64,000 nucleotides of DNA from Candidatus Gastranaerophilales bacterium. Its GTDB lineage: Bacteria > Cyanobacteriota > Vampirovibrionia > Gastranaerophilales > Gastranaerophilaceae. The stretch spans positions 62,001 through 126,000 of the forward strand of contig CALVBO010000005.1 in NCBI GenBank assembly GCA_944325835.1, given 5' to 3'. A program made the position numbers and the translations under genes. Below the pieces are notes generated by a model. That model was not told the origin of the DNA, made no database searches, and saw only the letters and a list, made by a program, of their open reading frames with translations. Each line of letters opens with the position of its first letter. Positions within the stretch are counted from its first letter, which is position 1. Of the stretch, positions 1 to 64,000 are shown piece after piece.

Positions 1-148
1 AATTTTCAATGAATTGGGCGATTTCCGTTTTCATCTTTTCTATAGCGGAAGAAATGTTTAATTTCTGATAAATAATCGCAAGTATTACAAGTAAGACAAT
101 GAAGTTAAACGTGTTGCTGCGAACAATTAAATCCCAGAATTCAGCCAT
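1..148 (-). CDS. atpF: ATP synthase F0 subunit b (N-terminal part, runs off the window)
   Basis: Only the first 49 codons are present; the gene continues beyond base 1. The translation starts MAEFWDLIVRSNTFNF and continues into a hydrophobic stretch (about residues 13-27), as expected for the single N-terminal membrane anchor of subunit b, which forms the peripheral stalk linking F0 to F1. The ATG at 148 overlaps the end of the upstream b' gene by 8 bases, so translational coupling is likely. Two consecutive b-type genes (b' then b) are characteristic of Cyanobacteria and relatives. Function is inferred from position and the membrane anchor, as the diagnostic C-terminus is outside the window. 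Confidence 0.88.
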   Translation of the reverse strand, partial: MAEFWDLIVRSNTFNFIVLLVILAIIYQKLNISSAIEKMKTEIAQFIEN

Positions 149-569
149 TGAAACCTCCTTGTAAAACTTTATTTACAATTGTTTGTGCCAGATTTTCAAC
201 GTGCGAATTCAGAATATTTTTAGCGTCAGCTTCTGAACGCAGAAGATCCTCTTTAAGTATTCCGACTTTTTCGTTTGATTTTGTTTTTGCATCGGCTACT
301 TTGTTTTTGTAATCTTCGTTGGCTTCATTTGTCTTATCAACCATCATTTTACGGGATTGCTTTGCGGTTTCCGCCAGACGGTTTTCTTTATCTTTTGTAA
401 TTTCTTCAGCTTCATGACGTGCTTGTCTTGAGTGTTCATAGTTATCATGTACAATATTTTCTCTTTCGTCAATGACTGTCGTCAGCGGCTTATAAAATAT
501 TGCATTCATAATATACATGAACACAAGAAAGCTTACAATTGATACTAAAAATGTTGCGTTGAATTCCAT
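141..569 (-). CDS. atpF': ATP synthase F0 subunit b' (second peripheral-stalk subunit)
   Basis: A 142-residue protein with one N-terminal membrane segment (about residues 6-25), the conserved post-membrane motif YKPLTTVIDERE, and a long charged, alanine/lysine/glutamate-rich helix to the C-terminus, the hallmark of b-type stalk subunits. With the adjacent b gene it would form the heterodimeric b/b' peripheral stalk found in photosynthetic and cyanobacteria-related lineages. It lies between atpE and atpF in an operon read on the minus strand. The gap to atpE (570-635) holds a GC-rich inverted sequence unusual for this AT-rich operon. Confidence 0.93.
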   Translation of the reverse strand: MEFNATFLVSIVSFLVFMYIMNAIFYKPLTTVIDERENIVHDNYEHSRQARHEAEEITKDKENRLAETAKQSRKMMVDKTNEANEDYKNKVADAKTKSNEKVGILKEDLLRSEADAKNILNSHVENLAQTIVNKVLQGGFNG

Positions 570-591
570 TTTTTCCTCTTATATTTGCAAA

Positions 592-635
592 AATTGAGAG
601 CAGCCCCCGTGAAGGAGGGTTTGCGGCTGAGCCAC
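592..635 (-). repeat. GC-rich stop-adjacent element after atpE
   Basis: Read on the minus strand, the sequence directly after the atpE stop codon is GTGGCTCAGCCGC, followed by a CCCTCC/GGGGG-type inverted sequence. It resembles the CCGGCTCAGCCG element after infA (33945-33958) and the CGTCAGCCGG elements after several other genes here. It could fold into a small hairpin between atpE and the b' gene. Whether it stabilises the mRNA or terminates partly cannot be told; there is no U-run. Confidence 0.45.
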
Positions 636-881
636 TTATTTACCCAACAGCTGCATTGCAACAACGAATGCATACAGTGCGCAAGCTTCTGATAATGCTG
701 CACCGAGCAGGAAGAAACCGAATGCTTTGCCGGCAACTTCAGGCTGGCGTGAAACTGCATCCATCAAACCTTTTGTAGCAAAACCAATACCTAATCCGGC
801 ACCGATTGCACCGAAACCGATTGCTAAACCTGCACCTAAGTGTGCCATGCTCAATCCTAGATTCATTACTTGTTCTTCCAT
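636..881 (-). CDS. atpE: ATP synthase F0 subunit c (proton-type rotor ring)
   Basis: An 81-residue, two-helix hairpin protein. The glycine-rich helix 1 (GAIGAGLGIGFA), the polar loop SRQPE and the ion-binding glutamate in helix 2 (ALSEACALY, about residue 65) identify subunit c. Compared with Na+-binding c subunits such as Ilyobacter, the helix-1 glutamine is isoleucine and the residue after the glutamate is alanine, not serine/threonine. I infer an H+-binding ring. This matters because a Na+ pump (oadGAB) is encoded just downstream on the other strand. A clear Shine-Dalgarno (AAGGAG) precedes the ATG. Confidence 0.96.
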   Translation of the reverse strand: MEEQVMNLGLSMAHLGAGLAIGFGAIGAGLGIGFATKGLMDAVSRQPEVAGKAFGFFLLGAALSEACALYAFVVAMQLLGK

Positions 882-957
882 GATTTTTTCTCCTTTTGAT
901 TATTAAGTTATTCGTTACTTTTTATGTTGAGCCAATTATGGCTGTCGACTCCCTCGA

Positions 958-1656
958 CTAATGTTGTTCACTTGTTGCGGACGAAATATATGCAATCGTC
1001 AGCATCATAAATACTGTTGCCTGAATGAATGCAACCAGAATTTCAAAAAACATAACCGGCAGCGGCGCAAGATAAGCGCATGCTCCCAGAACCAGTGTTA
1101 CCAGAATTTCTCCTGCAAATACATTCGCAAAAAGACGGATTGCAAGGCTTAAAGGTCTTGTAACCATCTCTAAAAGCTCAACAAGCATCATTACAATACC
1201 GACAAATGAAAATTCATGCAGCAGGAATTTTCCTTTTTTCGCGATAATTCCGGCAGAAACATAGTAAACTAAAACTATTATTGCCAGAGCTGCGGTTAAG
1301 TTGATATCGTTTGTCGGGGATGCAAGTTCGCCCTGTTGGAGGTGAATTATTCTGAGCGGTAACTGTCCCATTAAATTTGCAAATAAAATAAACAAAAATA
1401 ATGACGCAACGAGCGGAACATGTTTCCTTGAGCCCTGCGGCATCATGGTATCCATTGTTCCCCAGAAAAATTTCAGAATATTTTCGCAAACAGCCTGAAA
1501 CCTGCCCGGTACAAGGCTCAGGTGTCTTGTTGCAAAGAAGGCGACTAGAATTAACACGCCCATTGCAAACCACATTGTGAAAATGGTGTCTAAATTGAAG
1601 GTGAAACTATTGTCTGCCAACGTTTTTGTCCATATCCAGTGGGTCATTTCACTCAT
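958..1656 (-). CDS. atpB: ATP synthase F0 subunit a (proton channel)
   Basis: A 232-residue polytopic membrane protein. The helix containing the essential arginine (SLAIRLFANVFAGEILV) and the C-terminal segment EILVAFIQATVFMMLTIAYI are typical of subunit a, which forms the half-channels beside the c-ring. The frame is open further upstream to 1827, but the ATG at 1656 is chosen because it has a good Shine-Dalgarno (GAGGGAG), matches the usual N-terminus (MTHWIW) and avoids overlap with birA and its promoter. It is the first gene of the atp operon in this window, followed by c, b' and b. Confidence 0.95.
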   Translation of the reverse strand: MSEMTHWIWTKTLADNSFTFNLDTIFTMWFAMGVLILVAFFATRHLSLVPGRFQAVCENILKFFWGTMDTMMPQGSRKHVPLVASLFLFILFANLMGQLPLRIIHLQQGELASPTNDINLTAALAIIVLVYYVSAGIIAKKGKFLLHEFSFVGIVMMLVELLEMVTRPLSLAIRLFANVFAGEILVTLVLGACAYLAPLPVMFFEILVAFIQATVFMMLTIAYISSATSEQH

Positions 1657-1680
1657 AATTTTCTCCCTCTTACAAATTTT

Positions 1681-1708
1681 ATTGTACAACCTAAAAAAAA
1701 AATCGCAA
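1681..1708 (-). promoter_or_regulatory. Putative promoter of the atp operon
   Basis: On the minus strand a TTGCGA -35 (1703-1708) and a TACAAT -10 (1681-1686) are separated by 16 bases and lie upstream of the Shine-Dalgarno and ATG of atpB at 1656. Divergent from the birA promoter in the same 80-base gap. Sequence match only. Confidence 0.5.
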
Positions 1709-1722
1709 ATATTTTTTTGTTT

Positions 1723-1738
1723 GATATAAAATAAAAAT
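1723..1738 (+). promoter_or_regulatory. Putative extended -10 promoter of birA, almost leaderless
   Basis: TGATATAAA gives an extended -10 (TATAAA at 1725-1730) ending 8 bases before the birA ATG, with no Shine-Dalgarno in between. Transcription would start at or within 1-2 bases of the start codon, suggesting a leaderless mRNA. Confidence 0.45.
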
Positions 1739-2464
1739 ATGAAAGATAATTTGAGAGAGATTTTTTTAGAAAATATTGATTCTACTAATCTCTGGGCTAA
1801 AACTAATATTGAGGAATTGGAGGACAAAACAATTGTCTTTGCAGGGGCGCAAACTCAAGGACGGGGCAGGTTACAGCGTAAATGGGTTGATCTTGGCAAA
1901 GGAAATTTATTTATGTCCATAGTCCTTAAACCCGATAAAAACTATGAACACTACGCAAATCTCACCCAGTACCTCTCTGTTACGCTTTGTAAAACTCTTG
2001 AAGAATATGGCATTAAACCCGAAATAAAATGGCCGAATGATGTCTTAGTAAATGGCAAAAAAATCGCGGGAATTCTTGCAGAAACCTCTGTTAAAGGTAC
2101 AAAATTTAAAGGTTTGGTGTTAGGCATCGGGGTTAATCTTAATGCGCAGGAAAAAGATTTCTCTAAAATTGACAAAAAAGTTACATCTTTAAACCTTGAA
2201 GTCGGGGAAACTATTGATATGGTTGAGTTTAAGAATAAACTTGTAACTAGCTTTTTTAAGGATTATAATCAATTTCTGGAAGAAGGTTTTAAATTTATAA
2301 AGAGAGATTATCTGGCACTGGCAAATTTTCTTGATAAAGAACTTTGCGTTGCTTTGATAAATGAAACAAAGACAGGTGTCGCCTCAGGTATTACTGATAA
2401 AGGCGAACTTATTCTTACAAATAACGGCAATGAATTTATTCTGAACATAGGAGATATATTATGA
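1739..2464 (+). CDS. birA: Biotin--[acetyl-CoA-carboxylase/decarboxylase] ligase (monofunctional BirA)
   Basis: A 241-residue biotin protein ligase, which activates biotin with ATP and transfers it to a lysine of biotin carrier domains. Visible motifs are the biotinyl-AMP loop GRGRLQRKW (residues 41-49) and the substrate-binding segment KWPNDVLVNGKKIAGIL (about 98-113). The N-terminal DNA-binding winged helix of E. coli BirA is absent, so no repressor role is expected. The gene starts the cluster birA-oadG-oadA-oadB and overlaps oadG by 4 bases. Its obvious substrate is the biotin lysine of OadA two genes downstream, although other carboxylases elsewhere may also be targets. Confidence 0.94.
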   Translation: MKDNLREIFLENIDSTNLWAKTNIEELEDKTIVFAGAQTQGRGRLQRKWVDLGKGNLFMSIVLKPDKNYEHYANLTQYLSVTLCKTLEEYGIKPEIKWPNDVLVNGKKIAGILAETSVKGTKFKGLVLGIGVNLNAQEKDFSKIDKKVTSLNLEVGETIDMVEFKNKLVTSFFKDYNQFLEEGFKFIKRDYLALANFLDKELCVALINETKTGVASGITDKGELILTNNGNEFILNIGDIL

Positions 2465-2697
2465 ATGAAAATGTAGTATTGGGAATTGAAATGCTGCTTA
2501 TCGGAATGGGGTTTGTACTTGCATTTCTTTGCATCCTGATTGCCGGAATGGCAACAATGTCAAAGGTAGTAGGGTACCTTAACAAAATTTTCCCTGAAGC
2601 AGTTGAAGAAGTTAAAAAAGTCGCTAAAAAGGCTGCGGAAGATGATTCTGTTATTGCGGCTGTAATCGCTGCTGTTTTAACTAAAAAAGGTGCCTGA
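2461..2697 (+). CDS. oadG: Oxaloacetate decarboxylase gamma subunit-like protein (OadG family)
   Basis: A 78-residue protein with one N-terminal membrane helix (about residues 8-32) followed by a short charged, alanine-rich tail (EAVEEVKKVAKKAAEDDS), the usual layout of sodium-pump decarboxylase gamma subunits that anchor and assemble the alpha and beta subunits. It overlaps birA by 4 bases (ATGA) and lies 63 bases before oadA. The family is poorly conserved, so the call leans on size, topology and position between birA and oadA. Confidence 0.85.
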   Translation: MNENVVLGIEMLLIGMGFVLAFLCILIAGMATMSKVVGYLNKIFPEAVEEVKKVAKKAAEDDSVIAAVIAAVLTKKGA

Positions 2698-2760
2698 AGT
2701 ACCTCCCGTATTAATCGTAAAAAGTAATGACTAATTTATAAAAGAAAAAGAGGGAAAAAC

Positions 2761-4560
2761 ATGTCAAAAAAATTAATTAAAGTTATGGACACATCTTTCA
2801 GAGATGGTTTTCAGTCTGTCTATGGCGCGAGAGTATTCGTAGACGACTTTATTCCTGCACTTCAATCCGCAGTTGCTGCAGGTATTAAACATTTTGAAGT
2901 CGCAGGCGGTGCAAGATTTCAATCGCCGATTTTTTATTGCAATGAAAACGCTTTTGAAACTATGGATAAAATCAGAGCCGCAGTCGGACCGGATATTAAT
3001 TTGCAATCTTTAGCACGCGGTGTTAACGTTGTAGGACTTGATTCTCAGCCTAGAGATATCATCAATCTTCACGCTAAAATGTTCAAAAAACACGGCGTTA
3101 CAACTATCAGAAACTTTGACGCGTTGAATGATGTAAACAACTTAATTTATTCAGGTCAATGTATTGTTGATAACGGTTTGAAACACGAAGTTACAATTAC
3201 AATGATGGAACTTCCTATCGGCTGCACAGGCGCACATGACGTTGCATTCTATGAAAGAGTTTTACGCTCAATCTTAGATGCCGGCATTCCGTTCAATAGC
3301 CTTGCATTCAAAGATGCATCCGGAACTTCTTCTCCTAGAAAAGTTTACGAAACGATTAAGAGAACACGCGAAATCCTCGGTGCAGATGCTCATATCAGAT
3401 TCCACTCACACGAAACAGCAGGAACCGGTTTGGCTGCATATCTCGCTGCTCTTGAAGGCGGTGCTGACGGTATTGACCTTTCTATGAAACCGGTTTCCGG
3501 CGGTACTGCTCAACCTGATATCGTTTCTATGTGGCATGCTCTTAAAGGTACTGAATTTGATCTCGGTATTGATATTGAAAAAATTCTCGAAACAGAAGAA
3601 ATCTTTAAAGATTGCATGAAAGATTACTTCTTACCGCCGGAAGCTTTATCAGTTAACCCTATGATTATCCAGTCACCGTTACCTGGAGGGGCTTTGACTG
3701 CTAACACTCAAATGATGAGAGATAACGGCGTTATGGATAAATACCCTGAAGTTGTTGCTGCTATGAAAGAAGTCGTTGAACGCGGCGGTTTCGCAACTTC
3801 TGTAACTCCGGTTTCACAATTCTATTTCCAACAGGCATTTAACAACGTAATGTTCGGCAAATGGAACAAAATCGCAGAAGGTTACGGTAAAATGGTTCTC
3901 GGCTATTTCGGTAAAACTCCTTGCGAACCGGATCCGGAAATCGTTAAAATCGCGGAAGAACAATTGAAATTACAACCAACGACAGAAAAAGTTGTTGACC
4001 TGAACGATAAAGATGAAACAAAAGGTATTAAAGCTGCAACAAAAATGTTAGAAGATGCAGGATTACCGGTTAATGATGAAAATATCTTTATCGCTGCCGC
4101 TTGTAAAGAAAAAGGTATTTTATTCCTTGAAGGCAAAGGCACAATCGGCGTTAGAAAATGCGAAGCCGCTTCTAAAGATTCTGCACCGTGCGCTGCTGAA
4201 TCAAAAGACGGCGGTTACACAGTTTCTGTTAACGGTAAAAAATATGCTGTTAAAGTTGAAGGTGATAAAGCCGTTGTTAACGGTAAAACCTATGACATTA
4301 ACGTTAAATCCGGAATTGATACAGCTTCTGCCGCAGGTACAGGCGAAGGAACTCCTGTTAAAACCGGTTTACCTGGCAACGTGTTGAGAGTTCTTGTTGA
4401 AGAGGGCGATCTGGTTGAAGAAGGCGATGTAATAGCAGTTATCGAAGCTATGAAAATGGAAACAGAAGTTAAGACAACTGTTGCAGGTACCGTTAAATCC
4501 GTAGAAATTGAACCGGGGGATAAAGTTCTGCCGGGTCAAGTGTTGGCAACAGTAGGCTAG
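2761..4560 (+). CDS. oadA: Oxaloacetate decarboxylase alpha subunit (biotin carboxyltransferase)
   Basis: A 599-residue protein with the carboxyltransferase TIM barrel at the N-terminus (DTSFRDGFQS, residues 9-18; metal-binding HSHETAG, about 216-222), a conserved second domain to about residue 420, a linker, and a C-terminal biotinyl domain with the lysine in EAMKMETEV (K565). It moves CO2 from oxaloacetate to biotin before OadB decarboxylates the carboxybiotin. It resembles pyruvate carboxylase subunit B too, but the flanking oadG and oadB point to the Na+-translocating decarboxylase. A Shine-Dalgarno (GAGGG) precedes the ATG. Confidence 0.94.
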   Translation: MSKKLIKVMDTSFRDGFQSVYGARVFVDDFIPALQSAVAAGIKHFEVAGGARFQSPIFYCNENAFETMDKIRAAVGPDINLQSLARGVNVVGLDSQPRDIINLHAKMFKKHGVTTIRNFDALNDVNNLIYSGQCIVDNGLKHEVTITMMELPIGCTGAHDVAFYERVLRSILDAGIPFNSLAFKDASGTSSPRKVYETIKRTREILGADAHIRFHSHETAGTGLAAYLAALEGGADGIDLSMKPVSGGTAQPDIVSMWHALKGTEFDLGIDIEKILETEEIFKDCMKDYFLPPEALSVNPMIIQSPLPGGALTANTQMMRDNGVMDKYPEVVAAMKEVVERGGFATSVTPVSQFYFQQAFNNVMFGKWNKIAEGYGKMVLGYFGKTPCEPDPEIVKIAEEQLKLQPTTEKVVDLNDKDETKGIKAATKMLEDAGLPVNDENIFIAAACKEKGILFLEGKGTIGVRKCEAASKDSAPCAAESKDGGYTVSVNGKKYAVKVEGDKAVVNGKTYDINVKSGIDTASAAGTGEGTPVKTGLPGNVLRVLVEEGDLVEEGDVIAVIEAMKMETEVKTTVAGTVKSVEIEPGDKVLPGQVLATVG

Positions 4561-4571
4561 GAGGTTAAAAG

Positions 4572-5777
4572 ATGAATTTAGTTGAAAGTTTAGAAAAACT
4601 TTGGATGTCAACGGGTATTGCAAATTTTGTTTTGCCTGCGGATCCAAACATAACTAACGGATTTGAACAGTTCCTCCACCAGTTCGGTTCTCCTATTATG
4701 CTGCTGGTGTGCCTGTTCTTGATGTGGCTCGGTATTAAAAAACAATATGAGCCGCTGCTGCTGGTTCCTATTGCATTCGGCGGTTTCTTGTCAAACATTC
4801 CGGTTGCAGATATGGCAGGCCCTCAAGGGTTTCTCGGAATTGTTTATGAAGCAGGTATTCATAAAGGTTTATTTCCGTTAATTATCTTTATGGGTGTTGG
4901 TGCAATGACAGATTTCGGCCCGCTAATTGCCAACCCTAAAACGGCATTGCTGGGCGGTGCCGCGCAATTCGGTATTTTTGGTGCATTGCTTTTAGCACTG
5001 TGCGTATTTGGCTTCACGCTTCCGCAATCCGGTGCAATCGGTATTATCGGTGGTGCTGACGGCCCTACTTCAATTTATGTAACAACAAAACTTGCTCCGG
5101 AATTACTGGGGGCAATTGCTGTTGCCGCATATTCATATATGGCGCTGGTTCCTGTTATTCAACCGCCTATTATGAAATTGCTCACAACTGAAGAAGAAAG
5201 AAAAATTCAAATGGAACAATTGAGAAACGTTACAAAACGTGAAAAAATTGTTTTCCCAATTGTTGTTCTTTCACTTTGTATAATCTTCCTACCTGATGCG
5301 TGCCCGCTAATCGGTGCGTTGACATTCGGTAACTTATGTAAAGAATGCGGCGTTGTTGAAAGACTTTCTGATACAATGCAAAACGCTTTGATTAATATTG
5401 TTACAATATTCTTAGGACTTTCTGTTGGTTCAAAACTTTCAGCAGAACAATTCCTTACAACTCAAACATTGTTTATCCTGATATTGGGTGTAACAGCATT
5501 TGCACTGGCAACTGCCGGCGGTGTTGTCTTTGCAAAAGTAATGAATTTCTTCACTAAATTGAGTGATAAGTTTACCGGCAAGACCAGCCCTCTAATCAAC
5601 CCTTTGATAGGTTCCGCAGGTGTTTCGGCAGTACCTATGGCAGCGCGTGTTTCAAATAAAGTAGGCTTAGAGGCAAACCCTCAAAACTTCCTCTTGATGC
5701 ACGCAATGGGGCCAAACGTAGCGGGTGTTATCGGCTCCGCCGTTGCGGCAGGCATTCTGCTGGCTCTTTGCACATAA
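4572..5777 (+). CDS. oadB: Na+-translocating oxaloacetate decarboxylase beta subunit
   Basis: A 401-residue polytopic membrane protein that couples carboxybiotin decarboxylation to Na+ export. The motif [10 protein letters not shown] carries the functional aspartate (D203 of Klebsiella OadB). The segment [17 protein letters not shown] reproduces the spacing of the known residues N373, G377, S382 and R389. It follows oadA by 11 bases with an AGGAGG Shine-Dalgarno (4558-4563), so the two are co-translated. A strong hairpin with a T-run at 5812-5845 ends the operon. Confidence 0.95.
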
Positions 5778-5811
5778 TAGACAAAGAATATATAAAACAA
5801 CAAATAAAACA

Positions 5812-5845
5812 AAAAAGCTCCGGTTTGGAAAAACCGGAGCTTTTT
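5812..5845. terminator. Bidirectional intrinsic terminator, oadB / lipase pseudogene
   Basis: Stem GCTCCGGTTT / AAACCGGAGC with a GGAA loop, A-run on the left and T-run on the right, so it works in both directions. The same stem core (GCTCCGG/CCGGAGC) recurs at 7356 and 8878 with different loops, marking the borders of the duplicated cassette. Confidence 0.9.
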
Positions 5846-5846
5846 G

Positions 5847-6865
5847 CTACTTCTCGATAAAGACATGGTTTCCGTTGATAGTAACCCACCTTCCGTCGTC
5901 GGAATCAGTCGAATTTGCGGCAAATCTTTTTTATCCGGTAAGCCAATAGATTGAAGCTGTCCCATGATTTCGAATTCATTTTTCATAAACTCGTCGGCAC
6001 TCATTTTAGCGATTTCTTCTTTCGTATAAATTTTTTTAGAACCGGTATTAGGGTTAACGAAATTGTCGTAGTCAGGTTTTTGTTCTTTAAATTGCCCGTT
6101 TCTTAACTGTTGCAAAATTTGCGGCTCGTATTTGAGGTAATCCTCATTAGACATATTTGCAATGTCTTCACGCGTGAAGGTTTTTTCTGCGTAAAGTTGG
6201 AATGGGCTATTATTTTTGCTTGATATAAATTTAGGCTCAATTTCTACAGCATCATCAAGGGAACTCATATTTTCAATTTTATGTGCTGGTATATGAGGAT
6301 TATATTGGTGACCGACTTCATAAATTTTGTCAGGATGTAATTCCGTATTAGTAACAAAACTTCTTCCGGGATGTTTTGTATAGCTTGAATTAAAAACGGG
6401 GTCATTTATATTACCATAATTAATTATGTTTAAATCTTTTGTATTGTAAATACCTGTGTTTTTTAAAATATCGTTAGTTCCGTAAGCATTAAATGTGACC
6501 GCAGAACAACCGTTTTCAGCCGAAACTAATTGTGCTAAACTACCGCCAAGCGAATGCCCTGTAACTGTAATATTTGCATTGGGATATGCGTGCCTAATTT
6601 GTTGATAGACTTCATTGGCATTTTTATACTGTTTTGGTAGTTCCTTGAGGTACATTCGTCTATCGCTCCCCCAAAAATCTCTTGCGCTATCAGTTCCCCT
6701 ATAGCTAATGGCGATATCATTGCCTTTTTTATAAATAGTTGATTGGAAGCCGTTGTCAGCGCTATAAGAGGTTATCTCTTTCTAATCTGTTGGAAGTACA
6801 AACTTCCCATTTTTGTATGTGTGTCCTGATAAAATCATTAAGTCTTTATGAAGTTTTTTATCCAT
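5847..6865 (-). pseudogene. Class-3 lipase-like pseudogene (amber nonsense codon plus 3' frameshift)
   Basis: Homologous over its full length to the intact gene at 7388-8416. Starting at the ATG at 6865 it reads MDKKLHKDLMILSG, then hits TAG at codon 28 (6782-6784) where the intact copy has tryptophan (PNNW). The frame continues in register through the nucleophile elbow GHSLGG and the candidate aspartate (NINDPVF). Near the 3' end one T is missing from the TTTT run found in the intact copy (about 5912-5916), so the frame misses the normal stop at 5847 and runs through the terminator into antisense oadB. An internal ATG (6655) leaves a 324-codon open frame, but it lacks the N-terminal strands. 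Confidence 0.85.
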
Positions 6866-6895
6866 AGTGTTTATTCCTTATATTTATGTTTGTAA

Positions 6896-6907
6896 TACAA
6901 TAGTTGT
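6896..6907 (+). promoter_or_regulatory. Putative leaderless promoter of the first small membrane protein
   Basis: TACAAT (6896-6901) followed by exactly 6 bases and the ATG at 6908, with no Shine-Dalgarno. The paralogue at 8454 has TATTTT, 6 bases, ATG. The shared spacing suggests transcription begins at the start codon. Confidence 0.4.
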
Positions 6908-7270
6908 ATGAAAAATCCCTGCAAATCATATACATTAAATATTATGTCGTTAATTTCTTTAATATGTTTTATATATTATGGCAAAGATTTGATAAGTATG
7001 TTTGTATCCCCGAGTGGTGGCGAATGGGATATTATTGGATTCATATATATTCCAGCCAGTTTTATTTTTCTTGGCTGGCTGATAGTCAGTTTACTTCTGG
7101 AACATGCTTTTTATAAATCAAATCCCCAATCTTTTGCGTTAAATTTTCCATACGAAAAAATACCTTTGAAAATAATATATTATCCATTATTTTATCTGGG
7201 TTTGATATACGGTTCCTTTTGGGGGCTATTTACGATAATAGCAATGCCCGCAATGTTTTTATTCAAATAA
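6908..7270 (+). CDS. Small hydrophobic membrane protein, partner of lipase cassette 1
   Basis: A 120-residue protein with three or four hydrophobic segments (about residues 12-30, 42-66, 88-118). I do not recognise a known family. It is a paralogue of the protein at 8454-8792: both begin with CKSY-LN and share NFP-EKIPLK followed by YY--FYLGLI near the C-terminus, while the rest differs. It is transcribed divergently from the lipase-like gene. The conserved pairing and co-divergence raise the possibility of an immunity or chaperone partner for the lipase, but nothing in the sequence proves it. Here its lipase partner is broken while it stays intact. Confidence 0.75.
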   Translation: MKNPCKSYTLNIMSLISLICFIYYGKDLISMFVSPSGGEWDIIGFIYIPASFIFLGWLIVSLLLEHAFYKSNPQSFALNFPYEKIPLKIIYYPLFYLGLIYGSFWGLFTIIAMPAMFLFK

Positions 7271-7355
7271 CATAGCAGTCCTCCTTTATATAGGCGGACA
7301 ATGAATAATGAAACAGGTGAGAATATTGTACTAAATTTGTAGTAATTTGTCAAAT

Positions 7356-7385
7356 AAAAAAGCTCCGGATTTTTCCGGAGCATTG
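7356..7385. terminator. Intrinsic terminator between the cassettes
   Basis: Stem GCTCCGGA / TCCGGAGC with TTTT loop, preceded by an A-run that acts as the T-run for the minus-strand lipase gene ending at 7388. Same core as the terminators at 5812 and 8878. Confidence 0.85.
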
Positions 7386-7387
7386 TG

Positions 7388-8416
7388 CTACTTTTCAATA
7401 AAGACATGGTTTCCGTTGATAGTAACCCACCTTCCGTCGTCGGAATCAGTCGAATTTTGCGGCAAATCTTTTTTATCCGGTAAGCCAATAGATTGAAGCT
7501 GTCCCATGATTTCGAATTCATTTTTCATAAACTCGTCGGCACTCATTTTAGCGATTTCTTCTTTCGTATAAATTTTTTTAGAACCGGTATTTGGGTTAAC
7601 GAAATTGTCATAGTCCGGTTTTTGTTCTTTAAATTGTCCGTTTCGTAGCTGTTGTAGGATTTGCGGTTCGTATTTAAGGTAATCCTCATTAGACATATTT
7701 GCAATGTCTTCACGCGTGAAGGTTTTTTCGGCGTAAAGTTGGAATGGGCTTGCAGCATTATATTCGGTTGTTGTAGGTTTAATTTCGATGGCATCCTCAA
7801 GCGGTCCCATTTGTTCTATTAGATGATTCATAAAATTTACATTTTTTAGGCCATTACTTTTTTCCCAGATTAAATTTTCATTTTTATTAAAATTTGTATT
7901 AGTTAGAAATGTTCTTCCGGGCTGTTTATCGTAATTAAGTTTGAATATAACATCATTAGGATTACCATAGTTAATTATATTCAAGTTTTTTCTATTATAT
8001 CCTGTGTGATTTAAGATATCTCCTGTTCCATAAGCGTTAAATGTTACAGCCGGACAATTATTTTCCGCAGAAATTAATTGTGCGAGGCTTCCTCCCAGAG
8101 AATGCCCTGTGAGAGTAATGTTTGCATTAGGATACATTTGTTTTATCTGTTTATATACTTCATTTGCATTTTTGTATTGTACTGGTAATAATATTTTAGT
8201 TCCCATTGGGATATCGCTTAAAATAAAATCTTTTGGCGTGTCTGTTCCTCTATAGCTAATAGCAATGTTGTTACCATTTTTATAAACAGTTGCTTGAAAT
8301 CCATTATTAGCACTAAAAGAAGTTAATTCTTGCCAATTGTTTGGAAGTCGAAAATTACCATTATTGTATGTGTGACCAGCTAAAGTCATTAAATCTTTAT
8401 GAAATTTTGTATCCAT
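7388..8416 (-). CDS. Class-3 lipase-like protein with repeated C-terminal motif
   Basis: A 342-residue protein without a signal peptide. The alpha/beta-hydrolase part (about 1-210) has SYRGTD (54-60) and the nucleophile elbow GHSLGG with S106; D155 (NPNDVIF) and H198 (NFMNHL) are candidate triad members. The C-terminal part has two copies of a motif, FTREDIANMS (233-242) and YTKEEIAKMS (283-292), each followed by a helix ending in Q-L, and the tail RWVTINGNHVFIEK, a type of ending I associate with phage head proteins and toxin-like proteins (from memory). The likely role is lipid or ester hydrolysis, possibly as an effector with the neighbouring membrane protein; function unproven. A Shine-Dalgarno (AAAGGA) precedes the ATG. 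Confidence 0.85.
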   Translation of the reverse strand: MDTKFHKDLMTLAGHTYNNGNFRLPNNWQELTSFSANNGFQATVYKNGNNIAISYRGTDTPKDFILSDIPMGTKILLPVQYKNANEVYKQIKQMYPNANITLTGHSLGGSLAQLISAENNCPAVTFNAYGTGDILNHTGYNRKNLNIINYGNPNDVIFKLNYDKQPGRTFLTNTNFNKNENLIWEKSNGLKNVNFMNHLIEQMGPLEDAIEIKPTTTEYNAASPFQLYAEKTFTREDIANMSNEDYLKYEPQILQQLRNGQFKEQKPDYDNFVNPNTGSKKIYTKEEIAKMSADEFMKNEFEIMGQLQSIGLPDKKDLPQNSTDSDDGRWVTINGNHVFIEK

Positions 8417-8441
8417 TGTTTTTTCCTTTCATTTGTATTAG

Positions 8442-8453
8442 TATTTTAGTGTG
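8442..8453 (+). promoter_or_regulatory. Putative leaderless promoter of the second small membrane protein
   Basis: TATTTT (8442-8447) followed by 6 bases and the ATG at 8454. No Shine-Dalgarno. Same architecture as at 6896. Confidence 0.35.
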
Positions 8454-8792
8454 ATGAATTTATGTAAGTCTTATGCTTTAAATATGTCGTCAATAATGGG
8501 ATTGTTATTTCTTGCCGTAATGGGCAAACCAATGTTAGAGTCCTCTATTCCTTTGACGACCGGAACAGGTGGCGTTTTTGGTTTTATATTGCTCCCTTTA
8601 TCATTGGGGATGTGTATGGCAACATGCTTGGTGTTAATACTGGAGTATTTGGCGAAAGAATTTAAGTTTAAATTCGCTTATAATTTCCCGTGTGAAAAAA
8701 TACCTCTAAAGCCTGTTTACTATACAATTTTTTATTTAGGGTTAATTGGTATAATATCTCCAATACTTTTATCATTAATAATATTCAAATAA
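8454..8792 (+). CDS. Small hydrophobic membrane protein, partner of lipase cassette 2
   Basis: A 112-residue protein starting MNLCKSYALN with several hydrophobic segments (about residues 11-24, 38-64, 89-111). It is a diverged paralogue of the protein at 6908-7270; the shared parts are the N-terminal CKSY-LN and the C-terminal NFP-EKIPLK and YY--FYLGLI. An in-frame GTG lies one codon upstream (8451), but the ATG aligns with the start of the paralogue and with the spacing of the -10 box. Paired divergently with the intact lipase at 7388-8416. Family and function unknown. Confidence 0.75.
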   Translation: MNLCKSYALNMSSIMGLLFLAVMGKPMLESSIPLTTGTGGVFGFILLPLSLGMCMATCLVLILEYLAKEFKFKFAYNFPCEKIPLKPVYYTIFYLGLIGIISPILLSLIIFK

Positions 8793-8877
8793 CATAACAA
8801 GTCCTCATAAATCAGTCGGACAAAAAATAATAAAACAAGCAGGAGTATTATACTAAATTTGTAGTAATTTGTCAAAT

Positions 8878-8906
8878 AAAAAAGCTCCGGGTGTCCGGAG
8901 CTTTTC
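8878..8906. terminator. Intrinsic terminator, cassette 2 / nrdG
   Basis: Stem GCTCCGG / CCGGAGC, GTGT loop, A-run before and TTTT after. It closes the membrane-protein gene on the plus strand and nrdG on the minus strand. Third member of the cassette-border terminator set. Confidence 0.85.
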
Positions 8907-8920
8907 TACATACAAAATTT

Positions 8921-9412
8921 TTATGAGCAATGCAGGGCGATTTTACCTGTTTCTAACGTCTTTTTGACATCTATTACACGCTGGTTTGTACTTCCGACCC
9001 AGTGCTTATTATTATCAAGCAATTCTTCGACAAATCTGCCTTCTGCAATTACGTCAACGTCTTTCAGTTCCTCGCAATCCTGAATATCTTCCCAGTTAAA
9101 ACCTGTATAAAGCCAGATTGTTTTTTCAGGGTATAATTCACGGCATTTTTTGATAAGTCTGAAAACTTCCGGACGATTAAACGGATGCAAGGGATCACCG
9201 CCACTGAATGTTATACCTGCAATATGCGGTTTGGCAAGTTCATCAAAAAGTTCTTTTTCCGCAGCTTCATCAAACGGGATACCTCCGCCAACATCCCAGG
9301 TTATAGGATTTTGGCAGCCATGGCAGTGGTGGTTACAGCCGGAAACCCATAATACTACCCGTAAACCGTCGCCGTTTAACATATCGTCTTTTGTTATATT
9401 GTGATAATTCAT
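8921..9412 (-). CDS. nrdG: Anaerobic ribonucleotide reductase activating protein (radical SAM)
   Basis: A 163-residue protein with the radical-SAM cysteine cluster C26-x3-C30-x2-C33 in SGCNHHCHGCQN, followed by the SAM-binding glycine-rich segment TFSGGDPL. It uses S-adenosylmethionine and a [4Fe-4S] cluster to generate the glycyl radical on NrdD. It lies 72 bases downstream of nrdD in the same orientation with a strong hairpin in the gap. Length matches the family. Confidence 0.95.
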   Translation of the reverse strand: MNYHNITKDDMLNGDGLRVVLWVSGCNHHCHGCQNPITWDVGGGIPFDEAAEKELFDELAKPHIAGITFSGGDPLHPFNRPEVFRLIKKCRELYPEKTIWLYTGFNWEDIQDCEELKDVDVIAEGRFVEELLDNNKHWVGSTNQRVIDVKKTLETGKIALHCS

Positions 9413-9434
9413 TTTTCCCCTATACCCCTATAAT

Positions 9435-9470
9435 AAAGTTTTCAAGTCACTTGCGTGACCTGAAAACTTT
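9435..9470. other. Long hairpin between nrdD and nrdG
   Basis: An almost perfect 16-base-pair stem: arms AAAGTTTTCAAGTCAC and GTGACCTGAAAACTTT, TTGC loop, one mismatch. On the minus strand it is not followed by a real U-run, so it is more likely an mRNA-stability or partial attenuation element that sets the nrdD:nrdG ratio than a full terminator. Confidence 0.6.
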
Positions 9471-9484
9471 TATAATTTATGTTA

Positions 9485-11728
9485 TTACATACTTACGCGG
9501 TCTTTTATTTCTTCCATTTTAGCGTCATTAAGACGGGTGTCGCCTTTGACTCTTGAATATGAAAGATAACCGTTCATTCTTTCAATTTTTGTCAGGTTTT
9601 TGCTTCCGCATTTCGGGCAGACATCCATATTCAATTCCTGGTGCCCGCAGTCTTCGCAGTAGGAAAGTGAAAGGTTTACACCTTCATAAAATCCCATTTT
9701 CATTGCACGTCTGATAAGCATTTTGATAGCATCTTTGTTATATGCAATCGGGTATTTTACATATTGAATTTTTCCGCCGTTGAACAGATCCCAGAAACGT
9801 TTTTCGGAGTCTTGTTTTTCAATTGGTGTAATGTCTTCGGATACGTGGCAGTGGAAGCTGTTAGATACGTAGCCTCTGTCTGAAACATTTTCTACTACGC
9901 CGAATTTTTTGCGGAACTGTTGAATTTGTAATCCGCAAAGGCTTTCAGCAGGTGTTCCGTAGATTGCGTAAAGAATACCGTCTTCTGCTTTGAATTCTTG
10001 AGTTTTCTTGTTGATGTATTTCATAACTTCAAGAGCAAATTCGCCGTCTTCTGCAATGGATTTTCCGTTGTAAAGTCTTTGAAGTTCATTCAAAGCCGTG
10101 ATACCGAAAGATGCTGTAGAAGATTTCAAGATAGGTTTAATTTTATCGTGAATGCCGAGATTGCCGCCGTAGAAACCGCCTTCGCAGTAAGCCAGAGGGT
10201 TTACGGAAGCTTTCATTTCGCCAAGATAATCATAAGTTCTCTTGTGAATTTTTCTGATTAATTCAAGATAGTAATCTAAAACTTCATAGAAATCTTTGCT
10301 TTCTTTTTTAGCTTTTGCATAAATCATTGGCAGGTGTAAGCTTACAGCGCCAATGTTAAATCTTCCGACAAAAATAGGTTTGTCGTTTTCATCAGCCGGT
10401 TCCATACCGCCTCTTTCAAACCAAGGAGAAAGGAACGCTCTGCAGCCCATAGGAGAAACGACTCTTCCATATTTTTTGTACATTTCTGCAACGTATCCTT
10501 CGCCGGAAAGTGATAACCAATCCGGATACATTGATTTTTGAGAACATGCAACACCGGCTTCAAACAGGTCTTCTGAAATACAGCCTTCACCGTGAAGTTT
10601 TTCATCATACAGGAATACAATTTTAGGGAAGAGAACAGGTTTTTTGTTATTTTTCTTACCCTGTCCGCCCATTCTGATTTTGAGCATAGCAAGTGTTGCC
10701 ATTTTTTCGTATTCACCTGTACCAAGACCGGTTGTTACCGTGATGAAAGGATAATCGCCGCGGCTTGATGCAACCGTGTTGAACTTGTATTCCCAGCCCT
10801 GAAATCCTTGTTCAAAGTCTTTTTGAACATCTTTTAAAGCTTCTTCTCTTGACTTTTCAAATGACAGGCCAAGACAAATATATTTATTGTATCTTAAATT
10901 GTAGGTTTTTTCAGCGTACGGTGCAAGAATTTTATCGACTTCCGCAACCGTGAAGCCGCCGTATTGCTGGCTTGCTGCAGCCATAACGATGTCGCCGATT
11001 ACGTCAAATGCAACGTCAAGGGTTTTGGGTTCATTGTACCATAAGTTACCCATTTCAAATCCGCCTTCAAGAACTTTTGCAACGTCAAAAAGACAGCAGT
11101 TCATTGTATCACGGCGTGCTGACATGTCGTGGATGTAGATGTAACCGTCACGAATAGCCTGCAAATCATCTACGGTTAAGAAGAATTTTTTATACAATTC
11201 TTTGTTCAGTTCGTTGAAAATCAATGAACGTTTTGTTGAAACTAAAGTAGAATCAGCATTGGAGTTTTCTTTGTCACCAATGTACATAATTCTCTGGCTT
11301 TCTTGATAAACTTTGTCCAGCATACTTACGAAATCCTGTTTATAGTTTCTGTAATTTCTGTAGCTTTGAGCAACTTTCGGGTTAAGATATTCAAGTGCAC
11401 CTTCAACGATATTGTGCATTTCTGCGATTTCAACGGTATCGCCGGTTCTCTGGTTAACCTTATTTGTTACAAAGTCACAGATTTCTTTTAAGTCTTCATC
11501 TGTTAATTTTACCAGCATTCTTGCTGCGGATTTATTAACAGCATTGATAATTTTTTGGATATTATATTCTTCTTTAGTACCATCTTTTTTAATTATATAG
11601 ATAGTTTCTTTTTGTGGTTTTGTTTGAAGGAATGATGTTTTTCTTTCATCAGCCAGTTTTTCAGCTGATTTTGAAGTTGTAAATTCAACTATGTTATTTC
11701 CGTTTGTTGTAGAATATGCGTTTTGCAT
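9485..11728 (-). CDS. nrdD: Anaerobic (class III) ribonucleoside-triphosphate reductase
   Basis: A 747-residue enzyme that makes dNTPs without oxygen. It starts with an ATP-cone regulatory domain (IKKDGTKEEYNIQKIINAV, about residues 45-63), then the catalytic glycyl-radical barrel, then a C-terminal zinc site CEDCGH...CPKCGS and the glycyl-radical loop RMNGYLSYSR. The frame is open upstream to 11911, but the ATG at 11728 is chosen because the ATP-cone then starts at the usual distance and a G-rich ribosome site precedes it. It is followed by nrdG, its activase. No NrdR box is obvious in the 245 bases upstream. Confidence 0.94.
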   Translation of the reverse strand: MQNAYSTTNGNNIVEFTTSKSAEKLADERKTSFLQTKPQKETIYIIKKDGTKEEYNIQKIINAVNKSAARMLVKLTDEDLKEICDFVTNKVNQRTGDTVEIAEMHNIVEGALEYLNPKVAQSYRNYRNYKQDFVSMLDKVYQESQRIMYIGDKENSNADSTLVSTKRSLIFNELNKELYKKFFLTVDDLQAIRDGYIYIHDMSARRDTMNCCLFDVAKVLEGGFEMGNLWYNEPKTLDVAFDVIGDIVMAAASQQYGGFTVAEVDKILAPYAEKTYNLRYNKYICLGLSFEKSREEALKDVQKDFEQGFQGWEYKFNTVASSRGDYPFITVTTGLGTGEYEKMATLAMLKIRMGGQGKKNNKKPVLFPKIVFLYDEKLHGEGCISEDLFEAGVACSQKSMYPDWLSLSGEGYVAEMYKKYGRVVSPMGCRAFLSPWFERGGMEPADENDKPIFVGRFNIGAVSLHLPMIYAKAKKESKDFYEVLDYYLELIRKIHKRTYDYLGEMKASVNPLAYCEGGFYGGNLGIHDKIKPILKSSTASFGITALNELQRLYNGKSIAEDGEFALEVMKYINKKTQEFKAEDGILYAIYGTPAESLCGLQIQQFRKKFGVVENVSDRGYVSNSFHCHVSEDITPIEKQDSEKRFWDLFNGGKIQYVKYPIAYNKDAIKMLIRRAMKMGFYEGVNLSLSYCEDCGHQELNMDVCPKCGSKNLTKIERMNGYLSYSRVKGDTRLNDAKMEEIKDRVSM

Positions 11729-11973
11729 AGTGCCCCCAGTCCCAGATTCTTTATTTTTGTTATCGGCTGCACAAAAGTACAACCGAACCTCCCATGATTT
11801 TGTCCTATTTATTTTAGGATAAATAAGACCCCCTGTAAAGTCTTTTTGTGAAATCTTAATATTTACTTTCTTTGCATTGCGAACACTGATTTTACAGAAA
11901 ATTTTGTGCAAATTTATATGTAAATTTTTTTATAAATTTGCATGATTTTTCTGTTTTCGAGCATGCTCATCAG

Positions 11974-13248
11974 TTATTCCTGAACCGGTTGTTCGGTATT
12001 TTCTGCCGGAACAGGTTCAGTTTCAACCTCTGCCGGCTTTTCAGGGGTAATTGTCAGCTTTTTCTTAGCTGCTTTTTTGTCAACTTTTTTAGCTAAGTCA
12101 ATGTACAAATCTTGTAGTTCTTTTACCTGTTTTTCTAGTATAGCGTTACGTTCTTCAAGAGCTTTAATTTTTTCTGAGTTATCTGTCATTTTTTTGAACA
12201 GATCTTTAATTGCGTTGAGTGCTGCATAGAACATATCGTCTTTTCTTATGTAGAGATATCCGTCATCATTTTGAGATACGGCATCAGGAAAGACTTTCTG
12301 AAGGTCTTGCGCCATGACGCCTACTCTAGGAGTTTTGTCGGCATCTCTTTTATATGTAAAATTGTAGAATGTTAGTTGGTTTAACTCGTCAATCCCGCCG
12401 GTGAATTCCTTGCCTACGTTTTTAAGACGGATATCAGATGGAACACCACCAGCTGCTAAGGCATATCTGGCATCAAGCTTTGTCATAAGCTTTTTTGACC
12501 CGAAGTATATTTTGTCAAGATCATAGTCAATACCGGCATTCCCGATAAATATAAGATTACTTTCACCCCAATTTACAGTTCCCGGTCCGCCTTCTGTTAT
12601 CCCGATTCTATAACCGGAATCGGCTCCCAGGCAGATGACATTTGAACCGGTATTGCTAAAACAAGCATTTTTACCGATAGCAGTGACGTTACTTACGTTT
12701 CTGTCGACTAAAGATATTGCGTTTGCACCAATAATTGTATTGTTATATTTATTTACATTATATGGATATGCTGTGTCATACGTCGAGCCGGTATCCAAGT
12801 TACTGCTTAATATAATATCACCAAATTTTTTATCCCAAACTTGAGCAGGAGTCAAATCGATATCCGGAGTTACAAATAGCGCCGCAGGATAATTTTGGGT
12901 GGTTCCATCGTAGGTTCCAAAGCTAATCTGCGGAGTAATAAGGTCTTCCGTACCATTGTTATATTTTGAGCCCATAATTAGAAGCTTTGGATCATTTGCT
13001 AAAGTATTATCAATTTCATTATCACCTATAACGACGGATTTTTGATCTCCGGTTGTCCCGAAATATACTCCTGCGTGATCACTCATTACATCAAAGGTAA
13101 TTTTGTTATTACCGCCGGCAGATAGTGTTCTTTTGGTAACGACCGGAGCAAAAGCTGCCATCATTATCCCTAAAATTGCCATTACAACGACAACTTCTGC
13201 AAGAGTAAATGCTAATCTTTTATTTCTCATTAGTTTTTTAAAGTTCAT
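11974..13248 (-). CDS. Pseudopilin-like protein with C-terminal S74 intramolecular chaperone domain
   Basis: A 424-residue chimera. The N-terminus is a type IV prepilin signal: basic leader, cleavage site A13|F14, glutamate at mature position 5 (FTLAEVVVVMAILG). The middle (about 50-260) is beta-rich with repeats of the kind NVTAIGKNACF and NLIFIGNAGI seen in trimeric adhesins and phage fibres. The C-terminal part begins SDIRLKN (S271), the Ser/Lys motif of peptidase S74 self-cleaving chaperones of phage tailspikes, followed by a coiled coil and a Pro/Glu-rich tail. The ATG at 13248 has a GAGGA ribosome site; an upstream ATG (13272) is less likely. It suggests a trimeric fibre attached to a pilus or secretion machine. 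Confidence 0.85.
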   Translation of the reverse strand: MNFKKLMRNKRLAFTLAEVVVVMAILGIMMAAFAPVVTKRTLSAGGNNKITFDVMSDHAGVYFGTTGDQKSVVIGDNEIDNTLANDPKLLIMGSKYNNGTEDLITPQISFGTYDGTTQNYPAALFVTPDIDLTPAQVWDKKFGDIILSSNLDTGSTYDTAYPYNVNKYNNTIIGANAISLVDRNVSNVTAIGKNACFSNTGSNVICLGADSGYRIGITEGGPGTVNWGESNLIFIGNAGIDYDLDKIYFGSKKLMTKLDARYALAAGGVPSDIRLKNVGKEFTGGIDELNQLTFYNFTYKRDADKTPRVGVMAQDLQKVFPDAVSQNDDGYLYIRKDDMFYAALNAIKDLFKKMTDNSEKIKALEERNAILEKQVKELQDLYIDLAKKVDKKAAKKKLTITPEKPAEVETEPVPAENTEQPVQE

Positions 13249-13323
13249 ACCGAAAATCCTCAATAATTCCAACTGTTATAGTAATATTTTATCATATTTT
13301 AGAACATTTTTCAATCCACCCTC

Positions 13324-13351
13324 TTGACGAGATTTTTTTTTGATTTAGAAT
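13324..13351 (+). promoter_or_regulatory. Putative promoter of tRNA-Pro
   Basis: TTGACG (13324-13329) and TAGAAT (13346-13351) are separated by 16 bases, about 38 bases before the mature tRNA 5' end. Good sigma-70-type match. Confidence 0.6.
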
Positions 13352-13389
13352 AAGAAATGTCCATTAGATTGATAAATGGATTGAACTGT

Positions 13390-13466
13390 CGGGATGTAGC
13401 GCAGTTTGGTAGCGCACCTCGCTTGGGACGAGGGGGTCGCACGTTCGAATCGTGTCATCCCGACCA
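13390..13466 (+). tRNA. tRNA-Pro (anticodon TGG)
   Basis: A 77-base cloverleaf. The acceptor stem CGGGATG pairs with CATCCCG; the D arm has GCGC/GCGC around TTGGTA; the anticodon stem CCTCG/CGAGG encloses CTTGGGA, placing TGG at positions 34-36; the T arm contains GTTCGAATC. The CCA end is encoded (13464-13466). A first base C and anticodon TGG fit proline. It is the only RNA gene I can identify in the window. Confidence 0.96.
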
Positions 13467-13467
13467 T

Positions 13468-13507
13468 TAAAAGAGCCGTCAATATTGACGGCTCTTTTAA
13501 TATTTTT
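13468..13507 (+). terminator. Intrinsic terminator after tRNA-Pro
   Basis: A perfect palindrome beginning two bases after the CCA: arms AAAAGAGCCGTCAA and TTGACGGCTCTTTT with a short AT loop, followed by a T-rich run. Confidence 0.9.
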
Positions 13508-13573
13508 TTACAAACTAGCAATATTTTCTTTTTATATACTTTATATATAATATAAGTTTTAAAAAGGAGAGTA

Positions 13574-14305
13574 ATGATGGCTATTGGAGATGACAATACT
13601 TTATCCGGAAAATCAGATAGTATCAGGGTGCCTTATAAGCCTGAACCGTTTAGATATACGGCACCGTGGAATGATGCAGGAAGTCAGCCGTTGTCGGTTT
13701 GGAAGCCGGAAATTAAGTTACCGGTCGTTAAGAATGAAGATATTAAGATTCCCTTTAGGCCGGCAGATGAGGTTGATAGCGCTGCCGGTAGTGAGGAAAT
13801 TAATTTGAACGGTAATGGCGAAGCTGTTATCGACAGTTTAGAACAAAACTATGGCAGCAATTTTAATGTTACAAAACATCTGTTTGCCGGTACGGCTGCG
13901 GATTTGAATAAATATCTTGAGGGCACGAAAATGGCCGGTCAGGGCGAAGCCTTTTTGAAAGCTCAGGAAAAATACGGTGTAAATGCTTTGTTTTTAATGG
14001 CGATTGTCTGTCGCGAATCAGGTTACGGTGCAAAGCCAGCTCGTGATGAAGATGGTAGTATCAAACGTTATAATGTCGCGGGTTTGAAAAAACGTGGAGG
14101 CGGGTATCAAAACAATGCAAGCTATGAAGCCTGTATTGACTCTTTAGGCTCGGCCTTGAAACGTTTGTATTTCAGGAACGGTAAAGTCACCGTAGAGAAA
14201 ATCCGCAAAACTTTTTGTCCGGGAAATGCAAAATGGACAGGTGAAGTTTCAGACGAAATGAAGAAAATTTCAGCCCATATATTACGGGATTATACCGGTA
14301 AGTAA
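13574..14305 (+). CDS. Glucosaminidase-domain protein (peptidoglycan hydrolase-like)
   Basis: A 243-residue protein. Residues 1-100 are low-complexity, proline-rich and without a recognisable domain or signal peptide. From about 118 the sequence fits the mannosyl-glycoprotein endo-N-acetylglucosaminidase/glucosaminidase fold: GQGEAFLKAQEKYGVNALFL, the catalytic glutamate in RESGYG (E148), then YNVAGLKKRGGGY. It probably cuts the glycan strands of peptidoglycan. The absence of a Sec signal is odd for a cell-wall enzyme; the N-terminus may serve export or targeting. AAGGAG precedes the ATGATG start, and a TATAAT-like box lies upstream near 13545. Confidence 0.8.
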   Translation: MMAIGDDNTLSGKSDSIRVPYKPEPFRYTAPWNDAGSQPLSVWKPEIKLPVVKNEDIKIPFRPADEVDSAAGSEEINLNGNGEAVIDSLEQNYGSNFNVTKHLFAGTAADLNKYLEGTKMAGQGEAFLKAQEKYGVNALFLMAIVCRESGYGAKPARDEDGSIKRYNVAGLKKRGGGYQNNASYEACIDSLGSALKRLYFRNGKVTVEKIRKTFCPGNAKWTGEVSDEMKKISAHILRDYTGK

Positions 14306-14396
14306 TAGGTTCATTTGCAATTACCCTTGTTCATGGTATTATAATTTTGGCTCCGTGTAGGGCTTTATTATCACATTATCATGAGGATTAGGGAAA

Positions 14397-15530
14397 TTGG
14401 ATTTTACAACATTAACTATTGAAATATTAAAAGGTATCTCATCATTTGTCGGAAATTACGGCGTAGCGATTATTGTTTTGACGATTGTTATAAGACTTTC
14501 AATGTGGCATTTGAATGTGTCGCAGCAGCGTTCTATGCGCGTAATGCAAAAGTTGCAGCCGAAACTTAAAGCGATTCAGGAACGTTACAAAAGCGATCCG
14601 CAAAAAATGCAGATGAAAATGATGGAATTTTACAAGGAACACAAGTTCAATCCTATGGGCGGGTGTTTGCCTTTGTTAATTCAAATGCCGATTTTTATCT
14701 TGTTATATACGGCTCTGATGAGCCCGCAGTTTATCCAGATAGCAGGCGACAGCCAGTTTTTATTTATTAAAAGACTTGATACTACGCTTCGCGGTATAAG
14801 CGCTTTCGGCGTTTCTGATGATAAAGTTTTTGAAGTTAACGCCAACGATCATTTTATGGCAGGCAATACCGCTAAAATTTTCCTGACTGACGGAAGAACT
14901 CAGGAAGTGAAAATTGACTCTCCGGCAACAGCGGTGAAAGTTCAAGGGGAAGTCGTTCCGGGTGATGATTTAGGATTAAAAGTCAATGTAGACAGTTTTA
15001 ACATCTCGCTTGATGAAATCGGAAAGGTTCAGGCTGCTGAAATCCCTGTCATGAACCTCGGGGCTTACAAGGGCGGTACTAAAGTTAACAAACGCTACAT
15101 AAGAGAGTCCGAAAACGTTAGATTTGAAAAGAAATTTGACAACCTTCTGGTTGCATCTGTTCCGACCAAACCGCTTACAAAGCAGGGCTCTTTCCATTAT
15201 GATGTGTTAGCTTTGATTATTTTATTCGGTGCAACAATGTTCCTTTCCCAGAAGATTATGATGGGAACTCAGAAAAATCAAAACACAGATCCTACACAGC
15301 AGGCAATTCAAAAATCAATGGGAACTTTTATGCCGATTATGATTATCGGTACATTTATCATAATCCCTATCCCTGCGGGTGTTCTGTTGTACCTTGTAAC
15401 AAGTAATATTATTCAGATTATCCAGACAGTTATTGTCAATAAACAAATTGACGCCGAATTTGAGAAAAAAGAAGGCAAAGTTTCTGATGATGATTTGAAG
15501 AATGCCAAAAAAGTAGAAGAGAAAAATTAA
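14397..15530 (+). CDS. yidC: Membrane protein insertase YidC/Oxa1
   Basis: A 377-residue insertase that places proteins in the inner membrane. The core is clear: first conserved helix with the groove arginine (LTIVIRLSMW), the cytoplasmic hairpin of Lys/Met-rich helices (KLQPKLKAIQERYKSDPQKM), then the helix CLPLLIQMPIFILLYTALMS. Between this helix and the next (about 257) is a soluble insert of about 135 residues, unlike the E. coli protein, whose large domain lies earlier; cyanobacterial YidC has a similar-sized loop. The start is TTG at 14397 after GAGGATTAGGG. Forms a run with queA and the GT9 gene. Confidence 0.92.
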   Translation: MDFTTLTIEILKGISSFVGNYGVAIIVLTIVIRLSMWHLNVSQQRSMRVMQKLQPKLKAIQERYKSDPQKMQMKMMEFYKEHKFNPMGGCLPLLIQMPIFILLYTALMSPQFIQIAGDSQFLFIKRLDTTLRGISAFGVSDDKVFEVNANDHFMAGNTAKIFLTDGRTQEVKIDSPATAVKVQGEVVPGDDLGLKVNVDSFNISLDEIGKVQAAEIPVMNLGAYKGGTKVNKRYIRESENVRFEKKFDNLLVASVPTKPLTKQGSFHYDVLALIILFGATMFLSQKIMMGTQKNQNTDPTQQAIQKSMGTFMPIMIIGTFIIIPIPAGVLLYLVTSNIIQIIQTVIVNKQIDAEFEKKEGKVSDDDLKNAKKVEEKN

Positions 15531-15540
15531 GGCGGCAGGC

Positions 15541-16593
15541 ATGTTGTTATCGGAATTTGATTATGAACTGCCGGAAGAGTTAATCGCGCAGTTCCCTTCT
15601 GAAAAAAGAGAAAATTCAAGAATGTTAGTGTTGGATAAGACCGATGAGTCTATCCAACATAAACATTTTTACGATATTGTTGACCTTTTGGATGAAAATT
15701 GTATTTTGATTTTGAATAACACAAAAGTTATTCCGGCAAGACTTTTCGGGGTTAAAGAGGAAACCGGCGCTCATATTGAAGTGTTTTTGCTTAAACAGCT
15801 TGACGGGCATAACTGGGAAGTGCTCATTAAGCCTTCAAAACGGGTTAAATCCGGTACAAAAATTAAGATTAGCGGTGATTTATCCGTTGAGGTTCTGGAC
15901 CCGCTCGAAGATGACGGGAAATGGCTTGTAAGGCTTGAATATGAAGGAAATATTTTTGAAGTTCTTCACCGTGTCGGGAATATTCCGCTTCCGCCGTATA
16001 TTGAGCGCAAAATGACGTCTGATGAATTGAAAAAACTGGATTTTGAACGATACCAAACCGTATATGCCCTTAATGAGGGTTCGGTTGCGGCACCGACTGC
16101 GGGGCTGCATTTTACGGAAGAAATTCTTACCCGGCTTGCGAAAAAAGGTGTTGAAATCGGATATGTCACGCTTAACGTAGGGTTGGGAACTTTCCGACCG
16201 GTTAAGTGTGAAAATGTTCTTGAGCACAAAATGGATTCTGAAACCTTTGAAATTCCGCAGGAAACGGCAGAGCTTATCAACAGGGCAAAAGCTCAAGGCA
16301 AAAAAATTGTGGCTGTCGGAACAACAACGGTTAGAACACTTGAAACCGCTTACAAGCTTTACGGTGAGATAAAAGCCTGTCATGATGCTTCTACACTTTT
16401 TATTTACCCTCCGTATGAGTTTAAGGTCGTGGATAATTTGATTACAAATTTCCACCTGCCTAAATCTACGCTTCTAATGCTTGTCAGTGCGCTTATGGGC
16501 AAGGATTTTATAATGCGCGCCTACAAAGAGGCGATTGCAAATAAATACCGTTTTTACAGCTACGGCGATTGTATGTTACTTAAAACGAGGTGA
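15541..16593 (+). CDS. queA: S-adenosylmethionine:tRNA ribosyltransferase-isomerase
   Basis: A 350-residue enzyme that transfers and isomerises the ribosyl part of S-adenosylmethionine onto preQ1 at the wobble base of tRNA to make epoxyqueuosine. Diagnostic segments are FDYELPEELIAQFP at the N-terminus, NNTKVIPARLFG, the substrate motif AAPTAGLHFTEE, the stretch VGLGTFRPVK and the C-terminal FHLPKSTLLMLVSAL. Full length. It starts 10 bases after yidC and overlaps or abuts the next gene, so the three are probably one transcript. Confidence 0.97.
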   Translation: MLLSEFDYELPEELIAQFPSEKRENSRMLVLDKTDESIQHKHFYDIVDLLDENCILILNNTKVIPARLFGVKEETGAHIEVFLLKQLDGHNWEVLIKPSKRVKSGTKIKISGDLSVEVLDPLEDDGKWLVRLEYEGNIFEVLHRVGNIPLPPYIERKMTSDELKKLDFERYQTVYALNEGSVAAPTAGLHFTEEILTRLAKKGVEIGYVTLNVGLGTFRPVKCENVLEHKMDSETFEIPQETAELINRAKAQGKKIVAVGTTTVRTLETAYKLYGEIKACHDASTLFIYPPYEFKVVDNLITNFHLPKSTLLMLVSALMGKDFIMRAYKEAIANKYRFYSYGDCMLLKTR

Positions 16594-16598
16594 CAGGC

Positions 16599-17582
16599 AT
16601 GGTGAAAAAAATACTTTTAATAAATTTTGGCGGTATCGGGGATGAAATATTATTTCTTCCGACAATTATTTCTTTGAAAAAGGAGTTCCCGGACTCGCAA
16701 ATAACACTTGCACTTGAGCCGAGAAGCCGCGGGATTAAGGATTTAACAGATAAAATTGATGATTTAATCCTTGTTGATTTAAAGCGCGGAAATAAATATT
16801 TTGAGTTGATGAAACTGGTTATGCAGGCATGGCGCGGGCATTATGATATTGTAGTGTCCTCGGGCGGAAACAAATTAATTCCTGTTTTGCTGTTTCTTAC
16901 GGGGATAAAAGAACGTTACGGGTACGATAGCGGCAAATTAAGCCGGAAATTTTTAACCGCTGCGATTCCGCTGAATAAAAATCAGTACGCAGCGGCGATG
17001 TATCACGACCTGATTACGCCGTTGACTTCTTTGAAAACAGAGCTTCCGCAGATTGATGTTGAGCGGGCGCAGGTGATTGAAAATTCTGTCTTGATACACC
17101 CGGGGGTGAGTAAAATCAGCGTTGAAAAAAATATGATTAAAACGATTACGCCTGAGGTATGGGCAGAGGTTATGCGCGGGCTTGCTGCTGCCGGTAAAAA
17201 AGTACGGCTTGCCGGCGGCCCTGATGATAAAGAATGTATTGAATGCATTGTTGAACTTTGCAAAGATGTTGACTTTGAAAATCTTTACGGCACGACAAAA
17301 AATCTTAAAGAGCTTGCGCAGTTGATTTCAAGTGCGCAAACGTTTGTATGTTCGGATTCTGCTCCGCTCCATGTTGCTGTTGCACTCGGGGTTAAAACTT
17401 ATGCGGTTTTTGGCCCTACTGATGATAAAAAACTTATACCGTCCTCAGTTACGGCTCTCAAAGCCAATGATAAATGCCCTCTAAAGCCTTGTCTTTGGGA
17501 ACGGCGGCAAACATCGTGCGAAAATCGTGACTGCCTCAAACTCAGCGCAGAAGATATTGTTAAAAAAATCCTTGCCGGCTGA
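16599..17582 (+). CDS. Glycosyltransferase family 9 (heptosyltransferase-like)
   Basis: A 327-residue protein. The N-terminal KILLINFGGIGDEILFLPTI is the GT9 first Rossmann motif and the C-terminal CSDSAPLHVAVALGVKTYAV with FGPTDD is the nucleotide-sugar binding signature of ADP-heptose:LPS heptosyltransferases. It probably adds a sugar to the LPS core or another surface glycan at the inner membrane. A GTG at 16590 overlaps the queA stop, but the ATG at 16599 has the better ribosome site (GAGGTGA). A cluster of cysteines near the C-terminus (CPLKPC, CENRDC) is typical of the family. Confidence 0.88.
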   Translation: MVKKILLINFGGIGDEILFLPTIISLKKEFPDSQITLALEPRSRGIKDLTDKIDDLILVDLKRGNKYFELMKLVMQAWRGHYDIVVSSGGNKLIPVLLFLTGIKERYGYDSGKLSRKFLTAAIPLNKNQYAAAMYHDLITPLTSLKTELPQIDVERAQVIENSVLIHPGVSKISVEKNMIKTITPEVWAEVMRGLAAAGKKVRLAGGPDDKECIECIVELCKDVDFENLYGTTKNLKELAQLISSAQTFVCSDSAPLHVAVALGVKTYAVFGPTDDKKLIPSSVTALKANDKCPLKPCLWERRQTSCENRDCLKLSAEDIVKKILAG

Positions 17583-17587
17583 TGTCT

Positions 17588-18037
17588 TTAATACTGTGCT
17601 TCCAGTTCTTTACGGATTTCATCGGCAGTGACGGTTACAACAGGTGAATTTTCATCTTTTTTCAGGACAACCTTTTTAATCCCTGCCTGTAAAATAAAGC
17701 GTTTGCAAAGAATACAGATGAAGTTATGCCCCCAGATATACATTGTCGCGTCCATACATCTGTCCTGACCGGCTTGAATAATAGCGTTTTGTTCCGCGTG
17801 GATTGAACGGCAGGTTTCGTAACAGGTTCCGGACGGAATATTGTTTTTTATTCTGTAGCATTCGCCGCGTTCGTAGCACGATTCCACTTTTGAAGGGGTT
17901 CCGTTGTAGCCGGTTGCTTTAATTTTTTTGTCATCGCCCACGATAACGGCGCCGACTTGCGCGCGCAGGCAATTAGAACGGCTGGCACAGGTTTTTGCCA
18001 TGTCTAAAAAATATTCTTCCCAGCTTTTAATTTTCAT
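17588..18037 (-). CDS. Deoxycytidylate deaminase (dCMP deaminase, ComEB-like)
   Basis: A 149-residue zinc-dependent deaminase converting dCMP to dUMP for thymidylate synthesis. It has the catalytic SIHAEQNAI (H80, E82) and the metal-binding CxxC (C108, C111) of the cytidine/deoxycytidylate deaminase fold, plus the dCMP-type N-terminus RSNCLRAQVGAVIVGDDK and extra cysteines (ESCYERGEC). Length matches the family. It converges on the GT9 gene with only 5 bases between stops and no visible terminator, and follows the AICARFT-like gene by 11 bases. Confidence 0.9.
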   Translation of the reverse strand: MKIKSWEEYFLDMAKTCASRSNCLRAQVGAVIVGDDKKIKATGYNGTPSKVESCYERGECYRIKNNIPSGTCYETCRSIHAEQNAIIQAGQDRCMDATMYIWGHNFICILCKRFILQAGIKKVVLKKDENSPVVTVTADEIRKELEAQY

Positions 18038-18048
18038 AATTTCTATCC

Positions 18049-18903
18049 TTAAATTTTAATTCCGGTTGTTAATATCGCAATATTGAATTTGTCTGCAAGG
18101 TTGTTAATTTTCATATTAAGATGTTTGCCGCCGGAATAGATAATTAACCCGATTCTTCCCTGTGCGGCAGCATGGATAATACCTTCTGTCAGATTGTCAT
18201 CACTTACATACAGTACAGCATTTTTAGAATTGTCACAGGCAAAATTAAGCACATGCTCCACTGCATTCTGGCAGTTTGCCTGCGCCTGATAAATGCTTAA
18301 AGTCTTGAAATCCTTTGCAGCCATAGCGCAGATTGGCGATAGATATTTTGCAATTTTCCACGCAAAAATAGCGTCTTCAATTTGTTCTGTAGTCGGTTTG
18401 GTTTTTGTCGCAATTTTGAAGGTGTTTTTATCCAGTTCAATTTTATTTTTGCTTTCGGCGCGGATTTCACCAAACGGGGTATGCGTTACGACAGCCTGTT
18501 CAAAAGCTTTGTAACTTTTTAACGGTGAAATGAGTTTTATAAGAATAGTTTCGCTGTTTTGTGTCAGGATATCAACAGCTTCAGCATCAAAATCCACCGC
18601 GACAATCATTGGAATTGCGTAGGATTGAAGGTGCTTTGCGGTTTCTGCATCAACGGTTGAACTGAACCCGACGCTTGCGGAGAAACTACTCAACGGATCG
18701 CAGTCAAAAGCTTTGAGGTAAGCGTCATTGGATGTTTGACCAAGAGCTGATGCAAAAACAAAACCGTTTTTTACGAATGTGCAGGCCGGAACATCAAAAA
18801 ATTCACTCAAAACATTACTGATAGCGTGCAAGTCAACAACCGCTTGCAGACTAAGATTTTCACCGGTTAAAACTTCATATTCAAATAAGTCTTCACTCAT
18901 CAT
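18049..18903 (-). CDS. Degenerate AICAR transformylase-like protein (PurH C-terminal domain homologue)
   Basis: A 284-residue protein that follows the layout of the AICAR formyltransferase half of PurH: LSLQAVVDLHAISNVL, ACTFVKNG, AYLKAFDCDPLSSFSASVGF, IEDAIFAWKIAKYLSP, and GRIGLIIYSGGKHLNM near the end. The inosinicase (MGS-like) domain is missing. The catalytic Lys-His pair of the VKHANPCG motif is reduced to VKNG, so the essential histidine is lost, as are the glycines after it. I infer a paralogue that has lost transformylase activity and may bind a nucleotide or folate. Start at ATGATG after AAGGAG. Confidence 0.7.
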   Translation of the reverse strand: MMSEDLFEYEVLTGENLSLQAVVDLHAISNVLSEFFDVPACTFVKNGFVFASALGQTSNDAYLKAFDCDPLSSFSASVGFSSTVDAETAKHLQSYAIPMIVAVDFDAEAVDILTQNSETILIKLISPLKSYKAFEQAVVTHTPFGEIRAESKNKIELDKNTFKIATKTKPTTEQIEDAIFAWKIAKYLSPICAMAAKDFKTLSIYQAQANCQNAVEHVLNFACDNSKNAVLYVSDDNLTEGIIHAAAQGRIGLIIYSGGKHLNMKINNLADKFNIAILTTGIKI

Positions 18904-19056
18904 TAAAACTCCTTATTGTTCCCGTATTATAGCACGAAAAATTACTTAGATTTCAGGTAATGTTAATAAAACTTAATCATGTAAAAGCTAAAATTAAACT
19001 TCTGTTTTTAAAGTGCCGATAAGGTAAATGTATCTTATAAACAGGAGTATAAACAA

Positions 19057-19353
19057 ATGACAGAATCAGGTGCATCTTTTAACAGACCCTATAAACCATT
19101 TGGTTTCAACGTAAAAGTTCCGATTCCTGGCGAACGTACATTAAAACAAATGGGCGACACTCTGGGTAATGTAGCAAAAGCGCCTATTGATCCTCTGTTT
19201 AAATTTTTAGAGGAAAATGAGGAAGTTTTTAGCGGGGATTTAACATATAAAATTAACAAAATGAACGCGGAAAGTTTTACAATCGGGCAGGCTATGCGTA
19301 TTCAGGATTTGAAAACTAACGGTAATCCGCCGAATTTTGATATGCACTTTTAA
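19057..19353 (+). CDS. Small protein of unknown function
   Basis: A 98-residue, soluble, unrecognised protein with a strong Shine-Dalgarno (CAGGAG) 9 bases before the ATG and a dedicated terminator downstream, which make it a credible gene. The N-terminus (residues 1-30) is proline/phenylalanine-rich (FNRPYKPFGFNVKVPIP) and resembles the low-complexity start of the protein at 13574 (VPYKPEPFRY); the rest has two short amphipathic helices. No signal peptide or membrane segment. It stands alone between convergent and divergent neighbours. Confidence 0.65.
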   Translation: MTESGASFNRPYKPFGFNVKVPIPGERTLKQMGDTLGNVAKAPIDPLFKFLEENEEVFSGDLTYKINKMNAESFTIGQAMRIQDLKTNGNPPNFDMHF

Positions 19354-19392
19354 TATACGACAAATTTTGTGTCCGGCTTAGCCGGTGATATA

Positions 19393-19421
19393 AAAAAATC
19401 CGGTTTTAAACCGGATTTTTT
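19393..19421. terminator. Bidirectional terminator overlapping the yitT stop
   Basis: AAAAAATCCGGTTT / AAACCGGATTTTTT forms a stem with runs of A and T on either side, so it ends both the small plus-strand gene and the minus-strand YitT gene, whose stop codon (19406-19408) lies in the stem-loop. Confidence 0.85.
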
Positions 19422-20299
19422 GTTTTTTTCTTTTTTTTCTTTTTATCTTTTTTGATTGTACCGCCATAGGTTTCGGCAACATCGGCGATAACTATAAAGG
19501 CATTTTTATCAATTTCTTTTGTAATTTCTTTTAGTTTGTTAAGTTCAAGGCGTGAAACTACGCAGTAAATCATATTTTTTTCGTTACCTGAGTAGGCGCC
19601 TGTTCCTTTTATGTATGTAACGCCGAGTTCAAGGGTTTCCATAAGCTCTTTGCCAATTTCGTTTGTGTGGTTGCTTATAATTCTTACCGCTTTTGAAGTG
19701 TTAAAGCCTACCTGAACAATGTCGATAACTTTATATGCAATTAAATAGGTTATAACTGCATACATTGCGTTTTCAATACCGAATACAAAACCGGCTGCCG
19801 TGTAAATTAAGACATTAAACGCCATAATCCATTCGCCGACGGAAAATCCGTATTTCTTTGATAACACAACGGAAAGGATTTCTGTTCCGTCCATAGAACC
19901 GCCGTTTTTAAGCACCAGCCCGACCCCGATACCAAGTAAAATTCCGCCGAAAACAATTATTAAAATCGGCTGGGTCGTTATTACGTCGTGGTGGTGAAAG
20001 TAATTAACACCCAGAGAGAGTGCAATTACTGCATAAATAGTCTGTAATACAAATTTTTTACCTATTTTGTTAAATGCAAGAAATACAAACGGAATATTCA
20101 ATAGTAATATGAAAATTCCCAGTCCGTATTTGAAAAAGTGGTTTAAGATAATTGAAATCCCGACAATTCCGCCGTCAATGATATTATTTGGAACAAGAAA
20201 ACATTCAAGTGCAAATGCTGCAATAAGAGCTCCTAGAGTTAAGAAGAAAACTTTGCTTAATATTGCCCAGAATGAAAAATGAAATTTATCTGTTCCCAT
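19406..20299 (-). CDS. yitT: YitT family membrane protein with DUF2179 domain
   Basis: A 297-residue protein with five or six membrane helices (residues about 10-185) including the family motifs FLVPNNIIDGGIVGISIILN and KNGGSMDGTEILS, then a soluble C-terminal DUF2179 domain (GVTYIKGTGAYSG, CVVSRLELNKLKEI). It ends in an unusual lysine tract (KKDKKKKKKKTK). The substrate of the family is not established. It follows cdaA by 2 bases and is read with lysA and cdaA as one operon. Confidence 0.9.
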   Translation of the reverse strand: MGTDKFHFSFWAILSKVFFLTLGALIAAFALECFLVPNNIIDGGIVGISIILNHFFKYGLGIFILLLNIPFVFLAFNKIGKKFVLQTIYAVIALSLGVNYFHHHDVITTQPILIIVFGGILLGIGVGLVLKNGGSMDGTEILSVVLSKKYGFSVGEWIMAFNVLIYTAAGFVFGIENAMYAVITYLIAYKVIDIVQVGFNTSKAVRIISNHTNEIGKELMETLELGVTYIKGTGAYSGNEKNMIYCVVSRLELNKLKEITKEIDKNAFIVIADVAETYGGTIKKDKKKKKKKTKNPV

Positions 20300-20301
20300 A
20301 A

Positions 20302-21192
20302 TTAGTCCTTTTCGCTGCTATTACTGCTTATCAGGTTGTTAAATTTAAATATTTTTTTACTTTTGGAGTTGTCATCAAAATCTTTATCTATTAAAAGGTT
20401 TTCAAGATCGGTTTTTAATGTCGCCAGATCATCGTATTTTTTCAAGACTCCGTCTATTGCGACAGAAACGTCGCCAGTTTCTTCCGAAACAACCAGACAA
20501 ATTGCATCGCTGTGTTCGCTCATGCCGATTGCGGCTCTGTGGCGTGTGCCGTATTTCCAGCTTAATTTAGGGTCTTCTGTGAGCGGAAGTAGAACGCCGG
20601 CTGAGATGATTTTTGAACCGTTGATTACGACAGCGCCGTCGTGCAGCGGAGTATTTACGTGAAAGATTGTCAAAAGCAATTCTGTTGAAAGATCCGCGTT
20701 AAGCATTGTTCCGACATCGGTATAGGTGTTGCTCAAATCCTTTTGAAACACCATTAATGCGCCGGTGTGGGATTTTGATAAATATTTTACGGATTCAATT
20801 ATTTCTTTTATAATGTTGATTTCTTCTTTTTCGTTTAAGTTTGAAAAGGCTTTATGGAAAAAGTCCATTTGCCCGAGATAACCCAGAAATTTTCTTAGTT
20901 CCGGCTGGAATATGACAATTAAACTTAATGCGATAACCACAACGATTGATTTCAGGAACATCCCGAGAATGTTCAGGTGAACTATTTGTAGAATTTCGCT
21001 GAAAATCCAGAAGAAAATCAGGATAAAGCTTCCTTTTACAACCTTTTCGGATTGCGAACCTTTGATAAATCGTTGGTAGAACGCCCACAAAATCGCGATT
21101 ATGATGAAAATTTCAACAAAACTAACCCAATTTAAAAGATTAAAAATTGAGATTATCTGCTTTGAAATATATGTTAAAATTTCATCCATCAT
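20302..21192 (-). CDS. cdaA: Diadenylate cyclase (c-di-AMP synthase)
   Basis: A 296-residue membrane enzyme with three N-terminal helices (about residues 18-90) and a DAC domain. The catalytic motifs are LHDGAV and GTRHRAAIG, with conserved LNADLSTELLL and VSEETGDVSVA. It condenses two ATP to c-di-AMP, which controls osmolyte and potassium balance and wall homeostasis. It overlaps the lysA stop by ATGA (start 21192), indicating coupled translation, and the DAP-dependent lysA neighbour fits a wall-related operon. The tail past the DAC domain is serine/lysine-rich. Confidence 0.95.
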   Translation of the reverse strand: MMDEILTYISKQIISIFNLLNWVSFVEIFIIIAILWAFYQRFIKGSQSEKVVKGSFILIFFWIFSEILQIVHLNILGMFLKSIVVVIALSLIVIFQPELRKFLGYLGQMDFFHKAFSNLNEKEEINIIKEIIESVKYLSKSHTGALMVFQKDLSNTYTDVGTMLNADLSTELLLTIFHVNTPLHDGAVVINGSKIISAGVLLPLTEDPKLSWKYGTRHRAAIGMSEHSDAICLVVSEETGDVSVAIDGVLKKYDDLATLKTDLENLLIDKDFDDNSKSKKIFKFNNLISSNSSEKD

Positions 21193-22517
21193 GTTTCACC
21201 AAGCCTTTTGGGTATTCTGTCGTTACGAATTAAATCTTGAAGAGTTTCCCGCTCTATTATTATATCAGCGCTGCCGTTATTAACAAGAACCATAGCCGGT
21301 TTTGGAACGCGGTTGTAATTGGAGGACATTGAATAATTGTAGGCTCCTGTGTCGTAAACGCAGAGAATATCGCCTTCTTCTGGGTGCGGAAGAGATATGT
21401 CTTTTATAAGAATATCTCCGCTTTCGCAGTATCTTCCGGCAATTGTGACTGTTTCAAGGGGGGCGGCATCCGGTTTGTTCGCAATCCGGGCGGTGTATTT
21501 AGCCTGATACATTGAAGGCCGCGGGTTGTCTGCCATTCCGCCGTCGACTGAAACGTATTTTGTGCCGTGTGGAACCTGTTTGGAAGAACCTATGGTGTAC
21601 AGGGTTACGCCAGCTGTACAGACTATGCTTCTGCCCGGTTCAAGGTAGATTACCGGCGGTTTTGTTCCGTATTTTTTTATGTTTTCCTCAAGCGCGTTGA
21701 TTATAATATCTGCGATTTCAAAAGTTGAAGGCGGATGATCCGCGTCTGTGTATTTTACGCCCAGACCGCCGCCAAGGTTCAGTTCATCAATATTAAGGGC
21801 AAATTTTTTATTGATTCTTATCATTTGCTCAAATAAAATATCAACTTCATCTTTATAAACTTTTGTTTCAAAAATCTGGGAGCCTATATGAGCGTGTAAC
21901 CCTTTGATGTTAAGGCTTTTGTATTCATCTTTGATAAGTTCTATTGCACTGTCGATTTGTGTCAGGTCAAAACCGAATTTTGAATCCAGATGTCCGGTTT
22001 GGATGTATTCGTGGGTATGACATTCAATCCCCGGGGTAATTCTGAGCAAGATATCAGCGGTTTTGCCTTCCTTGAGAGCAAGTTCATTCAGAAGGCTGAG
22101 TTCAAGGAAATTGTCAACCGAAATCCTGCCGATGCCCAGTTCCAGCGCAAGGGTAAGTTCGTCAATGCTTTTGTTGTTTCCGTTAAATAGTACGGTTTTC
22201 ATATTAACGCCGGCGTGGTTGACAGTAAACATTTCGCCGTCTGATACCACATCAAATCCGAAACCTTCCTGTGAAAATATTCTGGAAGTCGCAAGTGTAC
22301 AAAGGGATTTTGATGCAAAAAGCAGGCGTGTTTCGGGGTATCTTTTGAACGCTTCTTTGTAATCATTGCAAATTGTGCGGAGAGTGACTTCATCCAGCAC
22401 ATATAAAGGGGTTGAAAAAGTTCCGGCAAGTTCTGTCAGGTCGCAGCCTGAAATTTCCAGATTCCCGTTTTCATTTATCCTTGTCGTAAGCGGTTTAATA
22501 TTTTGGTTTGCGCTCAT
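21189..22517 (-). CDS. lysA: Diaminopimelate decarboxylase
   Basis: A 442-residue PLP enzyme that makes lysine from meso-diaminopimelate. The PLP lysine is K70 in RLLFASKS; the glycine-rich phosphate site is LNLGGGLG; the substrate region GRYCESGD carries the active-site cysteine; EPGRSIV is also conserved. Full length with an alanine racemase-like barrel and a C-terminal beta domain. It is the first gene of the lysA-cdaA-yitT run. An AGGGG ribosome site precedes the ATG at 22517. Confidence 0.96.
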   Translation of the reverse strand: MSANQNIKPLTTRINENGNLEISGCDLTELAGTFSTPLYVLDEVTLRTICNDYKEAFKRYPETRLLFASKSLCTLATSRIFSQEGFGFDVVSDGEMFTVNHAGVNMKTVLFNGNNKSIDELTLALELGIGRISVDNFLELSLLNELALKEGKTADILLRITPGIECHTHEYIQTGHLDSKFGFDLTQIDSAIELIKDEYKSLNIKGLHAHIGSQIFETKVYKDEVDILFEQMIRINKKFALNIDELNLGGGLGVKYTDADHPPSTFEIADIIINALEENIKKYGTKPPVIYLEPGRSIVCTAGVTLYTIGSSKQVPHGTKYVSVDGGMADNPRPSMYQAKYTARIANKPDAAPLETVTIAGRYCESGDILIKDISLPHPEEGDILCVYDTGAYNYSMSSNYNRVPKPAMVLVNNGSADIIIERETLQDLIRNDRIPKRLGET

Positions 22518-22600
22518 TATATTTCCCCTTCATTTTTATATTAACATGTTAAAAGTCAATTGAAAATACGTAATATGGTGTACAAAACATCAATTTTAGA

Positions 22601-22617
22601 TATAATTAAAGTACTTT
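22601..22617 (+). promoter_or_regulatory. Putative promoter with very short leader (PLD gene)
   Basis: TATAAT at 22601-22606 is 11 bases from the ATG at 22618, giving at most a 5-base leader; no Shine-Dalgarno is present. Confidence 0.4.
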
Positions 22618-24426
22618 ATGAAAAAGCAATTTCTAACCCAATTATTTTTTATAGCAATATTAATTTTATTTTGCCTGTGGCGGGGATTTTGTAGTTTTGA
22701 AAGTGTTGTATTGAAAGTCTTTTCGCCGGTGTCACTCGCGGTCGATTTGAACGGTGACAGGCAATTTGAGGGCGGGGAAACGGTTTGTATTTCCGGTATT
22801 CAAACTTTCAGCGATAATCTTGCGGATTACAATGAGGAACTTGCGCAAAAACTCGGAGTCAGCGAGAAAGACGCTCTGGCACTGGCGTATTTGACAAAGG
22901 ATTACGCGGAATCTGTGCTTTCAAACAAATCTGTAAAATTTGTAGAAGATAGCGGGTCAAAAAACGGTGATTGCCATAGCGGCGATGTTTTGATTGACAA
23001 TTTCAGCTATAGAAAGAAACTGCTGGATGAGGGGTTTGCATATAGCGAAGAATATCCGTATAATTCCCGAAAACTTCAGGAACATATTGCTTCTGCCAAG
23101 CTTATAAATCCGGTAATCCTTAACAATAAAAGTAACAAATACCATGAAATAGGTTGTAAATTCGGAAAAACTGCACAGGATTATTCTATTTTGCCGGAAA
23201 GTGAATTGCCTGACGGCGCCCTTCCGTGCAAATGGTGCCATAAAAATTCCGCTTCCGGTGAAACTACACGGGAACTTTCAACAAAAGTTTATCCTGACAG
23301 AATTTCAGACGGAACCGTTAAAATGTATCTGACAGATATGACAAATAATTTGAAGCTGCGTAACGACTGTTCGTCAAACATTTGTCAGGCATTTTTGAAT
23401 GAAATTAAAAGTGCTGAAACTTCAATAGATATTGCTGCCTATGGGTGGGTGAGTATTCCGGAAATTGATGAGGCGGTAAAAGCTGCGGTCGAACGCGGCG
23501 TGAAGGTGCGTTTTGTGTATGATTTTTCCGCGAAAAGGTCTTATTATCCGGATAGCGCTAAAATCGCCCGTTATGCGGTTTCCTCAAAAAACGATTTGAA
23601 ACCCGGTGACAGCCGTCAGAGCGGGTATTTAATGCATAACAAGTTTATGATTTTTGACGGGAAAAAAGTCGCAACCGGTTCGCTAAATTACAGCAAAACA
23701 GATTTTTCGGAATTTAATTCCAATTGTATTCTTTTCATAGATTCACCGGAAATTGCAAAAGTTTATACCGGAGAGTTCGAGCAGATGCTTTCCGGGAATT
23801 TCCATACAGACAAGACAAAGCGTGTGGAGTATATTACTTATAAAACCGCCGGTTCTGAAATTCAGGTTTATTTTTCGCCGCAGGATAACGCTATAACCGA
23901 CAGGGTTCTGGATTATGTCAATAATGCGAAAAAATATATCTATATGCCCGTATTTGTCATAACACATAAACCGCTTGAGGCTGCATTATTAAACGCAAAG
24001 GCCCGCGGGGTGGATGTAAAACTTATAGTTGACGCTACAAATGTTTATGCTACGAAATCGTCAGTACAAACATTGCGCTCAAAAGGTATTCCGGTCAAAG
24101 TGGAAAATTATGCGGGCAAATTGCATTCCAAGTCAATAATTATTGATGATAAATACATTCTTGCAGGGTCAATGAATTTTTCCCGCTCAGGCGAAAGCAG
24201 GAATGATGAAAATATTCTTATCATCAAAAACCCTCGTCTTGCCGTGTTTTACAGGGATTTCTTTAATTATCTCTGGGCGAAAATCCCTGAGGTTTATCTG
24301 GTTCGTTCTCCGCGGGCTGAAAGTCTAGACTCTATAGGCTCCTGTTTTGACGGAATCGACAATGATTTTGACGGTAAAATTGATAGTATAGATGAGGGTT
24401 GCTTCGGGGCTAAGGGCTTGGAATAA
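22618..24426 (+). CDS. Exported nuclease-like / phospholipase D family protein with C-terminal calcium-loop motif
   Basis: A 602-residue protein starting with a hydrophobic N-terminal helix (residues 5-22) that is a signal or anchor. Residues about 30-210 look like a staphylococcal-nuclease (thermonuclease-like) fold: VDLNGDRQFEGGETVCISGI early and HEIGCKFGKTA...CKWCHK late. Residues 240-570 hold two PLD half-sites, HNKFMIFDG (H340) and HSKSIIIDD (H503), with the associated GS-N motifs. The end, CFDGIDNDFDGKIDS followed by a cysteine, is an Asp-rich calcium-loop-like motif. It may cut DNA or phospholipids outside the cytoplasm. It overlaps the convergent VWA gene by 17 bases. Confidence 0.85.
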   Translation: MKKQFLTQLFFIAILILFCLWRGFCSFESVVLKVFSPVSLAVDLNGDRQFEGGETVCISGIQTFSDNLADYNEELAQKLGVSEKDALALAYLTKDYAESVLSNKSVKFVEDSGSKNGDCHSGDVLIDNFSYRKKLLDEGFAYSEEYPYNSRKLQEHIASAKLINPVILNNKSNKYHEIGCKFGKTAQDYSILPESELPDGALPCKWCHKNSASGETTRELSTKVYPDRISDGTVKMYLTDMTNNLKLRNDCSSNICQAFLNEIKSAETSIDIAAYGWVSIPEIDEAVKAAVERGVKVRFVYDFSAKRSYYPDSAKIARYAVSSKNDLKPGDSRQSGYLMHNKFMIFDGKKVATGSLNYSKTDFSEFNSNCILFIDSPEIAKVYTGEFEQMLSGNFHTDKTKRVEYITYKTAGSEIQVYFSPQDNAITDRVLDYVNNAKKYIYMPVFVITHKPLEAALLNAKARGVDVKLIVDATNVYATKSSVQTLRSKGIPVKVENYAGKLHSKSIIIDDKYILAGSMNFSRSGESRNDENILIIKNPRLAVFYRDFFNYLWAKIPEVYLVRSPRAESLDSIGSCFDGIDNDFDGKIDSIDEGCFGAKGLE

Positions 24427-25129
24427 TTTTTGCATCGACTTCTTTTCTGGAATTAAGGCTTTGCGCAAGACTATTTGCAAGTTCGCAGGCTGTGTTTGCT
24501 GTGTAGAATTTCCCGCTTGTCACGAGCGCCGCGCATTCCAGCTGTGCCAGATCGTCTTCGTTTTCTACATTGAACGCAATTACATCAATAAGAATATCGC
24601 GTCTTGTCCGGATAAGTTCCATTGCGAATTTACACGGGCTTTCGTCACAGTTTTCACCGCCGTCTGTCAGAAGAATTATGTGCTTTTTCCCGCTAAACCC
24701 CGCAAAATCATAACGTATTGCCTGCTTGAGCGAATATGTAATCGGAGTCATTCCGTTAGGGCTTACACTGTCAAGCGAGGACATGATATTTCCTGCATTG
24801 TTCGGACAAATGGGATTCATACACTTTGACGCTCTGCACGCATCCATACTCGTAAAACCGTTTCTATGCCCGTAAACCCTTAAACCGATTTGCGTTTGCG
24901 GCGGAATAGTGCGTAAAAGATTCTTGAGTGTCCTAATCATAAGCACGCACTTTGGCTCGTCTTCAAGGTATTCATTCATGCTGTTTGAAAAGTCCAGAAT
25001 AAAAAGGATTTTTTCATCAGGCGCACTTTGAAGCCTGTAATTGTCCTTGTTGTAAACCCCGTAACCGTCAGCCCAAACCCTGCTGCCGGAAAGAATGATT
25101 ATACCTAATACTAATAAAAACCTCTTCAT
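24410..25129 (-). CDS. Secreted von Willebrand factor A-domain protein
   Basis: A 239-residue protein with a signal peptide (residues 1-20, ending VWADG). The VWA domain from about 37 has the MIDAS motif DFSNS (DxSxS) and later TPITYS and LTDGGENCD, so it should bind a divalent metal and take part in protein-protein contact in the periplasm or on the surface. Six or more cysteines (CRASKCMNPIC, CDESPC) suggest disulfides. It is convergent with the PLD gene (17-base overlap). No Shine-Dalgarno precedes the ATG. Confidence 0.85.
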   Translation of the reverse strand: MKRFLLVLGIIILSGSRVWADGYGVYNKDNYRLQSAPDEKILFILDFSNSMNEYLEDEPKCVLMIRTLKNLLRTIPPQTQIGLRVYGHRNGFTSMDACRASKCMNPICPNNAGNIMSSLDSVSPNGMTPITYSLKQAIRYDFAGFSGKKHIILLTDGGENCDESPCKFAMELIRTRRDILIDVIAFNVENEDDLAQLECAALVTSGKFYTANTACELANSLAQSLNSRKEVDAKIIPSP

Positions 25130-25237
25130 AAGAAAATTTTAAGCAGAATTTTTAAAATTTTCATTGCCTGTTCGGGTAAACTCTTTCTTGCATTTTACTT
25201 CCTCTTGCCTTACAATTAGTGAGGAAAGAGGAAGATT

Positions 25238-26464
25238 ATGCAGCCGAAAGAATTGATTAAAAAAGCAGAAAAAGATTTACACGAAGTTTTTGAAAAATTT
25301 GATGATATAAGAGATTTTAATCAGGAAAAAGTTTTACGCGCGTTTGTCGACAACAAAGTAGCACCGGAACATTTTTACACGGTTTCGGGCTACGGGCATG
25401 ATGATATCGGACGTGAAGTTTTAGATAACGTTTTTGCGCAGGTATTTAAGGCTGAAAAGGCCCTTGCGCGTATTCATTTTGTATCAGGAACCCATACTCT
25501 TGCCTGCGCACTTTTCGGGAACCTGCGTTACGGTGATAAGCTGGTTTCTGTTGCGGGCGCGCCTTATGATACAATGCAGGAGGTTATCGGCTGCGTTGAA
25601 CCAAAACGCGAATCCTTAATCGGTCACGGCGTTTTATATGAAGAAATCCCGCTGATTAACGATATGGATGTTGATTTAGAGGCGCTTGAAAAGACAATTG
25701 ATGAAACTGTTACAATGGTTTTAATCCAGCGTTCACGCGGTTATTCACTTAGAAAATCCCTTTCAATTGATACAATCGAAAAGATTTGTAAAATAGTGAA
25801 ATCCAAAAATCCTGATACAATTTGCTTTGTTGATAACTGCTACGGCGAATTTGTTGAAGAAAAAGAACCGCTCGAAGTCGGTGCGGATTTGATAGCTGGG
25901 TCTTTGATAAAAAATCCGGGCGGCGGAATTGTCGAAGCCGGCGGCTACATAGCCGGAAAAGAAAAATATGTTGAACAGGCCGCAATGCGCCTTACCGCGC
26001 CGGGGATAGCAGGAGAGGGCGGGGCAATGTTTAACCAGCACCGGTTAATCTTTCAGGGGCTTTTTATGGCGCCTTCCATTGTGTCGGAAGCTGTTAAAGG
26101 CGCTGTACTTGCCGCGAAGATTTTTGAAGAAATCGGTTACGTTTCTACCCCAAAATTTGATGAAAAACGTACTGATATTATCCAGACAATAGCTTTTGGC
26201 GCACCGGAACCGTTAGAGAACTTCTGCAAAACTATTCAGGAACTTTCTCCGGTAAATTCGTATGTGACGCCGATTCCGGATGATGTTCCGGGGTATGAAG
26301 ACAAAATTATTATGGCAGGCGGAACCTTTATTGAAGGTTCAACGATTGAACTTTCGGCTGACGGCCCGCTGCGTGCGCCTTATGCCGTTTATATGCAGGG
26401 CGGTTTAAACTATGCGCACGTTAAAATTGTGCTTGAAAATATTTTAAAAAAATCGCATTGTTAA
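25238..26464 (+). CDS. PLP-dependent lyase of the methionine gamma-lyase / aluminium-resistance family
   Basis: A 408-residue fold-type I PLP protein. HFVSGTHTLACALFG and APYDTMQEVIG fit the family often annotated as aluminium resistance protein or methionine gamma-lyase family (YnbB-like). The PLP lysine lies in ADLIAGSLIKNPGGGIVE, after the conserved FVDNCYGEF aspartate. The true substrate is not settled for this family; a cystathionine or methionine C-S lyase role is an inference. A clear Shine-Dalgarno (AGAGGAAG) precedes the ATG. It appears to be a single-gene unit. Confidence 0.88.
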   Translation: MQPKELIKKAEKDLHEVFEKFDDIRDFNQEKVLRAFVDNKVAPEHFYTVSGYGHDDIGREVLDNVFAQVFKAEKALARIHFVSGTHTLACALFGNLRYGDKLVSVAGAPYDTMQEVIGCVEPKRESLIGHGVLYEEIPLINDMDVDLEALEKTIDETVTMVLIQRSRGYSLRKSLSIDTIEKICKIVKSKNPDTICFVDNCYGEFVEEKEPLEVGADLIAGSLIKNPGGGIVEAGGYIAGKEKYVEQAAMRLTAPGIAGEGGAMFNQHRLIFQGLFMAPSIVSEAVKGAVLAAKIFEEIGYVSTPKFDEKRTDIIQTIAFGAPEPLENFCKTIQELSPVNSYVTPIPDDVPGYEDKIIMAGGTFIEGSTIELSADGPLRAPYAVYMQGGLNYAHVKIVLENILKKSHC

Positions 26465-26556
26465 CATTTATAAACTTTTTGCCACTGGTTAGCCGGCTGG
26501 TTTAAAATATTTGTAAACTCGTATTTTAATTAATTGTTTAAATAAGGAGATTACAA

Positions 26557-26964
26557 ATGAAATCAACATTCGCAAAATTAGCATTATCATTCACCCTTTG
26601 TGCAATGTGTACCGGAGTTGCAATGGCAGACGGTTCAGCTTTTACCCCGTTGAATTTTGATGATACAGCATACGGCGGTTCAGGTTCTGCAGCAACAACT
26701 ACTCAAACAACAACAATTAACAGTGCGGCTGCTGAAGCTGCAGGCAACGAAAGCATGCAAAGCGCAATCTTGAAGCTTGATAACGCACAGGTTGAAGTCA
26801 GAAATGAATTATTGAATGCAAAAACCCAATTTGCAGACGTAGATGCTCAATATACATCAATCAAGGCTCAACGTAAGGCTTTAAAATCACAAATTAAATC
26901 TATTGAAAGACGTATTAACCAGATAGATAAAGCAAAAGAAAAAATCAGAAAGAATATGGTATAG
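26557..26964 (+). CDS. Secreted small coiled-coil protein of unknown function
   Basis: A 135-residue protein with a good signal peptide (residues 1-25, ending VAMADG), a Thr/Ala/Ser-rich linker (about 45-65) and a C-terminal charged coiled coil (about 68-133; LKSQIKSIERRINQIDKAK). I do not recognise a family. AAGGAG precedes the ATG. The stop codon is followed immediately by the dispersed CGTCAGCCGG element and then a terminator, so it forms a single-gene transcript of an abundant periplasmic or envelope protein type. Confidence 0.75.
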   Translation: MKSTFAKLALSFTLCAMCTGVAMADGSAFTPLNFDDTAYGGSGSAATTTQTTTINSAAAEAAGNESMQSAILKLDNAQVEVRNELLNAKTQFADVDAQYTSIKAQRKALKSQIKSIERRINQIDKAKEKIRKNMV

Positions 26965-27026
26965 CGTCAGCCGGTGTCGGCTTGCGCTTTGAGCAGGATA
27001 AGCAGGCAACGGAGAACTGCTTTATT
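26965..27026 (+). repeat. Dispersed stop-adjacent hairpin element (copy with AACTGCTTTATT end)
   Basis: Starts directly after the stop with CGTCAGCCGGTG (palindrome GCCG-GTGT-CGGC) and ends with AAGCAGGCAACGG followed by AGAACTGCTTTATT (27000-27026). That 27-base end recurs with one mismatch at 57827-57853, and its last 17 bases recur at 34757-34773. Intergenic, GC-rich and unlike the surrounding sequence. Confidence 0.7.
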
Positions 27027-27056
27027 AAAAACTTTTCGACATAGACAAATATAAGT

Positions 27057-27086
27057 CGCCCGAGGGTCATCCCCGGGCGTTTTTTT
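27057..27086 (+). terminator. Intrinsic terminator
   Basis: CGCCCGAGGG / CCCCGGGCG stem-loop followed by seven T, ending the secreted coiled-coil protein transcript. Confidence 0.85.
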
Positions 27087-27095
27087 ATGGGATGT

Positions 27096-28127
27096 TTATC
27101 GTTTAACACAGCGGACGTAGTTCTCAGTAGGCTTGTTATCAGAACCCCGTCCTCCGTAGCTCGCATTGACATACCATGCCCTCTCTGAGTTGTAGACTGA
27201 TCCTGACCAAAAACGAGCGGAAGCTGTTAAGTTTATAATATTCTGGTTAATTAGCATAGCAGAAAGTTCGTCGATGTTTGGTATACGCGTTTCACTATCT
27301 GCGTCAGTACACATTTTTGCTGCATCATACCATGATGCAGTACCGGCGTTATTTGCTGATGACGGCATTGGTGCTACAACAATGGAGTCCGTAGAATTGA
27401 ATACTGTCATAATGCCGATATCTTTACCTACGGTATTGGGTCCTTTGTTACCGTTTAAATCGTAAATAAAGTTAACGCACATATTTGATTGCGGAAATCC
27501 AAAAACATTATCATATATGGTTAGTGTTTCTTGAGTCAGATATTCCGTACGGCAAGATTGATTGTAAAAAGCAATAATACTTTCTCCGTTTTGAGTTTCA
27601 AAAGCCGCTGCCTTAGTGTCTATAGTAGAGTATGAGAGTCCATAATAAATAACACTCCTGAACGAAGAACTTAATTCGTATAAAGTAGAAGGCATCTCTA
27701 TCTGCGACCCGGCCATGTTTGTGAATGATGTGACTATCCCGCAGTCTTCTAAATGTTCATTGTCACAGATGTTATTAATTTTTAAAACTTTAGCAAGTCC
27801 AGAAGTTATAAATGTTTCAGTTGCAGTGTCAACAGCATCTCCAGCGCCGGAGGAACTCTCTTCCTTTAGGGTTCCATAGCCGTTAAGTGCCGGCATGAGC
27901 GCTATTGCCTGTGACATACGGGCGTAAAGCGCTTTTCGCTGCGTGTTCCACGTACGTTCGTTGATGTTGCCTGTCAAACTCGGCAGCGTAATCGCGGCGA
28001 CTACGCCAATAATCGTCAATGACAGTAATATTTCTGCCATGGTGAACGCTGACCGTAAGCCGACCAGCCTATTATGGAACCGGCTCAGCCGGGCTACCTT
28101 AGTAAAGGCATCAAAATTTTGTTTCAT
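27096..28127 (-). CDS. Type IV pilin-like protein (prepilin N-terminus, DUF1566/lectin-like C-terminus)
   Basis: A 343-residue protein with a long leader (about 30 residues) before the prepilin peptidase site SA|FTMAEILLSLTIIGVV and a hydrophobic helix. The first mature 45 residues are nearly identical to the pseudopilins at 44.7 and 49.0 kb. The C-terminal part (RIPNIDELSAM, FWSGSVYNSERAWYVN, YVRCVKR) resembles DUF1566/C-type-lectin-like domains. The leader segment RLSRFHNRLVGLRS is encoded by a CCGGCTGAGCCGG repeat also found at 49.07 kb. The ATG at 28127 has an AAGGATGG ribosome site. There is no G-tract here, so this copy should be constitutively readable. Divergent from the XRE regulator. 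Confidence 0.85.
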   Translation of the reverse strand: MKQNFDAFTKVARLSRFHNRLVGLRSAFTMAEILLSLTIIGVVAAITLPSLTGNINERTWNTQRKALYARMSQAIALMPALNGYGTLKEESSSGAGDAVDTATETFITSGLAKVLKINNICDNEHLEDCGIVTSFTNMAGSQIEMPSTLYELSSSFRSVIYYGLSYSTIDTKAAAFETQNGESIIAFYNQSCRTEYLTQETLTIYDNVFGFPQSNMCVNFIYDLNGNKGPNTVGKDIGIMTVFNSTDSIVVAPMPSSANNAGTASWYDAAKMCTDADSETRIPNIDELSAMLINQNIINLTASARFWSGSVYNSERAWYVNASYGGRGSDNKPTENYVRCVKR

Positions 28128-28289
28128 ATTTCCATCCTTTCTCTGCATAATTTGAATACTTTTTAAAAAATAGTGTTGTATTCTGTATATTTATTATGCA
28201 CGATATGCATATTTTTGTCAATATATATGAAAATCAGATTGTTTAATTTTATTTAAAGTATCGTTTATCTTGTATATGTAGGGGGTGTA

Positions 28290-28607
28290 ATGAACGATAC
28301 AAAAAAATATCTCGGGGCACGCATTCAGGAAATCCGCAGACAAAAAAGTTTGACTCAGGCTGAACTCGCTGAAATGCTTGATATTGATGCAAAACATATG
28401 AGTAAAATTGAATGCGGAAGGTGTTATCCTTCTTTTGAGTTATTGGATAAAATTGCTGATAAATTAGGTATTCCCGTAGGTGATTTCTTTATTGTAGAAC
28501 ATCTGCATAATAGGGAGGAGTTAGTTGCCCAACTTGCACAAAAATTAAAGGAATTACCTAATGAAAAATTTTGGATGCTTTATAAAATTTTAAAAGAAAT
28601 TATCTAG
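28290..28607 (+). CDS. XRE-family helix-turn-helix transcriptional regulator
   Basis: A 105-residue protein. Residues about 8-62 form a Cro/CI-type HTH: LGARIQEIRRQKSLTQAELA, MLDIDAKHMSKIECGRCYPS, then LDKIADKLGIPVGDFF. The rest is a short helical tail. It has a GGGGG ribosome site and sits divergently from the pseudopilin gene at 27096-28127; the 160-base gap contains AT-rich inverted sequences (for example around 28195-28212), so it may control the pseudopilin or itself. That link is inferred from position only. Confidence 0.9.
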   Translation: MNDTKKYLGARIQEIRRQKSLTQAELAEMLDIDAKHMSKIECGRCYPSFELLDKIADKLGIPVGDFFIVEHLHNREELVAQLAQKLKELPNEKFWMLYKILKEII

Positions 28608-28636
28608 TAAAAAAGCCCCGATTTCCGGGGCTTTTC
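28608..28636. terminator. Bidirectional terminator, XRE gene / rpsI
   Basis: AAAAAGCCCCG / CGGGGCTTTT stem-loop with A and T runs, shared by the plus-strand regulator and the ribosomal operon on the minus strand. Confidence 0.9.
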
Positions 28637-28642
28637 GTAATA

Positions 28643-29038
28643 TTAACGTTTTGAGAATTGGAATCTCTTACGAGCTCTTTTTCTACCGTATTTTTTACGT
28701 TCTTTAACTCTAGGGTCACGGGTTAATAGACCTTCAAGTCTTAAAACGTTTTTGTATTCTTCGTTAACTTTGAGCAATGCTCTTGCAATACCGTGACGGA
28801 TTGCGCCGGCTTGCGATACAACACCGCCGCCTACTGCTTTTGCTCTTACGTCATATTGTTCTTTTGTTTCTGTTAACACCAACGGACGGTTGATTAACAA
28901 TTCGATTGAAGGACGGTTGCCGATATAATCACTTAACTTTTTACCGTTAATGAAAATTCTGCCTGAACCTTTAACCAATTTTACAACTGCAACAGAGGTT
29001 TTTCTGCGGCCTGTAGCTATAATTTCAGTATTTGCCAT
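28643..29038 (-). CDS. rpsI: 30S ribosomal protein S9
   Basis: A 131-residue protein with GRRKTSVAVVKLVKGSG at the N-terminus, GGGVVSQAGAIRHGIARAL in the middle and the basic tail KERKKYGRKRARKRFQFSKR reaching to the terminal arginine that contacts P-site tRNA. Last gene of the ribosomal block; it follows rplM with a one-base overlap. Confidence 0.98.
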   Translation of the reverse strand: MANTEIIATGRRKTSVAVVKLVKGSGRIFINGKKLSDYIGNRPSIELLINRPLVLTETKEQYDVRAKAVGGGVVSQAGAIRHGIARALLKVNEEYKNVLRLEGLLTRDPRVKERKKYGRKRARKRFQFSKR

Positions 29039-29475
29039 TATTTAGCCTCCTTTTCCAATTTGATTGGTTTTTGTGCTGCGTGAGGGTGTTCGCTGCCGGT
29101 ATACACTTTTAATTTGGTGAATTGTTGTGCACCCAATGTGTTATGCTGCAACATACCTTTTACAGCTTTTTCGATAGCTAATCTGCCGTCTTTTTCTTGT
29201 AATTCTTTGAAGCTTGCGCTCTTTAAGCCACCCGGATATTTTGTGTGGTGGTAGTAAATTTTATCTGTTTCTTTATTACCTGTTACACGAACTTTGTCTG
29301 CATTGATAACGATTACAAAATCGCCGGTATCAACATTTGGTGTGTATTCAGGTTTATTTTTACCTCTAAGAATGTCGGCAATTCTAACTGCTAATCTGCC
29401 GAGAATTTCGTCCTCAGCATCAATCAGATACCATTTTCTTTCTACTTCAAGAGGTTTTGCTGAATATGTCTTCAT
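29038..29475 (-). CDS. rplM: 50S ribosomal protein L13
   Basis: A 145-residue protein, full length. [36 protein letters not shown], and the late motif [16 protein letters not shown] are diagnostic. It follows truA by 52 bases and is coupled to rpsI (stop and start share a base), the usual L13-S9 pair. Confidence 0.98.
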
Positions 29476-29527
29476 GCTTTATTCTCCGTATTTTCCCGGA
29501 TGCGCGGATATTATCCGTCATCGGGCT

Positions 29528-30307
29528 TTAGTATTCTACTTTCATAAGTGTCAGACCGTAAGGACTGACTGTGCGGCCGGCTGTTGTCCGGTCACGGGAT
29601 TCCAGAACTCTTTGCATGTGCTCAGGTTCCAGATTGTGCCCTTCTATTTGGAGAAGGGTTCCGACTATTGTCCTCACCATATTGTAGAGGAATCTATTCC
29701 CCTCAATATCAATAAGAACGTGATCGCCTTGTTTTTCAACTCTGGCATCGTATATAAAACAAATCTTGCTTGGGTTGAGCGTTCCGGCACTTTTGAAAGC
29801 TGAGAAATCATGTTCGCCTTTTAAATAATCCAATGACTTTTGCATTCGCTCAAGGTTTAATGGATATTTAATCAGCATCAAATCACCGTCAAAAGCGTTT
29901 TTATATTTCCGGTTAACAAACTCAAATCTGTAAAAACGCTTTTTCGCTGATTTTTGTGCATGAAAAGTTTTATCAACTTCCGTAAAGTTGCTGATAGAAA
30001 TGTCAGAAGGAAGGATTTCGTTCATTGAATACACGAACTTTGAAGCAACAATCGTTCTGTCTGTATCAAAGTGAACGACCTGACCTTTTGAATTAACACC
30101 TCTGTCAGTTCTTCCGGAAAAGACTGTTTTTATCGGTCTTTTGTTTCGTTTTTCGGGGTTGCCCCCGATTATCAATGTGCTTAGCGCTTTTTCTAATTCT
30201 CCCTGAATTGTCGGGGCCTCAATTTCTTCTCCGTTTTCGAATTGAATCTGGCTTCCCGCGTAATTCTTGCCTATGTATTGAATTTCAAAAGCGTATCGTT
30301 TTGGCAT
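29528..30307 (-). CDS. truA: tRNA pseudouridine(38-40) synthase
   Basis: A 259-residue enzyme that isomerises uridines 38-40 of the tRNA anticodon arm. The catalytic aspartate lies in FSGRTDRGVNSKGQVVHF, and FLYNMVRTIVGTLLQIE near the C-terminus is typical. It sits between rplQ (1-base gap) and rplM, the cyanobacterial-type arrangement. Confidence 0.97.
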   Translation of the reverse strand: MPKRYAFEIQYIGKNYAGSQIQFENGEEIEAPTIQGELEKALSTLIIGGNPEKRNKRPIKTVFSGRTDRGVNSKGQVVHFDTDRTIVASKFVYSMNEILPSDISISNFTEVDKTFHAQKSAKKRFYRFEFVNRKYKNAFDGDLMLIKYPLNLERMQKSLDYLKGEHDFSAFKSAGTLNPSKICFIYDARVEKQGDHVLIDIEGNRFLYNMVRTIVGTLLQIEGHNLEPEHMQRVLESRDRTTAGRTVSPYGLTLMKVEY

Positions 30308-30308
30308 A

Positions 30309-30731
30309 CTAAACCAGTTGGATTAGTGCCATTTCAGAAGCGTCGCCGCGTCTTGGCGGTAATCTGAAAATTCTTGTGTAACCGCCTTGTCTTGATGAAT
30401 ATTGTTTGCCTATATTGGTGAACAATTTTCTCAAAACTGTTTGCGGTGCGGATTTTTCATCTTTTACTTCTGAAATTTCGCCTGTTTCAAGGTTGATGTA
30501 GCTTCCGATTTCTTTATCGTAAACATATCTCAACGCTTGACGGCGGCTGCTTAAATCGCCTTTTTTTGCAAGGGTGATAATTTGTTCTGCGTATGGTTTC
30601 AAAGCTTTTGCTCTTGCCATAGTTGTTATAATTTCACCGTGCACAAAAAGTTCAGTCGCTAAAGAACGGAGCAAGGCTTTTCTTTGGTCTTGCGCTTTCC
30701 CCAGCGTATGTTTTTTAGTTTGGTGTCTCAT
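30309..30731 (-). CDS. rplQ: 50S ribosomal protein L17
   Basis: A 140-residue protein starting MRHQTKKHTLGKAQDQRKAL, the conserved L17 N-terminus, with RAKALKPYAEQIITLAKKGD in the middle. Compared with the usual 115-120 residues it carries an insertion of about 20 residues (GSYINLETGEISEVKDEKSA, about 88-107) before the conserved C-terminus GGYTRIFRLPPRRGD. Confidence 0.97.
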   Translation of the reverse strand: MRHQTKKHTLGKAQDQRKALLRSLATELFVHGEIITTMARAKALKPYAEQIITLAKKGDLSSRRQALRYVYDKEIGSYINLETGEISEVKDEKSAPQTVLRKLFTNIGKQYSSRQGGYTRIFRLPPRRGDASEMALIQLV

Positions 30732-30795
30732 TTTTATATTCCTTATTGTTTAATTAGTTATAATTATTTGTTCGTTCCTAAGGCTTAGCTTACGC

Positions 30796-31767
30796 TTATC
30801 CTATTTCTTCTTCAACTTCAGGGTTTGGAGCGAGGTCTAAACCGAAGTGGTGAAGTCTTTCGATTACTTCGTCAGAGGATTTCTTACCGAAGTTTTTAAT
30901 GTTCAACAGATCGTGTTCTGATTTCTTCAACAATTCAGCCATTGAGTTGATGCTTGCTCTTTTCAAACAGTTGTAAGCTCTTACTGATAATTCCAATTCT
31001 TCAATTGTCATTGTAGGAGCGTTTTCTGTTGTTTCTGAAACAACTTCATCTTCAACGATTGCGGAAGAAAGTGTTGACTGACCTGAAATTGATGCGATTT
31101 GAACAAATTTTTCAATCAATAAGTTTGCAGCCTGACTTAAAGCTGTTGAAACTTCGATTGAGCCGTTTGACCAAATTTCAAGAGTCAATTTATCAAAGTC
31201 AATCATATCACCGACACGGGTATTTTCTACGTTGTAGCTTACGCGTTTGATTGGCATGAATGTTGCGTCAATCGGTAATACATCGATAGAGATGCCTCTT
31301 GATTCTTTTGAAACATCATTAGCAACATAGCCTTTGCCGGTTTCAATTGTTATATCTGCGTGGAAGCTGCCGCCTTCTGCAATTGTACAAATTAACCAGT
31401 CAGGGTTAACAACTTTAACGCCTGCCGGTAATTGGATGTCGCTTGCAAGAACTGCGCCTGCTCTATCCACATCTATTCTTAAATGTTGAGTTTCTTTAGA
31501 ATCCGTTTTAACTACCAGACCTTTGAGGTTTAGCATTACGTCGATAACGTCTTCCTGAACACCTGGGATTGATGTATATTCATGTGTAATACCTTCAATT
31601 CTTACAGAGGTAACTGCTGTTCCTTCTAAACTAGACAACAAAACACGTCTTAAAGAATTACCGATTGTTGTACCGAAACCCTTTTCTAACGGTTCGATTA
31701 CGAATTTACCGTATTGTGAACCATCTGAGCTTGTTGTTGTGTTTACACATTTAATTTTTAATTCCAT
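30796..31767 (-). CDS. rpoA: RNA polymerase alpha subunit
   Basis: A 323-residue protein. The N-terminal dimerisation/assembly domain has EPLEKGFGTTIGNSLRRVLL, a Ser/Glu-rich linker follows (about 230-250), and the C-terminal domain contains LELSVRAYNCLKRASINSMA and LLNIKNFGKKSSDEVIERL, which contact UP elements and activators. Located between rpsD and rplQ as in most bacteria. Confidence 0.98.
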   Translation of the reverse strand: MELKIKCVNTTTSSDGSQYGKFVIEPLEKGFGTTIGNSLRRVLLSSLEGTAVTSVRIEGITHEYTSIPGVQEDVIDVMLNLKGLVVKTDSKETQHLRIDVDRAGAVLASDIQLPAGVKVVNPDWLICTIAEGGSFHADITIETGKGYVANDVSKESRGISIDVLPIDATFMPIKRVSYNVENTRVGDMIDFDKLTLEIWSNGSIEVSTALSQAANLLIEKFVQIASISGQSTLSSAIVEDEVVSETTENAPTMTIEELELSVRAYNCLKRASINSMAELLKKSEHDLLNIKNFGKKSSDEVIERLHHFGLDLAPNPEVEEEIG

Positions 31768-31777
31768 GTTCTATCTC

Positions 31778-32380
31778 CTATTTTGAATAGTATTCTATAA
31801 CAAGTTGTTCTTTGAAATCAGGGTCCAGTTCTTCTCTTTCAGGCAATCTGTCGAAAGTGATTTTCAAAGCTTCTTTATCAATTGTCATCCACGCCGGAGC
31901 ACAAGCTAAATCAATTGATTCAATTACAGTCTTGATGAATGCTGCACTTCTTGATTTAACGGTGATTACGTCGCCTGCTTTTACAAGGTAAGACGGAATA
32001 TCTACTTTTTTGCCGTTTACGAGTACGTGGCCGTGGTTAACAATTTGTCTTGATTGGCTGCGTGTTACGCCGAAGCCTGCTCTGTAAAGCACGTTATCTA
32101 ATCTTGATTCCAGTAATTGAAGTAATAATGTACCGGTTACGCCTTTTCTTCTTGTAGCTTCGTGGTAGTATTTCGCAAATTGTTTTTCACTTACTAAGTA
32201 TGTTAATCTGATTTTTTGTTTTTCGTTCAAGTGGAGAGCGTATTCAGAAAGTTTTTTTCTGACAGCACCGTGTTGACCGGATGCGGTTTGTCTCATTGAA
32301 GAGGTTAACTTTCTGTTTGATAAGTCTTTTACTCCCCAGTTGCGGAATAATTTATTTTTTGGTCCTGTATATCTTGCCAT
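31778..32380 (-). CDS. rpsD: 30S ribosomal protein S4
   Basis: A 200-residue protein with the S4 RNA-binding domain (LESRLDNVLYRAGFGVTRSQ, RQIVNHGHVLVNGKKVDIPS). The N-terminus lacks the four zinc cysteines found in some bacteria, so it is the zinc-free form. It is followed by rpoA after 10 bases and preceded by a 214-base gap holding a palindromic repeat, a position where S4 autoregulation could act in other bacteria. Confidence 0.98.
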   Translation of the reverse strand: MARYTGPKNKLFRNWGVKDLSNRKLTSSMRQTASGQHGAVRKKLSEYALHLNEKQKIRLTYLVSEKQFAKYYHEATRRKGVTGTLLLQLLESRLDNVLYRAGFGVTRSQSRQIVNHGHVLVNGKKVDIPSYLVKAGDVITVKSRSAAFIKTVIESIDLACAPAWMTIDKEALKITFDRLPEREELDPDFKEQLVIEYYSK

Positions 32381-32475
32381 TTTTTATTTTCTCCTTTTGT
32401 TTGCGGGGCATCTATGGTTTGCTATTTTGGCGTTTAGCAAGCCCCCGCGCTACTTTTATAACTGTTTGTTTCTGA

Positions 32476-32594
32476 CAAATTTGTTCGGTTATACTTAATA
32501 ACCTCCAAATTTGAAATGTCGCTATCGTAGTGTTTCGCGCCCAGCTCGTCACACTTCTGTGTGCCGGCACCGGCGCAACACCGGCTGACGCATC
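32476..32594 (-). repeat. Intercistronic palindromic element (copy 1), rpsK-rpsD gap
   Basis: On the minus strand the element begins GCGTCAGCCGGTG four bases after the rpsK stop, has GC-rich hairpins (CACAC/GTGTG among them), and ends with a palindrome at 32476-32513: CAAATTTG, GA, GGTTAT, TAAGT, ATAACC, GAA, CAAATTTG. The last 41 bases are identical to copy 2 (33616-33737); the rest is diverged but alignable (GTCGCT--CGTA-TGTTTCG). Only two copies are seen in this window. Confidence 0.75.
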
Positions 32595-32981
32595 TTATAC
32601 TCTGCGTTTTTTAGGCGGACGGCATCCGTTGTGAGGGATTGGGGTTACGTCTTTAATAAGAGTAATTTCCAAACCTGCAGCTTGAATTGCACGGATTGCT
32701 GTTTCTCTGCCTGAGCCAGGGCCTTTGATATGAACTTCAACTTTTTTCATACCCTGGTCAATTGATTTTTTAGCAACAGATTCTGCTGCTGACTGAGCGG
32801 CAAACGGAGTACCTTTTCTTGCTCCTTTGAAGCCTGATGCTCCTGCTGTTGCCCAGGCAATAGCATTACCTTGTGTATCTGTAGAAGTTACTATTGTATT
32901 GTTAAAGGTGGATTGAATGTGTACAACACCTTGCAATACATTTTTCTTTTCTTTTTTCTTTGTTTTTTGTGGTCTTGCCAT
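32595..32981 (-). CDS. rpsK: 30S ribosomal protein S11
   Basis: A 128-residue protein with [40 protein letters not shown] and the C-terminal [15 protein letters not shown], all diagnostic of S11, a platform protein of the small subunit. The N-terminus is lysine-rich (KTKKKEKKN). Downstream lies the palindromic element. Confidence 0.98.
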
Positions 32982-33071
32982 TTCGTTATCCTTTTATTTT
33001 TGTTACTTTTGTTTTTATGTTTTTGCCCTGCGCGTTTCGCTATTGCGAACCGGTCGGGGCGTTATACCGGC

Positions 33072-33443
33072 TTACGCTTTTTTCTTGCCTGCGATAGGGC
33101 CGGTCTTTTTGCCGCGGCGGGTTCTTGCGTTGGTTTTTGTTCTCTGGCCTCTGCAAGGTAAGTTGCGTTTGTGGCGCAGCCCGCGGTATGAACCGATTTC
33201 TTGAAGACGTTTGATGCTCAATGATACTTCACGTCTTAAGTCACCTTCAATATTATATGCTGATAATGCATTTCTTAATAATTTGATATCTTCATCTGTT
33301 AAGTCATCTGTTCTTAAATCAGGTGAAATTTTTGTTTCTTCAAGTATTTTTTTTGCTCTTGTAGGGCCGATGCCGTAGATGTATGTAAGAGCGATTTCCA
33401 TTCTTTTGTTACGAGGTAAATCTACCCCTGCTAGTCTTGCCAT
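33072..33443 (-). CDS. rpsM: 30S ribosomal protein S13
   Basis: A 123-residue protein starting [20 protein letters not shown] with [16 protein letters not shown] and the C-terminal tail [20 protein letters not shown], which contacts tRNAs. The frame is open 16 codons further upstream, but the ATG at 33443 is the conserved start and has an AAGGAG site. Its stop is followed directly by a GCCGG...CCGG hairpin-forming spacer before rpsK. Confidence 0.98.
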
Positions 33444-33615
33444 TTTAATATTTCTCCTTTTCTTGGCTTTGGTGAAATTAGACTCAGGCATTAAGTCACG
33501 CCCGCATCTGATTTTGCACCCCTGTTGTTAGATTTTTTTGTGTAAGAGGCATAAATACTTCCTCTCCAACCGCTGAACCTCGCGATTTCAGGCTTTGCTA
33601 AATCCTAGCTCCTGG

Positions 33616-33737
33616 CAAATTTGTTCGGTTATACTTAATAACCTCCAAATTTGAAACGTCGCTGACGTAAAGTTTCGTCCTCAGTTCGCCGGCTGCACTG
33701 CGTACGCCGCCGAATTCGGACTTCACTCCGACTGACG
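33616..33737 (-). repeat. Intercistronic palindromic element (copy 2), rpmJ-rpsM gap
   Basis: On the minus strand it starts directly after the rpmJ stop with CGTCAGTCGGAG, contains GC-rich inverted segments (GCGTACGC), and ends in the same CAAATTTG-flanked palindrome (33616-33653) as copy 1 at 32476. Position relative to the upstream gene's stop codon is the same in both copies. Confidence 0.75.
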
Positions 33738-33851
33738 TTATCCTTGTCTTTGTTTATGCTTAGGGTTTTCGCAAATTACTGCGACTCTGCCTTTTCTTTT
33801 AATAACTTTGCATTTGTCGCACATTGGTTTTACTGATGTTCTTGTTTTCAT
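33738..33851 (-). CDS. rpmJ: 50S ribosomal protein L36
   Basis: A 37-residue protein found by reading the gap between infA and rpsM: start [20 protein letters not shown], end [10 protein letters not shown]. The zinc ligands C11, C14, C27 and H32 are present (zinc-binding form). Position between infA and rpsM is the standard one. Preceded by AAAGGAAAA before the ATG at 33851. Confidence 0.97.
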
Positions 33852-33958
33852 TGTTTTTTCCTTTTATATGTTTTTTACGTGAGATTTTCTTTTTTGTTTG
33901 ACATTACATTTCGTCATTGCCAGCTACGGACGGCACTCAGTCCCCGCGGCTGAGCCGG

Positions 33959-34174
33959 TTATTTCAGGCGGAACGTGATTCTGCCTTTGGTTAAATCGTA
34001 AGGCGTCATTTCAACCTTTACTCTGTCGCCCGGAAGAATTCTGATAAAATTCTTTCTGATTTTACCTGAGATATGTGCCAGAATTTCGTGGTCATTTTCC
34101 AATTTAACCCTGAACATAGCGTTAGGCATTGATTCTATTATTGTTCCTTCTATTTCTATTACGTCTTTTGCCAT
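33959..34174 (-). CDS. infA: Translation initiation factor IF-1
   Basis: A 71-residue OB-fold protein starting [20 protein letters not shown] with the conserved [20 protein letters not shown] and end [12 protein letters not shown]. It binds the ribosomal A site during initiation. It is the first gene of the ribosomal run inside the window; the 265 bases upstream carry no other gene. Its stop codon is followed at once by CCGGCTCAGCCG, the dispersed short palindrome. Confidence 0.98.
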
Positions 34175-34438
34175 TTGTTTTCCTTTTTATTCGGCTAAAT
34201 TTTGGCACAATAAGTGTGCTCATGATAATCATACTTGCAAAATATCTAATTGCAAGCGTTTTCGCGAAGAAATACACAGTGAAATTATCGGGCCTTTAAA
34301 ATTGTTTTTCTAAAAACACGGTTTATTCGCTAATAGCTTGCGTGTATCTAAACGCTTGTATATTAAAGTTTTTAACCTGTTTGTAACAATTTCTTAATAT
34401 AGTTAATAGAATTTATTTTTAATTAAACAGCTATTTCT

Positions 34439-34773
34439 TGTCCGAGAAAGACTCGCGCCCGGCTGAGCCGGAGCCATACTTGTATTAATCGTTACCGTGA
34501 GCGTATAACCCAAGTGTGGAAGCCACTCAGTGGCCGAGTCTTTTGAGTGGCACTCTGCCGAGCAAAACAATCCAGTGAATTGTTTTGCGAGAGGTAGACA
34601 GCACTCTGCCGAGAAAAACAGTCCAGTGAACTGTTTTTCGAGAGGGAAGCGCACAGCTCGCGGTTCAGCGCGAGCGAGCTGAGGCATTCCAGGCAAAACC
34701 GCGCTTTTGCCTGAATGCCGTTAAGCGCGAGTCGAGCAAGAAGCGAGGCGGTGCGGCGGAGAACTGCTTTATT
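34439..34773 (+). repeat. Structured dispersed element, long copy with tandem hairpins
   Basis: This fills most of the 594-base gap between infA and the NAGPA-like gene; the bases before it (34175-34438) are AT-rich with nothing recognisable. It begins TGTCCGAGAAAG and ends CGGAGAACTGCTTTATT, the same ends as the 120-base copy at 57734-57853. An outer stem pairs AAAGACTCG (34447-34455) with CGAGTCTTT (34535-34543). Two tandem units of about 51 bases follow, each CACTCTGCCGAG, hairpin, CGAGAG. Hairpin 1 is CAAAACAA/TTGTTTTG, hairpin 2 is AAAAACAG/CTGTTTTT, both with loop TCCAGTGAA. The base changes between hairpins are compensatory. The end overlaps the stop codon of the NAGPA-like gene. Confidence 0.75.
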
Positions 34774-35578
34774 TCTTTTTTAAGATGATAAAAGATTTTA
34801 GCATGCGACCCTGACCGTTTTCGGGGTTAGAAACAACCTCTATTTTGTCAAGATAGTTCATAGATGTCGACCCGCCTCCGTCAAGTGCCATTGCGCGGTC
34901 AAGGTTTAGGTCGGCGCAGTATTGCGTTACTTCTTCCAGTGTCATCGGGTGTTCATCCGTGAAGATAAGAATATGAATGTTGTTATCTTTTAAGCCGATA
35001 ATTGTGCGTGCGACTTTGTGCAGGGCAGACGCGGATTCACGGATTACGTTTCCGTTTTCATCCTTAACGACAAATAATTCTTCTTCCATCTGTAATCTCG
35101 GAAATACCAGCGGGCCTGCCTGAATTGAGTTTACAAGCTGGCATTCAAAATCTACAGGACTTTTGTGCTGCGCTATTTCAAATTTGTACCCGTTGAAACA
35201 TTCCAGCACTCTAAATTCGCTCCTGTTAAGAACTTTGTCTAAATTTTTTCTCAAAAGCGGGTCTGCAAGCAGGTTTTCGTTGAAAATCGGATCCGCAACT
35301 ATCTGTCCGTCTGTTGTAACGTAAGATACTGTTTTTTTATTTTGCGGGTCAAAGAAACCTCCGTTAACGGTCAAAATGGCGTCTGCTTTTTTGTGGATTT
35401 CGCGATTGGTCATTAAATCGTCTGCAATTACACATTTCAGGCGTTTTGCCAGCTTTTTGTTCTGTTCCAGAATTATATGATACACCCCGTCTGTTTCATT
35501 TATTTCAATAGCTTTTGCCGGTTGAATACAGAAAAGTGAAAAACAAATCCCCATTAATAATATAATTTTTTTGTTCAT
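34769..35578 (-). CDS. Secreted phosphodiester glycosidase (NAGPA-domain) family protein
   Basis: A 269-residue protein with a signal peptide (residues 1-23, ending PAKA). The NAGPA-like fold is marked by ADAILTVNGGFFDPQNKKTV, LVNSIQAGPLVF, and AMALDGGGSTSMNYL, the last being the family's most conserved motif. Family members cleave GlcNAc-phosphodiester links or process exopolysaccharide. It follows the LptF/G-like gene by 3 bases. Its stop codon lies inside the end of the dispersed repeat. Confidence 0.9.
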   Translation of the reverse strand: MNKKIILLMGICFSLFCIQPAKAIEINETDGVYHIILEQNKKLAKRLKCVIADDLMTNREIHKKADAILTVNGGFFDPQNKKTVSYVTTDGQIVADPIFNENLLADPLLRKNLDKVLNRSEFRVLECFNGYKFEIAQHKSPVDFECQLVNSIQAGPLVFPRLQMEEELFVVKDENGNVIRESASALHKVARTIIGLKDNNIHILIFTDEHPMTLEEVTQYCADLNLDRAMALDGGGSTSMNYLDKIEVVSNPENGQGRMLKSFIILKKK

Positions 35579-35581
35579 AGG

Positions 35582-36697
35582 TTAGATATCCTTTGATTTA
35601 TATAGTGCGATTATTGCAGCGGTGAACGCGGCAAGCGGGAACAGTGAAGTTATTAGCGGCGGAAGAACCCCTTTTGCCGCCAGCAAATCAAAAAACGGAA
35701 GCGTTATGTAATATGCAAAAATACATCCGATAGCGATTACAAAGCCCACCATTCTGTGTTCGCGCGGTTTGCTAAAACCCAGAATAACCCCGAGGATTGC
35801 AAGCAATACGCATACAAACGGGTGGAAAAATCTTTGATAATACTTGTTTTGCATTATACGAAACTCTTCATCCAGTTTTTCTTTTTTCAGAAGTTCTATG
35901 TAACTTTTCAAGTCTGCGTTTGTAATTTCTCTATCTCTTTTTGTGGAATAGAGCATTAATTTCAGGGCATTTGCAGCGCTTTCGCCGTTTAAAATTTCCA
36001 TTGATTTCAGGTAACGTACCTCTTTGAAGATTCCGTCTCTGGAAATTTCGTAGTGGCTTATGTTATATAAAGTCCATTTGTCGTTTGCGGCTTTTCCGGT
36101 TTTTGCGTAATAGATGTCAGTGAGTTCGTGGACATCGGTGTACTGTTTTTCGCCGAAGTCAAGATAGATGATGTCCTGCATATCGCCGTTAGTGAATTTA
36201 GAAACAACAACGTAGTCCTGCGGAATATTATTTTTATCTTTTTCGGTGTAAATGTATTGCGTAGTAACATTTTTGCCTTTAATTGCGTTGAGTCCGACTT
36301 CTGACATCGGGATTAGTTTATCGTAAGTTATAAAGCATAGGATTGTAACGATAACGCTGAAAAACAGCACCGGCGCCAGAATTCTTTTAAAAGAAAGTCC
36401 GACAGCTCTGAAAATGGTAAGTTCGGAATCTTTACTCAATTTGTCGAAGGTAAAGAGACTTCCCAGAAGCAGACCTACGGGGAATGCTTTCCCGAGGATT
36501 TTGGGAAGTTCATATAAAAGAACTTTTACTGCTGTTGCGGGTGTATAAACTCCGGAGAGGGTTTTTTCTATAGTTTTTAAAAGCATTTCCGGAGCAATCC
36601 ACACGACAGTAAACAGAAGGATTGCAACAAAAGTCGTAACAAAAACCTGTGAAAAGATATATTTGTCGTATATCGTTACTTTTGGGATTTTCAACAT
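35582..36697 (-). CDS. LPS export permease, LptF/LptG (YjgP/YjgQ) family
   Basis: A 371-residue protein with three N-terminal and three C-terminal helices around a periplasmic beta-jellyroll domain (about 130-270), the family layout. KAFPVGLLLGSLFTFDKLSKDSEL near residue 70 is the conserved coupling region. With LptB it would extract LPS from the inner membrane. Only one such gene is here; LptF and LptG normally form a heterodimer, so a homodimer or a second gene elsewhere is needed. It overlaps lptB by one base. Confidence 0.92.
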   Translation of the reverse strand: MLKIPKVTIYDKYIFSQVFVTTFVAILLFTVVWIAPEMLLKTIEKTLSGVYTPATAVKVLLYELPKILGKAFPVGLLLGSLFTFDKLSKDSELTIFRAVGLSFKRILAPVLFFSVIVTILCFITYDKLIPMSEVGLNAIKGKNVTTQYIYTEKDKNNIPQDYVVVSKFTNGDMQDIIYLDFGEKQYTDVHELTDIYYAKTGKAANDKWTLYNISHYEISRDGIFKEVRYLKSMEILNGESAANALKLMLYSTKRDREITNADLKSYIELLKKEKLDEEFRIMQNKYYQRFFHPFVCVLLAILGVILGFSKPREHRMVGFVIAIGCIFAYYITLPFFDLLAAKGVLPPLITSLFPLAAFTAAIIALYKSKDI

Positions 36698-37422
36698 TAT
36701 AGTGCGAAATCCTTTCCTAAATAAAATTCTTTTGCGACCGGATCGTTTGCGACTTCTGAGCTTTTGCCCTGAATTTTGATTTTACCGTCAAAGATTACGT
36801 AGGCTCTGTCGGTGATAGAAAGTGTTGCCTTCGGGTTGTGGTCGGTGATAAGTACGCCCAGACCTTTATCTTCGGAGATTTTTTTGATGTTATCTTTAAT
36901 TTCGCCGATTGCAATAGGGTCAATGCCGGCAAACGGTTCATCCAGAAGCATAAAGTCCGGACTTGCCGCCAGTGCTCTTGCAATTTCGACCCTCCGGCGT
37001 TCTCCGCCCGAGAGCGCAACAGACGGGGATTTGCGGAGCTTTTGAACCCCGAATTCTGTCAGAAGTTCTTCCAGTTTTAATTTCTTTTCGTTAACGGTTA
37101 GTTTATCGTTCATTTCAAGAACGAGTTTCAGGTTATCTTCGACCGTAAGTTTTCTGAAAATGGATGTTTCTTGCGGAAGGTATCCTATACCGAGTTTCGC
37201 GCGGATGTTCATAGGCGCGGCGGAAATATCCTGACCGTTAAGAATAATTTTCCCCATATTCGGTTTAACCAGACCTACAACCATATAAAAAGTTGTGGTT
37301 TTACCCGCGCCGTTCGGCCCGAGTAAACACACAACTTCACCTTTTTGTATATGGAAAGACACATCGTTTACAACGCGTCTGTCACCATAGATTTTTATTA
37401 AATTTTGAGCTTCTATCTGCAT
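36697..37422 (-). CDS. lptB: LPS export ABC transporter ATP-binding protein
   Basis: A 241-residue ATPase with Walker A GPNGAGKTT, signature LSGGERRR, Walker B FMLLDEPFAGIDP and the H-loop ITDH. The Q-loop segment GIGYLPQETSIFRKLTVEDN is typical of LptB. It powers LPS extraction through the adjacent permease. Together the pair implies an outer membrane with LPS. First gene of the lptB-permease-NAGPA run. Confidence 0.95.
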   Translation of the reverse strand: MQIEAQNLIKIYGDRRVVNDVSFHIQKGEVVCLLGPNGAGKTTTFYMVVGLVKPNMGKIILNGQDISAAPMNIRAKLGIGYLPQETSIFRKLTVEDNLKLVLEMNDKLTVNEKKLKLEELLTEFGVQKLRKSPSVALSGGERRRVEIARALAASPDFMLLDEPFAGIDPIAIGEIKDNIKKISEDKGLGVLITDHNPKATLSITDRAYVIFDGKIKIQGKSSEVANDPVAKEFYLGKDFAL

Positions 37423-37458
37423 GTATTATTTTCCTTAAAATGGATGTGCTTCCGGCGC

Positions 37459-38199
37459 CTATTTAGCGTAGAATTCTGCGTTAACTGTAGCGTAAAGCTT
37501 CATAGAACCGCCTTGAACCTGAGTAGATGAGGATTCGACGGCAGCATCTGCTGCGGAGCCTGCGTACATTACTTTTGCGTTCATAAGACGCGGGTAATAA
37601 TTTGTAGAGTTAACGCTGCAAGAAGTTCTTAGTTCTTTTATGCCTGTAATTTTTTGACCGGAAGCTTTTGCAACCACGTCAGCTTTTGCTTTAGCCTTTT
37701 GTGTTGCAACGCTTAAAAGTTCATTGCAGTAGGAGTTTTGATCTTCAAGTTTGAATTCAATGTTGCCGATATTGGTTGCACCGAGGTTAAGTGCTTTATC
37801 AATAAACATACCGACATCGGTTACTTTGTTTGTGTGAACGGTTATTGTATTATTTACTTCATAAAATTCAAAAGTTCTTTTGCCGTTGTTGTAGTAATAT
37901 GAAGGGCTTGCGGAGTAGTCTATTGTTTTAATATAATCGCCCTTTGTTTTGTCAATCATAGTGTTTAAGGCTTGATAAACTTTTGTTGAAATTTCTTTGT
38001 TTGCGATTGACGCGTTTTCAAGTGACGTTTTGTCTTTTGTCGTAACGATTACGTTAAATTCGACTACGTCCGGTTTAAGGTCAAGGTTGGAGGTGGCATC
38101 AACATAGATTGAACCCTGCGGTTTTGCCTGTACCGGAGTTGTTACACACATTGCAAAAAGCAATAATAGGAATATTGCAAGTAAATTTTTCTTTTTCAT
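37459..38199 (-). CDS. SIMPL (DUF541) domain periplasmic protein
   Basis: A 246-residue protein with a signal peptide (residues 1-25, ending VQAKP) and the SIMPL fold: IYVDATSNLDLKPDVVEFN, FYEVNNTITVHTNKVTDVGM, IGNIEFKLED, and KAKADVVAKASGQKITGIKEL. The family is periplasmic or outer-membrane linked with no fixed enzymatic function. It overlaps the upstream membrane protein by one base and precedes lptB by 36 bases. Confidence 0.9.
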   Translation of the reverse strand: MKKKNLLAIFLLLLFAMCVTTPVQAKPQGSIYVDATSNLDLKPDVVEFNVIVTTKDKTSLENASIANKEISTKVYQALNTMIDKTKGDYIKTIDYSASPSYYYNNGKRTFEFYEVNNTITVHTNKVTDVGMFIDKALNLGATNIGNIEFKLEDQNSYCNELLSVATQKAKAKADVVAKASGQKITGIKELRTSCSVNSTNYYPRLMNAKVMYAGSAADAAVESSSTQVQGGSMKLYATVNAEFYAK

Positions 38200-38627
38200 T
38201 AAACTACCTCTTTAGATTTTTCTTCTTCCTTTTGTTCTGAATTTTTTTGTGCTGCCGGTTGAATTTTTATATCCTGAGTTTCCAGCGGAGGAGTTTCGTG
38301 TTTCAACTCGGCGGTTTGGGATTTTATTTCGTTTATGATGTCTTTAATTTCTCTTTTACTTGTTTGCGGTTCAAACGCAACGAGGTATTTTTGTTTTTTA
38401 TTGATGATGAGGTATGAAACCGCAAGGATAGCCCAGAGTATCAGCCCCTGAAACATATTTATATACGGGATTGCGCCGGTAATGTCTGCGATATGGTTCC
38501 AGAGTTTATTTAGAACCAGTGCCGGAAAACCTATAAACCCTGCGGCAAGGCAGACTACTATAAATGCTGCGGAAAGCAGTCCTCTGATACCTGATATCTG
38601 TATAACTCTCAATTTATTCTTTTTCAT
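38199..38627 (-). CDS. Membrane protein of unknown function with charged C-terminal tail
   Basis: A 142-residue protein with two hydrophobic helices (about 15-38 and 58-76) and a charged Glu/Lys/Gln-rich tail (about 85-142) without recognised domains. It lies 4 bases after ligA and shares a base with the SIMPL gene, so it is a genuine member of this transcription unit. No family recognised. Confidence 0.75.
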   Translation of the reverse strand: MKKNKLRVIQISGIRGLLSAAFIVVCLAAGFIGFPALVLNKLWNHIADITGAIPYINMFQGLILWAILAVSYLIINKKQKYLVAFEPQTSKREIKDIINEIKSQTAELKHETPPLETQDIKIQPAAQKNSEQKEEEKSKEVV

Positions 38628-38631
38628 ATTA

Positions 38632-40620
<1,989 letters not shown>

Positions 40621-40667
40621 CTAGGTCGTATAATTCGTAATAATACGGTTGTAAAAGAGTTTCAGGC

Positions 40668-41504
40668 TCACATCACCATGAGTAATTCTCTGATAACTTT
40701 TGTCGCAACGGCGGTTGAAACACCTGATGCATCGTAGTCCGGTGCAAGTTCTACTACGTCTGCGCCGATAATATTAAAGTTTTTCAGGTATTCAAACCAG
40801 CCAGCAAGCTCGTTAAATTCAAGCCCGCCGGCTTCAGGAGTACCGGTTCCCGGCATGACGGAAGGGTCTAAAACATCTAAATCCACCGTAACAAAAATAT
40901 TTTTGCCGCGCAGTTCATCTAAATCGGAATATTTATGTGCAAGCGTGTTGTATTTTTTCATAAATTCCCACTCCTCTTTCATACCGGAGCGAATACCGAT
41001 TTGCTTAATGTTTTGCGGCCCGACAATTTTTGAGGCATGGCGGATTACGGCAGAGTGTGACATTTCTTCGCCTAAATATTCTTCTCTAAGGTCTGTGTGC
41101 GCGTCAAAATGGATAATTGCAAGATTATCATAAAACTTTGATACAGCTTTGATTTCCGGTAATGTTACGAGATGTTCGCCGCCTATACCGAAAACTCGTT
41201 TGCCGTCACGGTAAATGTCTTCTACATTTTGTTCTATGACATCGAGTGTTTTATAAGTGTTGCCGAGCGGAAATTCAAGGTCGCCCGCATCGTGAAAGTT
41301 TACATCTGCCAGAGTTTTATCAAAACGCGGTGAATATTCTTCCAGCCCCCAGCTTGCAAGTCTTATCTGCTCCGGCGCAAAACGCGAACCTGAGCGGTAT
41401 GAAACAGTTCCGTCAAACGGCAGTCCGAGCATTACAATTGACGAAGAGTTGTAATCTTCATTTTGTCCCATCCAGCTTCTGTCTAAAAAAGGTCCTCTTA
41501 ACAT
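40668..41504 (-). CDS. speB: Agmatinase (ureohydrolase)
   Basis: A 278-residue manganese enzyme converting agmatine to putrescine and urea. Metal motifs are IGGEHLVTLPE, IIHFDAHTDLREEY and TVDLDVLDPSVMPGTGTPEAGG. The N-terminus (LDRSWMGQNEDYNSSSIVML) fits bacterial SpeB. It could also act on another guanidino compound. No arginine decarboxylase is in the window. Confidence 0.92.
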   Translation of the reverse strand: MLRGPFLDRSWMGQNEDYNSSSIVMLGLPFDGTVSYRSGSRFAPEQIRLASWGLEEYSPRFDKTLADVNFHDAGDLEFPLGNTYKTLDVIEQNVEDIYRDGKRVFGIGGEHLVTLPEIKAVSKFYDNLAIIHFDAHTDLREEYLGEEMSHSAVIRHASKIVGPQNIKQIGIRSGMKEEWEFMKKYNTLAHKYSDLDELRGKNIFVTVDLDVLDPSVMPGTGTPEAGGLEFNELAGWFEYLKNFNIIGADVVELAPDYDASGVSTAVATKVIRELLMVM

Positions 41505-41553
41505 AGCACATTCTCCCTAATAATCCTTCCGCTATTGAGTATAACATAAAAAT

Positions 41554-42549
41554 TTAAAATTTGTTCGTTGCCGGAAGATATGATTGAGGATAGTTGTAAT
41601 CTTCTTTGAAACCGAGATTCCTGTACATTTTTAGTGCCTGAAAATTATTTGTTTCCGTATTCGTATTGATTTCTGTAATAGGAAGCTGGTTTTCATCGCT
41701 GATTGCCAGAACTCTGTTGAGGGTTTCGGCAAGAAGATATTTTGATAAGCCTTTTGCCTGATGTTCTTTTGCAATTGCAAAAATAGGGATATTAACAATT
41801 CTGCCGCCTGTAACATTTGCAAAACAAAAGCCTGCCGGTTTCCCTTTGTAAAGCAGTACACTGGAGGCTGCAGGGAAAAAATCGGCATAAACATTTGTGA
41901 CAATTTTATTCAGAATGTCGTAAGTCCCGTCAAGCGAGGCAAATCTCGTATCAAAGAGAGCGTCGGCACTTGTTGAAAATGCGTTTTGAACAACACGTAC
42001 GGCATCATTCATATATTTATCTTCCCAGTATTTAATGGAATAATCTTTTGGTAATTCGCCCATTGCCGCAATATTCAATATCTGGCGGGAAGTTGTTTCG
42101 TGAAGCAGAAATCTTAAAACCGCTATGCCGACAAATTTGAATCCCAGAAGTGAAATCTCGCCGACAATTCCTTTTTGCTTGCCAAGCATCGGATAACAGA
42201 CAACTTTTTCTCTTCTTTCAGTTTTAACTTCTTCCATAAAGAATTTTATCAGAGCGCAGCTTCGCTGTGCCAGATGTTCAAAATTCTGGCTGTGGATTAT
42301 ATTCAACTCTATTGATTCTGAAATCGCAAGAGTATAAACCAGAAAAGCTTTCGGAATTTCATTTTCAATATAAATAATGCAGTTGATTAATCTGTTTTCA
42401 AGCGATTCAATAAAGCTGTCGTAATCAAGCGGCTCTAATTCAAATTTGTATTCGGTGACTGCGCTACGGCAGAAGTCTTCATACAACGGTTTGAATGCGG
42501 CATAGTATTTTCTTGATAAAACTTTTACGCATCTGGTTAATTCCTGCAT
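41554..42549 (-). CDS. GNAT-family N-acetyltransferase, two-part
   Basis: A 331-residue protein. Residues about 170-325 are a GNAT domain: VRVVQNAFSTSADALFD, GKPAGFCFANVTGGR, and the acetyl-CoA loop AIAKEHQAKGLSKYLLAETL followed by EINTNTETNNFQALKMYRNL. The N-terminal half is an unrecognised helical or degenerate-GNAT region. The substrate is unknown. Single gene between ribBA and speB on the same strand. Confidence 0.8.
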   Translation of the reverse strand: MQELTRCVKVLSRKYYAAFKPLYEDFCRSAVTEYKFELEPLDYDSFIESLENRLINCIIYIENEIPKAFLVYTLAISESIELNIIHSQNFEHLAQRSCALIKFFMEEVKTERREKVVCYPMLGKQKGIVGEISLLGFKFVGIAVLRFLLHETTSRQILNIAAMGELPKDYSIKYWEDKYMNDAVRVVQNAFSTSADALFDTRFASLDGTYDILNKIVTNVYADFFPAASSVLLYKGKPAGFCFANVTGGRIVNIPIFAIAKEHQAKGLSKYLLAETLNRVLAISDENQLPITEINTNTETNNFQALKMYRNLGFKEDYNYPQSYLPATNKF

Positions 42550-42567
42550 CTAATATCCTTTTTCGGT

Positions 42568-43782
42568 TTATATCATGTGACACATTTTCTCTTTTTTTGT
42601 GTTGATATATTTTTCATTGTACTGATTAATTTCAGGCTTTATATTAACTATATCATGAATTGTCAAACCGTAACCCCCCAACCCGACTATTTTTTTAGGG
42701 TTGTTTGTAATAAGGTCAAATTCCGTAAATCCTATATCGCGGATAATTTGGGCACCTACCCCGTATTCGCGTAAATCAGGCTTAAAGCCCAGAGAAACAT
42801 TGGCTTCAACTGTATCCTGTCCCTGTTCTTGCAGGGCATAAGCTTTGATTTTATTAACGATTCCGATTCCGCGGCCTTCCTGCCCTTTAAGGTAAACAAG
42901 CGCGCCTTTGCCGTGTTCGTTAATCATTTTTAGAGCTTCGTGGAGCTGCTGGTTGCAATCACATTTCAGGCTGTGGAAAATGTCGCCGGTTAAACATTCG
43001 CTGTGGACGCGGATTAACGGCATTTTGTCAGAGCCGTCATCTTTTACCAGCGCAACATGTTCCTGACCGTTAAGATGGTTTGTGTAGCCGTAAATTTTAA
43101 AATCGCCGAATTGTGTCGGAAGGTTCGCTTCAGCGTCACGTGTCACGAATTTTTCGGATTGAAGGCGGTACGCAATAAGCTGCGCAACGGAGATGAATTT
43201 TATATCGTGGTGGTTTGCAAATTTTCTTAAGTCATCACGTCTTGCCATCTGGCCGTCGTCCATCATGATTTCGCACATAACGCCTGCCGGAGCATGCCCG
43301 CAGATTTTTGCAAGGTCAACGGCAGCTTCTGTATGGCCCGTACGGGTTAAAACGCCGCCTTTTCTTGCCATGCAAGGGAAAACGTGTCCGGGGCGCCTTA
43401 AATCTGACGGAACCGCATCGGGTGCAATCGCAATTTCAATGGTTTTTGCCCTGTCGTAGGCGGAAATTCCGGTTGTAACGCCGAATTTTTCCGCGCCGTC
43501 AATACTTAGAGTAAAGGCGGTTTTCATACCTTCGGTGTTATTTTCAACCATTTGCGGCAACTCAAGGCGTTCTGCAATTGTGTGATCAATAGCAAGGCAT
43601 ATAAGCCCGCGGCATTCACGTGCCATAAAGTTTATAATTTCAGGCGTTGCCATTTGCGCGGAACAAATCAGGTCGCCTTCATTTTCTCTGTCTTCATCAT
43701 CTGCCACAATAACAGGTTTTCCCGCTTTATAATCTTTAATAGCATCTTCTATATTATCAAATTTAAAATTAAACAAATCCAT
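42568..43782 (-). CDS. ribBA: Bifunctional 3,4-dihydroxy-2-butanone-4-phosphate synthase / GTP cyclohydrolase II
   Basis: A 404-residue fusion supplying both branches of riboflavin synthesis. The RibB half (1-200) has [20 protein letters not shown] and [14 protein letters not shown]; the RibA half (205-400) has [20 protein letters not shown], the zinc site for GTP ring opening, and [20 protein letters not shown]. It overlaps ribE by 14 bases. The C-terminal tail ([11 protein letters not shown]) is slightly longer than usual. Confidence 0.97.
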
Positions 43783-44401
43783 TTTCCCTTAGAAACTCCA
43801 TACTTATTTTACTTTTAGCAGTATTATCATTCAGAGATAAAAATTTTTCAACATACCGTCCGAGGATATCGGTTTCAATATTTACCCACCCGCCGGTTTG
43901 AAGATTTTTGAGTGTTGTATTTTCAAACGTGTGCGGTATCACGGCAATTTTGAAGCAGGTTGCATTCACGTCCGCTACGGTTAAACTTATTCCGTTCACT
44001 GCAATTGAACCCTTTTTTACAATATATTTTGTATCTGATGTTTCAAAGTACATGTTGTAGAAATTATCAAGCTTTTCGACTTTTAAAAGTTCACCGGTTT
44101 GGTCGATGTGTCCTTGAACAATGTGTCCGCCCATACGGGTAGTAGGTGTAAGTGCTCGTTCAAGATTGACTTTCATTCCGGATTTAAGCTGCGAAAAATT
44201 TGTTACCGCAAGCGTTTCGGGGCTGACTTCGACCTTGAAAGAATTTTTAGAAAATTCAATTACTGTTTGACAAACGCCGTTAATCGCAATGCTGTCGCCG
44301 AGTTTCACATCTTCTAAAATTTTGTGACAAGAAACTTCCAGCACCGTATTGCACTGAAAACTTTTAATTTCTCCGATTTCTTCAATTATACCTGTAAACA
44401 T
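43769..44401 (-). CDS. ribE: Riboflavin synthase (alpha subunit)
   Basis: A 210-residue protein made of two lumazine-binding barrels: MFTGIIEEIGEI and GDSIAINGVCQTVIE in the first half, GGHIVQGHIDQTGELL and GSIAVNGISLTVADV in the second. It dismutates two lumazines to riboflavin. First gene of ribE-ribBA. I looked for an FMN riboswitch upstream (44402-44660) and found none of its conserved segments. Confidence 0.96.
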   Translation of the reverse strand: MFTGIIEEIGEIKSFQCNTVLEVSCHKILEDVKLGDSIAINGVCQTVIEFSKNSFKVEVSPETLAVTNFSQLKSGMKVNLERALTPTTRMGGHIVQGHIDQTGELLKVEKLDNFYNMYFETSDTKYIVKKGSIAVNGISLTVADVNATCFKIAVIPHTFENTTLKNLQTGGWVNIETDILGRYVEKFLSLNDNTAKSKISMEFLRENGFV

Positions 44402-44434
44402 ATTATTGTTATATCATAACTTGACTAAATAGAA

Positions 44435-44570
44435 AACATGGTACATAATGAAATAGGCAATAAGGCAATAAGAAAATAAGGCAATGAGTCGTAATGACCG
44501 AATGGAAAAAAGAAATAGTCCTATTGCCATGATGCCCTAATGACCTATTGCCTTATACCAGTAGGTTTGG
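44435..44570. repeat. GGCAATAAGGCAATAAG repeats, partly inverted, upstream of pseudopilin A
   Basis: Clustered copies of AGGCAATAAGGCAATAAG (about 44450-44485) are followed by inverse-oriented copies (TATTGCC at about 44522-44556), so the segment can fold on itself. The same motif stands at 48798-48830, before pseudopilin B. No gene is seen between the ribE start and 44663. Confidence 0.6.
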
Positions 44571-44662
44571 GCTTGCCAGCCCAACGCAAAACAAAGAAAG
44601 GACCGGCGGTCAAGCCGGTATCATAATTAGACAATGGCGAGAAGCCAGAAAGGATAGAAGAA

Positions 44663-44714
44663 ATGAAAAAACAGAGTGTAAGTATTTGCACGGGGGGGGG
44701 GGGGGCCGGCTGAG
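44663..44714 (+). other. Out-of-frame start region of pseudopilin A (phase-OFF leader)
   Basis: AAGGATAGAAGAA supplies a ribosome site for the ATG at 44663, which reads MKKQSVSICT into the G14 tract. With 14 G the frame ends at TGA a few codons later (44712-44714). With 13 or 16 G it would continue without a stop into the pseudopilin frame. The region matches 48849 upstream of pseudopilin B (GTAAGTATTTG-ACG before the tract). Confidence 0.7.
44692..44705 (+). repeat. Poly-G tract (G14), candidate phase-variation switch
   Basis: Fourteen consecutive G between the leader ATG and the pseudopilin coding frame. Followed by CCGGCTGAGCCGG. Slipped-strand changes of one base would alter the reading frame. 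Confidence 0.9.
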
Positions 44715-44735
44715 CCGGTTCTACAATCGGAAAGC

Positions 44736-45770
44736 GTGCTCACGGACAACGTAAAATTTTATTGTCACCCTGAACTTGATTCAGGGTCTGTCCAGCAAAG
44801 CGAGCTACCGGTAACGTTGGACAGATCCCGAACTAAATTCGGGATGACGAAAAACGCAGCGTTCACAATGGCAGAGATATTATTATCCCTGACGATAATC
44901 GGCGTGGTGGCAGCGATAACATTACCGAGCCTTACCGGTAACATCAACGAGCGAACATGGAACACGCAAAGAAAAGCGCTTTATGCAAGATTTTCACAGG
45001 CCGTTTCACTAATGGATTCAATGAACGGATATTCCGATGCCGAAACTTTTGTAACAGCAGGGCTTTCTAAAGTTTTGAAAATTAATAATGTCTGCGACTA
45101 CGACCACCTCGAAGATTGCGGCATAACCTCAAAACAGATTACCGATAACGCGGGCAATCCAACGTCAATGCCAAAACTCGTCAGTGAGTTGAACCCTAAA
45201 AACACAAGTATGTCATTTACCGATACTCACGGAACAACTCCTGTGGACTATTCTTACAGTAATGTCGATACCGAAGCTGCAGCGTTTGAAACACAGAACG
45301 GCGAAAGCATTTTGGCTTTTTATAACCCTTCTTGCAGCGCAGATATGCAGGAAACTGATTACTATGGCGCCAGCAAGGTTTGTGCGAACTTTGTGTATGA
45401 TCTCAACGGAAGCAAAGGTCCGAATGCAGTCGGTAAAGATATCGGGGTAATGACAGTTTTGTATCCGTCTGACAGCCTTGTTGTCGCGCCTATGCTGTAT
45501 CCACGAAATTCCGGCGTAGAAGTAGACTTTAATGAAGCTCCAAAGGCCTGTACGGCTTTAGATGCTGAGTATCGTGTGCCAAATATAGGTGAAGTTATTT
45601 CTATGTTTTATAATAGTAAATTACTTAATATTATTGAGAGTTCGCACTATTGGTCATCAAGCCGCTACGATTCATCTAAAGCATGGAATATGAGCGGAAC
45701 AACGGGAAGAATATTTCTTGAACCAATTAGCAGTACCGGATGGAAAAAGGTTAAATGCGTCAAGCGTTAA
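44736..45770 (+). CDS. Type IV pilin-like protein A, apparently phase-OFF
   Basis: The open frame encodes a pseudopilin: the cleavage site NAA|FTMAEILLSLTIIGVV, the shared mature N-terminus (NINERTWNTQRKALYAR) and a C-terminal DUF1566/lectin-like part (RVPNIGEV, YWSSSRYDSSKAW, KCVKR). The only start in frame near the 5' end is a GTG at 44736 with no proper ribosome site; the frame is open further back into the G14 tract. I infer that the real start is the ATG at 44663, one base out of frame in this sequence. The 85-base palindromic repeat (44764-44848) is translated within the leader (CHPELDSGS, KFGMT). Paralogues at 27096 and 48991. Confidence 0.8.
   Translation: MLTDNVKFYCHPELDSGSVQQSELPVTLDRSRTKFGMTKNAAFTMAEILLSLTIIGVVAAITLPSLTGNINERTWNTQRKALYARFSQAVSLMDSMNGYSDAETFVTAGLSKVLKINNVCDYDHLEDCGITSKQITDNAGNPTSMPKLVSELNPKNTSMSFTDTHGTTPVDYSYSNVDTEAAAFETQNGESILAFYNPSCSADMQETDYYGASKVCANFVYDLNGSKGPNAVGKDIGVMTVLYPSDSLVVAPMLYPRNSGVEVDFNEAPKACTALDAEYRVPNIGEVISMFYNSKLLNIIESSHYWSSSRYDSSKAWNMSGTTGRIFLEPISSTGWKKVKCVKR
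44764..44848 (+). repeat. 85-base palindromic element (copy A), translated in pseudopilin leader
   Basis: Ends GTCA/TGAC. Hairpin 1 is ACCCTGAA-CTTGA-TTCAGGGT, hairpin 2 is ATCCCGAA-CTAAA-TTCGGGAT, and CTGTCC pairs with GGACAG around the conserved centre AGCTACCGGTAACGTTGG. A second copy of exactly the same length stands at 48938-49022, with compensatory changes in hairpin 1. Confidence 0.85.
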
Positions 45771-45773
45771 CAC

Positions 45774-45802
45774 AAAGGCGGGGCAATGTTCCCGCCTTTT
45801 TA
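45774..45802 (+). terminator. Intrinsic terminator after pseudopilin A
   Basis: AAAGGCGGG / CCCGCCTTTTT stem-loop four bases after the stop codon. Confidence 0.85.
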
Positions 45803-45854
45803 TTTACATTACTTTAATCTTTTTGCCTAAAATCATTTTTTATAATATTATATT

Positions 45855-45876
45855 ACATGTATTAAGAGATACATGT
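45855..45876. promoter_or_regulatory. Perfect inverted repeat upstream of korA, candidate operator
   Basis: ACATGTAT-TAAGAG-ATACATGT, an 8-base perfect inverted repeat, lies just downstream of a TATAAT box (about 45841) and 27 bases before the korA ATG. Its position fits a repressor operator; a leader hairpin is the alternative. Confidence 0.55.
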
Positions 45877-45903
45877 ATTTTTTATAAAAAGAAGGTAGAA
45901 CTT

Positions 45904-47007
45904 ATGGTAAACAAACTAATCAAAGAAGACACAAAGATGTTTTTGACGGGGAATGAAGTTTTGGCGTACGCTGCAAACGCTGCGGAAGCAGACTTTATGT
46001 ATGGTTATCCTATTACCCCGCAAAACGAGATTATGCACACTTGGTGTAAATTGCTTCCGAAAACAGAAGCTGGATTTTTACAGACAGAAGATGAAATCTC
46101 TGCAGGCTTTTCTACTATCGGCGGAATTTTAGCCGGTAAAAGGGCCTTCACCGCAACAGCTGGTCCCGGTAACGTAATCATGCAGGATGCCCAATCAATG
46201 GCTGAAATGATGAGAATCCCTTTTGTCTGTGCAGTTATGCAAAGAGGCGGTCCTTCGACCGCTACGGTAATTTACGCTCAGCAGGAAACACGTTTGACAT
46301 GCTTTGGCGGAAACGGTGAAGGCTTCAGAATCGTTTATTCTACGGCCGGACACCAGGATCTTTATGATTATATGATTAAAGCTTTCAATACAGCTTGGAC
46401 TTATAAGTTCCCTACATACCTACTGGCAGACGGATATCAAGGTAAAATGAGAGAACCTGTTACATTGTATGATCCTGCTTCACGCGGAATTAAAATGACA
46501 CCGGTTACTCCATACTTATTGGGTGAAGGCGAAATCGGAAAAGACAGAAAATCTGTTCACCTTAGAAATACTTACAATATGGAAGAAGAACTTATGGAAG
46601 TTCTTGATCAGTATCAGGTCGACTACGACAAAATGGCTGAAGAAGTCGCTGAATCTTTTGAATATAAAACGGAAGATGCTGAAATTCTTATTATTGCTCA
46701 CGGTATTGTAGCTCGTTCTGCAATGACCGCTGTTGATGAGCTTAGAGCAAAAGGTATTAAAGCCGGCTTATTCAGACCGATTACAATCAGACCGCTTGAT
46801 GTTAAACCGCTTAGAGCAGCAGTTAAGAGAGCTAAACAGGTTCTGTTTACAGAATCTGCAAACGGTCAATTGGCGCAAATGGTACTTGAAAAAATCTACG
46901 GCTTAACAACACCTTATCAAACATTATTCAAAATGGGTGTAGGTGTTACCGGTGATGATATCGTTAACAAAGTTGTTGAAATGGCTGACGTTCCGGCAGC
47001 AGTTTAG
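45904..47007 (+). CDS. korA: 2-oxoacid:ferredoxin oxidoreductase alpha subunit (KorA-like)
   Basis: A 367-residue protein starting MVNKLIKEDTKMFLTGNEVL after a GAAGG ribosome site; the frame is open upstream to 45718 but that part overlaps the pseudopilin. It has the family's YGYPITPQNEIM, FLQTEDEISAGFSTIGGILA and AFTATAGPGNVIMQDAQSMA. It partners KorB in oxidising 2-oxoglutarate (or a branched/indole 2-oxoacid) to the acyl-CoA while reducing ferredoxin. Substrate assignment is by similarity only. Confidence 0.92.
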   Translation: MVNKLIKEDTKMFLTGNEVLAYAANAAEADFMYGYPITPQNEIMHTWCKLLPKTEAGFLQTEDEISAGFSTIGGILAGKRAFTATAGPGNVIMQDAQSMAEMMRIPFVCAVMQRGGPSTATVIYAQQETRLTCFGGNGEGFRIVYSTAGHQDLYDYMIKAFNTAWTYKFPTYLLADGYQGKMREPVTLYDPASRGIKMTPVTPYLLGEGEIGKDRKSVHLRNTYNMEEELMEVLDQYQVDYDKMAEEVAESFEYKTEDAEILIIAHGIVARSAMTAVDELRAKGIKAGLFRPITIRPLDVKPLRAAVKRAKQVLFTESANGQLAQMVLEKIYGLTTPYQTLFKMGVGVTGDDIVNKVVEMADVPAAV

Positions 47008-47025
47008 TAAAAGGAGAAAAACAAA

Positions 47026-47781
47026 ATGACAGAATTATTAACAATGCCTCCAAAATTGCCTGACGCACAAAATGCGGAAGTCGGCGCTTCCAAATTTTGT
47101 CCCGGCTGCGGTCACGGTATGATATTAAAATCACTAGCCTGGGCTATTGATGATTTAGGTTTAAAACAAAAAGCAGTTTTCGGTTGTGATATCGGATGCT
47201 CATTGCTTTCGTGGAATTATATGGATTTAGACACCGTTCAAACCCACCACGGTCGTACAACTCCTGTAATCTACGGGTTTACCAGAGCAAATAAAGACGC
47301 AATCGGTATTGCTTATATGGGTGACGGCGGCGGTTTGGCAATCGGTTCACAGCACCTTGTCAACGCAACTGTTCGTTCCGAAAGAATGCTGATTATTGTT
47401 ACTAACAACACTAACTATGGTATGACAGGCGGACAAATGTCACCGACTACAATGCCGGGTCAAAAAACGGAAACAACTCCTTACGGACGTGATTGTGATG
47501 TTACCGGTCGTCCTGCAAAAGGCGCTGAAATGGTTGCTGCGATTGCTGACCCTGCAAAATCTTATGTTGCAAGAGCTTCTGTTTCTAACCTGAAAAAACT
47601 CCGCGTAACCTTCAAAAAAGCACTCAAAAACGTTGAAATGGGTGGCTTCTCATTTGTTGAAGTTCTATCTCTTTGCCCGCTCAACTGGAGAACTAATAAC
47701 GTTGATACGTGGGGCAGATTAGAACAAATGGAAAGCGTTTTTGAAGTTAACGAATTCCTTGTTAGAGAAGGCTTAGAATAA
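47026..47781 (+). CDS. korB: 2-oxoacid:ferredoxin oxidoreductase beta subunit (KorB-like)
   Basis: A 251-residue thiamine diphosphate subunit: FCPGCGHGMILKSLAWAI at the N-terminus, DIGCSLLSWNYMDLDTVQTH, the ThDP-binding GDGG...N stretch IAYMGDGGGLAIGSQHLVNA, and NNTNYGMTGGQMSPTTMPGQ. It holds the catalytic cofactor and an Fe-S ligand set. Follows korA by 18 bases with AAGGAG. Confidence 0.94.
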   Translation: MTELLTMPPKLPDAQNAEVGASKFCPGCGHGMILKSLAWAIDDLGLKQKAVFGCDIGCSLLSWNYMDLDTVQTHHGRTTPVIYGFTRANKDAIGIAYMGDGGGLAIGSQHLVNATVRSERMLIIVTNNTNYGMTGGQMSPTTMPGQKTETTPYGRDCDVTGRPAKGAEMVAAIADPAKSYVARASVSNLKKLRVTFKKALKNVEMGGFSFVEVLSLCPLNWRTNNVDTWGRLEQMESVFEVNEFLVREGLE

Positions 47782-47818
47782 TATCAGGCGTGGTTTAACA
47801 AAGAAGAAAGGTAAAAAT

Positions 47819-48376
47819 ATGAGTAGAACAAAAATGGTATTAGCAGGTGAAGGCGGTCAGGGCGTTCAGTCTGTTGCTAAAATTCTTGTTGAAGCAGGCT
47901 ATGAAGCAGGCAAACAAGTTTTATATATTCCAAACTTCGGCGTAGAACAACGCGGCGGGGTTTCTATTGCATTCTGTCAAATCGCTGATGAAAAAATCGG
48001 CGAACCGCGTTTCGCTAAGGGCGACATCGTAATAATGCTTTCTGATAGAGCAATCGACAGATGCGATACTTATGTTGATGAAAATTCTATTGTAGTTTAC
48101 GATACATCAGTTTGTACTAAGAAACCGGAATGCAAATGCAAAAAACTCATCGGTGTTGACGCTAATAAAATTGCTAACGAAAAACTTAGCGCACGTGTAT
48201 TTAACATCATTATTTTGGGCGTATTGCTTGCAGCAACTAATGTTTTAAAAATTGATGATATCAAAAACGCTATGGAATTGGCATTAGGCAAAAAATTCGC
48301 TGTAAAACCTGAATTGAGAGAGTTGAACCACAAAGCTCTTGAAATGGGTATGGAAATGGTTAATGCAGCTGTTTAA
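47819..48376 (+). CDS. korC: 2-oxoacid:ferredoxin oxidoreductase gamma subunit (KorC-like)
   Basis: A 185-residue protein with the gamma-domain pattern LAGEGGQGVQSVAKILVEAG, IPNFGVEQRGGVSIAFCQIA, and KGDIVIMLSDRAIDRCDTYV. It completes the catalytic core. Separate gamma and delta genes are typical of the four-subunit 2-oxoglutarate enzymes of anaerobes. Preceded by AAGGTA. Confidence 0.93.
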   Translation: MSRTKMVLAGEGGQGVQSVAKILVEAGYEAGKQVLYIPNFGVEQRGGVSIAFCQIADEKIGEPRFAKGDIVIMLSDRAIDRCDTYVDENSIVVYDTSVCTKKPECKCKKLIGVDANKIANEKLSARVFNIIILGVLLAATNVLKIDDIKNAMELALGKKFAVKPELRELNHKALEMGMEMVNAAV

Positions 48377-48394
48377 TGCGGAAAGGTGATTAAA

Positions 48395-48667
48395 ATGACA
48401 GAACAATTACAATATAAAGGATACAAAATTGAAGGTGTCGGCAAAGGAAAAGCTGATTACTATGTATACACAGACCTCTGTAAAGGCTGCGGTCTTTGTA
48501 TCGCAAAATGCCCAATGAATAAAATGGGTAAAGACTGCTTAAAATGGTCAAAAGAAACCGGACTTTTCCAAACCCCTGCGGTTGAACCGGATCCTTCTAT
48601 CTGTATTGCCTGCGGAACTTGTGAATTAACTTGTCCGGACAGTGCAATCAGAATTGAAAGAAAATAA
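48395..48667 (+). CDS. korD: 2-oxoacid:ferredoxin oxidoreductase delta subunit (2x[4Fe-4S] ferredoxin)
   Basis: A 90-residue ferredoxin with two cluster motifs, CKGCGLCIAKCP and CIACGTCELTCP, that passes electrons from the KorABC core to ferredoxin. The start is ATG at 48395; a GTG at 48386 lies in the ribosome site AAAGGTGA itself. Last gene of korABCD, followed by a terminator. Confidence 0.93.
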   Translation: MTEQLQYKGYKIEGVGKGKADYYVYTDLCKGCGLCIAKCPMNKMGKDCLKWSKETGLFQTPAVEPDPSICIACGTCELTCPDSAIRIERK

Positions 48668-48701
48668 AAAGTAACGCCCCGAAAGGGGCTTTACTTTTTT
48701 T
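48668..48701 (+). terminator. Intrinsic terminator after korD
   Basis: AAAGTAACGCCCC-GAAA-GGGGCTTTACTTT followed by T-run. Confidence 0.9.
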
Positions 48702-48848
48702 GAAAAATACTACATAATCGCCGGTCAAGGCGGCCTCCTAATTAGACCCTTGCTATCGGTCTTGACTAAAATTGAAAAATAGTAAATAATAGAAGAGGCA
48801 ATAAGGCAATAAGAGAATAGGGCAATAAGCCCGGAAAGGATGGAAAGA

Positions 48849-48930
48849 ATGAAAAACCGAAATGTAAGTATTTGTACGGGGGGGGGGGGGGCGTGCCTTA
48901 CCCGCAAAATTAGGTATTGAGGACACTACG
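48849..48930 (+). other. Out-of-frame start region of pseudopilin B (phase-OFF leader)
   Basis: AAGGATGGAAAGA provides a ribosome site for the ATG at 48849, which reads MKNRNVSICT into a G14 tract and then hits TGA after the tract (48918-48920). With 13 or 16 G it would join the pseudopilin frame, which is open through this region. Same design and flanks as 44663. Confidence 0.7.
48878..48891 (+). repeat. Poly-G tract (G14), candidate phase-variation switch
   Basis: Fourteen G preceded by GTAAGTATTTGTAC, almost identical to the flank of the tract at 44692 (GTAAGTATTTGCAC). Separates the ATG at 48849 from the pseudopilin frame. Confidence 0.9.
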
Positions 48931-48937
48931 TCCCCAT

Positions 48938-49022
48938 GTCATGCTGAACTTGATTCAGCATCTGTCCCATGTCGCGAGCTACCGGTAACGTTGGACAGAT
49001 CCCGAAATAAATTCGGGATGAC
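48938..49022 (+). repeat. 85-base palindromic element (copy B), translated in pseudopilin leader
   Basis: Same length, ends (GTCA/TGAC) and centre (GAGCTACCGGTAACGTTGG) as copy A. Hairpin 1 is ATGCTGAA-CTTGA-TTCAGCAT versus ACCC/GGGT in copy A, so changes occur on both arms and pairing is kept. Hairpin 2 is ATCCCGAA-ATAAA-TTCGGGAT. Confidence 0.85.
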
Positions 49023-50064
49023 ATTAAAGGAAATGACCCTTGTATGTGCCTTTACCATGGCAGACCGGCTGAGCCGGATCCATAATGGGCTGGTCGGCTT
49101 ACGGTCAGCGTTTACCATGGCCGAAATATTATTATCCCTGACGATAATCGGCGTGGTGGCCGCGATAACGCTTCCGTCACTCACGGGCAACATTAATGAA
49201 CGCACGTGGAACACGCAGAGAAAAGCTCTTTATGCACGAATGAGTCAGGCAATTGCCCTGATGCCGTCTTTGAATGGTTATGGAAAACTTTCCGGTACTA
49301 TAAGCGATGACGGTTCACAAAGTGTTACAGAGGATACAGCCGCTGAGACGTTTGTTACTGACGGACTTTCAAAAGTCTTAAAAATCAATAATATTTGCGA
49401 TAATGAACATTTAAAAGATTGCGGTTTAGCTTCTAAAATAACCAATATTAAAGGAGATTCTCTTGATTTTCCATTTGATATGCAGACCTTAAATTCCGGA
49501 ATTTTAAGCCAAAATTTTGCGGGTCACCCTTCTTATAATCAGTTAAATACGAAAGCTGCGGCTTTTGAAACACAAAACGGAGAAAGTATTGCGGTTTATT
49601 ATAATCCGAATTGCAGTATTAATCAGGCTTTTACTAATTACTGGAATTATGTGCAGCCGTTATTTTGTGCAAATTTCCTGTATGATTTGAATGGAAGTAA
49701 AGGGCCGAATACTGTTGGTAAAGATTTAGGCTTCATTACAGTTTTTTATGCTGTTGACCCTGTGGTTGTAGCTCCGGTTCCGTTGATGCAAAATTCAGCG
49801 ACCGGTGTAAGCCAGATCGCAGCAGGGAAAGAGTGTTTGAAATTCTCGGATGACAGTCGTGTACCAAATAAAGAAGAATTAGCAGCAATGTATATTAATA
49901 AAGAGCTTATTGGCAACTGGGATGCCGGAGGTTTTTATCTTTCCTCTTCAACGGATATTTATGAGGGTGCACCGGCAGCCTGGACTGTAGATATTAACCA
50001 TGGCACTATGTATAAGACCAGTTCAAGAACTCAGGGACATGCTTTGAGGTGTATTAAACGTTAA
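48991..50064 (+). CDS. Type IV pilin-like protein B, apparently phase-OFF
   Basis: Encodes a pseudopilin with SA|FTMAEILLSLTIIGVV and the same mature N-terminus as the copies at 27 and 45 kb, then a unique middle and a DUF1566/lectin-like end (RVPNKEELAAM, FYLSSSTD, LRCIKR). In-frame starts are a TTG at 48991 and ATGs at 49018 and 49033, none with a convincing ribosome site; the frame stays open back to the G14 tract, so the ATG at 48849 is the probable true start once the tract is in register. The leader has a partial duplication (CAFTMAD, then SAFTMAE) separated by the repeat-encoded RLSRIHNGLVGLRS. Confidence 0.8.
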   Translation: MDRSRNKFGMTLKEMTLVCAFTMADRLSRIHNGLVGLRSAFTMAEILLSLTIIGVVAAITLPSLTGNINERTWNTQRKALYARMSQAIALMPSLNGYGKLSGTISDDGSQSVTEDTAAETFVTDGLSKVLKINNICDNEHLKDCGLASKITNIKGDSLDFPFDMQTLNSGILSQNFAGHPSYNQLNTKAAAFETQNGESIAVYYNPNCSINQAFTNYWNYVQPLFCANFLYDLNGSKGPNTVGKDLGFITVFYAVDPVVVAPVPLMQNSATGVSQIAAGKECLKFSDDSRVPNKEELAAMYINKELIGNWDAGGFYLSSSTDIYEGAPAAWTVDINHGTMYKTSSRTQGHALRCIKR

Positions 50065-50092
50065 AAAAGGAGCCAGAAGGCTCCTTTTTATG
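50063..50092. terminator. Bidirectional terminator, pseudopilin B / SprA-like gene
   Basis: AAAAAAGGAGCC-AGAA-GGCTCCTTTTT stem-loop; contains the stop codon of the minus-strand gene (50088-50090). Confidence 0.9.
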
Positions 50093-50516
50093 CTAATAAA
50101 TTTAATCTTTGTTTGCTTGCCATATTTTGAGCTTCGGATTTAATGTTCCTTGCCTGTGCCGCAACCTTGTAGTCCTGACCGGAAGGGTCTGCCGGTGCCA
50201 TAGCGGAGCGTATTACCGTATTTGCATCGTTAATCGTTTGCTGCGGGTTATTAGGATTAAGGGATGGCATTTTTATAGCCACATGTCCGGCAAAAGGTAT
50301 GCCGTCGGCATTACGTTCAATTACGATAGCACCTGCGAGGTGCCCGCCTGCGGTTTTGTGCGCAAGTTCGTGTGCATAGATTTCGTTATAATTCTTTTTT
50401 ATTAAAGCCTGTTTTGCTTCGTCTTTTTGTTCGTCATCCTGCGACATTCTTGCGTTTTGAAACCCGAAGGCATATTTATTCCCGTACAATCCGTTTCCTG
50501 TAATAGCACCTAACAT
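50088..50516 (-). CDS. SprA-related putative metalloprotease
   Basis: A 142-residue protein with the zincin helix YAHELAHKTAGGHLAGA (HExxH at about residues 49-53) and the family tail RSAMAPADPSGQDYKVAAQA. This matches the SprA-related family (putative catalytic metalloprotease). The usual N-terminal linker is short here and no signal peptide is visible. Substrate unknown; a role in cell-envelope or phage-like structures is possible but unsupported. Confidence 0.85.
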   Translation of the reverse strand: MLGAITGNGLYGNKYAFGFQNARMSQDDEQKDEAKQALIKKNYNEIYAHELAHKTAGGHLAGAIVIERNADGIPFAGHVAIKMPSLNPNNPQQTINDANTVIRSAMAPADPSGQDYKVAAQARNIKSEAQNMASKQRLNLLA

Positions 50517-50671
50517 AATTCTACCTCACACCTTTGCTACCATTGTAGCATTTTTGATGTGTTTTGGCAAGTCCTAATTATTAAAAATTGTTCATAAAAG
50601 TATAAAAATCAGTATTTTCATAATCTTTCGTGATACTATGGTAACAATAGAAGTTTTAGAAGGAGAGAAAT

Positions 50672-51583
50672 ATGACAGAATATTTTTATTTGAACGGGGA
50701 ATGGGTTGATTCGACAAAGGCTTCTATACCGGTCAGAACTCATGCTTTTTTATACGGAACTTCTGTATTTGAAGGTATAAGAGCATATTGGAATGAAGAA
50801 GAAAAACAGCTTTATGCTTTCAGAGTCAGAGAACACTACGAAAGAATGTTTGCAAGTGCAAAAATTATGTTCATGACTCCGACCATGAGTATTGATGAAT
50901 ACTGCAAATTAACTGTTGAACAGTTGAAAAAGAATAATTACAGAGAAAATACTTATATTCGTCCTACATTATATAAATGCGCGCAAAAGGTTGGCCCGGG
51001 GCTTTATGATAACCCTGATGCGTTTGTTCTCCTGACAAATAAAATGGGTGATTATATTGATACTTCAAAAGGCTTGAGAGTTTGTGTTTCTTCGTGGAGA
51101 AGAAACAGCGATAATGCTATTCCGCCTCGTGCGAAAGTCAGCGGCGCTTATGCAAACTCTGCATTGATTAAAACGGACGCTCATAATGCAGGTTTTGATG
51201 ATGCTATTGTTCTGGATGAATGCGGACAGGTTACAGAAGGTTCTGCAATGAACTTCTTTATGGTTATGAACGGAAAACTTGTTACCTCTGCAAAAACAGA
51301 CAGTATTTTAATAGGCATCACAAGAAACACTATTATTGAACTCGCGAGAGATTTGGGGATTGAAGTTGAAGAACGTGCTATTGATCGTTCGGAACTTTAC
51401 CTTGCGGATGAAGCGTTCTATTGCGGCACAGGTGCACAGGTCAGCCCGATTGTTGAAATCGATGGCAGAAAACTCGGTGACGGAAAAGTCGGCCCGATTG
51501 CTGCAAAATTGCAAGACCTTTATTTTGATGTTGTAAAGGGCAAGGTAGCTAAATATAAACACTGGTGTATGCCGGTTTACTAA
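50672..51583 (+). CDS. ilvE: Branched-chain amino acid aminotransferase
   Basis: A 303-residue fold-type IV PLP enzyme. HAFLYGTSVFEGIRAYW, the PLP-lysine region KVSGAYANSALIKTDAHNAG, DDAIVLDECGQVTEGSAMNF and FYCGTGAQVSPIVEIDGRKL are diagnostic. It makes or breaks leucine, isoleucine and valine. AAGGAG precedes the ATG. Followed 28 bases later by mlaE. Confidence 0.96.
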   Translation: MTEYFYLNGEWVDSTKASIPVRTHAFLYGTSVFEGIRAYWNEEEKQLYAFRVREHYERMFASAKIMFMTPTMSIDEYCKLTVEQLKKNNYRENTYIRPTLYKCAQKVGPGLYDNPDAFVLLTNKMGDYIDTSKGLRVCVSSWRRNSDNAIPPRAKVSGAYANSALIKTDAHNAGFDDAIVLDECGQVTEGSAMNFFMVMNGKLVTSAKTDSILIGITRNTIIELARDLGIEVEERAIDRSELYLADEAFYCGTGAQVSPIVEIDGRKLGDGKVGPIAAKLQDLYFDVVKGKVAKYKHWCMPVY

Positions 51584-51611
51584 TTTTGTTAACGGGCATG
51601 TGTGAGGACAG

Positions 51612-52346
51612 ATGTTTACATTCTTAGGTTTATGCGTTCAAAACTTAATACGTTGTTTTAAATACTTGTTCTCAGGGCAGGCACGTTTCAGTACAATAAT
51701 TTCACAGGCATCGGCAATAAGTTACGACTCATTGCCGATATCCCTGATGATTGTTTTCATTGCGTCTTTGGTTATGACAATTCAGGTAGCGAAAAGTTTT
51801 GCAATGTCGGGGGCTGATACGTATATCGGCGGTTCTATTGCAATTGTTATGATAAGAGAAATTGCCCCGGGGTTTGTGGCGCTTGCAATCGGGGCGCGGG
51901 CGGGAACTGCAATTAGTGCGGAAATCGCCAATATGCAGGTTACATCTCAGGTTGATGCGCTTAAAACTCTAAAGGTTGATCCTGTCGGGTATTATTTTAC
52001 ACCGAGAATTCTGGCAGGATTTTTCACTGTTCCTATGGTTGTATTACTTGCAGAATTCGTCGGGATTGTCGGCGGAATGTTTGTTGCGCAGGCGACAATA
52101 GACCTTCATCCGGCAAGATATATAAGTTCTGTATGGGCCTGGCTTTCGATAAGGGATGTTTATATAAGCCTTTTTAAGGCAATGATTTTTGGAGCATTGA
52201 TAACGCTTGTGTGCGCGACTCAGGGATATACAACTACAGGCGGGGCAAAGCAGGTCGGAATATCAACGACGCGCGCATCAATACTTTCTACAATTTATAT
52301 GCTTGTTGCGGATTTTTTAATTAATCTTGTTTTCTATATTTTTTAA
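51612..52346 (+). CDS. mlaE: MlaE-family lipid ABC transporter permease
   Basis: A 244-residue membrane protein with the MlaE signature: VAKSFAMSGADTYIGGSIAI, EIAPGFVALAIGARAGTAIS, AEIANMQVTSQVDALKTLKV, and the C-terminal GYTTTGGAKQVGISTTRASI. It should move phospholipids between membranes with an MlaF ATPase and an MCE (MlaD) protein, neither of which is adjacent. The end overlaps the convergent small zinc-ribbon gene by 26 bases. Confidence 0.93.
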   Translation: MFTFLGLCVQNLIRCFKYLFSGQARFSTIISQASAISYDSLPISLMIVFIASLVMTIQVAKSFAMSGADTYIGGSIAIVMIREIAPGFVALAIGARAGTAISAEIANMQVTSQVDALKTLKVDPVGYYFTPRILAGFFTVPMVVLLAEFVGIVGGMFVAQATIDLHPARYISSVWAWLSIRDVYISLFKAMIFGALITLVCATQGYTTTGGAKQVGISTTRASILSTIYMLVADFLINLVFYIF

Positions 52347-52521
52347 GATTACTTTTGTGCACAATGGCGCCGCAGTTCCGGCAGGCAAGGATTTCTCCGG
52401 TGCTGTCAACCGGCATAAAAACATGATTGCAGCGCTCTTCTTCAAGCTCTTCCGGTGTTTTTTGCTTGATATAACCGCTTTTCTTACTAAAAATTTTTAC
52501 TATAAGTTCGATTAGATACAT
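52321..52521 (-). CDS. Small zinc-ribbon-like protein, translationally coupled to cdd
   Basis: A 66-residue protein: short N-terminal hydrophobic helix (YLIELIVKIFSKKSG), a glutamate-rich stretch and a cysteine/histidine pattern (RCNHVF, then LACRNCGAIVH) that looks like a treble-clef or zinc ribbon. No family recognised. The ATG shares its A with the cdd stop codon (TAATG), a strong sign it is real and co-translated; it also overlaps mlaE on the other strand. Confidence 0.7.
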   Translation of the reverse strand: MYLIELIVKIFSKKSGYIKQKTPEELEEERCNHVFMPVDSTGEILACRNCGAIVHKSNLKKYRKQD

Positions 52522-52904
52522 TAAATCTTAAAGCTTTCAGGCATGAGGTAGCTTAATTTATAAACTTTTGCCTCGCCATTGACTTCGGTAATAATATCCA
52601 GATCGTTACCGGCGAGAAATTCTGTCATAACCTGCCTGCAAGCGCCGCAAGGTACACAGTTATCCTCGTTTGGCGAATATATGGCAATCGCTTTTAGTTT
52701 TGTATGACCGTTAGCAATGGCAGTTCCGATGGCGTTGCGTTCCGCGCAAATTGTAAGACCGTAGCTTGCATTCTCAAAATTACAGCCGCTGAACGTACTG
52801 CCGTCTTCCGTCAATACGCAGGCGCCGACTTTAAACTTTGAGTATGGAACGTATGCGTTTTGGGAAACTTCTTTTGCTTTTTCTAATAATTCACGGTAAT
52901 TCAT
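52521..52904 (-). CDS. cdd: Cytidine deaminase
   Basis: A 127-residue zinc enzyme converting (deoxy)cytidine to (deoxy)uridine. YVPYSKFKVGACVLTEDGST, GLTICAERNAIGTAIANG (CAE active site) and DNCVPCGACRQVMTEF (PCxxC) are diagnostic of the homotetrameric form. The frame starts four codons earlier but the ATG at 52904 has GAGGTG before it and is the conserved start. Confidence 0.95.
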   Translation of the reverse strand: MNYRELLEKAKEVSQNAYVPYSKFKVGACVLTEDGSTFSGCNFENASYGLTICAERNAIGTAIANGHTKLKAIAIYSPNEDNCVPCGACRQVMTEFLAGNDLDIITEVNGEAKVYKLSYLMPESFKI

Positions 52905-52940
52905 AAGACACCTCAAAAAGTATTTTAGTATAATTTGTTC

Positions 52941-52975
52941 TTTGTAAAATCGTTTATTTGGAGTATAATATTGAT
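52941..52975 (+). promoter_or_regulatory. Putative leaderless promoter of the 52976 gene
   Basis: TTTGTA (52941-52946), 17 bases, TATAAT (52964-52969), then 6 bases to the ATG at 52976. No Shine-Dalgarno at proper distance. Transcription should start at or next to the ATG. Confidence 0.45.
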
Positions 52976-53761
52976 ATGAAAAAATTACTGGTATTTATTT
53001 TTATGTTTATTGGTTTGGCAGCGTACGCCAAAGAAGAGGAAATTTTTGTGCTGCCGCTTTATATGACAGATGTGCAAAATAATAATTCTTATGGTTTTGA
53101 AACCGCGTCTGAAATTGTTGCAGATGATATTATTCAAAACTTCTTGCTCGGGAATAAAATAAATTCGACTAAACTGGATAATGTTAAAGCCCTGACTGCC
53201 AATGATTTTTATGTAAAAGAAGCCGGTAATAAGTTTCGAAAATCCGGTTTGATAGATTTTGAAAAACTTGTCAAATCAATAAATACAACGGCGGATAAAA
53301 CGCTGCTTGTTGTCGGGTATGTTGAGGACAAAAATGAGGCAAAACTTGAACTATGGGATGTTTTGAAGCTTGCTTCGGATTTTCAAATAGATTATCAATA
53401 CAATTGGACTACAATGGTAATGCTTATTGATAACACTGACGGGGTTGCGCTGTGGCACAAATCATATACAATGCCGCTTGCATCAAATAAGAAGCCTTTT
53501 TCTGCAAAAAATTTCTCTGCGGCAGCCGATAACTATGAAAAAGTCCGTTCGTTTTCCAAAAATATTATAGCGAAAGATGTTGAAGAAAACGTTATCTTGC
53601 GGCTGGAAAATAAAACTATAGATTATTCTGATAATGTTAAACCGGTACCGAATGAAGGCATTGGTCTGAAATATTATAAAAAGGGCATTCCGGTGAAGAT
53701 AACTCCGCCGGCAGAAACTATAGAGCAGCAGTTGTTGAAAGACGATACGTTTAGCCTGTAG
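52976..53761 (+). CDS. Secreted protein of unknown function
   Basis: A 261-residue protein with a signal peptide (MKKLLVFIFMFIGLAAYAKE, cleavage after about residue 18). The mature part looks like a compact alpha/beta domain: EIVADDIIQNFLLG, LVVGYVEDKNEAKLELWDVL, WTTMVMLIDNTDGVALWHKS. The layout resembles periplasmic lipoprotein-type domains that report GNA1162/TolB-N-like folds, but I cannot assign a family. The ATG at 52976 is preferred over an in-frame TTG at 52958. A terminator follows at 53785. Confidence 0.75.
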   Translation: MKKLLVFIFMFIGLAAYAKEEEIFVLPLYMTDVQNNNSYGFETASEIVADDIIQNFLLGNKINSTKLDNVKALTANDFYVKEAGNKFRKSGLIDFEKLVKSINTTADKTLLVVGYVEDKNEAKLELWDVLKLASDFQIDYQYNWTTMVMLIDNTDGVALWHKSYTMPLASNKKPFSAKNFSAAADNYEKVRSFSKNIIAKDVEENVILRLENKTIDYSDNVKPVPNEGIGLKYYKKGIPVKITPPAETIEQQLLKDDTFSL

Positions 53762-53784
53762 GCTGTGCGTGTATCTATTATTAC

Positions 53785-53818
53785 GGGCGAAGCCGTTCGG
53801 CTTCGCCCTTCAATTTTC
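53785..53818 (+). terminator. Intrinsic terminator
   Basis: GGGCGAAGCC-GTTC-GGCTTCGCCC stem-loop followed by TTCAATTTTCTTT. Confidence 0.85.
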
Positions 53819-53829
53819 TTTACCCTTAG

Positions 53830-53865
53830 TTGACAATCGAATTTTTCAACCATAAAATAACTTAT
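53830..53865 (+). promoter_or_regulatory. Strong promoter abutting the glutamate synthase operon start codon
   Basis: TTGACA (53830-53835), 17-base spacer, TAAAAT (53853-53858), then 7 bases to the ATG at 53866. Near-consensus sigma-70 promoter and no Shine-Dalgarno, the best case here for a leaderless transcript. Confidence 0.65.
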
Positions 53866-54972
53866 ATGTGTAGAATTGGCGCCATTAAATCTAAGAAGTA
53901 TTTACACCCCTCAATCGCCTTAAAACTTATGCGCTCTCAGCAAAAAGGCCACGATGATTCCGGGTTTGCCTTTGTAATGCAGGATTTGGGTGGGATTTTT
54001 GAACATCATAAGGATTTGCCTATCCTTTCTATGGCGGGTACCGTTGAGGGCGCACGTAAGGCGGAAGATATTCTTATGGATTTGGGATTTAAACGGGTTT
54101 TGCAATGGACGCCGCATATTACAAATAAAAAAGGTTTAAAAATCGACCCGCTTCCTAACTATGTTTTTGAGGCGGTGCAGTATCCAAAGAGCCATAAATA
54201 TGCGACTCAGGAAGAAAAAGAAGAATTGCTTCTTGATACAGCCCTGAAAATCAGAAAGGCTCTTGAAGAAGATAATTCAGGCTATATCTATGCCTTTTGG
54301 CCTGACACGTTAGTGTTAAAAGAAATTGGAAGCCCGAAAGATATCGGAACTTATTTTAATCTCTGGGAAGAAAATTCGGAACTCTGTTCAAAAGTTATCA
54401 CTGCACAGTGCCGCCAGAATACAAATTATGATATTGTCAGATATGCCGCGCATCCGTTTTTCCTTGAAGGATATACGGTTCTTGCAAACGGTGAAAATAC
54501 GTTCTACGAAAGAAATAAATATTATCAAATGAAGTTAAACCGTGCTTATATGGGATTTGAATCAGATTCGCAGTGCTTTTTGTACACCTTGCACTATCTG
54601 CACAAAATTTTAAAATGGCCTATTCAATACTACAAGCACGTAATAACGCCGCTTCCGATTGATAAAATTGAAAAACGTCAGGATAAAGATGTTTTGCTCA
54701 GAATAAAGGCTTCATTATCTCATCTTGAAATTAACGGACCAAACACTATTCTCGGTGTGACACCTGATTATGACCTGCTTTGCGTTTGCGATTCCAAAAA
54801 ATTGCGTCCGGTGGTAATCGGTCAGAATGAAGATATGGTGGTTATGACGTCAGAAGTAACCGGGATTAATGAACTATTGCCGGACAGAGATTTGAGCAAA
54901 GATATTTATCCGGCGGAAAATGAAACTATTATTGTAAAAAATGATTTGACGGTGGAAAGATGGCAGCAGTAA
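53866..54972 (+). CDS. gltB1: Glutamate synthase, glutaminase (class II amidotransferase) subunit
   Basis: A 368-residue protein beginning M-C-RIGAIKSKK: Cys2 is the N-terminal nucleophile of class II amidotransferases once Met is removed. QKGHDDSGFAF and AQCRQNTNYDIVRYAAHPFF, VLANGEN belong to the Ntn fold. It hydrolyses glutamine and channels ammonia to the central subunit. The frame opens 12 codons earlier, but the nucleophile fixes the start at 53866. In archaeal-type glutamate synthase this domain is a separate subunit. Overlaps the next gene by 13 bases. Confidence 0.88.
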   Translation: MCRIGAIKSKKYLHPSIALKLMRSQQKGHDDSGFAFVMQDLGGIFEHHKDLPILSMAGTVEGARKAEDILMDLGFKRVLQWTPHITNKKGLKIDPLPNYVFEAVQYPKSHKYATQEEKEELLLDTALKIRKALEEDNSGYIYAFWPDTLVLKEIGSPKDIGTYFNLWEENSELCSKVITAQCRQNTNYDIVRYAAHPFFLEGYTVLANGENTFYERNKYYQMKLNRAYMGFESDSQCFLYTLHYLHKILKWPIQYYKHVITPLPIDKIEKRQDKDVLLRIKASLSHLEINGPNTILGVTPDYDLLCVCDSKKLRPVVIGQNEDMVVMTSEVTGINELLPDRDLSKDIYPAENETIIVKNDLTVERWQQ

Positions 54973-56588
54973 AAGTTAATGAATTGCATAAGGAAGATTT
55001 ACCTTGGATTATTGAATACGATGAATCCAAGTGTATTCAGTGCGGCAAATGTACGGCGGTTTGTTCCTTCGGAGCAATCAGCCCTGCTGTTGAAATGCGC
55101 AAAAAATCCGGCAATATTAATGAAAAAAATACTTATGAAAAAACTCTTGTAATAAAGCAGAATGTCGGGTTTGAAAACCACTGCGTAGGCTGCGGAATGT
55201 GCGCAAACGTATGTCCGAACGGCGCGATTAAGGCTGTTAGAAATTTTGATGACAGGTATGCTATCCGTTATCGCGCTGAAAAAGGTGAATCTCTGAAACG
55301 CGGCGGGCGGTCTAACCTTAATACAGAAGGCAGAACGCTGGATAAAATTAAAATCGGCAGAATTTCGCAAATGACAGATCCGTCACTGGATCCGGTTCGT
55401 CATACATTTGAGATAAAAACGCCTTTCGGAAGAGTTTTATCAGCCGATAAACTCGGTTTTGAGGTCGACGGTAATAAAATAATGCAAACAAAACCGCTTC
55501 CGCCGAACCGCTGGATTTATCCGATAATTTTCGGGGATATGTCAATCGGCGCAATTTCCTCGAGAATGTGGGAAGCAATTGCAATTGCAACGGCTTATCT
55601 TAACGAGAAAATGGGTATTCCTATCCGAATGGGAACCGGTGAGGGCGGAGTTCCCGTAAGCCTTTTGAAATCAAGATACCTGAAATATATGATTTTGCAA
55701 ATTGCGTCAGGTCATTTCGGCTGGAACAGAATTGTTGAAACAATGCCTGAAATGATAGAGGATCCTGCAGGTATTCTTATAAAAATCGGGCAGGGGGCAA
55801 AACCGGGTGACGGCGGGCTGCTGCTTGCAAATAAAGTTTCAAAATATGTTCAGGAAATCCGCGGGGTTCCGAAGGCTGATCTGATGAGCCCGCCGACGCA
55901 TCAGGGGCTTTATTCGATTGAGGAAAGTGTTCAAAAGATGTTCTTATCTATGAACGCGGCGTTTAATTTCCGCGTTCCGGTTGCGATTAAGGTGGCAGCG
56001 TCAGTTACAAGTGTTGCGGTTTATAATAATCTGCTTCGCGACCCGTATAATATTGTCGGCGGATTTTTTATTGACGGCTTTGCGGGCGGAACGGGTGCTG
56101 CGCACGAGATTTCTTTAAACCACACGGGCCACCCGATAACCTCAAAACTGCGCGATTGCTATCTCGCGGCAGTGCATCAGGGACGTCAGGGCGAAATCCC
56201 GCTTTTTGCAGGCGGAGGCTTGGGGCAAACCGGAAGTTTTGCGGCTGATGCATTTAAATTGATTTGTCTTGGCGCAAACGGAGTATTTACGGGACGTCTG
56301 CTTTTACAAATCGCGGGCTGCTGTGGTAATGACACTGAAAAGTGTAATGCCTGCTCGACCGGCAACTGTCCGGCGGGGTTGACTTCTCAAAGAGAATGTC
56401 TTACAAAAAGGCTTGATATCGACAAAGTCGCGGAAAATCTTGTTAACTTTATCGTTGCAACCGATATGGAACTGAAAAAGTTAATGGGGCCTGTGGGCTG
56501 TTCGACTTTGCCTATCGGGCGTTCTGATGCTTTGATTACAGTTGATAAACACATTGCAAGGCGGCTTGATATCCAGTATTCAATATAG
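54960..56588 (+). CDS. gltB2: Glutamate synthase, central FMN / synthase subunit with two [4Fe-4S] motifs
   Basis: A 542-residue protein. Residues 20-100 hold a ferredoxin-like module with CIQCGKCTAVC and CVGCGMCANVCP. The rest is the FMN-binding glutamate synthase barrel: GEGGVPVSLLKSRYLKYMIL, LIKIGQGAKPGDGGLLLANK, SPPTHQGLYSIE, GFAGGTGAAHEISLNHTGHP and the 3Fe-4S-type cysteines GCCGNDTEKCNACSTGNCPA. It converts 2-oxoglutarate plus ammonia to glutamate, probably with ferredoxin electrons, which the kor operon can supply. Confidence 0.93.
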   Translation: MAAVKVNELHKEDLPWIIEYDESKCIQCGKCTAVCSFGAISPAVEMRKKSGNINEKNTYEKTLVIKQNVGFENHCVGCGMCANVCPNGAIKAVRNFDDRYAIRYRAEKGESLKRGGRSNLNTEGRTLDKIKIGRISQMTDPSLDPVRHTFEIKTPFGRVLSADKLGFEVDGNKIMQTKPLPPNRWIYPIIFGDMSIGAISSRMWEAIAIATAYLNEKMGIPIRMGTGEGGVPVSLLKSRYLKYMILQIASGHFGWNRIVETMPEMIEDPAGILIKIGQGAKPGDGGLLLANKVSKYVQEIRGVPKADLMSPPTHQGLYSIEESVQKMFLSMNAAFNFRVPVAIKVAASVTSVAVYNNLLRDPYNIVGGFFIDGFAGGTGAAHEISLNHTGHPITSKLRDCYLAAVHQGRQGEIPLFAGGGLGQTGSFAADAFKLICLGANGVFTGRLLLQIAGCCGNDTEKCNACSTGNCPAGLTSQRECLTKRLDIDKVAENLVNFIVATDMELKKLMGPVGCSTLPIGRSDALITVDKHIARRLDIQYSI

Positions 56589-56597
56589 GTTTTTACT

Positions 56598-57668
56598 ATG
56601 GAAAGATTTAAGATTGAAACTTTAAAAAATGAAAACAGAATGTCCACTCAGGAACTTTTGCAATTAATTCAGGCAAAAATTGACGAGGGGTATACTGATT
56701 TTGAGATAAACGGCTGCGGACAGCATAATATCGGCGGTTCAAGCTGGGCTCGTGACAGAAGCAAAACTTTAAGTTTCCTCGTAAGAAATCCGGGGCAGCG
56801 CGTCGGGGCAATGGGTATGAAGGGTACCCGGATTATTGTTGAGGGTTCGGTCCCGGCAGATACCGGCTGGCTGAATTCCGGCGCGGAAATTATTGTAAAA
56901 GGCGATAGTGGCGATACGACTGCTCATTGTGCTGCATCAGGCGAAATTTATATTGGCGGACGGGTAGGAACACGCTCTGGCGCTCTGATGAAACACGATC
57001 CGCGTTTTAAAATCCCTGAATTCTGGGTTTTAAAAAATACGGGTTCTTATAGTTTTGAATTTATGGGCGGCGGTATTGCAATTGTCTGCGGCTATGAGTG
57101 CGAAGAATTTGACTCTGTTTTGGGAAAAGGCTCCTGCGGCGGAATGGTCGGCGGTACAATTTTTGTGCGCGGAAAAGTTGAAAACCTATCGCATTGTGTC
57201 GAAATCCTGAACCTTGATGAAAAAGATATAGAATTTTTGCACTCCGGCTTGAAAAGATTTCTTGACAAAATCGGACGTTCCGAACTTTTTAATAAACTTA
57301 CCGACTTTAGCGAATGGCATAAAATTCAAACTCGTGCGGAAGCAGTAAAAAAACGGATGCCGGTTGCGGAATTCCGTCAAAAAGAGTGGATTTCGGGCGG
57401 AATCTTCGGAGATTTCATCACGGACGATTATGCGGTGTATGAACTCGCAGGCACAGGTGATGCCAGATGCCGTATTCCGCAGTGGGATAAAAAGCTTTGT
57501 ATCGGGTGTGATATTTGTGTTAAAAACTGTCCGCAAAATGCGATTTTCTCTGATGAAAAAGTTTATCATTCCGAGGATAATAAATGTATAGGCTGTGGAA
57601 TTTGTGCGGCCCTGTGCCCGCGTCAAGCGTGGAAAATGGTTGAAAATAACAGGGAAATTACAAAATAA
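56598..57668 (+). CDS. gltB3: Glutamate synthase, GXGXG structural subunit with C-terminal ferredoxin domain
   Basis: A 356-residue protein. The beta-helix GXGXG domain (about 40-240) shows the repeats GCGQHNIGG, GSVPADTGWLNSGAEIIVKG, GEIYIGGRVGTRSGALMKHD and GKGSCGGMVGGTIFVRGKVE. The C-terminus has two [4Fe-4S] motifs, CIGCDICVKNCP and CIGCGICAALCP. It completes the three-subunit split enzyme with the two upstream genes. Start ATG at 56598 is 9 bases after the previous stop; a second in-frame ATG (MSTQELLQL, 56640) could be used instead. Confidence 0.9.
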   Translation: MERFKIETLKNENRMSTQELLQLIQAKIDEGYTDFEINGCGQHNIGGSSWARDRSKTLSFLVRNPGQRVGAMGMKGTRIIVEGSVPADTGWLNSGAEIIVKGDSGDTTAHCAASGEIYIGGRVGTRSGALMKHDPRFKIPEFWVLKNTGSYSFEFMGGGIAIVCGYECEEFDSVLGKGSCGGMVGGTIFVRGKVENLSHCVEILNLDEKDIEFLHSGLKRFLDKIGRSELFNKLTDFSEWHKIQTRAEAVKKRMPVAEFRQKEWISGGIFGDFITDDYAVYELAGTGDARCRIPQWDKKLCIGCDICVKNCPQNAIFSDEKVYHSEDNKCIGCGICAALCPRQAWKMVENNREITK

Positions 57669-57688
57669 AAAACGCTTTCCCGCCTGTC

Positions 57689-57721
57689 AAAAAATCCTAT
57701 AGCATTGCTATAGGATTTTTT
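57689..57721 (+). terminator. Intrinsic terminator after the glutamate synthase operon
   Basis: AAAATCCTATAGC-ATT-GCTATAGGATTTTTT stem-loop with T-run. Confidence 0.9.
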
Positions 57722-57733
57722 GTACACTCTTTA

Positions 57734-57853
57734 TGTCCGAGAAAGTTTAGCGATAAGGAACGTGAGCGAAACTTTTGAGTGGCGTATTAGACAGCGCAGT
57801 CGCGGGTTGACCTGCGAGGGCAGGGCAAGCAGGCGACGGAGAACTGCTTTATT
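57734..57853 (+). repeat. Structured dispersed element, short (120-base) copy
   Basis: Begins TGTCCGAGAAAG and ends CGGAGAACTGCTTTATT, like the 335-base copy at 34439-34773. The outer stem pairs AAAGTTT (57742-57748) with AAACTTT (57769-57775); in the long copy the same position pairs AAAGACTCG with CGAGTCTTT. Followed in both copies by TTGAGTGGC. The tandem CAGTGAA hairpins of the long copy are absent. Confidence 0.75.
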
Positions 57854-57854
57854 G

Positions 57855-57939
57855 CTCTGCTCCAATCGTAACGGCGGTATCGTAATGCTCACCTGCTCAC
57901 CACACTAACGTGTGTTGACACTGTGAGCACCGGCTGACG
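57855..57939 (-). repeat. Stop-adjacent CGTCAGCCGG element after the TSCPD gene
   Basis: On the minus strand CGTCAGCCGGTG follows the stop codon directly. Nested stems GCTCAC/GTGAGC and CACAC-GTTA-GTGTG come next, then GAGCAGGTGAGCATTACG, which aligns with the corresponding part of the rpsK 3' element. Together with 57734-57853 this accounts for most of the gene-free 57669-57939. Confidence 0.65.
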
Positions 57940-58212
57940 CTAAACCGCAGCTTGTTTGTGATTTTTATAAGCAACCAATGCCTTTGTCAACTGATCCGGA
58001 CAGCTTGTCGGTTTGCTTCCGCATTGAATTCCTTGAAGTCTGGAAATAACTTCATCAAGGGGCATCCCTTTTACCAGTTTGCCGATTCCCTGAAGGTTTC
58101 CGTGGCAGCCGCCCATAAATTGTACATCTTCCACAATACCGTCATTAACTGAAATTTGCATTAGCTGACAGCAAACACCCTGCGGTTTATATTGAAAAAC
58201 TTCTGTTGCCAT
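57940..58212 (-). CDS. TSCPD domain protein (TIGR03905 type)
   Basis: A 90-residue protein starting MATEVFQYKPQGVCCQLM with VQFMGGCHGNLQGIGKLVKG and the cysteine motif GSKPTSCPDQLTKAL. It matches the small stand-alone TSCPD proteins related to the C-terminal domain of B12-dependent ribonucleotide reductases; function not established. The frame is open 19 codons upstream, but the ATG at 58212 is the conserved start and lies 1 base after the preceding stop. Confidence 0.88.
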   Translation of the reverse strand: MATEVFQYKPQGVCCQLMQISVNDGIVEDVQFMGGCHGNLQGIGKLVKGMPLDEVISRLQGIQCGSKPTSCPDQLTKALVAYKNHKQAAV

Positions 58213-58213
58213 T

Positions 58214-58402
58214 TTAGTACTCCAGTGCCTGATCCATGGCGTTTTCAATGGCTTTTTGTTTTTCTGCACTGGCGTTATTAACTTTCATAACGGTTTTTTC
58301 TTTAAGAAAAAGTTCTTTCGCACTTGCAAGAAGCTCATCCTGGTTTTCGTAAATAAAGTATGCGCCTACTGCCAACAATATGACAAGAATTAATTTTCCC
58401 AT
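58214..58402 (-). CDS. Small single-helix membrane protein
   Basis: A 62-residue protein: one N-terminal membrane helix (residues 3-18, LILVILLAVGAYFIY) followed by a charged helical tail (ELLASAKELFLKEKTVMKV, NASAEKQKAIENAMDQAL). CAGGAGAG precedes the ATG. It is coupled to the TSCPD gene (1 base between stop and start). No family recognised. Confidence 0.7.
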   Translation of the reverse strand: MGKLILVILLAVGAYFIYENQDELLASAKELFLKEKTVMKVNNASAEKQKAIENAMDQALEY

Positions 58403-58467
58403 ACTAAACTCTCCTGTAATTCTTACAGTATAGTTGTATCATATATTGCCGTATAAAGTCAATAATT

Positions 58468-58863
58468 TTAATCTAAAATAGTAACCCCTGTGCGGGTGCC
58501 GACATTAGAATTAAAATCGGTAATAACCTGCTGTGGAATAGAATTTATAGAGTTTATATGGCCCGGGTACATAGGACTATGGTAATTTCCAATGCTCGGG
58601 TAGAAGCTTCCGTTAATAGGCGGCGTAAATCCTGTCATACTGCCGCTGTGGAAGAAACCGTTACCGTGGTAGTGCGGTCTGCTGTTATAGTGGTTATGGT
58701 ATGGGCAATTGTAATTATTATAATACCTGCCGCTTCCCCAACCGTTGTTCCAAAAATTATTGCTCCAGCCGCGGAATTTTGAAAAAATTCCTGCGTTTGC
58801 CTGGCTTGCCGTAATTATTAACAAACTTACAATCCCTAAAACTTTTGATATTTTTTTCATCAC
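58468..58863 (-). CDS. Secreted Gly/Asn/Tyr/His-rich protein
   Basis: A 131-residue protein with a signal peptide (residues 1-24, ending QANAG). The mature part is low-complexity, with aromatic, Asn and Gly clusters (NNFWNNGWGSGRYYNNYN) and histidine clusters (CPYHNHYNSRPHYHGNG) that could bind metal. No domain recognised. AAAGGAG precedes an ATGATG start. Confidence 0.7.
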   Translation of the reverse strand: MMKKISKVLGIVSLLIITASQANAGIFSKFRGWSNNFWNNGWGSGRYYNNYNCPYHNHYNSRPHYHGNGFFHSGSMTGFTPPINGSFYPSIGNYHSPMYPGHINSINSIPQQVITDFNSNVGTRTGVTILD

Positions 58864-58951
58864 TCAACTCCTTTTGCAAAGATTATATGCGTAAATGTCA
58901 ATATATTTATTCGCTGATAAGGTGATGTAAACGGATAGAGTTTTTACATGT

Positions 58952-58971
58952 AACATTTTGTTTAAAATGTT
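58952..58971. promoter_or_regulatory. Inverted repeat upstream of the O-acetylation cluster
   Basis: AACATTTT-GTTT-AAAATGTT, a perfect 8-base inverted repeat about 60 bases before the ATG at 59030, upstream of a TATAAT box (about 59001). It could be an operator for the cluster. Confidence 0.4.
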
Positions 58972-59029
58972 GATAAATATGATGAAGGTATAGCGTTTTT
59001 ATAATATATTCATAACGAGGAGAGTGTGA

Positions 59030-59428
59030 ATGCGCAGACGTGATATCATAAGCGGTGTTCTAACAATAGTGCTACTGGCGTTGACCTGTAAGCATTGGCT
59101 TATATTTAAACCAATGCCTGTGAGTTTTCTTGTAAAGGGCAACGGTAGTTACACATTTACGGTTCAGTTAAATAAGAAGAATAATAACGAATTTAAAAAA
59201 ATAAAGCAGTGTACGATAAAGAAACATCTAACCGGTGGTTATGAGAAATGTGAATGCAAAATAGACAGGGTACGTTTCCCCAAACGCTTAAGACTCGTTG
59301 TAAACACTTCCGACGTATCTCCTATAGAAATAAAAGACATAACGCTGAAAAACGGGAAATATAAACTACCTTCAGTATCCGAATTTGCGTTGCATAACGC
59401 CCTACCGGGGGGGGGGGGGATATCTTAA
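59030..59428 (+). CDS. N-terminal membrane-anchor / beta-domain protein, upstream half of split SGNH protein C
   Basis: A 132-residue protein: basic start MRRRDIIS, one membrane helix (about 8-22), then a beta-rich domain (GNGSYTFTVQLNKK, CTIKKHLTGGYEKCECKI, RLRLVVNTSD, IEIKDITLKNG) and an end NALP-GGGG-IS created by a G13 tract. The stop overlaps the next ATG (TAATG). One more G (14) would remove the stop and fuse the frame to the next gene. The copy at 62115 is fused and a third copy starts at 63643. GAGGAGAG precedes the ATG. The domain family is not recognised. Confidence 0.8.
   Translation: MRRRDIISGVLTIVLLALTCKHWLIFKPMPVSFLVKGNGSYTFTVQLNKKNNNEFKKIKQCTIKKHLTGGYEKCECKIDRVRFPKRLRLVVNTSDVSPIEIKDITLKNGKYKLPSVSEFALHNALPGGGGIS
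59407..59419 (+). repeat. Poly-G tract (G13), candidate fusion switch
   Basis: Thirteen G just before the stop of the 59030 gene. With 13 G the two genes are separate; 14 or 11 G fuse them; 12 G ends at a TAG a few codons later. Confidence 0.9.
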
Positions 59429-60699
59429 TGCCGTCCTCTAGCACATTCACTCTGACTTATAACGAAAAATTGTCTGTTCGCTCCGGTATTAAATTTGAAG
59501 CAATGACGTTTATTATCATTGCGGTTTTAGGTTATTTACTGTCATATAAATTGACTTCATATCTTGCGGATTTTAAGGTTTTAAGTAATTATTCGCGTCT
59601 GGATATATTGTTTTTGCTGGTTTGTACCATACTGATGTTTCTCCCTATGAGTCATATTACAAATGATGTAAAATCAATTGCGGAAAACAGAGAGCTTGCA
59701 AAATGGGTGCCGCTTATCAACAAGGATAAAATAAATTATAATTTTGGAAAAGATTTTGATAACTGGTTTAATGACAGATATAATTTCAGACGGGATTATG
59801 TAAACTTATATGGCTGGTTGCGTTATTATTTCTCAAAATATTCTTGTATTAATAATGGGGTATTATTAAATAAACAAAATCACTGGTTTCTAATTCTGAA
59901 ATTTCATAAAGCAGCACAAAAATTATTTACGCCGGAACAACAAAGAGTTTTCTCTGAGGATATTAAAATTTTGAGTGAATATTGTGATAAAACTCGTAAG
60001 AAGCTGTATTTTGTGATTATTCCGGAAAAAGGAATCTTATATAAAGATGAAATTTATGAAGGGTTGATTTCAAATCCGTTGAAAGTTTATGATCCGGTGC
60101 CTGATATTATTAAAAATGTTTATACGGCATCTGGAGTTGAAATTTTATATCCATATGATGAATTGATGAAGGCTAAGAAAGAACACCTTGTATTTTTTAA
60201 GCACGATCATCATTTGAATGATGTTGGTTATTTAGTGGTATTCAATTCTTTGATTAAAAGAATGAATGCTGACGGAGTACCTTTCCCGCAATTGCGGGAG
60301 TGTGATTTCACTGTGCAGGAAACTAATAAGGCAAGAAGCGGCAGTCGCTTTTCAATGGGGTCCGGTTTCTGTACATTAAATATCTGGGACGAAACATTAT
60401 TAGATGAAACATATAAATTTTATACTCCAAAGTGTGAACTCCCGCTGCAGAAGAAAGTTCTTATTATAGGGGATTCTTATGTAAATATGACAAAACCTTT
60501 GTTTTTTAATATGTTTCAAACAGTGGATTCTATATTCGTTCGCGGGCTGGCTCAAGCAGAACGAAAAGATGTATTAAGAAAAAATTTGGATTTGTTGAAA
60601 AAGGCTGATGTCGTTGTTATGATGTTTTCTGCAATTCAACCTGAGATGCTGCTGGATATGGATTTTGATATATTGAGAGATGCTAGGAAGGAGCAATAA
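59428..60699 (+). CDS. AlgX/AlgJ-like SGNH O-acetyltransferase protein C
   Basis: A 423-residue protein. Two membrane helices near the N-terminus (FEAMTFIIIAVLGYLLSYKL; RLDILFLLVCTILMF) are followed by a periplasmic SGNH-hydrolase domain related to alginate O-acetyltransferases: ENRELAKW, FVIIPEKGILY, the D-H pair in KHDHHLNDVG (about 258-262), and the nucleophile block IIGDSYV (about 345). It should accept acetyl groups from the MBOAT partner and move them to a surface polysaccharide. Its start (ATG at 59428) overlaps the previous stop, so translation here depends on re-initiation unless the G-tract fuses the frames. Confidence 0.85.
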   Translation: MPSSSTFTLTYNEKLSVRSGIKFEAMTFIIIAVLGYLLSYKLTSYLADFKVLSNYSRLDILFLLVCTILMFLPMSHITNDVKSIAENRELAKWVPLINKDKINYNFGKDFDNWFNDRYNFRRDYVNLYGWLRYYFSKYSCINNGVLLNKQNHWFLILKFHKAAQKLFTPEQQRVFSEDIKILSEYCDKTRKKLYFVIIPEKGILYKDEIYEGLISNPLKVYDPVPDIIKNVYTASGVEILYPYDELMKAKKEHLVFFKHDHHLNDVGYLVVFNSLIKRMNADGVPFPQLRECDFTVQETNKARSGSRFSMGSGFCTLNIWDETLLDETYKFYTPKCELPLQKKVLIIGDSYVNMTKPLFFNMFQTVDSIFVRGLAQAERKDVLRKNLDLLKKADVVVMMFSAIQPEMLLDMDFDILRDARKEQ

Positions 60700-62102
60700 T
60701 GTTATTTTCATCAATGACTTTTGTTTACATGTTTTTACCGATTGTGTGTACACTTTATTTGATTTCTAAAAAAGAATTGCACAATCCGATTTTACTTATT
60801 GCAAGTATAATTTTTTATGCGTGGGGAGAACCTAAATATCTTGCTATTATGCTTCTTACAATACTTGTCAATTTTTATGGTGCAAAGATTGTTGAGAGGT
60901 TTAAGGAAACCGGCAGAAATGCTAAAATCCCTTTGGTTTTGACTATATGTATTAACCTCGGTTCCCTGATTTATTTTAAGTATTTTAACTTTTTAATTGA
61001 AAATATTAATGGAATTTTTCATTCGCACATTGATCTGCTTCATATTGTAATGCCTATTGGTATTTCATTTTATACATTTCAGGCGTTATCGTATGTGGTG
61101 GATGTTTATCGCGGGGAGTGTAAGGCGCAGCAGGATGTTTATAAACTTGCACTTTATATCTGCCTTTTCCCTCAATTAATCGCCGGTCCGATTGTTAAAT
61201 ACCATGATGTAGCGGATCAGATTGACAACCGTGATGTGAATTTTGAAAAAGTAGTCTTTGGGACAAAACGTTTTATTGTGGGTTTATCAAAGAAAATGCT
61301 TCTGGCAAATACAATGGGAGCTATTGCCGATAAAATTTTTGCGCAGGCACCGGATACCTTTTCTCCGTTGATTGCGTGGGTGGGGAGTATTGCGTATTCT
61401 TTGCAGTTGTTCTTTGATTTTTCAGGTTATTCCGATATGGCAATCGGTCTGGGGCTTATTTTCGGATTCCATTTCTTAGAAAACTTTAATTATCCTTATA
61501 TATCCAAATCTATTACGGAATTTTGGCGCAGATGGCATATTTCACTGTCCACCTGGTTTAAACAATATGTGTATATTTCGCTTGGCGGAAACAGATCCGG
61601 TAAATGGAAAACAATAAGAAATTTGGGGATAGTTTTTCTTTTGACAGGTATCTGGCATGGTGCGGCGTGGAATTTTGTTATCTGGGGCGCATGGAACGGA
61701 TTCTTTATAATTTTAGAAAAGCTAACCGGCTGGCACGAAGAAAAGCAACACCGTTGGCAAAGAGCTTTGCAGCACCTTTATACGATTCTTGTTTTTGTAA
61801 TAGGCTGGGTTATGTTCAGAGCCGATAATATGGCCTATGCGTGGACGTATATTAAAAATATGTTTGGTTTGGTAAAGGTCCACGATGTAATTTATGCACT
61901 CCCGTATTACGTTGATAATTTCGAGATTATAATTTTTGTGGCGGCATTTATTTGTTGTACGCCGTTATGCGGGAAAATGCTGCAGCAGGAAAATAAGATT
62001 ATAAAAGCTTTTGTAAATTTATGGCTTATAGTATTGTTGGTATTGTCAACAGCGACAATTGCTGCATCAACTTATAATCCGTTTATTTATTTCAGATTTT
62101 AG
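60699..62102 (+). CDS. MBOAT family O-acyltransferase (AlgI/DltB-like)
   Basis: A 467-residue polytopic membrane protein. MLFSSMTFVYMFLPIVCTLY, FYAWGEPKYLAIML, MPIGISFYTFQALSYVVDVY, FPQLIAGPIVKYHDVADQI, KSITEFWRRWHISLSTWFKQ and the active-site histidine in LTGIWHGAAWNFVIWG (about residue 320) are the AlgI pattern. It takes acetyl from a cytoplasmic donor across the membrane to SGNH partners for O-acetylation of an exopolysaccharide or LPS glycan. It shares a base with the preceding gene and lies between two SGNH genes. No G-tract inside. Confidence 0.95.
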   Translation: MLFSSMTFVYMFLPIVCTLYLISKKELHNPILLIASIIFYAWGEPKYLAIMLLTILVNFYGAKIVERFKETGRNAKIPLVLTICINLGSLIYFKYFNFLIENINGIFHSHIDLLHIVMPIGISFYTFQALSYVVDVYRGECKAQQDVYKLALYICLFPQLIAGPIVKYHDVADQIDNRDVNFEKVVFGTKRFIVGLSKKMLLANTMGAIADKIFAQAPDTFSPLIAWVGSIAYSLQLFFDFSGYSDMAIGLGLIFGFHFLENFNYPYISKSITEFWRRWHISLSTWFKQYVYISLGGNRSGKWKTIRNLGIVFLLTGIWHGAAWNFVIWGAWNGFFIILEKLTGWHEEKQHRWQRALQHLYTILVFVIGWVMFRADNMAYAWTYIKNMFGLVKVHDVIYALPYYVDNFEIIIFVAAFICCTPLCGKMLQQENKIIKAFVNLWLIVLLVLSTATIAASTYNPFIYFRF

Positions 62103-62114
62103 AGCGGGGGTAAG

Positions 62115-63524
62115 ATGCGTAAAAGAACTATAATAAGTATTATATTAGTTTTAGTAATCTTAGGTTTAAGTCATAATGCCTGGCTGACGATAAGGCCTAA
62201 GCCGCAAAGTACTGTGACCTCTATTCGGGGGGGGGGGGGGAGTTCCTCAACCGAAATAAACAGGCTTTTGACATTGCGCACCCGTGTGAGTATCAAATTT
62301 GATGCAATGATATTTATAATAATTGCTATCCTCGGATTTATGCTGTCATATAAATTAACCTCATATTTAGCGGATTTTAAAGTAGAGAAAAAATATTCGC
62401 GTCTGGATATATTGTTTTTAGCCGCCTGTGCAGTATTGATATTTCTCCCAATGAGTCATATCTCTGACGCAAAAAAATCCGAGGCCGAGAACCGTAATCT
62501 TGCGGTTTGGAAACCGTTTATTGATAAAAATGGCCGGATAAACTATAGCTTTGGGCGGGATTTTGACAGTTGGTTTAGTGATAGATTTAATATGCGTGAA
62601 GCTCTGGTTCAATACTATTATAAAGGTTTGGCAAATATAAGCTTTGATTTTGTGAGAACTAAAAATGGTTATTATTATAAGAAAAACGGCTGGATGTTTT
62701 ATTCCTCGGCGCTAAATGAGTTCGGACCTATTAATTATAAATTTTTTGATAAATATATAAAAAATCTGGTTCGTTTTAATCAATGGTTGGCAGAAAGGAA
62801 TATTAAATTATATGTGGTCATTATCCCCTCAAAGGAAGTTATTCGCAAAGAAGAAAATAAGTGCATAAATATAAATAGGCGTGAAAGAGCCGCTTATTTT
62901 ATGAATTATTTGAAAGAGAAGAATCTTGATTTGAATGTTACATATTATTATGACGATTTTAGACGTCTACGCGATAAAGATTCTGTCTTTTATAAAACTG
63001 ACCATCATATAACCGATTTTACCGTTTATGAACTTTATAAAGATATCATTAATAACATGGCTCGTGACTTTAAGGAATTATCGGTCGCGCCTGAAGATAA
63101 ATTTAATATTTATGAACGTACATTATGCAGATATAGTGAACACAGAACATTTGACGGCGGCTGTAACTATAAAAACGGAAATGTTCATGATGAAAAACTA
63201 TTGATGCCAAAATATACCTATTATGATTATATTCATCCTGAAGAGATAGCAATAGAGCAAAAAAATATTTTCCATTATATACACACTAATAAAAATAAAA
63301 AATATAAATTATTTTTGTTAGGTGATTCTTTTGAAGAAAGTCTTACTTACTTTTTGAATACAAGTTTTTATCAGATAGACAAACACAGACGAAGATTTAA
63401 TATTAAAAACAAAAAAGGTGAGCTTGCAGAGTATGAAAAAGCAATAACTGATTTTAAACCGGATATGGTATTATTATTGTTCTATAGTCCATCTCTAAGC
63501 TGGTTGGAAAAATTGTATAATTGA
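62115..63524 (+). CDS. AlgX/AlgJ-like SGNH O-acetyltransferase protein D, fused (phase-ON) form
   Basis: A 469-residue protein. The first 38 residues (MRKRTIISIILVLVILGLSH...) match the anchor of the 59030 gene but the beta-domain is missing, then GGGG encoded by a G14 tract leads into helices like those of protein C (KFDAMIFIIIAILGFMLSYK) and an SGNH domain with ENRNLAVW, VVIIPSKEVI, KTDHHITD (about 295) and LLGDSFEES (about 402-410). In this copy the frame is continuous through the tract. With 13 G it ends at TAA; with 15 G it ends at TGA. Preceded by a G-rich ribosome site, 12 bases after the MBOAT gene. Confidence 0.85.
   Translation: MRKRTIISIILVLVILGLSHNAWLTIRPKPQSTVTSIRGGGGSSSTEINRLLTLRTRVSIKFDAMIFIIIAILGFMLSYKLTSYLADFKVEKKYSRLDILFLAACAVLIFLPMSHISDAKKSEAENRNLAVWKPFIDKNGRINYSFGRDFDSWFSDRFNMREALVQYYYKGLANISFDFVRTKNGYYYKKNGWMFYSSALNEFGPINYKFFDKYIKNLVRFNQWLAERNIKLYVVIIPSKEVIRKEENKCININRRERAAYFMNYLKEKNLDLNVTYYYDDFRRLRDKDSVFYKTDHHITDFTVYELYKDIINNMARDFKELSVAPEDKFNIYERTLCRYSEHRTFDGGCNYKNGNVHDEKLLMPKYTYYDYIHPEEIAIEQKNIFHYIHTNKNKKYKLFLLGDSFEESLTYFLNTSFYQIDKHRRRFNIKNKKGELAEYEKAITDFKPDMVLLLFYSPSLSWLEKLYN
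62227..62240 (+). repeat. Poly-G tract (G14) inside the SGNH gene, in-frame
   Basis: Fourteen G encoding the four-glycine joint between anchor and second helix pair. Equivalent position to the G13 tract at 59407. Confidence 0.9.
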
Positions 63525-63553
63525 TTCTTCAAAAATTTTTAAAGGAGTGGGCA

Positions 63554-63592
63554 ATGCAGGTGTACAAAAATATTATGAACTTTATCAACTAA
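63554..63592 (+). CDS. Possible 12-codon leader peptide or gene remnant
   Basis: AAAGGAGTGGGCA, a strong ribosome site, precedes an ATG encoding a 12-residue peptide ending FIN before TAA. It stands between the SGNH gene and the next anchor gene. It could be a remnant of a deleted gene or an upstream peptide; length gives little support. Confidence 0.25.
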   Translation: MQVYKNIMNFIN

Positions 63593-63642
63593 CTTTGCAT
63601 AGTTTAAATTTTTATGATAGTCTTTATAGAAGGAATTTAATT

Positions 63643-64000
63643 ATGCGCAGAAGAGATATAATAAGTTTAATATTAACGATATTATTGCTTATAGTTACGA
63701 GCCGGCACTGGTTAATCCTCAAGCCGTTGCCTGTAAATATTGTGGCAAGAGGTAATGGAGATTACACTTTTGTAGTTCAGTTAAACAAGAAAGACAGTGC
63801 TGATTTTAAAAAAGTAAAACAGTGTGTAGTAAGAAAACATTTAAGCGGTGAATATAAAACTTGCAGTTGTGAGATAAGCCGAGTGCACGGTGCAAAGCGC
63901 TTAAAATTAATAGTGAATAAGACCCCGTCTTCATCTCCTATCGATATAAAAGAAATAAGTTTAAAGAATGGTCGGTGTAAGTTATCCGCATTTGACCTGA
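63643..64000 (+). CDS. Membrane-anchor / beta-domain protein, third copy (runs off the window)
   Basis: Starts MRRRDIISLILTILLL and continues with GNGDYTFVVQLNKKD, KQCVVRKHLSGEYKTCSCEI, and IDIKEISLKNGRCKL, matching the 59030 gene almost residue by residue. It continues past base 64000, so it cannot be seen whether it carries a G-tract and fuses to another SGNH domain, which its similarity predicts. AGAAGGA precedes the ATG. Confidence 0.8.
   Translation, partial: MRRRDIISLILTILLLIVTSRHWLILKPLPVNIVARGNGDYTFVVQLNKKDSADFKKVKQCVVRKHLSGEYKTCSCEISRVHGAKRLKLIVNKTPSSSPIDIKEISLKNGRCKLSAFDL

Follow-up and report, generated by a model that had tools for sequence, protein, structure and literature searches.

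Phase variation by homopolymeric tracts is best known from proteobacterial pathogens, and in Neisseria a poly-G tract lies in the signal-peptide region of pilC1 and pilC2. The Opa adhesins of Neisseria carry CTCTT repeats in the coding region of the leader peptide, and each paralogue is switched independently (PMC3960869). Campylobacter jejuni genomes hold 18–39 phase-variable genes each, of mixed function and mostly with tracts of 9–10 G, and in Campylobacter draft genomes the ON fraction was reported to be close to that of neutral drift (PMC6321876).

Here we analyse a window of 64,000 nucleotides from a Candidatus Gastranaerophilales bacterium (contig CALVBO010000005.1), in which a run of 14 G separates a start codon from the frame of a type IV pilin-like protein. 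The Gastranaerophilales are cyanobacteria that do not photosynthesise, and this one lives in the gut. With high confidence, we take this tract to lie in a translated, later removed prepilin leader and to act as a slipped-strand ON/OFF switch, one of about 80 that precede pilin paralogues with lectin-like heads. We conclude that a simple-sequence contingency system, Opa-like in its logic, controls a large repertoire of lectin-headed pilins. The reading frames, the absence of stops from the leaders, the change of tract length between orthologues, the family of paralogues, the gene for a prepilin peptidase and the bias in register are all read from sequence, whereas slippage rate, expression, display, ligand binding and benefit to the cell are inferred.

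As with Opa, each member of a paralogous family of putative surface adhesins has its own frameshifting repeat in a leader that would be removed. Opa proteins are beta-barrels with a Sec signal, encoded by no more than about a dozen genes with pentamer repeats, whereas the family described here numbers about 80 genes for lectin-headed pilins, with class III prepilin leaders, tracts of a single base (G) and a register bias; the two have no sequence relation. The pilC genes resemble it in that expression of a type IV pilus adhesin is governed by poly-G in the leader, but there are only one or two of them and they encode a tip protein, in contrast to the large pilin family found here. The Campylobacter phasome likewise has many in-frame poly-G tracts with the gene bodies kept; it differs from the present genome, in which there are 94 tracts, one dominant family and a strong register bias. 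Set against the 18–39 phase-variable genes of C. jejuni, about 80 in one family is an unusually high number. In the open-access literature searched we found no paper joining Gastranaerophilales and phase variation, and the literature on Melainabacteria and pilins yielded general genome papers only. Among repertoires of switchable adhesins that belong to one family, this is possibly one of the largest. It occurs in gut commensals that are widespread and barely cultivated, and it offers a concrete account, readable from sequence, of the way in which such a commensal could diversify its attachment.

Results

The pilin cassette of the window

The elements recognised in the first pilin cassette lie between positions 44421 and 45799, on the forward strand. 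A promoter-like site matching the consensus (TTGACT-17-CATAAT, 44421–44449) lies inside a repeat shared with a second cassette (48761–48829), and a Shine-Dalgarno-like AAGGA (44650–44654) stands 8 nt 5′ of the ATG at 44663. The prepilin leader (MKKQSVSICT...) opens with the start codon and, after 29 nt (44663–44691), runs into the G14 tract (44692–44705), the putative switch. Beyond the tract, the remaining leader (44706–44861) is without stops in the pilin frame and includes, in frame, an interspersed palindromic repeat (44763–44848) with an 87% identical copy at 48937–49022. The mature pilin (FTMAEILLSLTIIGVVAA..., 44862–45770, stop included) follows a predicted prepilin cleavage site before F and ends in a C-type-lectin-like (Lcl-like) domain (45486–45767) that is hypervariable across paralogues; a terminator-like hairpin (45774–45799) lies 3′ of the gene.

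Read from the 3′ side of the tract, the pilin frame continues for 354 codons before a stop, compared to 15 codons and 1 codon in the two remaining frames. By frame arithmetic, the ATG and the pilin share one frame at 13 or 16 G only. At the assembled 14 G, a TGA ends translation after one codon, and the locus is therefore OFF, one base above the ON length (ON+1). The original prediction had described this ribosome site, start and frame structure, and all of it holds on re-reading, including the 13 or 16 G that would join start and pilin; its stop at 15 G is indeed TAA, although it falls about 47 nt further on and not about 60. The one other start that it named, GTG at 44736, is in the pilin frame and has no ribosome site, as it had said. 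Runs of 13 G numbered zero in dinucleotide-preserving shuffles of the window, against four tracts observed.

Tract length would set the reading frame by slipped-strand mispairing. At an ON length, ribosomes starting at the ATG would read four or five glycines and the rest of the leader and continue into the pilin, after which the prepilin peptidase would cut off the leader and the lectin-headed pilin would be displayed; at other lengths, translation would end just past the tract. With the genes switching independently, a population would hold many combinations of lectin heads. In the consensus sequence most pilins are OFF and about a fifth are ON.

A pilin stem with a lectin-like head

Profile matches, scored on the protein read through at the ON orthologue, show a weak type IV pilin signature (TIGR02532 at 16.3–16.5 bits, cut-off 16.3; PF07963 at 18.6, cut-off 21.2) and an Lcl_C match (PF07603 at 17.4 and 20.7 bits) below the curated cut-off of 34.9. 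The features that mark a type IV pilin-like protein are present: a prepilin cleavage and methylation motif with E5, which is invariant across 71 paralogues, a long N-terminal helix (residues 3–50 in the structure model) and a prepilin peptidase gene. The earlier name of pseudopilin A proved too specific, as the match to the major pseudopilin GspG (TIGR01710) reaches 18.9 bits against a cut-off of 88.85.

Modelled from 71 family members (pLDDT 89, pTM 0.85), the mature window pilin is predicted to have a long N-terminal helix, followed by a beta-rich middle part and, from about residue 209, a C-terminal domain with a C-type-lectin-like fold. Over residues ~190–302, the head matches the fold of the Legionella Lcl C-terminal domain (8q4e, Z 11.9) and of Bdellovibrio Bd2740 (8oks, Z 11.7), with a sequence identity of 15–19% to these domains. 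Identity among paralogues falls along the protein, from a median of 92% over residues 1–72, with residues 1–30 almost invariant, to 56% in the middle and to 36% and 28% in the two halves of the lectin-like domain. A conserved stem with a variable head is what a repertoire of predicted binding heads on a common stem would be expected to look like. To our knowledge, the Lcl and Bd2740 domains are not joined to a pilin stem in those proteins.

Scale of the tract family

The genome that contains the window (1.95 Mb, 99% complete) has 94 G tracts of at least 10, of which 93 are of at least 11, where none is expected by chance; most are 12–14 G. We took the DNA around all 94 for frame reading. Sixty-one stand directly 5′ of a mature pilin motif, and 58 of these have the same offset, a codon beginning with the first base after the tract. 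Around 19 further tracts follow the same leader but meet a contig end or decay. In all, about 80 tracts in this genome lie in prepilin leaders of one paralogous pilin family. The remaining dozen are intergenic or belong to other genes (AlgX-like, AAA+ ATPase, phage tail-fibre-like and a DUF2963 protein). Within this group, the tracts of the phage tail-fibre-like gene (Gp53-like_C) and of the AAA+ ATPase gene lie inside the genes (L143, L148).

Five of the six other species of the genus have 72–117 tracts and share this arrangement, and the sixth (G140) has none. At 96% completeness, G140 has no G tract of at least 11, and about 23 loose pilin candidates compared to 107–135 in its sisters; these per-genome pilin counts are loose, first-look numbers, with 11 candidates scored per genome. 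One or more tracts occur in 131 of the 191 genomes of the family, and counts are low in the rest of the class. Tracts lie in prepilin leaders again in at least six further genera, where the leader sequences are unrelated, and one genus uses poly-C: in genus g26 (G061; L211, L223, L235, L281–L298), a sense-strand poly-C directly precedes GLGGFTLAEV. Four genomes (G007, G012, G123, G155) represent genera in which loose pilin candidates exceed 100 and G tracts are almost absent, so that pilin expansion and poly-G control are separable. The scale of the family, its recurrence, the lectin-like head and the register bias described below all go beyond the original prediction.

Homopolymer lengths reported here derive from assemblies, which break at many tracts. 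Many contigs of the window's genome assembly (G000) stop at G tracts or shortly past a repeated AFTMA segment (L137, L161, L180, L186 and others). The number of pilins counted is thus a minimum. Assemblies of this group break at such sites, and the poly-G pilin family explains the bad assembly of these genomes at pilin genes.

Variation among relatives

The closest available relative (G047; MAG BRZ_KI__bin23, CALUQY01) is another species. Its orthologue of the window locus has the same ATG and the same 29 nt before the tract, which is G13 and hence ON, and the register differs in six of 11 orthologous pairs between the two genomes. Together with the stop-free leader and the same device before about 80 paralogues, the ON orthologue supports the reading of the original prediction, a phase-variable pilin that is OFF in this assembly, as the best explanation. 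As in contingency loci, a long homopolymer stands within a reading frame beyond chance expectation, a change in its length brings a start into register with a conserved coding frame or takes it out, and length and register differ between close relatives. A search of IMG/VR for strain-level variation gave no matches.

Some orthologous loci also differ in the distance from ATG to tract (30 versus 32 or 33 nt), from which leaders seem to have been exchanged between loci. Lost mismatch repair was considered as the source of the many tracts and rejected: MutS1 is intact in this genome and, to some degree, present in all 191 family members searched. Hypermutability is here assumed from tract length and not from a loss of mismatch repair.

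A bias towards one OFF register

Leaders form three classes by the distance from ATG to tract: 30 or 33 nt, for which 12 or 15 G are ON; 29 or 32 nt, with 13 or 16 G; and 48 or 49 nt, with 11 or 14 G. The modal tract lengths in the three classes are 13, 14 and 12, each one base above an ON length. Tract length depends on leader class (p ~1e-13) and register does not (p 0.08); ON+1 holds whatever the leader length, and the register itself therefore appears to be selected. By locus, the genus counts are 74 ON+1, 19 ON and 8 ON-1. Over all G-tract genera, ON+1 accounts for 110 of 144 loci (~76%), compared to a mean of 36% and a maximum of 51% in 10,000 trials in which lengths were redealt among loci; one vote for each cluster of similar leaders gives 75 ON+1, 15 ON and 5 ON-1. 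The distant genus g13 has 22 of 23 loci in ON+1 and none in ON, and the bias is equally strong among loci without a later start codon (32 of 40). It is absent from the poly-C genus g26 (4 of 11). In the window's genome, six of eight non-pilin tract genes are ON against 10 of 52 pilins (p 0.003), so that the bias comes neither from sequencing nor from a general frameshift.

Simple ON/OFF switching does not account for the excess of ON+1 over the other OFF register. Neutral slippage would spread OFF loci evenly, and their preference for ON+1 must therefore be selected or driven. We rejected a reversible mutation-selection equilibrium with a cost on ON alone, which by hand calculation is contradicted by the tract lengths counted in each leader class: in class 1 it would require 12 to outnumber 13 by more than 10:1, and in class 0 13 to outnumber 14 by 16:1, and the counts of class 2 run contrary to this, with 14 over 12 by 11:1. 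With the simple equilibrium contradicted, either tracts are renewed from outside, by leader exchange, or ON+1 has a value of its own, poised or leaky.

We give an even chance to the reading in which ON+1 is a poised OFF state, where selection in the sampled cells would disfavour expression of most pilins and contraction-biased slippage would pile tracts up above ON, a single deletion away from expression. That tracts cluster one base above the ON length in each leader class fits this, as does the scarcity of tracts two bases above. The same slippage bias, if reversible, cannot also make longer basins beat shorter ones, and a poised state would need non-equilibrium renewal of tracts, for example by exchange of leaders among paralogues; orthologous leaders do differ.

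It is less likely, though worth weighing, that ON+1 gives low expression through +1 ribosomal frameshifting or RNA polymerase slippage, with ON high, ON+1 low and ON-1 nil. The excess of ON+1 over ON-1 in the genus, the near-uniform g13 with no ON locus and the poor fit of an equilibrium with a cost on ON alone all speak for this, but most non-pilin tract genes are kept in frame, g26 has no bias, long G runs make a poor fixed frameshift site, and orthologues change register. Furthermore, three tRNA-Gly genes were found, all with ordinary anticodons, and those with CCC and UCC have 7-nt loops; no GGGG-reading suppressor tRNA-Gly was found among the tRNA genes read, a set that leaves out class II tRNAs and one partial match. 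Returning to the switch itself, we hold only tentatively, at somewhat less than an even chance, that ON+1 is a selected third state, either leaky or poised, which would make a three-position switch over about 80 lectin-headed pilins. The preference poses a testable question, namely why one OFF register is favoured.

Translation through the tract

A much less probable account places the start of translation 3′ of the tract, for example at GTG 44736, and makes the tract a neutral 5′ feature. The window locus does have this in-frame GTG, and an in-frame start codon of some kind lies between tract and pilin in 102 of 142 loci, but a Shine-Dalgarno-like site accompanies it in only 19 of the 102. 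The other 40 loci have no ATG, GTG or TTG in that interval, which in some is only two to ten codons long, and show the same registers; at these loci the tract must be translated. Pilin-frame leaders are without stops in 113 of 120 tract-pilin pairs of the genus: the pilin frame has 18 stops in 8,066 codons, all of them in seven loci, compared to 923 in 15,906 codons of the other frames. Between the tracts and the first possible starts lie 2,457 codons in all, where about 143 stops are expected by chance and yet 113 of the 120 loci have none. Stop-free leaders are selectable only where ribosomes enter through the tract. The stop-free leaders, the stop-free stretch before any start and the start-less loci are three arguments that indicate a translated tract. 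An internal ATG at -5 (ATGCAGGG) was also considered as the true start and rejected; it occurs in about 40% of type A leaders, and tract lengths are equal with and without it.

Past the tract, the leader is an in-frame, stop-free mosaic of interspersed palindromic repeats and reaches a length of up to 231 codons. Recognisable repeat elements, HPELDSGS...FGMT and others, occur in 23 of the 52 leaders of the window's genome (L111–L186), and the pilin leader seems to be a tolerated landing site for them. So long a mosaic would be tolerable if the prepilin peptidase removes the leader, and the genome has one prepilin peptidase gene, with PF01478 above its cut-off.

Least probable of all, and very unlikely, is that the tract lengths are artefacts of sequencing or assembly, or that the loci are decaying pseudogenes: many contigs do end at tracts, and a few of the terminal ones (L146, L164, L175, L181) are plainly junk, but artefacts would not track the reading frame over three leader classes nor spare the non-pilin genes, and the pilin bodies are intact, their stop-free leaders maintained and their first 30 residues conserved.

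Other G tracts in the window

A second pilin cassette lies 4.2 kb 3′ of the first, on the same strand. Its start and leader (48849–48877) have the same 29-nt length as those of the first cassette, its G14 tract (48878–48891) leaves this paralogue likewise out of frame, in ON+1, and its mature pilin (49111–50064) is 54% identical to the first.

The two remaining tracts of the window, also on the forward strand, belong to AlgX-like genes in the interval 59030–63524, which stand around an MBOAT acyltransferase gene. A G13 tract (59407–59419) lies between an ORF at 59030–59428 and an AlgX-like ORF at 59428–60699, at a junction where the two ORFs overlap as stop and start in TAATG; their frames join at 14 G, and tract length may here toggle between fused and split products. 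The other is a G14 tract (62227–62240) within the AlgX-like gene at 62115–63524, in frame and thus ON. These AlgX-like genes around the MBOAT gene are likely to represent phase-variable surface acylation. A third AlgX-like copy with a G14 tract lies just outside the window (L139).

Follow-up and report, generated by a model that had tools for sequence, protein, structure and literature searches.

A poly-G tract as a probable translational switch in an SGNH gene of Gastranaerophilales

A run of 14 G residues near the start of an SGNH gene in a gut bacterium of the Gastranaerophilales is read in frame, and comparison of sequences makes it very probable that the run acts as a translational ON/OFF contingency switch operated by slipped-strand mispairing. 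The gene lies in the window, by which we mean the whole 64,000-nucleotide stretch of DNA analysed here (C5:62001-126000 of the genome G000, a 1.95 Mb assembly in 44 contigs); all genes, tracts, flanks and joints given below with window positions are on the forward strand. The switch is apparently a member of a very large and seemingly undescribed contingency system, and the Gastranaerophilales, a poorly known gut group, probably vary their surface by random poly-G switching.

Contingency loci built on homopolymeric poly-G or poly-C tracts have been described in Neisseria meningitidis (PMC5084427), Campylobacter and Helicobacter (H. canadensis, PMC2823697). The loci described here resemble them in having an intragenic G-tract near the gene start, frame toggling by single bases and an over-representation of surface genes. 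They differ in that the host is a gut-dwelling, non-photosynthetic relative of cyanobacteria which carries MutS and MutL, that one leader-tract module is repeated before at least 47 prepilins with frames skewed to one past ON, and that a 3' micro-flank is common to unrelated genes. A search of open-licence texts for phase variation in Gastranaerophilales returned nothing relevant.

The observations suggest that the Gastranaerophilales, common in the gut but mostly uncultured, have a poly-G contingency system of genome-wide extent. Its scale, with about 90 tracts in 1.95 Mb and at least 47 switchable prepilins, is comparable to that of the classic pathogens, with mismatch repair retained, and suggests that surface randomisation is not limited to pathogens, an idea testable in existing gut metagenome reads. 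Moreover, the SGNH locus would constitute a natural multi-enzyme acylation switch, in which one acyl supplier serves several switchable transferases.

The tract and its reading frame

The gene, copy b of three SGNH copies in a run, extends from 62115 to 63524 and encodes 469 aa. It is a short form, composed of a TM1 anchor, a GGGG linker, a TM2-TM3 head and a PatB/AlgX-like catalytic domain, and is ON in the assembly. The G14 tract, at 62227-62240, lies in the low-confidence TM1-TM2 loop and is read as GGGG, residues 39-42. When its length was changed in silico, 11, 14 and 17 G gave proteins of 468, 469 and 470 aa, as against 61, 47, 62 and 48 aa for 12, 13, 15 and 16 G; a change of one base in either direction puts the gene out of frame and into early stops. 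A preliminary description of this DNA had claimed just this, an in-frame run of 14 G with stops soon after 13 or 15 G, and the frames bear it out. Such a coding homopolymer is well above chance: nine-G matches number 23 in the window against 0.11 expected from shuffles, and of its G-runs of at least six, one has 6 Gs, one has 13 and three have 14, lengths of 7-12 being absent.

The tract would be expected to gain or lose single Gs through slipped-strand mispairing, with 11, 14 or 17 G giving the full membrane-anchored SGNH transferase and other lengths a short anchor piece only. Switching in cells may be presumed on this basis, and it may be slower than in Campylobacter because MutS and MutL are present. 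The earlier view of the tract as a mutation hotspot and phase switch is strongly supported by the genome-wide G-runs and the ON and OFF frames, and is further backed by differences in tract length and position among relatives and by the intact frames found behind OFF tracts.

An MBOAT-SGNH acyltransferase locus

Upstream of copy b lie copy a (59030-60699), a long form with a beta domain, and the gene for an MBOAT acyltransferase partner (PF03062; 60699-62102); downstream, copy c, a long form that is ON, begins at 63640 and continues past the window end at 64000, its G14 lying just beyond (L028:7012-7025). The frame of copy a is broken at a G13 tract (59407-59419): as assembled it meets a stop after 132 aa, while 14 or 11 G would yield about 556 aa. 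Copy a is OFF, yet its downstream body (59428-60699, 423 aa) is uninterrupted. The run therefore consists of G13 OFF, G14 ON and G14 ON copies, with all three bodies complete.

Several lines of evidence converge on the identity of these genes. Pfam recognises an AlgX-type SGNH domain in the copy b protein (ALGX, E=6.9e-9, above the cut-off) and MBOAT in the product of 60699-62102 (E=3.5e-36). A profile of nine SGNH bodies matched Bacillus cereus PatB1 in the PDB (5v8d, E=1e-19), as well as AlgX and AlgJ; the profile was required, since phmmer with the single copy b protein found no match in the PDB. An AlphaFold model of copy b (mean pLDDT 77, rising above 90 over much of the catalytic domain) contains a helix at 3-18, a low-confidence loop at 28-59 holding the GGGG, helices at 64-90 and 96-114 and then the SGNH domain, and Foldseek matched this model to a DHHW-family protein, PatB1 and AlgJ/AlgX. 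Across 31 sequences His298 and Ser405 never vary, nor, in an alignment of nine, does the Asp two residues ahead of His298, so that copy b unites an SGNH fold with Asp-x-His and Ser. The MBOAT partner carries a conserved His region (GIWHGAAWN) and ends, immediately before its stop codon, in FIYFRF, which fits the tyrosine motif FXYXXF described as a C-terminal acyl shuttle for PatA/DltX (PMC12148441); the same C-terminal motif adjoins SGNH genes in relatives. Domains, profile, fold, catalytic residues and MBOAT motif therefore identify an MBOAT-SGNH acyltransferase locus.

Acyl transfer, an acetyl activity and an envelope glycan as target can be predicted for the locus. The MBOAT would charge its C-terminal tyrosine with an acyl group and hand this to the SGNH bodies, which would in turn place it on the glycan. 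With one MBOAT for three SGNH copies, each having its own tract, the cell could pick acylation patterns at random.

Known MBOAT-SGNH pairs include PatA/PatB, AlgI/AlgJ/AlgX and DltB/DltD (mechanism: PMC12148441). As in these pairs, the present locus has an MBOAT with a C-terminal FXYXXF that neighbours an SGNH protein containing D-x-H and Ser, and the PatB1 and AlgJ folds match. It departs from them in having three SGNH copies per MBOAT; three membrane helices are predicted at the N-terminus, the long form has an additional beta domain, and every SGNH copy carries a poly-G tract of its own. Phase-variable glycan O-acetyltransferases exist in Neisseria meningitidis, and stochastic control of glycan O-acetylation would be the common feature; host and layout differ, given that here several alternative transferases would be switched around one acyl supplier.

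The genome-wide set and the predicted prepilin switches

G000 holds 95 G-runs of at least nine and about 90 poly-G loci. In the stretches around tracts, from which the details were taken, lengths peak at 12-14, interior tracts are mostly 11-15, and the Gs lie on the locally G-rich strand in 53 of 59 tracts. Most of the loci precede prepilin or pilus genes. At least 47 are built as one module, in which a Shine-Dalgarno sequence and a leader of about 10 aa come before the tract, and an extended leader and the prepilin start FTMAEILLSLTIIGVVAAITLP after it; several of these prepilins bear an Lcl_C or N_methyl domain. The leader precedes the site of prepilin cleavage, and the tract should therefore leave the mature pilin unaltered. 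Two such switches fall within the window, at 44663-45770 (leader ATG 44663, G14 44692-44705, then the prepilin ORF) and at 48849-50064 (leader ATG 48849, G14 48878-48891, then the prepilin ORF), both OFF and one G past ON. A palindromic repeat, read as HPELDSGS..., is inserted in prepilin extended leaders (44766-44855 and 48939-49024 in the window).

The frame states of 47 pilin loci are strongly uneven, in that 10 are ON, 33 lie one G beyond ON and the remaining 4 occupy the third frame (chi-square p=3e-7). This skew holds whatever the leader phase, and leaders of different phase differ in modal tract length (13 or 14); frame, not length, is therefore what the loci have in common. The one-past-ON frame encodes an LNR peptide, which was considered as a functional OFF peptide and dismissed, since in pilins it is the LTG prepilin cleavage site read out of frame. 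Among 52 complete prepilins, the first 50 residues are 96-100% identical while the DNA there is 79% identical, which shows purifying selection, though most are OFF in the assembly; gene conversion is not needed to account for the identical heads, the DNA being just 79% identical.

The mismatch-repair genes of G000 are intact, with MutS1 (an 874-aa frame), MutS2 and MutL all found, and they are likewise present in G005, a tract-free member of the genus, so that loss of mismatch repair was rejected as the cause of the tracts. In another genome, a partial MutS_V match (G053:C1:383791-384003) sits inside an open frame reported as 24,107 aa long, either a gene of enormous size or a quirk of the frame. 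A G11 tract is also found in a phage tail-fibre-like gene (Gp53-like_C; L052:1732-2370 and upstream), followed by ATCTTAATGCC as in SGNH copy a; this gene is possibly a phase-variable prophage fibre.

Tracts in relatives

The relatives matched by protein are Candidatus Gastranaerophilales / Melainabacteria MAGs. Members of the genus carry about 87-132 G-runs of at least nine each, with none in G005, whose SGNH copies are short and tract-free; other genera carry 0 to 128 such runs, and their leaders and flanks have sequences of their own. The preferred tract length also differs by genus: in G027 nearly all are exactly G10 followed by CANNSGC, in G009 most are G10-G11, and the module of G019 reads TCACACAAAC-G10-TAAACCGCTC.

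Within the SGNH family, three sites hold tracts: the anchor (G12, G14, with G15 at a contig end in G006), the part following the beta domain (G13, G14) and the interior of the beta domain (G8, G11, G12, G13). Lengths are 12, 13 and 14 in the genus, apart from the 15 at the contig end in G006, and G8-G13 elsewhere, and both ON and OFF members occur. Tract length therefore varies among related alleles, both paralogues and species, giving predicted ON and OFF states. The G13 of copy a recurs in another MAG, on a contig that is 98.9% identical, with no length change between the two, which counts against the switch. In four relatives (L120, L122, L127, L132) the coding strand has C10-C11 (PPP) in the same beta-domain loop where others have G11-G12 (GGG), and these appear to be convergent homopolymers on opposite strands. 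That tracts in this family arose independently points to selection for the ability to switch. One sequence that groups with Gastranaerophilales in SGNH gene and locus, L114 (JAMPIJ010000005.1), is titled as a Fusobacterium sp. MAG and is probably a mislabelled bin.

A 3' flank shared between unrelated genes

Immediately 3' of the copy b tract, the micro-flank AGTTCCTCAACCG (62241-62253) matches a pilin tract flank at 12 of 13 bases, and the flank of its relative in the sister species G002 does so at 13 of 13. Among non-pilin tracts of the genus, a CTYANCMG-like motif about 4 bases 3' of the tract is found in 20 of 56 (some of them orthologues), against 0.14 in shuffles, and no enrichment of this motif was seen on the 5' side of the same tracts. 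After removal of near-duplicates, the 3' flanks of 46 non-pilin tracts are nearer to pilin flanks than are the flanks of short G-runs (p=3.5e-11, an optimistic value, as the pilin flank set was picked after viewing the lists). Selection for stop codons does not convincingly explain the motif, since CTTAAC and CTCAAC interchange and CTTAAC alone contains a stop.

The shared flank could reflect copying from tract to tract or some function of the flank itself. One speculative and rather doubtful route for the spread of poly-G within the genus begins with replication stalling in a G-tract: the growing strand would move to a second G-tract, be extended there by 10-14 bases of 3' flank and then go back, whereby unrelated genes would gain a tract-plus-flank seed and become phase-variable. 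Spread by such copying would explain why the pilin-like flank is on the 3' side alone, including in copy b and its G002 relative.

Alternative explanations

The preliminary description also took the tract for a recombination joint at which SGNH bodies can trade anchor parts. It noted correctly that the beta domain of the copy at 59030 is absent from the gene at 62115; its statement that the two share the same anchor start is wrong, the anchors of b and a being 46% identical. That the tract is mainly such a joint is quite unlikely. On comparison by identity alone, the anchors (about 30 aa) are 66-90% identical within the long form (a, c, G002a and G002b; a and c 70%), 66-83% within the short form (b, G002c and G003) and 36-46% between the forms, and the head just 3' of the tract shows the same split (a, G002a and G002b against b, G002c, G003 and G006), with c falling in neither group. 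Anchor and head are thus concordant across the tract, where a joint would give discordant phylogenies, and the discordance begins about 350 bp downstream. Moreover, the short form is the sole SGNH copy found in G003, with a tract, and in L123 and L130, without one, so the lack of the beta domain in copy b is not due to a swap at the tract; together with the concordance, these single-copy loci led us to reject the idea that recombination at the tract deleted or replaced the beta domain in G000.

The gene does have a mosaic structure. At an approximate joint between the conserved head and the divergent catalytic tail (62585-62620), paralogue identity passes from 60-90% to 11-34%, the drop near 62590, where the catalytic domain begins, being from about 75% to 11-27%. 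In AU tests the head data reject the clade of the tail (p=0.002), and the tail data reject a short-form clade (p=0.013) and a genus clade (p=2e-13); a long-form clade is not rejected by the tail, whose branches are long (p=0.10). Either heads and bodies have been reshuffled at this joint or the tails evolve extremely fast. Exchange among SGNH bodies does take place, as seen in G002, where copies a and b agree at every base of a stretch of about 470 bp that contains the tract, their identity beyond it being about 70%. This block, which speaks for recombination around the tract, is a gene conversion that includes the tract and ends far from it on both sides. The proposal of a joint thus fails at the scale of domains, where gene conversion and the downstream head/tail joint take its place; exchange among bodies stands, and at the scale of 10-14 bp the SGNH and pilin tracts do appear to have 3' flanks in common, which speaks for a joint.

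Long G-runs are generally prone to slippage, and RNA polymerase or ribosomes slipping on G13-G14 might yield mixed frames from any allele at a low, constant level regardless of DNA length. The one-past-ON frame of 33 of the 47 pilin loci would be usable by a fixed frameshift of this kind, but relatives and paralogues occupy all three frames and SGNH copies b and c are exactly ON, which makes slippage an unlikely substitute for switching at the DNA level. Far less probable still is that the runs are artefacts of sequencing or assembly. Contig ends do cluster at tracts, 15 lying within 150 bp of one against 0.64 expected, as may result from length heterogeneity, in which case they are indirect evidence for switching, or from repeated flanks, and some terminal runs look unreal (C17 G30, C6 G17). 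Against this, many independent genomes carry similar tracts in homologous places with codon-consistent flanks, and interior tract lengths are tight; artefact was accordingly rejected as an explanation for the presence of the tracts.
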